Positions 1-26,369 of a stretch of DNA of 26,369 nt are shown in pieces. The DNA lies in the IMG/VR virus record IMGVR_UViG_3300037070_008865, positions 1 to 26,369 of that record; one strand, given 5' to 3'. The number at the start of each line of letters is the position of its first letter. Position 1 is the stretch's first letter. This DNA comes from a virus. The notes below the pieces were generated by a model. That model was given only the letters and a program-made list of their open reading frames with translations. It did not search any database and was not told where the DNA came from. A program made the position numbers and the translations under genes.

Positions 1-120
1 GCATTCAAAATTGCAAGTGTGGCTGATGTGTCTGAGACCAGAATCGCAACAGATGTCGAGATGAAAAAACAAAATAAGCAAAGGTCTTTCATATCAACTC
101 TCATTACTATTAGAGGATAA
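1..120 (+). CDS. 3' end of a rightward gene, product unknown
   Basis: Frame 1 is open from the first base and ends at TAA 118-120, giving 39 visible residues that end in SFISTLITIRG. No start codon is in the window, so this is only a C-terminus. It faces the leftward operon tail to tail, with 5 nt between the two stop codons. The alternating polar and hydrophobic tail would suit a beta strand in a virion protein, but 39 residues cannot identify a family. It could also be chance open frame. Confidence 0.5.
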   Translation, partial: AFKIASVADVSETRIATDVEMKKQNKQRSFISTLITIRG

Positions 121-125
121 TTGTT

Positions 126-317
126 TCATACCTCCTCTTTTGGTGTTGCGCGCATCTCACGGAGTTCGCCGTATTGATCCGCGTAGCTGATAAAGTCATC
201 GATCTGCAGGTCTTCCAAGAATGACTCGTACACGTCCTCCCAGTTGTCCTTGCGGACGTTCGGATGTTCCTCCATGCACTTTTCTTTCAAGTAGTCCTCG
301 AATGTTTGTTTGGCCAT
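126..317 (-). CDS. small acidic protein of unknown function
   Basis: 63 residues starting MAKQTFEDYLKEKCMEEHPN. I chose ATG 317 over an upstream start because it lies one T after the TAG of the preceding gene, the junction used all over this phage. The protein is strongly acidic and predicted helical (EDVYESFLEDLQIDDFISYADQYGE), with no membrane segment. It is the last gene of the leftward operon. No family was recognised; small acidic early phage proteins often bind host proteins, but nothing here proves that. Confidence 0.75.
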   Translation of the reverse strand: MAKQTFEDYLKEKCMEEHPNVRKDNWEDVYESFLEDLQIDDFISYADQYGELREMRATPKEEV

Positions 318-318
318 A

Positions 319-903
319 CTACAGCGAAGCAATCGACTTCTCCTCGTAAAGCTCACAGCCGGGGATCGCGATGCCTTGGCGCAGTACGGCCTCGGTGATC
401 TTCGGCATGTTTGGCAACATGTACTCGACTGGCACCATGGTCTCGTCCATGACGCGCACCTTCTTGATCTTGCGCACCTGCATCGTGGCGGGCTTTTCTG
501 TCTTAGTGGCTTCGATAGCGGCGATCTTGTCGGCAGCGGTGTCAGGACGCATCGTGCCTTTCTCTACACGGGCCTCGACGCGGCTTTGCTCCTTGAGGAT
601 GCGCGCGTCTTCAATGTCTTGAAACGCGAGTAATTTTTCTTTGACTGTCTTCTCTGCGACCTCGAGCGGGGACTCGAACTTCTTGAAGAAATCGCGAATA
701 GATGCGAGGCCACTCATGATGGGCTTCGTCATTTCCTCTTTCTGTTTCTTCACTGCCTTACTGGCATCCTTGATCGAGTGGAGCAGGTCGGCGCCTATTC
801 TCTGGTCTTCTGGGGATGCGATGACGAGATTATTTGCCTGCTGTTCAACAACCGATACCTGCTGCTTCACTTCTTCGGAGATCATTATTTGTGCTTCTGT
901 CAT
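319..903 (-). CDS. conserved phage coiled-coil protein, unknown function
   Basis: 194 residues. Residues about 10-105 are charged, helical and probably coiled coil (SIKDASKAVKKQKEEMTKP, then FESPLEVAEKTVKEKLLAFQ). A C-terminal globular part follows with VPVEYMLPNMPKITEAVL and GIAIPGCELYEE. This layout, with an 'extra rounds of KxKEEMTKP' helix and a C-terminal PxEY...G(V/I)xIPG motif, is typical of a widespread phage early family of unknown role, often encoded near recombination or SSB genes. It is separated from the upstream gene by 64 nt holding nothing recognisable. Family recognition is from memory of motifs, not a search. Confidence 0.85.
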   Translation of the reverse strand: MTEAQIMISEEVKQQVSVVEQQANNLVIASPEDQRIGADLLHSIKDASKAVKKQKEEMTKPIMSGLASIRDFFKKFESPLEVAEKTVKEKLLAFQDIEDARILKEQSRVEARVEKGTMRPDTAADKIAAIEATKTEKPATMQVRKIKKVRVMDETMVPVEYMLPNMPKITEAVLRQGIAIPGCELYEEKSIASL

Positions 904-967
904 AATTTTGTTTAGAGATTAATTTTGTGGGTTCCAGTTATGGCCGCACCCACGAACGCACATGCAA

Positions 968-1204
968 TTACCCTTGTCTCTTGAGGAAGATTTCCTCGAG
1001 CGCGTCCAAAGAATTCAAGATGAAGCGGATTTCCCTCTTTGAGACCTTGGTGTGGTCATGGAGGAGAGTCACTACAGTCTCAAGTTTCAGACGGCTCTCG
1101 CTGATTTTCTTCATCGCCTTCGCTATCGAAACGATAGACGATGCGAGGATTTCAATCGGCACTTCTTCTTCGGCTGGCTGCTTCACTACAACTTTGCCGG
1201 CCAT
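968..1204 (-). CDS. small helical phage protein, unknown
   Basis: 78 residues from MAGKVVVKQPAEEEVPIEIL. ATG 1204 follows the TAA of the upstream gene after a single T (TAATATG), which fixes the start; the longer upstream extension would lie inside the neighbour. After about 15 polar residues the protein looks like two or three amphipathic helices (SSIVSIAKAMKKISESRL, REIRFILNSLDALEEIFL). It may be a small regulator or complex subunit; no family recognised. Confidence 0.75.
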   Translation of the reverse strand: MAGKVVVKQPAEEEVPIEILASSIVSIAKAMKKISESRLKLETVVTLLHDHTKVSKREIRFILNSLDALEEIFLKRQG

Positions 1205-1205
1205 A

Positions 1206-1565
1206 TTACGCGTCGTTGCGACCCTCCACGCCGCGCGCCTTGCGGTCCGCGGTGCGGTTTGCGAGTTCACCGAGCGCTGCACCAATATGATTGATGGCCG
1301 TGAGGGTGAACTGATCCGGCAGAATCGCGTACAAGGTCTCGAGGCGATCCTTGGCAACTTCCAAGACAGCCTCGGTAGTTGTACCTTCGGAAACGGTCAC
1401 CAATTCCGGCTGCCCTGCAACGGCGACCTCCTTCTTGATGAACTTGATGGTCTGCGTACTGCCATCGGTGTTTTTGACCTCATAATCGTGGGCCGCGTCG
1501 GTTACCGCGAAGAATTTCTCGGTCTCTGGCGTTACGACATCCTTGTTTTTTGTCTTTGGTTCCAT
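1206..1565 (-). CDS. phage protein ending in RTADRKARGVEG motif
   Basis: 119 residues. The N-terminal 50 residues are polar. The C-terminal half is a helical hairpin (TEAVLEVAKDRLETLYAIL...NHIGAALGELANRTADRKARGVEG). Helix-turn-helix hairpins ending in RTxxRxxRGVEG are common in small phage proteins of unknown function; some similarly built phage hairpin proteins (Acb2/Tad1 type) sequester immune signalling nucleotides. That relation is only a suggestion here. It sits between the pilin-like gene (5-nt gap) and the 78-aa gene (1-nt gap), so it is co-transcribed with both. Confidence 0.8.
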   Translation of the reverse strand: MEPKTKNKDVVTPETEKFFAVTDAAHDYEVKNTDGSTQTIKFIKKEVAVAGQPELVTVSEGTTTEAVLEVAKDRLETLYAILPDQFTLTAINHIGAALGELANRTADRKARGVEGRNDA

Positions 1566-1570
1566 AGATA

Positions 1571-2185
1571 TTATTTAATGTTGCGGACTAATTCTGGCTG
1601 CGTGGTCAACTTGAGTGGCTGGTCGGACATCATGTAGTCACCCTTCCACTCCACGTACGCGCCCTCGGTGGTGAAGAAGAAGATGCCGGCGACATTTTCG
1701 CCGTAAGTTCCGTCAATGTCCGGGGCGTTCACTACGTGACATCGTTCCGAACTACTCCACGTACAAGGCTCACCGTTACCGAAGACTATCTTCTCGGTCG
1801 GCACCATATATGAGCGTAGAGAAGAAACTTTGCCCTTGACGGTGAAGAAGGCCATCACACGACCAAAGCTCACAAGATAGATGTAGCTGACCTTGTTTTC
1901 TTGGTTGAAGATCTCTGCGCGCTTCGACACATTGACTCGCTCTAAAGATGTCTCAAGCTGCGGCAGTGCCACTGTTTTGACTATCTTATTTTGAACTTCG
2001 CGTGCATCCCGCATTTCTGTGTCAGTAGGGCAACGAGGTGTGAGGAATGTTCCGCACTTATTCCCCGCTGCATCTGTAGCTGCTTCTGCGCGAACTGCCG
2101 ACAACACTATAGCCGCGAGAATTCCGATAATCGCGACGACCACTATCATTTCAATGAGGGTAAAACCTCGTTTGAATTTCTCCAT
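1571..2185 (-). CDS. type IV prepilin-like protein
   Basis: 204 residues. The N-terminus MEKFKRGFTLIEMIVVVAII is a class III (prepilin) signal: a short basic leader, G7/F8 cleavage site, Glu at mature position 5, then a hydrophobic helix of about 20 residues (to about residue 28). Such proteins are cut by a prepilin peptidase and inserted in the inner membrane before assembly into a pilus or pseudopilus. The mature domain has two close cysteine pairs (CGTFLTPRC and CTWSSSERC), likely two disulphide loops. No peptidase or pilus ATPase gene is in the window, so host machinery would be needed. It lies 2 nt after the membrane-protein gene and is co-transcribed with it. A pilin gene in a phage early operon is unusual; it could alter host pili, but the role is unknown. 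Confidence 0.9.
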   Translation of the reverse strand: MEKFKRGFTLIEMIVVVAIIGILAAIVLSAVRAEAATDAAGNKCGTFLTPRCPTDTEMRDAREVQNKIVKTVALPQLETSLERVNVSKRAEIFNQENKVSYIYLVSFGRVMAFFTVKGKVSSLRSYMVPTEKIVFGNGEPCTWSSSERCHVVNAPDIDGTYGENVAGIFFFTTEGAYVEWKGDYMMSDQPLKLTTQPELVRNIK

Positions 2186-2187
2186 AA

Positions 2188-2649
2188 TTAGTAAGCGTTA
2201 AGACTGAAGAATAATGGCAACTCATTTTGGAAGATTGCGCGATCCGCCTGCTTGGCGCGGGAGTTGTATTCCGCAACCAAGTCTTCGTAATTCATTTTGA
2301 GACCCGTGAAAACTGCTGACAGACGTGCGCTTTCCGTCTTATCCTCGAACGTCCACGAGGCGCGAGCGCCGGCGGAAGTCTGGAAGTCATCGAACACGTC
2401 CTTCGCGATGCGCACCTTGCTCTCCGCGGCCTTGATTGCCTCATGGCGATCCTTGAACCATCGATAGTTATAGAGCGCATTGTCCGCGTTGTACGTCTTC
2501 TCGACGATGTCGCGATTCGTCTGCACCTGCTTGTTGAATTTCAACCACGGAATGGTGATGAGATTCATTGCAGATCCGAGGACCGCGAGGGCGAAGAATC
2601 CGGCGATGACCAAGAACACGACACCGATGAAACCTTTTTGGTGATTCAT
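2188..2649 (-). CDS. phage membrane protein, LemA-like layout
   Basis: 153 residues. Residues about 7-30 form one transmembrane helix (FIGVVFLVIAGFFALAVLGS). The rest is helical and charged, with NALYNYRWFKDRHEAIKAAE and WTFEDKTESARLSAVFTGL, then YNSRAKQADRAIFQNELPLF. This layout, a membrane anchor followed by a helical bundle with a late YNxRAK motif, matches a widespread phage family that superficially resembles LemA. The topology is probably N-in with the bundle outside or periplasmic. It precedes the pilin-like gene, so two membrane or envelope proteins are adjacent, which hints at a joint role at the cell surface, for example exclusion of other phages. Function not known. Confidence 0.82.
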   Translation of the reverse strand: MNHQKGFIGVVFLVIAGFFALAVLGSAMNLITIPWLKFNKQVQTNRDIVEKTYNADNALYNYRWFKDRHEAIKAAESKVRIAKDVFDDFQTSAGARASWTFEDKTESARLSAVFTGLKMNYEDLVAEYNSRAKQADRAIFQNELPLFFSLNAY

Positions 2650-2650
2650 A

Positions 2651-2941
2651 TTAGGAACTCATGTCCGCCATCCCGGCGATCATTAATGAGGTCGGGCTGA
2701 TATCAATCAACTTGAGGATCTTGGCGAGACAGAGGGTGGCGTGGCCGCGCGTGGTCTCGGTGTAAGCGGTGCCAGTGGCGCGCATTGTCCCCTTCTTCTC
2801 ATCAACATTGATTTGTTGGATGATAATAAAACCCTTCTCCTTGCCACTGCCGATGTCAGCGAGCATTTTCTGATACTTCTTGATGTCCGCAGGGGTCATC
2901 TTGTTGCCACCTTTGTCTGTGGCATTTACTTTGGTTGCCAT
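2651..2941 (-). CDS. small phage protein, unknown
   Basis: 96 residues starting MATKVNATDKGGNKMTPADI; an internal ATG at codon 15 is an alternative start. A central beta-rich part (GFIIIQQINVDEKKGTMRATGTAYTET) is followed by a helical C-terminus (GHATLCLAKILKLIDISPT). It is 1 nt before the membrane-protein gene (TAATATG) and 67 nt after the SSB-like gene. No family recognised. It may be a small accessory to the SSB-like protein, but only position supports that. Confidence 0.75.
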   Translation of the reverse strand: MATKVNATDKGGNKMTPADIKKYQKMLADIGSGKEKGFIIIQQINVDEKKGTMRATGTAYTETTRGHATLCLAKILKLIDISPTSLMIAGMADMSS

Positions 2942-2973
2942 TGAATTCTATTTAACTTGTTAAATATGTTTCC

Positions 2974-3010
2974 AACCGCGCGCCATGGGTCGGGATGGCG
3001 CGGAGCGGTT
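2974..3010 (-). other. strong stem-loop overlapping a stop codon
   Basis: CGCGCCAT (2979-2986) pairs with ATGGCGCG (2995-3002) around an 8-nt loop; AACCG (2974-2978) then pairs with CGGTT (3006-3010) past a 3-nt bulge. In the leftward transcript the structure starts inside the stop codon of the SSB-like gene and lies before the 96-aa gene. No run of U follows, so it is a poor intrinsic terminator; an RNA-processing, stability or translation-control element fits better. Confidence 0.6.
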
Positions 3011-3467
3011 AGAAAGTTTCGACTGCGTTCTTAGCCAAGAACGCTTCGTCCATCTTCGGTGTGCCGTCTTCGTTTTTGATGACGTAGACACGCACGACCT
3101 TGGATGGATTCTTCTTCTTGTCCTTATTGGCGACCTCCTCAATAAATTTGAGGCCGATCTTCTGACCTTTGACGATGTTCTTCATCTGTCGGTCAATTGA
3201 TGCGAGTGATCCGATACTTACAAAATCACCTGCCTTCGCTGTGACAGGCTCATCGACGACCTTCTTCTTATCGTCGAGAATGTGCCACGTTCCTTCATCA
3301 AGGACCATGTCGTAGACCGGCGATGTGCGGCCTTCCTGATTTGTCTGGGATCGCTTTTCAACGAGGGTTCCCATTACTTTGTCTTCTAAAGGTACATTGA
3401 ACTTGACCCACGAAGACTGTACTGCGTTCTCCTCGTTGTCCCACCCACTGTTTTTTTCTTTTGCCAT
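3009..3467 (-). CDS. putative single-stranded DNA-binding (OB-fold) protein
   Basis: 152 residues from MAKEKNSGWDNEENAVQSSW. ATG 3467 is chosen because the longer in-frame extension has an uncharacteristic hydrophobic N-terminus and would overlap the upstream gene. The core is beta-rich: WVKFNVPLEDKVMGTLVEKR, GDFVSIGSLASIDRQMKNI, GQKIGLKFIEEV and SKVVRVYVIKNEDG. Strand order and the 'V.GTLV' and 'G..I.IKF.EE' pieces resemble phage SSB-like OB folds that coat replication intermediates. The C-terminus lacks the acidic DDDIPF-type tail of bacterial SSB. It neighbours the replication operon across a shared control region. Call rests on pattern, not on a search. Confidence 0.55.
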   Translation of the reverse strand: MAKEKNSGWDNEENAVQSSWVKFNVPLEDKVMGTLVEKRSQTNQEGRTSPVYDMVLDEGTWHILDDKKKVVDEPVTAKAGDFVSIGSLASIDRQMKNIVKGQKIGLKFIEEVANKDKKKNPSKVVRVYVIKNEDGTPKMDEAFLAKNAVETF

Positions 3468-3498
3468 AATAGCTGCAAGATATAGATTAACGATAATA

Positions 3499-3711
3499 TT
3501 ACTCTGCTGCCCGACCCCCAACAGAGTCCATGTCAGCACGCTTCACCCACTTTGGACGCCAATCTGACGGCCTGCGATCAACAATACGCATCACCGTTGA
3601 ACGGTGCGCGATATTAAAGATAGTGCAGAGATCGGCGAACCCGTACCCCTGCATCTCGACGGCCCAAATAAGCTCGTCGCGCTTGTCTAATAAGTGTTGC
3701 TTCACTGACAT
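3499..3711 (-). CDS. small HTH-like DNA-binding protein
   Basis: 70 residues from MSVKQHLLDKRDELIWAVEM; a GTG two codons upstream is the alternative start. The segment GYGFADLCTIFNIAHRSTVM reads as a helix-turn-helix: LCTIFNIA as the positioning helix and HRSTVMRIVDRR as the recognition helix, followed by the basic PSDWRPKWVKR. It is the first gene of the leftward operon and sits beside the palindromic control region, as expected of an autoregulated repressor or an excisionase-type protein. It has no leader: a TATACT box on this strand ends 6 nt before the ATG. Confidence 0.7.
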   Translation of the reverse strand: MSVKQHLLDKRDELIWAVEMQGYGFADLCTIFNIAHRSTVMRIVDRRPSDWRPKWVKRADMDSVGGRAAE

Positions 3712-3773
3712 ATCCACAGTATATATGAAACTGCCGTAGACGCAACACTATGTTGCGTGCTAATCTGTGGATA
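3711..3773. promoter_or_regulatory. divergent control region with nested inverted repeats
   Basis: ACGCAACACTATGTTGCGT (3740-3758) is a perfect 8-bp palindrome around CTA. It is framed by a second inverted repeat, TATCCACAG (3711-3719) and CTGTGGATA (3765-3773); each outer arm touches the start codon of a divergent gene. TGTGGATAA at 3766-3774 is a perfect reverse DnaA box (TTATCCACA); 3710-3718 matches 8 of 9. On the minus strand a TATACT box (3718-3723) lies 6 nt before ATG 3711, and its -35 region would fall in the palindrome. The site could be an operator, an origin element, or both. Confidence 0.65.
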
Positions 3774-4283
3774 ATGATTGAAGATGAAATCAGTGTCATA
3801 ATGAAAGACCTTTTCCCCGTAGTCAAAAAAGACTGTGAAGATTTCATTAATTCCTATGAAGAAAAACGTAACGACCTCAGATCATTCCTCTCCGGCAAGA
3901 TGCCGATGGGGAATATAGATTTTATGGTAGACGTTTTAATGCTCGGTAGATTCGGAAATACATTTGAGAAATCGCAGGAAGTGCTCAAGAGAATTTTTAT
4001 TCTGATGCCTGCCAAGAAAAGATACGGAAATAAGGAGCGCACTGGAATTGATGACGCGGACATTGCACGCGCACGCGAATTGCCGATCACGGATATGGTA
4101 AAGGTCCGCGCGCACACGACTCTTTGTTTGTGGCACGACGACAAAACTCCATCGATGCACGTATACGCGGATAACCACGCGTACTGCTTTGTCTGCAACA
4201 AGCGCGCGGATGCAATCGACTTTTGGATGGAGATAAAAGGTCTCGATTTTATGCAGGCTGTAAAAGACATGCTCCACCTATGA
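3774..4283 (+). CDS. CHC2 zinc-finger primase-like protein, no Toprim domain
   Basis: 169 residues from ATG 3774, which directly abuts the CTGTGGATA repeat arm; ATG 3750, 8 codons upstream, lies inside the palindrome and is less likely. The first 100 residues are helical and acidic (DEISVIMKDLFPVVKKDCED). The C-terminal part is a DnaG-type CHC2 zinc-binding domain: CLWHDDKTPSMHVY, then CFVCNKRADAIDFWMEIKGL and FMQAVKDML, with ligands CxxH...CxxC. In DnaG-like primases this domain binds template and starts the protein, but here it is at the C-terminus and the catalytic Toprim domain is absent. The P-loop ATPase two genes downstream is the probable replication partner. Confidence 0.85.
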   Translation: MIEDEISVIMKDLFPVVKKDCEDFINSYEEKRNDLRSFLSGKMPMGNIDFMVDVLMLGRFGNTFEKSQEVLKRIFILMPAKKRYGNKERTGIDDADIARARELPITDMVKVRAHTTLCLWHDDKTPSMHVYADNHAYCFVCNKRADAIDFWMEIKGLDFMQAVKDMLHL

Positions 4284-4447
4284 TTATCATGATGCCGGAT
4301 CACGGCCGCGAGAATAATGAGGACGATGCTGCTTGCCTCCTGTTCGGTCACATGCCTGAGCCGTTGACTTTAGGTACACAGACCGCGGCGGGTGTCATTT
4401 TCAAGCTGGTTATTAGGTGCGAAAGGTGTAAGCGATTTATTGCATAG
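4280..4447 (+). CDS. 55-aa mini-protein with C-terminal CxxC
   Basis: 55 residues (MIIMMPDHGRENNEDDAACL...CERCKRFIA). It starts at ATG 4280, overlapping the TGA of the primase-like gene as ATGA, so it is translationally coupled. Cys19, Cys47 and Cys50 are present; CxxC near the end could bind zinc but there is no visible second pair. No family recognised. Its tight placement inside the replication operon supports a real gene. Confidence 0.65.
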   Translation: MIIMMPDHGRENNEDDAACLLFGHMPEPLTLGTQTAAGVIFKLVIRCERCKRFIA

Positions 4448-4449
4448 AT

Positions 4450-4578
4450 ATGCCACAAAAACATTTTCAGGAAATTATTGAATTGTGGCAGCGATATGTG
4501 GGATATGAAACCGCGGTGCCTCCAAAATACTTGCAACTTTTGATGAAAGTTTATTGGCTCGGCAAGCGTAAAGATTAA
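4450..4578 (+). CDS. 42-aa mini-protein, unknown
   Basis: 42 residues (MPQKHFQEIIELWQRYVGYE, then TAVPPKYLQLLMKVYWLGKRKD). It begins 2 nt after the previous stop (TAGATATG) and ends one T before the ATPase ATG (TAATATG), so both junctions follow the pattern of this genome. The sequence is basic, aromatic-rich and helical. It is too short for automatic ORF cut-offs. It may be an accessory peptide of the replication module; no family recognised. Confidence 0.6.
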   Translation: MPQKHFQEIIELWQRYVGYETAVPPKYLQLLMKVYWLGKRKD

Positions 4579-4579
4579 T

Positions 4580-5842
4580 ATGAAACTCGCTGACGTACGC
4601 ACAGAGTTCGAGAAGTACATCATCATTCGTGATCGCTACGCGCTTGAAATGGTTTTGGGTACCTTAATAGGAAACTCATTACTCCCGCGCGATCCGTTGT
4701 GGACGATGATCGTGGCACCATCATCGGGCGGTAAGTCGACTCTGCTGGCGCCGGCGGCCGCCATTAATATTGTGCATTTCTTGGATGACCTCACCGAGAA
4801 AACATTCTTATCGGGATATAAAGTGAAGGGTAAAGAGGTCTCACTGCTCAAGATCATCGGGTCCGGCGTTCTTTGTTTCTCGGACTTCACGTCCATCCTT
4901 TCCAAGAATCCAAATAGTAAGGCGGAAGTGCTCGGACAACTACGCTTGGTCTATGACGGTACCTTCTCGAAGCGCACGGGCACCGGTGAAGTAAAGTGGG
5001 CCGGGAAGATCGGCGTCATTGGCGCGTGTACCCCGGACATATATTTTGCCCTCGAGACCGCAAGGTCCATGGGTGAGCGATTCCTCTATTACACCCTCGA
5101 GCAACCGACCGACGAGGAAATTGTGAAAAAACAAGAAGATGTGAAGATGTCATCGAAAGACATCGCCGAGGCTATGAAACCTTTTTATAGTGACTACTAC
5201 GAGTCGGTGTCCGCCTTTGTAGGTAAGCACGGTATCCCCGAATTGGTGATGACCACCGAACAGCTTCAACGTATGCACGCCGCTGCTATCTTTTGCGTCG
5301 CAGCGAAGGCCACGATCCACCTCGACTTCAAGACCTCAAAACCTGACGCAATAGTGAACCGACCCGGCGTGGGTCGCGACCGCAAGATGTTCAACACGCT
5401 TCTACAGGCGCTTCAGCTTATGAATTGCCATGAGGCTGACGATCCAAAGGCGCCCGTAGCCGATTGGATGGTGGAATTGGTGGAGAAGTGTGCCTATTCG
5501 TCTGTTTCACGTGAAAGACGGAAGATCCTCGAGATTCTTTCTGCCTATGGGACAAAGAAATCAGCGACAGAGATCGGTGCTACCGACAACTTCGGACTGC
5601 AAAAGGAAGGTGTTGAGAAGTACCTATACGCTCTCAATGCTGCAGGACTGATCCAAAAAGACACATCGTCATCGACCCACCGCTGGTATATCGAAGACCA
5701 AAAGACCCAGAACTTCGTGCTTGGAGTGTCCGGCGTGGCGCGCATCGACAACCTCGCGCGCGATATGGAAATCGTGCGGCAGGCGGAAATCGATGATTTT
5801 GATACGGCAGTGGCTGAAGATGATACCGTAACTGTAAATTAA
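4580..5842 (+). CDS. P-loop ATPase with winged-helix-like C-terminus, likely replicative helicase
   Basis: 420 residues. Walker A is APSSGGKST (residues 46-54), Walker B the hydrophobic strand VLCFSDF (97-103), and a third strand IGVIGACTPDIY (about 144-155) suits a sensor. The region 310-375 (RRKILEILSAYGTKKSATEI, then GVEKYLYALNAAGLIQKD) looks like a winged helix. The layout matches phage and plasmid primase-associated helicases of the AAA+/SF3 or RecA type, which unwind DNA at the fork. No primase domain is fused to it, so the CHC2 protein may act with it. It has an acidic tail (DDFDTAVAEDDTVTVN). The start is one T after the previous stop. Confidence 0.85.
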   Translation: MKLADVRTEFEKYIIIRDRYALEMVLGTLIGNSLLPRDPLWTMIVAPSSGGKSTLLAPAAAINIVHFLDDLTEKTFLSGYKVKGKEVSLLKIIGSGVLCFSDFTSILSKNPNSKAEVLGQLRLVYDGTFSKRTGTGEVKWAGKIGVIGACTPDIYFALETARSMGERFLYYTLEQPTDEEIVKKQEDVKMSSKDIAEAMKPFYSDYYESVSAFVGKHGIPELVMTTEQLQRMHAAAIFCVAAKATIHLDFKTSKPDAIVNRPGVGRDRKMFNTLLQALQLMNCHEADDPKAPVADWMVELVEKCAYSSVSRERRKILEILSAYGTKKSATEIGATDNFGLQKEGVEKYLYALNAAGLIQKDTSSSTHRWYIEDQKTQNFVLGVSGVARIDNLARDMEIVRQAEIDDFDTAVAEDDTVTVN

Positions 5843-5843
5843 T

Positions 5844-6065
5844 ATGGCCGTGAAACGTGAGAAGAAAAAGAAAGAGTACCAGCCGAAGTGGTGCCACATG
5901 TGCAGCCCGCACAAGGCGTTTGATACGACACTGGATCTTGCCGACCATATGAGGGAGAGCCATCAAGGTGATATGTTTGCGAGTTTTCCACCGAATCCCC
6001 AGTCTTATCCACAGAATATCTTCCACATGCCCGACAGTGAGAAGCAGCCATGGGATTACGTATGA
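5844..6065 (+). CDS. C2H2 zinc-finger protein
   Basis: 73 residues. A basic N-terminus (VKREKKKKEYQPK) is followed by one finger of spacing C17-x2-C20-x14-H35-x4-H40 (WCHMCSPHKAF...HMRESH). C2H2 fingers are uncommon in bacterial phages but occur in phage and archaeal-type DNA-binding proteins. It sits between the ATPase (1-nt gap, TAATATG) and the helicase (ATGA overlap), so it is probably made with both. It may load or position the helicase on DNA, which is inference. The gene itself contains a perfect DnaA box (6005-6013). Confidence 0.75.
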   Translation: MAVKREKKKKEYQPKWCHMCSPHKAFDTTLDLADHMRESHQGDMFASFPPNPQSYPQNIFHMPDSEKQPWDYV

Positions 6066-7348
6066 CATTGATTATTCCAGAACTTGTGCCGCCAGTGTTG
6101 TACGCGCACCAAGAAGCGTTTGTAAAAAGAAACCCGGACCGCGCGCTGTTGGTGTGGGAAGGTGGTACCGGGAAGACGCTTGCGGCGTGTGAGTGGATGA
6201 AGCTGCGCGCGGGGATGCGCGGCTTGGTGGTGTGCCCTAAATCGATTGTCGGTAAGTGGCAGCGCGATCTTCAGGGGGCGGGCGTGACGGGTGTGGACGT
6301 GTGCTCGCGCGATGAGGTAAAGAAAATTGATCTTACCCCGTATCGGTTGTTAGTACTCGACGAGGCACAGGACTTCGCGTCGCCACTCGAGAAGGGGCGG
6401 TCCGCGCGCACGACCGTGGTGTACAACTTCTTGAGGAACCGGCCATCGACCCACGTGTTGTTATTGACCGCTACGCCGATCCGCTCGACACCTGAGAACA
6501 TACGCACGCTTGCTGCTTTTCTTGGTATCTATTGGCCGGCGCCTGCATTTAAAAAGAAGTTCTTCCACCTCACGGATATCTATGGGCGATGGCATTATGA
6601 AAAGAACAAAGGATGGCAGACCGCGATCCGCCCGTACGTGGAGCAAATTGCTGATTCGATTGTGCTTATGAAAGACTGTGTTGATGTTCCCACTCAACAC
6701 TCGCAGACCATTACGGTGCCGTGGACAAAGAGAGATGAATCGGAGTTTTTAGATTCATTGACCGACGATCAGTATTTAGAACCGTCGGCCATGTGGTACG
6801 CGCGGCACCGGTATGAGAATGGCCGGAGAAAGTTTTCCGTTATTGAATCGCAGGTATTGGACGCGTACCGTAAGGTGATATTGGTGTGCAACTATACACA
6901 GCAGATTGATGACTATGTAGGGTGGATCGGCGGCGAGCGGGAGGTTTTTGTACTCGATGGCCGGACCAAGGACCAAGATGCGGTGATTACAGCGGCGCGC
7001 GCGGCGGATGACTGTATATTCATTGTCCAAGCGTCGATGGGCGCGGGTTTCGATGCTGCGGAGTTTAGTGTGGTGTGCTTCGCGTCGATGGCGTTTAAGT
7101 ACGTCGACTATGCGCAGATGAAGTACCGCGTGAAACGCATCAACAATCTGCATGAAAATACGTTCATCCACGTGCTCGGCGGTCGGTGTGATCGGGCTAT
7201 TTATCAGACTATAATGGAGAATAAGAACTTTGATGTCCATGAAGAACTTGAAAACCCCATTGGAGATGAAAACGAAGACTTTGCCAGCGGCGTTGATATT
7301 ACCTCCTCTGAAGAAAGTGTTGAAGAAGAAAGAGGCCTCCCATTCTAG
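6062..7348 (+). CDS. superfamily 2 DNA helicase (DEAQ box)
   Basis: 428 residues from ATG 6062, chosen over ATG 6050 because it overlaps the previous TGA as ATGA. Motifs in order: Q-motif-like HQEAF (16-20), Walker A EGGTGKT (33-39), VCPKS (57-61, motif Ia), DEAQ (100-103), TATP (136-139), a second RecA-like half with VILVCNYT (272-279), ASMGAGFD (324-331, motif V) and QMKYRVKR (352-359, motif VI). This is a complete two-lobe SF2 enzyme that uses ATP to move on or unwind DNA, close to phage helicases annotated as SNF2-like or DEAD-like. The C-terminus is acidic (about 395-428) and may be a contact for another protein. Confidence 0.9.
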   Translation: MTLIIPELVPPVLYAHQEAFVKRNPDRALLVWEGGTGKTLAACEWMKLRAGMRGLVVCPKSIVGKWQRDLQGAGVTGVDVCSRDEVKKIDLTPYRLLVLDEAQDFASPLEKGRSARTTVVYNFLRNRPSTHVLLLTATPIRSTPENIRTLAAFLGIYWPAPAFKKKFFHLTDIYGRWHYEKNKGWQTAIRPYVEQIADSIVLMKDCVDVPTQHSQTITVPWTKRDESEFLDSLTDDQYLEPSAMWYARHRYENGRRKFSVIESQVLDAYRKVILVCNYTQQIDDYVGWIGGEREVFVLDGRTKDQDAVITAARAADDCIFIVQASMGAGFDAAEFSVVCFASMAFKYVDYAQMKYRVKRINNLHENTFIHVLGGRCDRAIYQTIMENKNFDVHEELENPIGDENEDFASGVDITSSEESVEEERGLPF

Positions 7349-7721
7349 GAAGGTTTTGGAGTGGTTCCGAGATTACTATAAAGGTGAAGGCACACATGCG
7401 TGCGTCGCGCTCGAGATCAAGTACGCGGAGGGGAATTCCTTAGGGCAATCTGCCTTGAAACCGCACCAGAAAGCCGCCCTGAAGGCGGCTAGTGGTGGAT
7501 GGGGACTCGTGCACAAGCTATCCGATGAAGTGAGGCGCCAGCAGCCGTTTGATGCGTTTCTACTGCGTTGGGCGGATGCGTTCGTCGTCGTCGTGTGGAG
7601 TGCCCGTGCCCCCGCGGGGCTTATTGCCCATGCGTGGCCCGTGGCAGCATGGGCGGGTGCAAAACGTGAGCACGATGCTTCGGATCTTGCGTCGGTCGGT
7701 GGGTTTATTTTCCATATCTAG
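7233..7721 (+). CDS. putative PD-(D/E)xK nuclease, Holliday-junction-resolvase-like
   Basis: 162 residues if ATG 7233 is used; ATG 7239 and 7266 are alternatives. The coding region overlaps the helicase 3' end by about 80-115 nt in another frame. The core reads SHSRKVLEWFRDYYKGEG, then VALEIKYAEGNSLGQSALKPHQKAAL: a catalytic-type ExK (EIK) followed by SALKPHQ and a helix, as in RecU/VRR-type and phage resolvases that cut branched DNA. A hydrophobic segment follows (FVVVVWSARAPAGLIAHAWP), probably core strands. It ends the replication operon. Function is inferred from the ExK...KPHQ pattern. Confidence 0.65.
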   Translation: MSMKNLKTPLEMKTKTLPAALILPPLKKVLKKKEASHSRKVLEWFRDYYKGEGTHACVALEIKYAEGNSLGQSALKPHQKAALKAASGGWGLVHKLSDEVRRQQPFDAFLLRWADAFVVVVWSARAPAGLIAHAWPVAAWAGAKREHDASDLASVGGFIFHI

Positions 7722-7770
7722 GATTTTTCTGGGCAATCTGCCATGTTTCTACGCGTTCCCGCTGATTATC

Positions 7771-8100
7771 TTATCCCTGAGGGTGCAATCCTAGCTCATC
7801 TTTGAGGGCGATACTTGCGGTCCTTAAATCCTCGTACTCCTGTTGGCCTACCATGCGGCCGAAATAAGGGCGGTTTTTTGGTAGATCGTTTGTGTAATCT
7901 TTTGGCGCGTCGTCGCTGTCGCCGTCCAGTATGCCGGCCGCGTTTTTATCCAGCTTGCGGCGGCGGAATTCTTGCGCTATGAGCGTGGTGATAAACCCTG
8001 TTTTATTGTGTTGCATATCTTGGGCCATCATCGCGCGTAGCGCGGTAGACGCTTGCGGCGGCAAGATTAATAGCACACGTTCTTTTTTTTCTTTTGGCAT
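7771..8100 (-). CDS. ribbon-helix-helix-type regulator
   Basis: 109 residues. The first 50 residues fit a CopG-like ribbon-helix-helix: basic MPKEKK, the strand RVLLILPP, a helix ASTALRAMMAQDM, a turn HNKT, and helix GFITTLIAQEFRRRK. Dimers of such proteins use the paired strand to grip palindromic operators. The C-terminal half is polar and acidic (DGDSDDAPKDYTN...). It is the last gene of the leftward middle operon, set apart by a terminator-like hairpin. It is a good candidate to bind the TATCCAC palindromes, but that is a guess. It faces the nuclease gene tail to tail across 49 nt in which no clear terminator is visible. Confidence 0.6.
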   Translation of the reverse strand: MPKEKKERVLLILPPQASTALRAMMAQDMQHNKTGFITTLIAQEFRRRKLDKNAAGILDGDSDDAPKDYTNDLPKNRPYFGRMVGQQEYEDLRTASIALKDELGLHPQG

Positions 8101-8123
8101 TTGATTAATTTTTATATGCGAAA

Positions 8124-8152
8124 AGCCGCATACTGCTAGTAAGTATGCGGCT
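8124..8152 (-). terminator. hairpin, possible intrinsic terminator
   Basis: AGCCGCATACT (8124-8134) and AGTATGCGGCT (8142-8152) form a perfect 11-bp stem around a 7-nt loop. In the leftward transcript it is followed by UUU (8121-8123) and lies between the 74-aa gene and the RHH regulator. It may stop or weaken transcription into the regulator. The U-tract is short, so attenuation or mRNA protection is as likely. Confidence 0.5.
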
Positions 8153-8160
8153 GTCGCTGT

Positions 8161-8180
8161 GCGTACCCTTGCGGGTGCGC
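8161..8180 (-). other. second hairpin with GCAA tetraloop
   Basis: In the leftward RNA, ACCC (8173-8176) pairs with GGGT (8165-8168) across a GCAA tetraloop, a stable GNRA loop; the outer GCG/CGC pairs (8161-8163 and 8178-8180) continue past one mismatch. It precedes the 8124-8152 hairpin in the same leader and may work with it. Confidence 0.4.
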
Positions 8181-8194
8181 GGTGCGTTTGCCTT

Positions 8195-8419
8195 TTATTT
8201 TTTTGTCACGTTGTAATATGTGACCGATTCGTGTACCTGTTTTTTTCCGAAGTGGTATGTGTGTACGGTGTAGAATACGCGGCCGGCGCCATCGTCTTTT
8301 AGCGTTATTGTCATGCGGGGCGCGTTTCCCTCTCTCAGTGTGACTGTCAAGCCTTTTGGATCCACTGCGACGCGCTCGCGGCTGGTTGTGTCTGCTATCA
8401 CGGTTGCGGAGTACTTCAT
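8195..8419 (-). CDS. small beta-rich phage protein, unknown
   Basis: 74 residues (MKYSATVIADTTSRERVAVD..., ending YYNVTKK). It is basic and alternates hydrophobic and polar residues, so probably a small beta barrel or sheet. ATG 8419 overlaps the TGA of the 102-aa gene as ATGA, which indicates coupled translation. No family recognised. Confidence 0.7.
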   Translation of the reverse strand: MKYSATVIADTTSRERVAVDPKGLTVTLREGNAPRMTITLKDDGAGRVFYTVHTYHFGKKQVHESVTYYNVTKK

Positions 8420-8724
8420 ATAACCTTGGTGTTACATGTTTTGCAATGCACGGCCGTGAATCCTTTAAGCGAAAGTGAACCGCCGCCCGTGGACCTTGCG
8501 GAGTGAATAGATAGATGAATCGGTACCCATCCCGTGGACTTGCCCACAGTAAAGTGCTTTTTATCCCCAGCCTGTAGGTTATTCCACTCCCATCCCTCGC
8601 GGATAATTCCGACCATGCGATGGCCCTCATGTCCGATAAGTTCGGGGATCAATTGAGAATTGTCGCGCGCCTTTTCACGTTCGGCGCGGCTCATTGCATC
8701 CCATTTTTGCTGTGTCATTTTCAT
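8416..8724 (-). CDS. conserved phage protein with VGxSTGW motif
   Basis: 102 residues. It starts with a helix KWDAMSRAEREKARDNSQL and then has HEGHRMVGIIREGWEWNN, HFTVGKSTGWVPIHLSIHSA and a C-terminal HCKTCNTKV. The pattern 'VGxSTGWxPxHL' after a helical N-terminus is common in small phage proteins of unknown function. Two C-terminal cysteines (CKTC) could bind metal. Both junctions with neighbours overlap as ATGA (8416-8419 and 8721-8724). Confidence 0.75.
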   Translation of the reverse strand: MKMTQQKWDAMSRAEREKARDNSQLIPELIGHEGHRMVGIIREGWEWNNLQAGDKKHFTVGKSTGWVPIHLSIHSARSTGGGSLSLKGFTAVHCKTCNTKVI

Positions 8725-9281
8725 ACGCCGTAGCCGATTAATCGCATACCGTCACACAGTGGTAGGCTTGAATCATTACGCCTATCGTAGACGTACGATA
8801 CCCCCTTGCGGCGTACGACACTGATTGCCGGTGGTAGATAGCGCGTCATGCGCTCGCGGGTCGTTACTGTGTCCCACCCATCAGTATTAAGCGTAATATC
8901 ACCATTTTGATGATAGGTGACAATATCTGTATTGTGTAGGCGGTAGGCGCGGCGGCCGTCGGGATAATTAATCTCGAGGGTGTTGTTTGCTACCCTGCGG
9001 GATATCTTTGCGGCGCTCGTGTCCTTTTTGAACAGGCCTACATATACTTGGAATTGACCGGCGCGCGTGATCGTTGCGAATAGCGGGCCGTGTTCTGTTA
9101 GAGTGGCCGTAATCTCGCGCTCGAATTGTGATTGAGTCAATGCCGGCTCATTATCGGCACCAAAGCCGGATGAATCGACAAAAAGCTCTTTAATGAGTGT
9201 GTAACCCTTGGCGTTCATTGTGTCCTCGGTGCAGATTTTCGCACCAAAAACTTTACTCCATGTTTGCGTGTTTATTTTCAT
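8721..9281 (-). CDS. conserved phage protein with TVTTRERMTRYLP motif
   Basis: 186 residues from MKINTQTWSKVFGAKICTED. ATG 9281 is chosen because the AT-rich sequence right before it resembles other starts here; 19 codons upstream are GC-rich, structured sequence. Residues about 65-110 are LFATITRAGQFQVYVG-type strands; then RLHNTDIVTYHQNGDITLNT and GWDTVTTRERMTRYLPPAI. The combination 'HxTDIVT...GxITLNT.GWxTVTTxxR' is a family common in phages, unknown function, sometimes near DNA metabolism genes. The stop overlaps the next start as ATGA. Confidence 0.75.
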   Translation of the reverse strand: MKINTQTWSKVFGAKICTEDTMNAKGYTLIKELFVDSSGFGADNEPALTQSQFEREITATLTEHGPLFATITRAGQFQVYVGLFKKDTSAAKISRRVANNTLEINYPDGRRAYRLHNTDIVTYHQNGDITLNTDGWDTVTTRERMTRYLPPAISVVRRKGVSYVYDRRNDSSLPLCDGMRLIGYGV

Positions 9282-9337
9282 ATTTAATTGTGAATGAACG
9301 GCGGCACTAGCAAGCGCCGGCGGTGCTTTGTAATGCA

Positions 9338-9401
9338 CCGCGGTCCGCTATCCTGAGTAAAGCTATGCAATGTCGAAAGTTGCAGGGATAGCGGACCGCG
9401 G
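9338..9401 (-). repeat. long 16-bp inverted repeat, structured RNA candidate
   Basis: CCGCGGTCCGCTATCC (9338-9353) pairs perfectly with GGATAGCGGACCGCGG (9386-9401) over a 32-nt loop. Inside the loop TGCAA (9366-9370) and TTGCA (9380-9384) can pair again. No U-run follows on either strand, so it is not a plain terminator. In the leftward transcript it is the untranslated stretch (9282-9405) between the 56-aa and 186-aa genes. Next to it CGGTGC and GCACCG (9321-9340) can form a competing stem, so the RNA may switch folds. Confidence 0.65.
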
Positions 9402-9405
9402 GGCG

Positions 9406-9576
9406 CTACGCGCTCGCGGGGAATTCGGGTACACCAGCGGCTTCTAAAAGCTCTACGTCGCTCGGATCGATATAGGGGATAAGTGATTGTAATTCGGCCA
9501 GTTCACTGAGGCTTATACGCTGTGCGCGGAGTTCGGCGCGCAGGTATTCGAGGCGGGCTTTTACGTCGTTTGTCAT
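9406..9576 (-). CDS. 56-aa helical phage protein
   Basis: 56 residues from MTNDVKARLEYLRAELRAQR, continuing ISLSELAELQSLIPYIDPSD and ending VELLEAAGVPEFPASA. Two amphipathic helices precede the conserved-looking 'SELAELQSL..YIDPSDVELLEAAGVPE' tail, seen in many small phage proteins of unknown role. The ATG lies 4 nt after the TAG of the upstream gene. The sequence is clearly protein-like although it is short. Confidence 0.75.
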   Translation of the reverse strand: MTNDVKARLEYLRAELRAQRISLSELAELQSLIPYIDPSDVELLEAAGVPEFPASA

Positions 9577-9580
9577 ATTT

Positions 9581-9727
9581 CTACGCGTTTAAACTCATAA
9601 AGACGAGAATAAGAGCGAAAAACGCGCACAATAGAATGAATTGCGCAATATATTCGAGTGTATTGCGTATTGCTTTGCGGCGGGCGGTTAGCGGGCGGCG
9701 GGACTTAAGATCGAGAACGTGGGACAT
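9581..9727 (-). CDS. 48-aa single-pass membrane peptide
   Basis: 48 residues. A basic N-terminus (MSHVLDLKSRRPLTARRKAI) is followed by a transmembrane helix of about 20 residues (AQFILLCAFFALILVFMSLN). By the positive-inside rule the N-terminus is cytoplasmic. It is the first gene of the leftward middle operon and lies next to the second divergent control region. Small basic single-pass phage peptides can be exclusion or lysis-related factors, but no function is shown. Confidence 0.65.
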   Translation of the reverse strand: MSHVLDLKSRRPLTARRKAIRNTLEYIAQFILLCAFFALILVFMSLNA

Positions 9728-9758
9728 GGTTTTTAAGGGTTAACGGTTAATATTTAGT

Positions 9759-9786
9759 AGTGTAGCGTATATATATTGTATGTCTA
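9759..9786 (-). promoter_or_regulatory. tentative leftward promoter
   Basis: On the minus strand TAGACA (9786-9781) and TACACT (9764-9759) are spaced 16 nt apart: 5 of 6 and 4 of 6 consensus matches. A start near 9752 would give a leader of about 25 nt before ATG 9727. The operator palindrome (9794-9813) lies just upstream. This is a consensus match only. Confidence 0.35.
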
Positions 9787-9789
9787 GTG

Positions 9790-9817
9790 TTGGTAGTGGA
9801 TAGTTATCCACTATATA
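9790..9817 (+). promoter_or_regulatory. promoter with a palindromic operator between its boxes
   Basis: TAGTGGATAGTTATCCACTA (9794-9813) is a perfect 9-bp inverted repeat around GT. It lies between TTGGTA (9790-9795) and TATATA (9812-9817), spaced 16 nt, so a bound repressor would cover the promoter. The half-site TATCCAC is shared with the arms at 3711-3719 and 3765-3773. Box matches are only 4 of 6 each, so the operator is firmer than the promoter. Confidence 0.55.
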
Positions 9818-9859
9818 AGAAAAACGAGGGTTTTAGCCGTTTTTTGGGTATTAAAGAAC

Positions 9860-9883
9860 ATGAAACGTGGGGGGTGTCAATAG
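9860..9883 (+). other. 7-codon ORF before a terminator hairpin
   Basis: ATG 9860 to TAG 9881 encodes MKRGGCQ. The stop lies 6 nt before the hairpin at 9889. This is the layout of an attenuator leader peptide or a tiny RNA with a peptide; such short ORFs also arise by chance. The run of Gly codons (GGG GGG) is rare-codon-like in many hosts. Confidence 0.3.
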
Positions 9884-9888
9884 AGGCT

Positions 9889-9909
9889 TGGCTAAGTTGA
9901 GCCATTTTT
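9889..9909 (+). terminator. intrinsic terminator
   Basis: TGGCT (9889-9893) pairs with AGCCA (9900-9904) around AAGTTG and is followed by TTTTT (9905-9909). The stem is short. It would end a transcript of about 85 nt from the promoter at 9790-9817. Confidence 0.45.
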
Positions 9910-9940
9910 GCGGAATTCATTTTTGGGGCACGGGCGGCTA

Positions 9941-9946
9941 TATAAT
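9941..9946 (+). promoter_or_regulatory. isolated TATAAT box
   Basis: A perfect TATAAT stands after the terminator, but the -35 position (CATTTT) is poor. It is followed by a poly-T stretch (9970-9990). It could supply transcripts for the late genes. The rest of 9947-10076 holds no gene that I can support. Confidence 0.3.
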
Positions 9947-10076
9947 ACTACACAATCTTAATCGCAACCCTTTATTTTTTTTTTTTTCTTTTTCAATGTA
10001 TTATATAGGGGTAGGAGGGCAACACGCGCGCACGCAAAATAGCGCCAAAGTTAGCCCCCGCGCCCTTGACACGCCG

Positions 10077-10085
10077 TGGTATAAT
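10077..10085 (+). promoter_or_regulatory. extended -10 promoter for a leaderless gene
   Basis: TGGTATAAT is a perfect extended -10 (TGn-TATAAT). It ends 6 nt before ATG 10092, so transcription would begin at about the start codon and the mRNA would have no leader. TTGACA at 10066-10071 is only 8 nt away and cannot be its -35. Confidence 0.55.
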
Positions 10086-10091
10086 AAAAAT

Positions 10092-10301
10092 ATGCAAACA
10101 TTACAAGAGTTGTTGAATGAAGTGGTGCGCGTGAACGCGCCCACGCGCGCGGACGATGAGATCGCCGCAATTTTCTATGAGTTGCACGGTGTTATTCCCT
10201 CACTCGCGCGCATAAGCGCCGCGCGCCGCGCGCTTGGTATTGCGCGGACCTATAAACAGCGCCGGGATATCGCGCGCCGCCGCCGTGCTACATTTAAATA
10301 A
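10092..10301 (+). CDS. small basic protein, first gene of the late block
   Basis: 69 residues from MQTLQELLNEVVRVNAPTRA. The helical C-terminus is very basic (ARRALGIARTYKQRRDIARR, then RRATFK), with a turn-like LARIS before it. It may bind DNA or RNA. TAA is directly followed by the next ATG (0 nt), so it is coupled to the putative small terminase. It could be a recognition cofactor or activator for packaging; no family known. The gene is dense in CGCG. Confidence 0.65.
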   Translation: MQTLQELLNEVVRVNAPTRADDEIAAIFYELHGVIPSLARISAARRALGIARTYKQRRDIARRRRATFK

Positions 10302-10715
10302 ATGAGCAAGCCTATTGATCCTGTTGAAAATGTAGTGAAGCGCGGCCGGCGCACCGGCACTTTGAATAAAAAAACGTTACAAAAAATGCTTGCACTTGAG
10401 CAGGTGCGCGCGATGGTTGCATTTGATATTATCCCCATCACTGAAGCGCTTATTAAAAAAGCAAAAGACGGCGACGTCAACGCGGCGCGCGAGTTGTTTG
10501 ATCGCGCATACGGGAAAAGCGTGCAAGGCCTTGGCTTCATTGATGAGAAAGGCAAGGTATTGCCGCAACCGATTATGAATATCACGTTAGCGCCCGCGCC
10601 AGATCCCGCGCGCGCCGCGCTTCATGTGCCCTCACACGTGCTTAATGACGATACCCCCGCGGATAGTGGGGCGCGCGTGTTGAGTGAAGCGAGTAGTGTA
10701 GAAAAGATAGTGTAA
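10302..10715 (+). CDS. terS: putative terminase small subunit
   Basis: 137 residues. A basic N-terminus (VVKRGRRTGTLNKKTLQKM) is followed by helices LALEQVRAMVAFDIIPITEA and the segment KDGDVNAARELFDRAYGKSV. 'GDxxAAxxLFDRAYGK' after a helical region is common in phage small-terminase-like proteins, which recognise the packaging site and load the large subunit. The tail after residue 95 is Pro/Ala-rich and probably disordered. It is the gene before terL, where terS usually lies. The 212-nt gap to terL holds repeats. Assignment rests on context and this motif. Confidence 0.55.
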   Translation: MSKPIDPVENVVKRGRRTGTLNKKTLQKMLALEQVRAMVAFDIIPITEALIKKAKDGDVNAARELFDRAYGKSVQGLGFIDEKGKVLPQPIMNITLAPAPDPARAALHVPSHVLNDDTPADSGARVLSEASSVEKIV

Positions 10716-10781
10716 AAAAACACCCCCACCGTATGCCCCCATTTTTTTTAGAGAAAGGAACCCCACGGCAGCCCCCGCGTA

Positions 10782-10866
10782 CAAAAATTCTAATTTTCAA
10801 CCGCGCTCCACTCTCCGCGCTCCACTAATCATCTTCTGATCCATATTCCAAAAATATAATTTTCAA
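10782..10866 (+). repeat. repeats in the terS-terL gap, packaging or operator site candidate
   Basis: CCGCGCTCCACT occurs twice in tandem (10801-10812 and 10815-10826, period 14). It is flanked by near-identical AT-rich copies: CAAAAATTCTAATTTTCAA (10782-10800) and CAAAAATATAATTTTCAA (10849-10866). The array ends 11 nt before the -35 box of the terL promoter. Before it, 10716-10781 is C-rich with a T8 run (10742-10749) but has no clean hairpin. Confidence 0.6.
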
Positions 10867-10877
10867 ATTTTAACAAC

Positions 10878-10906
10878 TTGACATAAACCGCGAAACACTT
10901 TTTAAT
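10878..10906 (+). promoter_or_regulatory. terL promoter
   Basis: TTGACA (10878-10883), a 17-nt spacer and TTTAAT (10901-10906) give a near-consensus sigma70-type promoter. The start would be near 10913, leaving a leader of about 15 nt with no Shine-Dalgarno before ATG 10928. It is the best promoter in the window. Confidence 0.75.
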
Positions 10907-10927
10907 ACGAACTCCATAAATAAATTT

Positions 10928-12172
10928 ATGTCGTACCAACCAACAACCGCGATGCAAAGAGTTTCCGCACTCACCCGCCGAATACGCGCGGTCCAAGGTG
11001 GTTCCTCCGCATCCAAGACCATCAGTATTCTCATGTACCTTATCGCCCGCGCGCAGATGGACACCGAGAGACCAACCACTACCTCAATAGTCTCTGAATC
11101 TTTGCCGCACTTGAAGCGCGGCGCCATCCGCGATTTTCTCAACATCATGCGCGAGCACGGCTACTTCAAGGATGAGCGCTGGAACATGTCCGATTTTGTG
11201 TACACCTTCGAGACTGGCTCCCGCATCGAATTCTTCTCTGTAGATCAGCCGGACAAAGTCCGCGGTCCACGCCGCGACCGGCTTTTCATTAACGAGGCGA
11301 ACAATGTTCCCTTGGAAACTTTCGACCAACTTTCAATTCGTACGAATGAATTTATTTTCTTGGACTGGAACCCGACCAATGCTTTTTGGCTGTACACTGA
11401 GGTGTGCGGCTGCGCGAACCCTACCACAGGCTGCACCGGTAAGCAGACGAATATCGATCATATTATTCTTACTTACAAGGACAACGAAGCGTGCCCGCCG
11501 AACATTATCCAAGATATTGAATCCCGTAGAAATCGAACAGAATGGTTCAAAGTCTATGGTCTTGGCCTTCTCGGAGAAGTTGAAGGAAAAATTTACACTG
11601 GTTGGCAAGTGATTGATAAGTTACCATTCACCGCCACCCTCCTCAGGCGCGGCCTCGACTTCGGCTTTACGCACGATCCAACGACCATCGTCAGTGTCTA
11701 CCGTTACGACGGTGGTTTTATCGTCGACGAAGAATTTTATCAAAAGGGCGCGCTCAACAAAACAATTGCGGACACCCTCAACAATCTCTCCGACCCGCAA
11801 ACACTCGTCGTCGGCGATTCCGCCGAACCGAAGTCCATTGAAGAAATAAAATTACACGGCGTCAATATTGTCGGCATAGAAAAAAGCAGAGGAGAAACAA
11901 AAACAGAAACGTGGACGAAGTGGTCGATCAACCTTGTGCAAGAACAAAAGATTCAGGTCACGCGTCGCAGCACCCACATCCTCAATGAGTATCAGAATTA
12001 TCTCTGGGAAGTCGACCGCGATGGTAAGTTGATCTACGAAGCGGAGCACACTTATAGCCACACAATGGACGCGATTCGCTATGCATTGGTCTCCATCTTG
12101 AAAAAGACAAAAATCTACCACTCCACAGCTTCTCCACTCGCCCCCCTTGCCTACCCTGAAATCGGGTTATAA
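10928..12172 (+). CDS. terL: terminase large subunit
   Basis: 414 residues, usual length for a PBSX/Terminase_3-type enzyme. The ATPase half has a Walker A GGSSASKT (24-31), with Ser-Ala in place of the usual Gly-Lys neighbourhood, Walker B DRLFINEAN (117-125) with the catalytic Glu, and the coupling segment DWNPT (146-150). The nuclease half has acidic residues D244 (LDFGFTHD), D297 (VVGDSAEP) and D381 (HTMDAIRYAL), the expected RNase H-like set. It pumps DNA into the prohead and cuts concatemers. An unusual cysteine cluster (CGCANPTTGC, residues 160-169) sits between the two halves and might bind a metal. Confidence 0.93.
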   Translation: MSYQPTTAMQRVSALTRRIRAVQGGSSASKTISILMYLIARAQMDTERPTTTSIVSESLPHLKRGAIRDFLNIMREHGYFKDERWNMSDFVYTFETGSRIEFFSVDQPDKVRGPRRDRLFINEANNVPLETFDQLSIRTNEFIFLDWNPTNAFWLYTEVCGCANPTTGCTGKQTNIDHIILTYKDNEACPPNIIQDIESRRNRTEWFKVYGLGLLGEVEGKIYTGWQVIDKLPFTATLLRRGLDFGFTHDPTTIVSVYRYDGGFIVDEEFYQKGALNKTIADTLNNLSDPQTLVVGDSAEPKSIEEIKLHGVNIVGIEKSRGETKTETWTKWSINLVQEQKIQVTRRSTHILNEYQNYLWEVDRDGKLIYEAEHTYSHTMDAIRYALVSILKKTKIYHSTASPLAPLAYPEIGL

Positions 12173-12209
12173 TGAACACAAGCCCGCAAGGGAGCCAAAC
12201 GGAACAACC

Positions 12210-12416
12210 ATGGCCAAACTCACACTCAATTTTGATAATGTAAGCCAAGAACATCTTGAGCACCAAGATAAATATCGCGAGATTTTCGCCGCGCTTATGA
12301 CCTCCGGTGGCCTCACCGGCGTGAAGTCGGGGCAGACCGTTATCCACTTCGATATGGATGCCAACTTCATGGGCGTGCAGCTAAACTACTGGCCCTTCCG
12401 CAAGCGTAAGCAGTAA
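12210..12416 (+). CDS. 68-aa phage protein, unknown
   Basis: 68 residues from MAKLTLNFDNVSQEHLEHQD, continuing with GQTVIHFDMDANFMGVQLNY and a basic tail WPFRKRKQ. It is preceded by a 37-nt stretch with TATAAT (12168-12173, overlapping the terL stop) and a CCC-GCAA-GGG hairpin (12183-12192), possibly its own promoter and leader. The alternating strands suggest a small alpha/beta fold. No family recognised. Confidence 0.75.
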   Translation: MAKLTLNFDNVSQEHLEHQDKYREIFAALMTSGGLTGVKSGQTVIHFDMDANFMGVQLNYWPFRKRKQ

Positions 12417-12438
12417 GCGCCCATACACACCCACGCAT

Positions 12439-12498
12439 TTGACATCACCACCCCGTAACGCATACTGAAGAAAACCGCCCACCTACACCATAGGCGCG
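12439..12498 (+). promoter_or_regulatory. promoter-leader cassette, copy A (portal gene)
   Basis: TTGACA (12439-12444), 16-nt spacer, CATACT (12461-12466), then AAGAAAA and the 19-bp block CCCACCTACACCATAGGCG (12478-12496). In the RNA, CCTA/TAGG closes a CACCA loop and CGC (12476-12478) pairs with GCG (12496-12498) across an internal loop of ACC against C. The same arrangement recurs at 17404-17463. A second hairpin, GAAAAGA (12498-12504) with TCTTTTC (12510-12516), ends 4 nt before the portal ATG. Confidence 0.75.
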
Positions 12499-12520
12499 AA
12501 AAGAAAAAATCTTTTCATCT

Positions 12521-14326
12521 ATGGCTGAAACAAATCAAGATAGCGGAAAACTCACACTCAATCCCGCGAGCTACACACCCACAGGAAAACTTTTAAAACT
12601 TCTCAACGAAAAAAAATCCGGCCGTGAATTTCAGTCACGCAAGCACCCGGACTGGAATGAGAATTACGAACTGTATCGTAATAAAGTAAAAACAAATCGC
12701 CTCACGCAGCGCCAGACAGTGAACGTGCCGCTGATGAAAGAGACCATAAAAACCCTCCTCTCAAAAGTGGATGATGCGCCGGATGTTGCTTGGCAAGAAA
12801 AGTCAGGCGACGAAATGAAGGAGATTATTTATCAAGAGGTTTGGAACGACGGGTATAAGAATGAAAATCTCGAGACCAAAGATATTATCGATAAGAAAAA
12901 TGTTTTCCTCTATGGTCTCTCTACGAAAACACTCAACTTAACTTCTAAAGGTGTCTGCGTAAATGTGGAGGATCCTTTCAATATTATTTTCGATCCTTTA
13001 ATGAATCCCTTGGACATCGAAACTGCGCGCTTCATTATCCAGCAAAATATTTTCCGCCCCTTGCGCGACGTGCTTGTTGACGAACGATACACCACCACCG
13101 GACGCGACGCGCTGCGCCATTGGCTCGCATCGGATCGCGGACTTATTCAATCTGCGAAAAATAAAGTTGAATTTGAGAAATCGATTGAACGCCTCAAGGC
13201 GATGGGCGTGCAGAACGAAAATTTCGGAGTCTTTGCCGGCGGCGATGTTCTCGTAAATCTCACGCAGCACTTTACTCAACTTTGGGACGATAAAACAAAA
13301 TCTTTCAAGCGCCACGTTGTCGTGTACGGTGATGACACCATCGAACTCATGGACGATCTTCTCGTGGACTGTGTTGGTATCGAAGAATGGCCCATGGACG
13401 TTTGGTATGAGGATCCTGAAGGAAACGATCCGTACCCCGACGGTATCGCCGATCTCGTGCGCACGCCGAATAAAGTTCTCAATGTTTGGTTTTCTCAGCA
13501 AGTAGAAAATCGTACACTTCAGAATTTCCAAATGCACTGGTTCGATGCAACCGTGCAGGGCTACCAGCCGCAGACATATGAGCCGGGTCCGGGCCGCATG
13601 TTGCCGGCGCCGGGCGATCCAAATAAAACGATCATGCCGGTGCAGGTAAACGGTCTCGATGAAACCATGAAGGCCATGGACTACCTCATCCAAATGGTTG
13701 AGCGTGGTACCGGTGCGACCGCACTCGAAAAAGGCGAGCAAACTACCAACGCGCGCACCACTCTGGGCGAAGTTGAACTCCTCGCCGGTAAAGCCGCGGA
13801 GCGCGCGAAGACGATGTCGAAATTCTACAAGGCTTCTTGGTACCGCCTCGCGAAGAAGTGGGACAAAATCATGCAGGCAAACAGCTTCCCGAAAATGAAG
13901 CTTTATAAAACAGGCATCGATGGAAAGGTGTATGAGAAAATCGTCTACAACGTTGACTGGAAATCGAAGGCTGGCTATGAGCCGACGGTAGAATCCTCCT
14001 CGGAACAAGAACAAGACGACATCAAGACGATTCAGAAATTTGGTTTCGTCATCGCGCAGAATCCGAACAACAAAGCACTCAAGCGCATCGCGCAGAAGCG
14101 TCAGTTGAAGGTGCTCGATCTCACAGCCCCAGAACTCAAAGAAGTTGAGGAGGAAGAAGTAAAGCTTCAACAGCAAGAAGCTCTCGCCGCTGCTACTGCA
14201 GCCACACCAGCTACCGACACTAAGACCGCCGCCACTCCTGCGTCACCCGCGGCTGCAACTCCCGCCGCACCTGAAACTGGTGATGCACAGGAGGTTGCTT
14301 CCATGTTGCAACAATTAGTAAATTAA
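12521..14326 (+). CDS. portal protein (P22-like)
   Basis: 601 residues, within the range of podovirus portals (P22's is 725). Residues 40-110 are DWNENYELYRNKVKTNRLTQ-type helices, followed by DIIDKKNVFLYGLSTKTLNL, PFNIIFDPLMNPLDIETARF and a long helical middle. The segment GTGATALEKGEQTTNARTTL (about 397-416) suits the stem and channel-helix region. The last 60 residues are Ala/Thr/Pro-rich and disordered. The portal ring is the DNA entry vertex and the binding site for terminase and tail. It follows terL and a small gene and is the first gene of its cassette. Confidence 0.88.
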   Translation: MAETNQDSGKLTLNPASYTPTGKLLKLLNEKKSGREFQSRKHPDWNENYELYRNKVKTNRLTQRQTVNVPLMKETIKTLLSKVDDAPDVAWQEKSGDEMKEIIYQEVWNDGYKNENLETKDIIDKKNVFLYGLSTKTLNLTSKGVCVNVEDPFNIIFDPLMNPLDIETARFIIQQNIFRPLRDVLVDERYTTTGRDALRHWLASDRGLIQSAKNKVEFEKSIERLKAMGVQNENFGVFAGGDVLVNLTQHFTQLWDDKTKSFKRHVVVYGDDTIELMDDLLVDCVGIEEWPMDVWYEDPEGNDPYPDGIADLVRTPNKVLNVWFSQQVENRTLQNFQMHWFDATVQGYQPQTYEPGPGRMLPAPGDPNKTIMPVQVNGLDETMKAMDYLIQMVERGTGATALEKGEQTTNARTTLGEVELLAGKAAERAKTMSKFYKASWYRLAKKWDKIMQANSFPKMKLYKTGIDGKVYEKIVYNVDWKSKAGYEPTVESSSEQEQDDIKTIQKFGFVIAQNPNNKALKRIAQKRQLKVLDLTAPELKEVEEEEVKLQQQEALAAATAATPATDTKTAATPASPAAATPAAPETGDAQEVASMLQQLVN

Positions 14327-14330
14327 TAGG

Positions 14331-14336
14331 TATAAT
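14331..14336 (+). promoter_or_regulatory. -10 box of a leaderless-type promoter
   Basis: TATAAT preceded by GG ends 7 nt before ATG 14344. The best -35, TTGCAA (14306-14311), has a long 19-nt spacer and lies in the portal 3' end. The layout resembles 10077-10092. Confidence 0.4.
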
Positions 14337-14343
14337 TATCAAT

Positions 14344-16131
14344 ATGAGTAAAGAAATGGGACCACTGAAGAAAATGCTCGAGGACATGCTTGCGCAAAAG
14401 AAGGAAGCAAAGCTGATCGAGGATGCTACGCGCGAGACCAAGGTGTATGAGGAACGAAATCAAATCCTCAGCGGCATCGGAAAGGATATGGGCGGCGTGA
14501 TTCAGCCATTTCTCGACAAACTTGGCGAACACTCGAAGATGTCCGCCGAAGAATTGAAGCGAATCATCTCAGAATCTGTGCAGGTGACTGTTCCGAATAT
14601 CGATACCAGCACTCTTGAGCGCATCCTCGCGGAATCTTTCGCAAATTTCAAAATTCCTGAGCCAAAAATCACGCTCAATGTTCCGAAACAATCACAACCC
14701 ATCGTAAATGTGCCCGCACCAATCGTAAAAATGCCGGATGCGATCCGTTTGACTCCAAATGATAAGCCGTTTCCAGTAATGATGGTGGATCAAGCTGGAA
14801 AACCAATGATGTTTCCTGTTTCTTCTGGCGGCGGAGGTGGCGGCAAGGCAGATTTTTTCACGATCAAGGATATTCAAACATCAACTGGCGCATCGATCAT
14901 TGACGATGCTGGAAATGTAAAAATTTCAGGAGCAATTTCCGTTTCTTCGTCAACTGCGTCGACACAAACGATCGATTCGAGTGGAGATCCATATAGTCAG
15001 GCAAATCCAATGCCTGTCGTCGTTGTTTCTGGCGGCAGTGCGACTACAGCATCCGCAATTGTTGACTCCTCGGGTGTTCAATACTCAGGTTCCAATCCTG
15101 TTCCTATTGCAATCATTTCTGGCTCCTCATCTGGCGCCACCGGTCAAGGCGACGCAGCGTCCGCAACACGTGTTGTGATCGCTGGTAACTCCGACGCATC
15201 TGTCGTCGTAAACAGCGGAACCATCACCACGGTCACAACTCTCACTGGAATCACCAACACCGTTGGTGTTGTCGCACTTGATCGTGACGGCACACCACTT
15301 ACCACTGGACCGATTGCACAAGGTGATTCGGCAACCGCACTTCGCGTTATCTTGGCTGGCAACTCCGACGCCTCCGTCGTCGTCAACTCGGGAACGATCA
15401 CGACCGTGACCACGCTCACCGGCATCACCAACACCGTTGGCGTAGTCGCAGTTGACCGCGACGGCACACCGCAATCGAGCGGACCAGTCGCACAAGGTGA
15501 TTCCGCATCAGCTTTCCGCGTAGTCGTTGCCGGTAACTCTGATGCCTCTGTCGTAGTCAACTCAGGAACACTCACCACTGTCACTACACTCACAAGTATC
15601 ACAAATACCGTCGCCGCCGCGAACGTCGATTCTTCTGGCGTCCAGTATTCAGGGTCAAATCCGATTCCCACGACCCTCGTGGGCGGTGGTCCTGACTCTA
15701 TATTCGTGTTTCAAGCCCGCACCACCCTTCCAACAGCCGTTTCTGATGGTGCTGACGTGCGTCCGAAGGCTGATAAGCTCGGTCGCGGTATATCGCGGCC
15801 CGTTAATGCGCGAGAATTGATAGCGACTGCGTACATTACGCTATCCACGGGCACCGAAACGACACTTTTGGCCGGTACCGCAGGTCAATATATCGACCTA
15901 CTTCAAGTTGTCGCAGCAAACACTTCTTCTGTCGCACAACAGGTAGATTTCCGATGCGGAACAGCAGGAAATATCGTACTTTCTCTATCTATCCCTGCAA
16001 ACGCGACCGCTGGCGCCGTCTTGAACACCCCTTGGCCACAAGACGCGACCGGAAACACGTGGACAGCCGATGGTCCCGATAACACGAACTCAAGCATCCT
16101 AATTTCAGCGCTATTCAGTAAGGAATCTTAA
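14344..16131 (+). CDS. repeat-rich virion protein, probably fibre or decoration
   Basis: 595 residues. The first 75 are charged coiled coil (KEMGPLKKMLEDMLAQKKEA). Then a Pro/Val strand region (KITLNVPKQSQPIVNVPAPI), a Gly-rich hinge GGGGGG at about 160, and then three near-copies of DSSGxxYSxxNPxP(V/I) units. Between these lie three 58-residue repeats (NSDASVVVNSGTITTVTTLT). These low-complexity Ser/Thr/Val strands resemble trimeric beta-solenoid fibre shafts. The C-terminus (DLLQVVAANTSSVAQQVDFR, LLAGTAGQYIDLL) is a globular beta domain. A role in host attachment or the virion surface is likely, not shown. Confidence 0.8.
   Translation: MSKEMGPLKKMLEDMLAQKKEAKLIEDATRETKVYEERNQILSGIGKDMGGVIQPFLDKLGEHSKMSAEELKRIISESVQVTVPNIDTSTLERILAESFANFKIPEPKITLNVPKQSQPIVNVPAPIVKMPDAIRLTPNDKPFPVMMVDQAGKPMMFPVSSGGGGGGKADFFTIKDIQTSTGASIIDDAGNVKISGAISVSSSTASTQTIDSSGDPYSQANPMPVVVVSGGSATTASAIVDSSGVQYSGSNPVPIAIISGSSSGATGQGDAASATRVVIAGNSDASVVVNSGTITTVTTLTGITNTVGVVALDRDGTPLTTGPIAQGDSATALRVILAGNSDASVVVNSGTITTVTTLTGITNTVGVVAVDRDGTPQSSGPVAQGDSASAFRVVVAGNSDASVVVNSGTLTTVTTLTSITNTVAAANVDSSGVQYSGSNPIPTTLVGGGPDSIFVFQARTTLPTAVSDGADVRPKADKLGRGISRPVNARELIATAYITLSTGTETTLLAGTAGQYIDLLQVVAANTSSVAQQVDFRCGTAGNIVLSLSIPANATAGAVLNTPWPQDATGNTWTADGPDNTNSSILISALFSKES
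15145..15612 (+). repeat. 174-bp tandem repeat, 2.7 copies
   Basis: Units begin at 15145, 15319 and 15493 (period 174 nt, 58 codons), each opening with CAAGG(C/T)GA. The third breaks off after the codons for ITNTV. The copies differ at synonymous and a few non-synonymous sites, so they are not very recent. In-frame length allows copy-number change without frameshift. Confidence 0.85.
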
Positions 16132-16132
16132 T

Positions 16133-16357
16133 ATGGAAAGTTTTGATTCGTTGTCTGAATCTGAAAAAGAATCGAAACTTCTTGATACTGAATGGTCTGC
16201 AAGGTCGGATGTAATTCTAACTAATGAGTGGGTAGATAAATGCAAATATTGTCTTGATAGAGAGTTGAAGATTATAAACGACGATAAGAACCAGAAAAAA
16301 AGAATTGATATTATCGCCGTGATTCAGAGTGAAATTGAAGCAAAGAGACCTGTATGA
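16133..16357 (+). CDS. small acidic protein, unknown
   Basis: 74 residues (MESFDSLSESEKESKLLDTE...). It is charged and helical, with a pair CKYC (about 37-40). The base composition is more AT-rich than the neighbouring structural genes. It starts one T after the previous TAA (TAATATG) and ends as ATGA into the next gene, so the two are probably a unit. Possibly a chaperone or accessory of the fibre-like protein that follows; no family recognised. Confidence 0.7.
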   Translation: MESFDSLSESEKESKLLDTEWSARSDVILTNEWVDKCKYCLDRELKIINDDKNQKKRIDIIAVIQSEIEAKRPV

Positions 16358-17388
16358 AATTAACAAGAATCCTCCCCAAAATAATGGCTGAAATAACGAG
16401 ACACCCTCGTTATCAGCCTGAAATAAAATGGTCTGAGAACTTTTGGACTCATAATATTTTCAGATTATGGGAAGTTGTTTTTTGGAGGCGCTACGGCCCT
16501 CGTCGAGAAATAACGGCAACAAGGTATGCCGATGGAACTTCCGAACAGTTCGCTCACTCATGGGAGGGGACATTTGCACTTATAGAAGTTCGTCTGCGCT
16601 ATTTTCTTTCATGGAGACCATCTCCGGTTAGACTTCAAATAGTGATTTTAAGAACACCGGAAGGATTGCAAATACCAATACCGTACTTATTTGCGATTGC
16701 GCGGCCTGATTCTCCCGGAGATTCAACACCAAAATCAACTGACCCTTATTCGTACTCACATACAGTATCGGGAACTGACACATACATGTTGTGTTGGAAC
16801 ACTACCAACACTTCCGCAACTACAACAAGTGGAATAACATATGCGTCAGTGGCTCTTTCTTCTCGTCAAAGTGACGTTGGTGTTCAAACGGGTTCTAGTC
16901 GCGCGATTTACATGTTTTCACTTCATGCGCCAACAACGGGAACGAATACTCTCGAAGTTGATTTGTCAGGCGCGCCCGGTGCTTGGAGTAAAGCGGTGAG
17001 CGTTTCTTATACTGGCGTAGATCAATCCACTGATTTCACAACTGTTCATAATTCAAATAAGACAGTGGGTACTGCTGTCAGCACAGTTTCACCAACTGTG
17101 ACTGTGAATGTGGCTAATTCAATATTAGCTACAAATTTCGACGCTGCGGGGAGTGACGGAACGGCGAGCACCAACGCTCAAGAAGTCCTTGACCCTTCTG
17201 ACGGTTATCACGAGCCGATTATATTTGAAAACTCTAGTTTAACGGGACAGGCAGTGGGTAGTCAATCAATGACCATTACCTTCTCTATTTCGGGAGTGGT
17301 TTGTTTGATAGCGGCTCTTGCGCCATCAGGAGGTGCAGCCCCCGCTACAATAGTAGTACCCACGCTGCTCTACATGGGGGCAGGTTGA
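16354..17388 (+). CDS. fibre-like or adhesin-like virion protein
   Basis: 344 residues. The N-terminal 120 are Arg/Trp-rich (FRLWEVVFWRRYGPRREITA; WRPSPVRLQIVILRTPEGLQ). Residues about 125-325 are Ser/Thr/Val-rich beta sequence (TSGITYASVALSSRQSDVGV, AVSTVSPTVTVNVANSILAT) that looks like one or two Ig-like or jelly-roll domains. The C-terminus is a hydrophobic tail (TFSISGVVCLIAALAPSGGA) ending in LLYMGAG. Such tails occur in phage surface proteins. The gene is AT-richer than the flanking genes, a hint of separate origin. Receptor binding or membrane contact is possible. Confidence 0.72.
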   Translation: MKLTRILPKIMAEITRHPRYQPEIKWSENFWTHNIFRLWEVVFWRRYGPRREITATRYADGTSEQFAHSWEGTFALIEVRLRYFLSWRPSPVRLQIVILRTPEGLQIPIPYLFAIARPDSPGDSTPKSTDPYSYSHTVSGTDTYMLCWNTTNTSATTTSGITYASVALSSRQSDVGVQTGSSRAIYMFSLHAPTTGTNTLEVDLSGAPGAWSKAVSVSYTGVDQSTDFTTVHNSNKTVGTAVSTVSPTVTVNVANSILATNFDAAGSDGTASTNAQEVLDPSDGYHEPIIFENSSLTGQAVGSQSMTITFSISGVVCLIAALAPSGGAAPATIVVPTLLYMGAG

Positions 17389-17403
17389 TATCCACTGTCC
17401 ACA

Positions 17404-17463
17404 TTGACACCAGTCCAAAACACCGCATACTTAAGAAAAGCTCCCACCTACACCATAGGCGAG
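17404..17463 (+). promoter_or_regulatory. promoter-leader cassette, copy B (110-aa gene)
   Basis: TTGACA (17404-17409), the same 16-nt spacer, CATACT (17426-17431), AAGAAAA and the same 19-bp block (17443-17461). The hairpin is kept, but the outer pairs are CTC (17441-17443) with GAG (17461-17463) in place of CGC/GCG: the middle pair changed from G-C to U-A on both sides. The stem end to ATG distance is 21 nt here and 22 nt in copy A. Confidence 0.75.
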
Positions 17464-17484
17464 TCTCGAAAGGGATAAATCGCT

Positions 17485-17817
17485 ATGGCCACCAAAGCAA
17501 AACCAACCAGAGTTCTCTCCAGACTTCTCGAGAAAAGAGGTATTGCCGACGTTAAAGATCTTGCTCCTGAGGAGCAGGCTACACTTGAAAAATGGAAGTT
17601 GGTGCTCACTGGCGCCACTCTTACTGTCGACACTCTCAAAGAATTCTGCCAATCGCAGCTTAGGGTTATTGAATCGAAGTGTGACGGCGTTACGCCCCTC
17701 ACCACACTTCAACAGGCGTCCATGCACGTCTACATCAATCTTCTTAAGGCCATCGAGGCACCCGAGGCGGAGCGCGCTTCACTCGAGCGGTATCTGACGC
17801 AGATCGTAAATGCTTAA
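17485..17817 (+). CDS. conserved-looking phage protein, unknown
   Basis: 110 residues. Basic start (MATKAKPTRVLSRLLEKRGI), then helices: DVKDLAPEEQATLEKWKLVL, DTLKEFCQSQLRVIESKCDG, and LQQASMHVYINLLKAIEAPE with ERASLERYLTQIV. The pattern suits a small helical virion-assembly protein; similar ones sit near scaffold and coat genes in podoviruses. Its own promoter-leader cassette suggests a strong or timed supply of the head-gene block that follows. Confidence 0.75.
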   Translation: MATKAKPTRVLSRLLEKRGIADVKDLAPEEQATLEKWKLVLTGATLTVDTLKEFCQSQLRVIESKCDGVTPLTTLQQASMHVYINLLKAIEAPEAERASLERYLTQIVNA

Positions 17818-17847
17818 AATTATTAATTATTAAAATAAAAAATTCTT

Positions 17848-18234
17848 ATGAGTGAAATGAGTAATGAGGCAATCCAAAAGCAGATCGAGTCTCGCGGATT
17901 GAAGGTTGGAAATCGAATCAAGGTTCTCGATGGTGGAAGTGATGCCGCAACCACGGTGAGTACCACTGTCTACAGTGATTCTTCAGGAAATTTTGCGGCT
18001 GGTGGGCTTCCGTTCACGGTCTCCCTGCTCGCGGGCGTGACCAGCACATCAAACAGTGTGGCATCGATACAAAGTTCGACGACAGGTACCGCTGACGTAG
18101 GTATGCTCACGACTGTCGTAAAAGGCCTCACAGGATCTCTCACAGTTGCAGGTTTTCTCCGAATCACCGTCACCGACGATCAGGCGAATCTCGCATCCGG
18201 CGCCTACTACATCCCGTTCGGCACCCTCGCATAA
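17848..18234 (+). CDS. Ser/Thr-rich beta protein, possible decoration protein
   Basis: 128 residues. After a short helix (NEAIQKQIESRGLKVGNRIK) come strands such as TVSTTVYSDSSGNFAAGGLP and GSLTVAGFLRITVTDDQANL. It sits between the 110-aa gene and the scaffold-like gene, where small capsid decoration proteins are often encoded. It is preceded by 30 nt of A/T-only sequence without a Shine-Dalgarno. No family recognised. Confidence 0.7.
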   Translation: MSEMSNEAIQKQIESRGLKVGNRIKVLDGGSDAATTVSTTVYSDSSGNFAAGGLPFTVSLLAGVTSTSNSVASIQSSTTGTADVGMLTTVVKGLTGSLTVAGFLRITVTDDQANLASGAYYIPFGTLA

Positions 18235-18259
18235 AAGTTATTAGAACTAATTCAATTGT

Positions 18260-18451
18260 ATGATCGGCAAACTGACAAAAAGTAAAGTGAAAGGTTCTAG
18301 TAATCAGAACACTCACAACATTGGCTTCAAGTCTGGCACTAAGGCGACCACGAACCCGACCTCGAATTCTGGTAACCTTGGCGCCGCTATGGGCCAACCT
18401 TCACATAGTGGTGCCCACGGCAACAAGGCGAAGCGTTCTTTGGCATATTAA
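18260..18451 (+). CDS. 63-aa basic low-complexity protein
   Basis: 63 residues from MIGKLTKSKVKGSSNQNTHN, rich in Asn, Ser, Gly, Lys and His, without hydrophobic core; likely disordered. The base composition and its fit between two late genes (25 and 52 nt gaps) support a real gene. Could bind DNA or another head protein. Confidence 0.6.
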   Translation: MIGKLTKSKVKGSSNQNTHNIGFKSGTKATTNPTSNSGNLGAAMGQPSHSGAHGNKAKRSLAY

Positions 18452-18503
18452 TATCGGTGAGTAATGACCCTCCTACAAGTCGTTAAACTGTGTGGGAAAA
18501 AAC

Positions 18504-19091
18504 ATGACTGAAGTCGTTAAAGTGGACCCTGTGACTGGGGAACCAATACCAGAAGTAGTAGTAACTACCCCTGTGCCGAAGCCCGGCGAGAAGACAGATC
18601 CGGCTTTATTGCTCGCGTCCCTCCAAGAAGAAAGAGCAGAAGTCCGCAGGCTGAAGGAAGAAAACGAAGTTCTTAGAAATCAAAAGCCTACAGAAACACC
18701 TTCCGGTGAGGTTTTTTCTGAAGAAGGTAAAGTGCTCGACGCAAAGATCGCCCAACTCCAAGCTGAAAGAGAAGCGGAGAAGTTGGAGAAAGCTTTATCG
18801 AGCGTGCAAACACAGTTTCCGGTTCTGGCCGATAAGGCCGCCGAGTTTGAAGCGTACCGCGCTGCAAATCCCGGAATGAAACTCGAGACTGCTGCGACCG
18901 CCTTTCTTGTGGAAAACAACCTCTTGGAAACAACTCCACCCCGTAAGGGATTGGAACTTTCCAGCGGAGGACCGAAGGCGCCAGTCATCAATGACGGCTC
19001 AATGACCCCTGATGAAGTGGATCAATTGAGAATCACGAACTATAGAGAGTACGTGAAACGTCTGAAGGAAGGCACCCTCAAGATTCGGTAG
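18504..19091 (+). CDS. scaffold-like coiled-coil protein
   Basis: 195 residues from ATG 18504; a GTG 4 codons upstream is the alternative. After a Pro-rich start (TGEPIPEVVVTTPVPKPGEK) the region 30-115 is coiled coil (LLASLQEERAEVRRLKEENE; IAQLQAEREAEKLEKALSSV). A C-terminal part has LSSGGPKAPVINDGSMTPDE and a basic helix DQLRITNYREYVKRLKEGTL, the kind of tail that scaffolds use to bind coat. Its place directly before the coat gene is the usual one. Scaffolds guide procapsid assembly and then leave. Confidence 0.75.
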   Translation: MTEVVKVDPVTGEPIPEVVVTTPVPKPGEKTDPALLLASLQEERAEVRRLKEENEVLRNQKPTETPSGEVFSEEGKVLDAKIAQLQAEREAEKLEKALSSVQTQFPVLADKAAEFEAYRAANPGMKLETAATAFLVENNLLETTPPRKGLELSSGGPKAPVINDGSMTPDEVDQLRITNYREYVKRLKEGTLKIR

Positions 19092-19122
19092 GGTTATCAG
19101 TACCAAAATTTAATCTAAATTT

Positions 19123-20445
19123 ATGAGTAGACTTACAAATTTCGGCCAGCAATTCTCAACGAAAGTGCTCGCCAAAACTTATCAGAATTCCATCGTGGAT
19201 TCGGTCGTAAACCGAAACTACGAAGGTGAGATCAAGAAACCGGGTGACCGCGTGAACATTCTGTCGTTCCTGAATTCAGGAACCCTCAACGATTATGTCG
19301 TTGGAACAGACATGTCTTCAGAGGCACTTGTCGATTCTCAGGACCAGTTGGTTGTTGAAAAACGCCGCTACTGGAACTTTGCAATTGATCGCCTCGAAGA
19401 TCAGTTCACCTATGCGGACGACATCGTCGACCACATCTCGAACGACTACGCTAAACAGCTCGAAAAGGAAGTAGACACCTACGTCCTTGATCGTATGGCT
19501 GCTGGCGTTCGCGCGGGCAACTGGATCGGTGTCAACCTCAAGGTTGAAGGATCAGGCCTCACAATGGCTTCGATCACCACCACCGCTACCGGCGGTACGA
19601 TCACGATTCAGGGTTATCCTGACGCGTCGATCTCGTCTGTCGAGAACCCTCTCGATGGTCAGCTTTACTGGGGCGGTTTCCACGCATCTGATATCGGCAA
19701 GGGCGTTCGCCTTCGCTCGTCAGCTTCGTTCGTTTCCCCTTGGTACCGCATCTCCGGCGTTACTGACTCGGTCACAGCAACCATCACTGAATGGGATGAG
19801 GCCACCTCTGGTTCTGACTTTGAGGAAGGATTCACTCTCCGCGGTCTCTTCGGAGGCGACGGCGTGAACTTCCCTAAGGGCGGTTCTGGCGATGCTTCGC
19901 TCATGACCATGTCATCTCTCGGATGGGAAATTCAGGCTGCTATCGCAACCTCGGTCTCCGGTGCTTCTATCTACAACCAGATCACTCTGCTTGCAGAAGC
20001 GCTCGACCAAGGCGAAGTAGACAATGTTGATCGTCACCTCACGGTGCCGGCTCAGGTTGTCACTCAGCTCAAGCAGTCCTCGGCACTTCAGCCAACAGGT
20101 ATCGCAGAAATCTTCACGGGTACGGTCATCAATGGCCGCGTCATGCGTGTCGGTGCCTTCGATGTCCACTTGGCTGCTGGATCACGCGTTTCAACACGTG
20201 CTGGTCACCCAACGGTTGCTGCTGCAGACATCGGTCCATCGGTTGTACCTGTCACGGGTGCTATCGGTAACCAAATCGTCGCCAACCACACTGGCTTCAT
20301 CACCTTCGCTGAGAAGTGGAGTGAGAGTCGTGTCGTCGACGCCGAAAACCAGTTCGCCAAGAAGTATCAGGGCTTGTTCCTCTACGGAGCAAAGGTTCCT
20401 GCGTATCGCCGCAAGTACGCTGCGATGCTCTTCGGATCGTTCTAA
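19123..20445 (+). CDS. major capsid protein (P22 coat-like)
   Basis: 440 residues, close to the 430 of P22 gp5. The N-terminal arm (FGQQFSTKVLAKTYQNSIVD) leads to KKPGDRVNILSFLNSGTLND (strand and E-loop region) and then RRYWNFAIDRLEDQFTYADD with DHISNDYAKQLEKEVDTYVL (spine helix). An inserted beta region (about 150-245, GLTMASITTTATGGTITIQG) may be the extra domain. The C-terminal half has DNVDRHLTVPAQVVTQLKQS and NGRVMRVGAFDVHLAAGSRV, a typical HK97-fold end. Codon use is C-ending and biased (CTC, GAC, ATC), as in a highly expressed gene. Confidence 0.88.
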   Translation: MSRLTNFGQQFSTKVLAKTYQNSIVDSVVNRNYEGEIKKPGDRVNILSFLNSGTLNDYVVGTDMSSEALVDSQDQLVVEKRRYWNFAIDRLEDQFTYADDIVDHISNDYAKQLEKEVDTYVLDRMAAGVRAGNWIGVNLKVEGSGLTMASITTTATGGTITIQGYPDASISSVENPLDGQLYWGGFHASDIGKGVRLRSSASFVSPWYRISGVTDSVTATITEWDEATSGSDFEEGFTLRGLFGGDGVNFPKGGSGDASLMTMSSLGWEIQAAIATSVSGASIYNQITLLAEALDQGEVDNVDRHLTVPAQVVTQLKQSSALQPTGIAEIFTGTVINGRVMRVGAFDVHLAAGSRVSTRAGHPTVAAADIGPSVVPVTGAIGNQIVANHTGFITFAEKWSESRVVDAENQFAKKYQGLFLYGAKVPAYRRKYAAMLFGSF

Positions 20446-20451
20446 GGTTTT

Positions 20452-20496
20452 GGTGGGGGAGGGCAATCTGCTCTCCCCCACCTTGGAGGGGTTTTT
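20452..20496 (+). terminator. terminator after the capsid gene
   Basis: GGTGGGGGAG (20452-20461) pairs perfectly with CTCCCCCACC (20473-20482) over an 11-nt loop; a T5 run (20492-20496) follows 9 nt later. The spacing is long for a classical terminator, but the stem is the most stable in the late block. It sits 6 nt after the coat stop and could reduce downstream transcription or protect the coat mRNA 3' end. Confidence 0.65.
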
Positions 20497-20503
20497 CAAA
20501 AAC

Positions 20504-21250
20504 ATGAATATTTTTCAAACAATTTCAGATAAGATTTATCGAAACAAGGAAATGGTTTCATATTGGAGGCGCGCTGATTCTGTGGAGGCAAAGGTATATA
20601 AATCGAAAGCTGGCCACTACGAGATGAAAATGAAGGGCGAGAAGTATCCATTCATGGGGTATCCGCGCGGCATACTGCTGTATGGAAAACTCTCTCCGCT
20701 CAAGCATCAGATCAAAAACAAGATTTTCAATACCGCATGGGCGATGCTCGAGGAAAAGAAGCCTTATACAGAAATCCGCGACTACCTAGCGCGCGCATGG
20801 GAGGAGATCTACGAACTTGGTGAGGAAACTCGCTTTGATTTTGTGCCTTTCGAGAAAATGATTCCGCCGGTCAAGGAACTCTATCGCGCAATGACCGCCA
20901 CTGGCGTCGACAGCCGATTCCGCGACATCGTGTGCTTCATCCTTCAGGAAGACGACGCGTACCGTATGCGCGCGCAATGGATGACAAAATTCTTTCCATG
21001 GTTCGGTAAGCCGACGGTCCAAGATTTTGAGTACGGACTCTCTATGCTCGAGCACGCTGAGGTAATCGGTGACATGAAAGAACGTGAGCGTCTTTTCAAG
21101 CGTATCTTTATGTTCATGGCTACAGACTCAGAAAAATTCAGTCAGTTCCTCTCCGAAGTGAATTGGTCCAAGGTCGCGCTCACGCGCGCTGACAAATACT
21201 TCTTCCGTGCCAAATATTTCAAGGTAGATTATCCAGAGTATTCTTATTGA
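20504..21250 (+). CDS. phage virion-region protein, unknown
   Basis: 248 residues from MNIFQTISDKIYRNKEMVSY. I chose ATG 20504 after the terminator; the long upstream extension runs through the coat gene in another frame. It starts with strands (EAKVYKSKAGHYEMKMKGEK; YPRGILLYGKLSPLKHQIKN) and continues with many charged helices (RDYLARAWEEIYELGEETRF; KERERLFKRIFMFMATDSEK). No membrane segment. It sits between coat and stabiliser-like gene, so perhaps a head-completion protein or a host-directed factor. No family recognised. Confidence 0.8.
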   Translation: MNIFQTISDKIYRNKEMVSYWRRADSVEAKVYKSKAGHYEMKMKGEKYPFMGYPRGILLYGKLSPLKHQIKNKIFNTAWAMLEEKKPYTEIRDYLARAWEEIYELGEETRFDFVPFEKMIPPVKELYRAMTATGVDSRFRDIVCFILQEDDAYRMRAQWMTKFFPWFGKPTVQDFEYGLSMLEHAEVIGDMKERERLFKRIFMFMATDSEKFSQFLSEVNWSKVALTRADKYFFRAKYFKVDYPEYSY

Positions 21251-21251
21251 T

Positions 21252-22613
21252 ATGGGACATATTTCAATCACAGAAAAAGATTTCATGGCGGGAGAGACCC
21301 AGTGGGACTATCTCAATAATGGTGGATTTTCCCCCGACAGCGTCTACCTCAACCTGTTTCTTAAGCCCGGCGTACTTCAATTCGGTCAGTCAGCGACTGA
21401 TCGTAGTGGATCCGGAGTTCTCACTGATAGTATCGTGGCATCCGCATACGATAAGAACTTTGCAGGAAATGATGCGTACTACATTGGTGACGCCGGATGT
21501 GTTTACACACTCAGCGCCTCGACGCTCACCAAGCGTCAGACTATAACCGCGGACACGTTTACTGTTGGTACAACAGACATGATCCAATTCAGAGGAAATA
21601 CCTACGTCACCGGTGCTGGTAGGATCACTCAACTGACCTCGAGCAATCTCACAGGCATCGATTCCGGATGGTGGACCGGACTCACCACAAATGTCCGTCA
21701 TCCACTCGAGGTTGTTGAAGACAAAATGTATATTGGAGATTTGAATGTTGTCTATTACTACGATGGCACCACAAGTGGTATTGCTGTAACCCTTCCGGCC
21801 GATTGTAATGTCACGTCACTTCGCCGTCATCCCGATGGCCGTCACCTTATTGCTTTCACTGGTTATACACAAAACTATTCTCACACTGTCGGCGGCCCCG
21901 GAAAAATCTACATCATCAATAAAGATACGCAGCAATGGGAGCGTGAAATTTTGGTCAACAATCAGGTTGAGGGTAGTAGAAATGTCGATGGTATGATTTT
22001 TGTCACATATGGAAAAAAGGTTGGATATTTCACGGGCAGCGGCGTCAAGTTCTTAAAACAATTGAAGACATCCTCGATGACGTATTCACAGTCGATGGCC
22101 AACATGGAAGATATCTTCCTGATTCGCGACGGTGTGAACGTTCTCGCGTATGGTGACCTCGGAAATGGAAAAAAGATTTGGTTCAACTTCTACCAAGGAT
22201 CGAACACGGTCAACAATCTTCATTACAAGGGTCAGAATTTGATATTGATTGCAAGTAACGCAACCAGCCTTGTTGAACAGGATTATTCATCTGGCGGAAT
22301 AGTGGGAAGTTTTGTCAGTAGGAGATACATCTTTGCCTCGGAAGTAAAAATTCGTCGCATTGTTTTTGTCCATGATGCCAAGGCCGCGGGGTCAATTAAA
22401 TATTTCAATGTGTATTACCGTGACACCGACGATGCTCTTACCACTCTTGCAAACGTAAAATGGGAAGTTGGTCCGACTCCGAATCGAACAAGAATTGAGT
22501 GTGACCTTACAACAGACGTGTTTCAATTGCGTGTAGATCCGTCTAGTGGAGTCTTACCGATTAAAGCCATTCACATCTACTATGACGGAGTAGAGGCACC
22601 TGTAAATAGCTAA
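21252..22613 (+). CDS. beta-propeller-like tail or stabilisation protein
   Basis: 453 residues, near the 472 of P22 gp10. The sequence is a series of short strand repeats with Gly/Asp turns: YYIGDAGCVYTLSASTLTKR, DMIQFRGNTYVTGAGRITQL, EDKMYIGDLNVVYYYDGTTS, GGPGKIYIINKDTQQWEREI, GMIFVTYGKKVGYFTGSGVK, DGVNVLAYGDLGNGKKIWFN. These are blade-like units, then a C-terminal beta sandwich (IRRIVFVHDAKAAGSIKYFN). Beta propellers near the adaptor gene fit a tail nozzle or packaged-DNA-stabilising plug. It starts one T after TGA (TGATATG). Confidence 0.72.
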   Translation: MGHISITEKDFMAGETQWDYLNNGGFSPDSVYLNLFLKPGVLQFGQSATDRSGSGVLTDSIVASAYDKNFAGNDAYYIGDAGCVYTLSASTLTKRQTITADTFTVGTTDMIQFRGNTYVTGAGRITQLTSSNLTGIDSGWWTGLTTNVRHPLEVVEDKMYIGDLNVVYYYDGTTSGIAVTLPADCNVTSLRRHPDGRHLIAFTGYTQNYSHTVGGPGKIYIINKDTQQWEREILVNNQVEGSRNVDGMIFVTYGKKVGYFTGSGVKFLKQLKTSSMTYSQSMANMEDIFLIRDGVNVLAYGDLGNGKKIWFNFYQGSNTVNNLHYKGQNLILIASNATSLVEQDYSSGGIVGSFVSRRYIFASEVKIRRIVFVHDAKAAGSIKYFNVYYRDTDDALTTLANVKWEVGPTPNRTRIECDLTTDVFQLRVDPSSGVLPIKAIHIYYDGVEAPVNS

Positions 22614-22614
22614 T

Positions 22615-22857
22615 ATGGACGATAAACACACACTGCAACCAGAGACACCTTCAGCGGCGAACGTGCTCCCCGACATTTCACTTCACCTGCAAAACTTAGA
22701 CGGGTTCATTCAAACACTCGAATTCGTACCCACATATACCCCTAGCAGATTCATCGATCAATTTGTTATAGTTACTTCAGGAGCGAGTAGCCGTGCTTAT
22801 ATCTACGACACAAAGCCTACGGGCGGTAAGGCATGGAGGTACACAACTTTGACGTAG
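22615..22857 (+). CDS. 80-aa virion-region protein, unknown
   Basis: 80 residues from MDDKHTLQPETPSAANVLPD. A Pro-rich start is followed by strands (DISLHLQNLDGFIQTLEFVP; DQFVIVTSGASSRAYIYDTK) and ends GKAWRYTTLT, so likely a small beta domain. Both junctions are stop-T-ATG (TAATATG and TAGTATG), which indicates a real gene locked between propeller and adaptor genes. It may be a tail component. Confidence 0.7.
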   Translation: MDDKHTLQPETPSAANVLPDISLHLQNLDGFIQTLEFVPTYTPSRFIDQFVIVTSGASSRAYIYDTKPTGGKAWRYTTLT

Positions 22858-22858
22858 T

Positions 22859-23593
22859 ATGGCTAACTTAATCTCAACAACCGGGGGAATCAAAAACGAA
22901 GTAATCGTAAGGCTTGGTATTGCAACCACGGCCGCTTTTTATAGTGATGCCACCATCGACGAGTGGATCAATAATGCGCACAAATGGGCCGCTGGATACA
23001 AGAAGTGGCCGATGACCGAGGGTCGTTCTTCAACAACGTCGGCATCAATGGGTACCAGTGAAGAAGGTTGGACCGTGCTTGAGTATCCAGAGGGTTTCAA
23101 AACAGATTCAATCCGACTCCTCACTGTGGGCGGTAAGAAGTTTCTCAAAAAGAATTTTTATAAATTCCAAGAATTTCTCGAAAACAACTCAAGCGACACG
23201 TCGGTCATTTTCAGTGACTTCGGTCGTCGAATCTATATCAATCCGAACGCTGCCGGCCTCTCGGGTACCGTGACTGCGTATGGACAATTTCTCCCGGCTG
23301 ATCTTGATAAAACAGACTTGAATCAAGGGACTATTTTCACAGGATTCAATGATGAGGGCAACCTTGCAATCGTTGAAGAAATTCTCAGCTACGCCGCGGA
23401 CCGTGAGCGCCGCTCCGGCCCTGTTTCAATCGCAAAGCACAAAAAGGCGATGGAAATTCTCGATCAAATAGCCGAAACGATTAAAGAGGAACAGTTCGGA
23501 TATCATGACACACTCAACGATGGAATGTTCAAGCGATTTGATGTTGTCGGAGGTGCCTATAGTGATGACATATTTAAAAGAGACCAATTTTAA
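22859..23593 (+). CDS. head-tail adaptor or connector protein
   Basis: 244 residues. The N-terminus NEVIVRLGIATTAAFYSDAT then IDEWINNAHKWAAGYKKWPM is characteristic of podovirus adaptors: a helix carrying a D/EWIN.A signature that docks below the portal. Beta strands follow (WTVLEYPEGFKTDSIRLLTV; VIFSDFGRRIYINPNAAGLS; GTVTAYGQFLPADLDK), and a C-terminal helix (YAADRERRSGPVSIAKHKKA; MEILDQIAETIKEEQFGYHD). These suit P22 gp4-like or T7 gp11-like tubes. The gene order coat, propeller, adaptor supports this. Confidence 0.78.
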   Translation: MANLISTTGGIKNEVIVRLGIATTAAFYSDATIDEWINNAHKWAAGYKKWPMTEGRSSTTSASMGTSEEGWTVLEYPEGFKTDSIRLLTVGGKKFLKKNFYKFQEFLENNSSDTSVIFSDFGRRIYINPNAAGLSGTVTAYGQFLPADLDKTDLNQGTIFTGFNDEGNLAIVEEILSYAADRERRSGPVSIAKHKKAMEILDQIAETIKEEQFGYHDTLNDGMFKRFDVVGGAYSDDIFKRDQF

Positions 23594-23598
23594 TCAAT

Positions 23599-24945
23599 AT
23601 GGCAACACCTGACCCAACAAAAATTCTCCCAACGCCTGTGATCCCGAGTATGGCTGCGCCCACACTCCCATCAATGACCGCACCAACAGTCCCTACGATG
23701 GCGGCACCTACTCTCCCGACATTGATTCCTCCAACCATGCCTGTTTCTACACCTCCAACTACTCCCGCACCGGCGCCAACTGCTACAACGCCACCCGCCA
23801 CTCCGGCGCCGGCTCCTACACCTGCTCCTGCCGCACCAGCGGCCGCACCTGCTCCCGCTGCAGCACCAGCGGCCCCGGCTACGCCACCAGCGTACACTGG
23901 CCCATCGATCACTGACTACCTGAATTCAAAAGGTATGCCGTCAGATTTCGCTTCGCGAAGCGTCATCGCAGCACAAAACGGAATCAGTAATTACACGGGA
24001 ACCGCGGAGCAGAATACGCAACTTCTCAATGAAATGCGAGGCTCGGATGGTGGTGGTGGAGGCTCAGGAATCACGACACCGACTGGAACCCCCGGCGCCT
24101 CTGGTGAAATAGGAACAAAGACCACCGCGGACTCCGCGGCTGCTGCGGCCACTGGTACACCCGATCCGTACACAGGACTCTCTCCGGTACAGAAGCAGGT
24201 GAAGATGTATCAGGAGGCGTACACTTCTCTCGGTCTCGGAACTATAAAAGACCAATACGAGGAATTCACAAAACAGTACGGTGACCTCACTCAAGAATTG
24301 GCCGACGAAATCGACGAGCACAATAATAATCCATGGCTCTCGTCTACTTCTCGTTCTCAGACAATAAAGCGTGTACAGGATCGTTACGACGTAAAATTGA
24401 AGGCTCTCTCAAATTTAATGATCCTCACTGATTCAATGTACAAACAGGGGCAGGCACAAATCGATCACCTTGTGAGCGATGCAAATGCTGATATTAAAGC
24501 TACGAACGACCTTGCACAGAAACAGATTGATGCCGCGAACGCGCTCGCAAAAGATAATCAGGTCGTCAGTGTTGGCGGCCGCGAGAAACTTGTGAATCGA
24601 GTCACTGGAAAGGTGGTAGCAGACCTTGGCCCATCAACGAAAGGTACAGGAGCGAGTGCTGGTACCGCCGCGGAGCGCGCTCAATCAAGCATCGAAAAAG
24701 TTGGGCAACTTTTCGTGCCGGGGGCAACTATTCCGGGAACTGACGGTGTTCCTTTTATTGATTCAAACGGCAACGCCACACCAGAAGGGTGGAAGACCGC
24801 CATGGATGCGTCTGGACTTCCTCGGGCCACGTTCATCAAAGAATTCGGTAATTTACTTGTCGACAATGGCGGTACTGTCTCACTTAAGTTCGGTCTCACT
24901 CCCACTGAAATCAAGACTCTGACCGGCGCGCTCGGTAATCCTTAA
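23599..24945 (+). CDS. Pro/Ala/Thr-rich virion protein, probably tail or internal
   Basis: 448 residues. The first 100 are a Pro-rich spacer with the repeat (A/I)P(T/S)(L/V/M)P (SMAAPTLPSMTAPTVPTMAA), turning to Ala-Pro. A small motif follows: SITDYLNSKGMPSDFASRSV with NYTGTAEQNTQLL, seen in several phage structural proteins. Then a Gly-rich linker and coiled coil (DQYEEFTKQYGDLTQELADE, RVQDRYDVKLKALSNLMILT). The C-terminal third is globular (VGQLFVPGATIPGTDGVPFI; KTAMDASGLPRATFIKEFGN). Long disordered plus coiled-coil parts are typical of ejected or tail-tip proteins. The start is 5 nt after the adaptor stop. Confidence 0.7.
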   Translation: MATPDPTKILPTPVIPSMAAPTLPSMTAPTVPTMAAPTLPTLIPPTMPVSTPPTTPAPAPTATTPPATPAPAPTPAPAAPAAAPAPAAAPAAPATPPAYTGPSITDYLNSKGMPSDFASRSVIAAQNGISNYTGTAEQNTQLLNEMRGSDGGGGGSGITTPTGTPGASGEIGTKTTADSAAAAATGTPDPYTGLSPVQKQVKMYQEAYTSLGLGTIKDQYEEFTKQYGDLTQELADEIDEHNNNPWLSSTSRSQTIKRVQDRYDVKLKALSNLMILTDSMYKQGQAQIDHLVSDANADIKATNDLAQKQIDAANALAKDNQVVSVGGREKLVNRVTGKVVADLGPSTKGTGASAGTAAERAQSSIEKVGQLFVPGATIPGTDGVPFIDSNGNATPEGWKTAMDASGLPRATFIKEFGNLLVDNGGTVSLKFGLTPTEIKTLTGALGNP

Positions 24946-24946
24946 T

Positions 24947-26369
24947 ATGTCGTTAACGCTCGATCAACTTGTTGCACAATCGGGCGCTACCAAATCATCG
25001 AAGATGGGCCTCGATGATCTTGTGGCCCGCTCTCGACCGACTGCAGAATCTAGGGCGGCTGTCACTGCTGCGCAAAATGCTCCTGCACTCACGCCTGTAG
25101 ATAAATCGATCAAATCAACCGTGATGGGTGGTGTGAAGAGTGTAGGCCAGCAAATAAAAGATGCTGCAGTAGGCTCCTACGAAACTGCTGCCGGCGGCGT
25201 TCAAAAAATACGCGAAGGGGGCACTGTAATGGAAGGACTGCAGGCAGGTATCGATGTGGAGCGCGGCATTGCTGGCGCTGTGTTCTCTCCGCTTGCACCC
25301 ATCACTAATGCCATTGGTACCCTTATCAATAAGGCCGGTGAGTCGATTTCGACACCTTTGTTTGGCGAAAATGGCGAAGCTGTAGATTACTTAGACCCAC
25401 GCCTCGAGAAAGGTCTCAATATGTTCTCTGGTCTCGGCGAAATCGCGATGGCTATTCTTGGGGCCAAGGGCGGAAAAACTGCGGCTGAAAAAGCAAAATC
25501 GAAGCCCGCGGAAGTTCCGCCCACCTCTGTGCTGGTACCAGAAGGCGCTATACCGTCGCCTATTCAACTCAAAGGCACGCATCAGCCTTGGGATGTTCCA
25601 TATGAGCCTATTAAGCCCGATAGCGCATTGCCGACGATTGATTTTGGTACAAAGGCAAAGAGTACGATGCCTACTATTCAGATGGATGGTGGTCCAAAAG
25701 GACCGTCCACCCCCGTTCCCGCCGGTATGCGCTTGGTACCTGAAAAGGGGCCAGTAGCAGCAGCAGCACCGACGAGCACACTTCCTCCACTTACTACAGT
25801 CGAAAAACCAGTTTCGCGTCCGAGTGCTTCGACTATTCTCAAGCCTATCGAGGGCACCGGGGCCGTAAAAGAGTCGACTCTCGCAACAAAGGTTGAATCA
25901 GCCGCAGTCTCAAGAGGTATCTCTGATGCCTTTGAAGGACTCCCGGAATCGAAGACATTGAACATGGCGGACCAATCAAATAAGGCACTCGAATTTATTA
26001 CGAAAAATCCTGACGAAGCCTTCTTGGTGGCGATGGGTGAAAAGGCACCGCCGAAGGGACTGGCACCGGAATCTATATATATCGCTCTCGAAGAAAAAGC
26101 CACTATTGCTGGCGATGACATACTCGTTAGTGACCTCGTAAATAGATCCAAAATTCCACTTTCATCGAAGGCTATGGGTCAAAGAATCCGTATCCTTGGT
26201 GAGCGAGATCAGGGTTCACCTGTGCAGGCTATTAAGGAAATTCAAAACGCCCGCGCCGAAGCAATCGCGCGCCGTGGCGCCGAAACGCCTGAAAAGGTGG
26301 TCCAGCGAGCGCAGACATCTATACGCAGCACACACACAAAACAAACGTGGGGGGATTTCGTTAACATCC
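24947..26369 (+). CDS. large virion protein, 5' part, probably ejected
   Basis: Frame is open from ATG 24947 (one T after TAA) to the window end; about 474 residues visible. The start resembles LDQLVAQSGATKSSKMGLDD. Residues 50-170 are helical and Gly/Ala-rich (AGIDVERGIAGAVFSPLAPI). A Pro-rich middle follows (PVPAGMRLVPEKGPVAAAAP), and near the end SKAMGQRIRILGERDQGSPV with QAIKEIQNARAEAIARRG, of the kind found in large polyvalent phage proteins. Such late-coded proteins often travel in the virion and enter the cell with the DNA. The enzymatic domains, if any, lie outside the window. Confidence 0.72.
   Translation, partial: MSLTLDQLVAQSGATKSSKMGLDDLVARSRPTAESRAAVTAAQNAPALTPVDKSIKSTVMGGVKSVGQQIKDAAVGSYETAAGGVQKIREGGTVMEGLQAGIDVERGIAGAVFSPLAPITNAIGTLINKAGESISTPLFGENGEAVDYLDPRLEKGLNMFSGLGEIAMAILGAKGGKTAAEKAKSKPAEVPPTSVLVPEGAIPSPIQLKGTHQPWDVPYEPIKPDSALPTIDFGTKAKSTMPTIQMDGGPKGPSTPVPAGMRLVPEKGPVAAAAPTSTLPPLTTVEKPVSRPSASTILKPIEGTGAVKESTLATKVESAAVSRGISDAFEGLPESKTLNMADQSNKALEFITKNPDEAFLVAMGEKAPPKGLAPESIYIALEEKATIAGDDILVSDLVNRSKIPLSSKAMGQRIRILGERDQGSPVQAIKEIQNARAEAIARRGAETPEKVVQRAQTSIRSTHTKQTWGDFVNI

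Follow-up and report, generated by a model that had tools for sequence, protein, structure and literature searches.

A covarying leader hairpin behind the promoters of phage virion genes, a likely RNA switch

Two promoter-leader cassettes in the window (the whole stretch of DNA analysed here, an entire IMG/VR record of 26,369 bases) carry a 23-nt hairpin, hairpin 1, of which we tabulated at least 52 copies in related phages, just behind a sigma70-type promoter. The sequences themselves show how the promoter is laid out, that the hairpin covaries and overlaps a terminator or a start codon, where it lies, and that it recurs across unrelated phage families. We consider it likely that the element acts in cis as an RNA switch where virion-gene transcripts begin, and that a factor not yet identified would stabilise hairpin 1 and turn the capsid genes on; the switching, its direction, the factor, the transcripts and their timing are all inferred.

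A preliminary description of the window had reported a promoter-leader cassette occurring twice, at 12439-12498 and 17404-17463, and a check of the sequence found both copies at exactly these coordinates. Each consists of TTGACA, a 16-nt spacer that is dissimilar between the copies, CATACT, one variable base, AAGAAAA and a 19-bp identical block, CCCACCTACACCATAGGCG. The recurrence is far beyond chance, as shuffles give essentially none, and no further match to the 19-nt block or to the promoter part was found in the whole window with up to 3 mismatches. The same description had proposed a CCTA-CACCA-TAGG hairpin extended by CGC/GCG or CTC/GAG, which held with a refinement: a 3x1 internal loop (CCA on one side, C on the other) parts the outer stem from CCTA/TAGG, so that the structure is a single hairpin with an asymmetric internal loop. 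The reported G-C to U-A double change does keep pairing and falls on the second of the three outer-stem pairs (12477/12497 in copy A, 17442/17462 in copy B); between two copies it is weak evidence, becoming strong only with the homologues. The placement ahead of the portal and the head-assembly block also held, and most relatives have the element at the portal and at a second head operon. The cassette features and the genes concerned are as follows.

12439..12466, + strand: copy A promoter (TTGACA at 12439-12444, 16-nt spacer, CATACT at 12461-12466), from the cassette check; most of the 52 copies have a similar layout
12476..12498, + strand: copy A hairpin 1, CGC-CCA-CCTA-CACCA-TAGG-C-GCG (outer stem, 3x1 internal loop, inner stem, pentaloop), supported by covariation and a covariance-model hit of 27.6 bits
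12478-12496, + strand: 19-bp identical block, copy A
12521..14326, + strand: portal protein gene
17404..17431, + strand: copy B promoter (TTGACA at 17404-17409, 16-nt spacer, CATACT at 17426-17431), from the cassette check
17441..17463, + strand: copy B hairpin 1, CTC-CCA-CCTA-CACCA-TAGG-C-GAG, supported by covariation and a covariance-model hit of 29.2 bits
17443-17461, + strand: 19-bp identical block, copy B
17485..17817, + strand: gene for a small helical protein, first of the head block
19123..20445, + strand: major capsid protein gene, downstream of copy B (phrog_267, E=1e-21)

The gene order in the window is terminase large subunit, a small gene, copy A, portal, putative tail-type genes, copy B, a small conserved gene, a scaffold-like gene and the major capsid protein. 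PHROG and Pfam searches gave no match for the portal gene; its assignment rests on an AlphaFold model (mean pLDDT 67) that matches solved portals, best the SU10 portal (E=3e-14). The 17485-17817 product (~105 residues, helical) matched no known fold in a search against the PDB, and its gene, present in 17 of 17 family-A records compared (family A is defined below), lies directly behind or before the element in these records. Elsewhere in the window, two 174-nt direct repeats, 75% identical, lie at 15145-15492 within the 14344-16131 gene, which encodes a repetitive putative tail-type protein, and the phage encodes a type IV pilin-like protein (FTLIEMIVVVAIIGILAAIV; 1571-2185, - strand) and a small membrane protein (2188-2649, - strand).

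Portal and capsid searches of viral contigs yielded about 40 related records, which we call family A. Nearly every family-A portal has a sigma70-like promoter upstream, followed at once by the shape of hairpin 1 in different letters, and most family-A genomes carry another promoter-hairpin copy, placed ahead of the 17485 homologue or shortly behind it. The exceptions are L190, where the element is degenerate, and L157, where the portal has moved elsewhere; L145 has, by eye, a form of the hairpin with an AAAAA loop. In most of the 52 copies the promoter consists of a TTGACA-like box, 16-19 nt, and a TATAAT-like box usually 7-15 nt before the element. These boxes meet the sigma70 type, for which a spacing of 16-18 nt was required, and the late promoter proposed in the preliminary description is supported in its layout, by sequence only; no transcript start has been mapped, and lateness is not shown. 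Two records have a third copy. One (L129, 13952-13974) precedes a 22859-type gene and shows an 8-bp perfect pairing from hairpin 1 to the start-codon region; the other (G022 C1, ~13394-13600, - strand) has a terminator, and the ~100 nt ahead of it resemble another structured RNA behind a TATAAT box. A separate feature of one family-A genome (G002; L209/L210) is an insertion between terminase and portal (8079-16355 and 19439-19852) that holds genes for the biosynthesis of sugars or the cell surface (transketolase halves, a DegT-type aminotransferase, an epimerase, a sugar amidotransferase and a methyltransferase) together with an acyltransferase; these names were given by eye. Homologues of this block occur in 10-14 of 17 family-A records, and the window fragment is without it.

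Hairpin 1 is a conserved structured RNA in which pairing is kept while the arm sequence diverges. Its consensus comprises an outer stem, the 3x1 internal loop, an inner stem of 3-4 bp and a NACNN loop, and the letters conserved outside the stems are an A before the inner stem, the A and C of the loop and the lone C of the 3' side. Across 21 copies gathered by hand, pairing is seen in 91% of cells and drops to 31-50% when the partners are slid out of register, and two-sided changes occur at all 7 of 7 pairs (41 in total, a value reached by 0 of 500 shuffles, versus 13 in shuffles). An alignment of 45 copies gives a similar outcome, again with two-sided changes at all 7 pairs, although this alignment leans towards the structure model.

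A covariance-model search of relatives found more copies, with compensatory changes at every pair. In the first set, the structure model (R1) returned 38 hits from 28 sources; every one lies on the coding strand, and 35 were judged real. Because the seed copies (A1) were selected partly by shape, the fair test is the one on held-out loci. On 15 such loci R1 returned 15 hits at E<=10, each in the sense orientation; with the exception of L191, a weak hit, they sit in leaders ahead of portal or head genes, as expected. A sequence-only model built from the same alignment without structure found 2. The held-out loci include near-duplicates (L169/L170/L171; L183/L184), leaving about ten independent finds. 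None of the Rfam 15 covariance models matches the element, and a search of the open literature returned no description of the motif. Among candidates set aside, three weak R1 hits (L139:6164, L147:18429, L140:18897) were rejected, an exact 14-mer scan of viral contigs with ACCTACACCATAGG gave mostly chance matches, and the pattern hits L201/G029 and many of L247-L324 fall inside coding regions and have neither a promoter nor a terminator.

The 3' arm of hairpin 1 doubles as the 5' arm of a second hairpin, which in most copies is an intrinsic terminator, with at least 5 T among the 8 bases after the stem in 39 of 47 copies. In the 42 copies with a U-tract, the terminator hairpin takes 5-8 nt of the hairpin 1 3' arm, and by computed free energies it is more stable than the best structure keeping hairpin 1 in 41 of them (the G030 copy was cut short in this comparison). 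The distance from the end of the terminator stem to the ATG is short (median 9 nt, IQR 7-11.5). Ten further leaders, mostly from other families, have a similar overlap between the two hairpins. It should be noted that the computed free energies assume equilibrium; the RNA folds while it is being transcribed, and hairpin 1 is then the first to form.

Nine copies have no terminator: both window copies, L127, L005, L129:13952, L131:2873, L142:13743, L146:3544 and G001. Compared with shuffled leaders, pairing with the start codon is enriched in these nine (combined p=4e-4) and not in the terminator copies (p=0.79); the no-terminator class was defined after looking at the data. Examples are CUCAUACC:GGUAUGAG in L129 and CCAUUGG:CCAAUGG in L146. 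In the window copies, which are without a U-tract terminator, a CCAUAG:CUAUGG helix covers the AUG instead.

12488..12493, + strand: CCATAG, 5' strand of the alternative helix of copy A (hairpin 1 loop and 3' arm), predicted to pair with 12519-12524 (P ~0.98)
12519..12524, + strand: CTATGG with the portal start codon (12521), 3' strand of the alternative helix, in the full-leader fold (p=0.037 versus shuffled leaders)
17453..17458, + strand: CCATAG, 5' strand of the alternative helix of copy B, predicted to pair with 17483-17488
17483..17488, + strand: CTATGG with the start codon (17485) of the downstream gene, in the full-leader fold (p=0.137 versus shuffles)

Hairpin 1 has a probability of ~0.006 in the full-leader fold of copy A and ~0.01 in that of copy B. 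The copy B helix is partly frayed, with per-pair probabilities from 0.98 down to 0.38 at one end, and taken alone its start-codon helix is not significant against shuffles. Shine-Dalgarno motifs are nearly absent (0-20% of genes) in the window and all family-A and family-B records, and T is strongly preferred just before the ATG (-1) in the same set; we infer that in such genes occlusion of the AUG would be a natural way to block translation. The preliminary description had suggested an antiterminator or a translational regulator, and both halves find inferential support, the terminator mostly in relatives and start-codon occlusion in the window copies, with no bound factor shown.

The promoter-element-terminator unit also precedes the portal in phages whose portals are unrelated in sequence.

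Family B: G028, G030, G031, G033, L262, L296
Family C: L205
Family D: L272, L289

In family E (L305), whose portal is distantly related to that of D, the unit precedes the scaffold and capsid block. No named phage relatives were found for the portals of A, D or E, and the only named relatives of the B portal are a TM7 phage (the nearest) and a spring-water phage. In the TM7 phage (MG269973.1, L325), the portal leader has a promoter and no element; this TTGACA/TATACT promoter lies only ~13 nt before the portal ATG (3890-3950) and offers a useful contrast. The spring-water phage with the B-type portal (MW202566.1; L326, 1-838) encodes GroEL according to its annotation.

The hosts are likely Patescibacteria (CPR), tiny cells whose viruses are uncultured, an assignment that rests partly on MAG binning. 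A 1.2-Mb MAG (G049) contains a family-A capsid fragment and a phage contig (L329) with the full unit before a portal-like gene. A missing ribosomal protein L30 marks Patescibacteria. In the phylum of this MAG, L30 is found in 3 of 59 and S8 in 56 of 59, and genomes are mostly 0.5-1.4 Mb; because L30 is mostly absent, S8 is present and the genomes are small, we take the phylum to be Patescibacteria. Binning can err, and two other family-A contigs were binned as Bacteroidetes and Elusimicrobia. The element was not seen elsewhere in 380 genomes of this phylum, nor before metabolic genes there; five weak hits in the chromosomes were rejected as chance. A search among the phage genes for a regulator common to all families found none; the factor may therefore be host-encoded or too diverged to see.

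In the proposed switch, transcription would start a few bases before hairpin 1, which would form within a few nucleotides of the predicted start. Unaided, the RNA would pass to the more stable second hairpin, and the message would stop or the AUG be hidden; that this hairpin is more stable in nearly all copies argues for a gene that is off by default. A trans-acting factor, most likely an RNA-binding protein, would read the A before the inner stem, the A and C of the loop and the bulged C, and by holding hairpin 1 would open the portal and head operons to read-through or translation. That unpaired bases are conserved and that the element is confined to virion genes make us favour a protein over a metabolite. 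Against the switch stand the lack of transcript data and of an identified factor, and the TM7 phage related to family B, which has a promoter at its portal yet no element. A bolder reading, for which we see as much reason to doubt as to believe, is that an undescribed, transferable RNA switch is the common control of virion genes in several unrelated lineages of Patescibacteria (CPR) phages, with one shared factor, perhaps host-encoded, and an output freely exchanged between termination and start-codon occlusion.

Among other explanations, the best surviving, though unlikely, is a put-like element, in which the folded nascent RNA binds RNA polymerase and the adjacent terminator is ignored without a trans factor. 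The 5'-terminal position on the transcript and the failure to find a common phage regulator speak for it; against it, put action needs no overlap with a terminator arm, and some copies without a terminator pair with the start codon, which modification of the polymerase would not serve. It is also improbable that the leader merely yields a short RNA that ends at the terminator, as a phage small RNA or a 5' stabiliser, with the gene read from upstream and the overlap reflecting compaction. A strong terminator does end most copies, but its spacing to the ATG is tight, and where it is missing hairpin 1 persists and the ATG tends to be occluded. We find very little room for a metabolite riboswitch with hairpin 1 as a very small aptamer for a cellular ligand: an aptamer with interchangeable expression platforms is riboswitch-like, but the element occurs only before phage virion genes and not before metabolic genes in the 380 Patescibacteria genomes, an RNA of 23 nt with a single internal loop would be a tiny aptamer, and no Rfam family matched. 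A DNA operator for an activator or repressor overlapping the promoter is even harder to sustain; CCTA-N5-TAGG does form a short dyad right after the -10 box, but only pairing is conserved in the arms, G-U pairs included, and the 3x1 asymmetry and the variable distance to the promoter (roughly 7-15 nt) do not suit a DNA dyad. That a promoter stretch was recently duplicated and has no role as RNA, as two near-identical copies in one genome might suggest, is practically ruled out by homologues that diverge in sequence while keeping the pairing through compensatory changes.

Gene control in phages of the largely uncultured Patescibacteria is poorly known, and the switch reading gives it a testable handle, an element with a clear on/off structure that predicts which transcripts terminate, where the factor binds and which bases are key. 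It would also be an example from nature in which a single RNA sensor domain is coupled to more than one kind of output, and the element can serve as a marker to find more such phages.

Several known systems offer parallels. HK022 put RNA and the lambda N-boxB system are phage leader RNAs near a promoter, with a small-loop hairpin, that control later genes. The element shares these traits, the control by inference, but its direct competitor is the neighbouring terminator or start codon, and processivity has not been demonstrated for it. Like LoaP and its dfn hairpin (PMC12691694), it would link a leader RNA hairpin to antitermination; LoaP is a NusG paralogue that acts processively on long operons. 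In RAT leaders (BglG/SacY/LicT), a protein holds the antiterminator hairpin and read-through follows (PMC3369936). As in these leaders, the 3' part of the antiterminator hairpin is the 5' arm of an intrinsic terminator and the two are mutually exclusive in silico, except in the window copies, which are without a U-tract. Unlike RAT, whose stem has two asymmetric internal loops, the element has one 3x1 loop, is 23 nt long, serves phage virion genes and has a start-codon platform in some copies. The CAT_RBD domain (PF03123) was absent from 15 phage records, which are partial, and from the MAG G049, while 4 control genomes were positive. ANTAR-responsive leaders (nasF, amiE, eut) likewise have an antiterminator hairpin that overlaps the terminator, but they carry two stem-loops whose loops contain A1 and G4 (PMC3369936), whereas the element is a single hairpin before the terminator with a NACNN loop and no A1/G4 loops. 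A search for ANTAR-domain proteins gave no match and was uninformative, as the control genomes were silent too. With one internal loop, no A1/G4 loops and no CAT_RBD protein, the element falls outside both classes and belongs to neither, yet by analogy it resembles the RAT and ANTAR antiterminator leaders in its mode of action.
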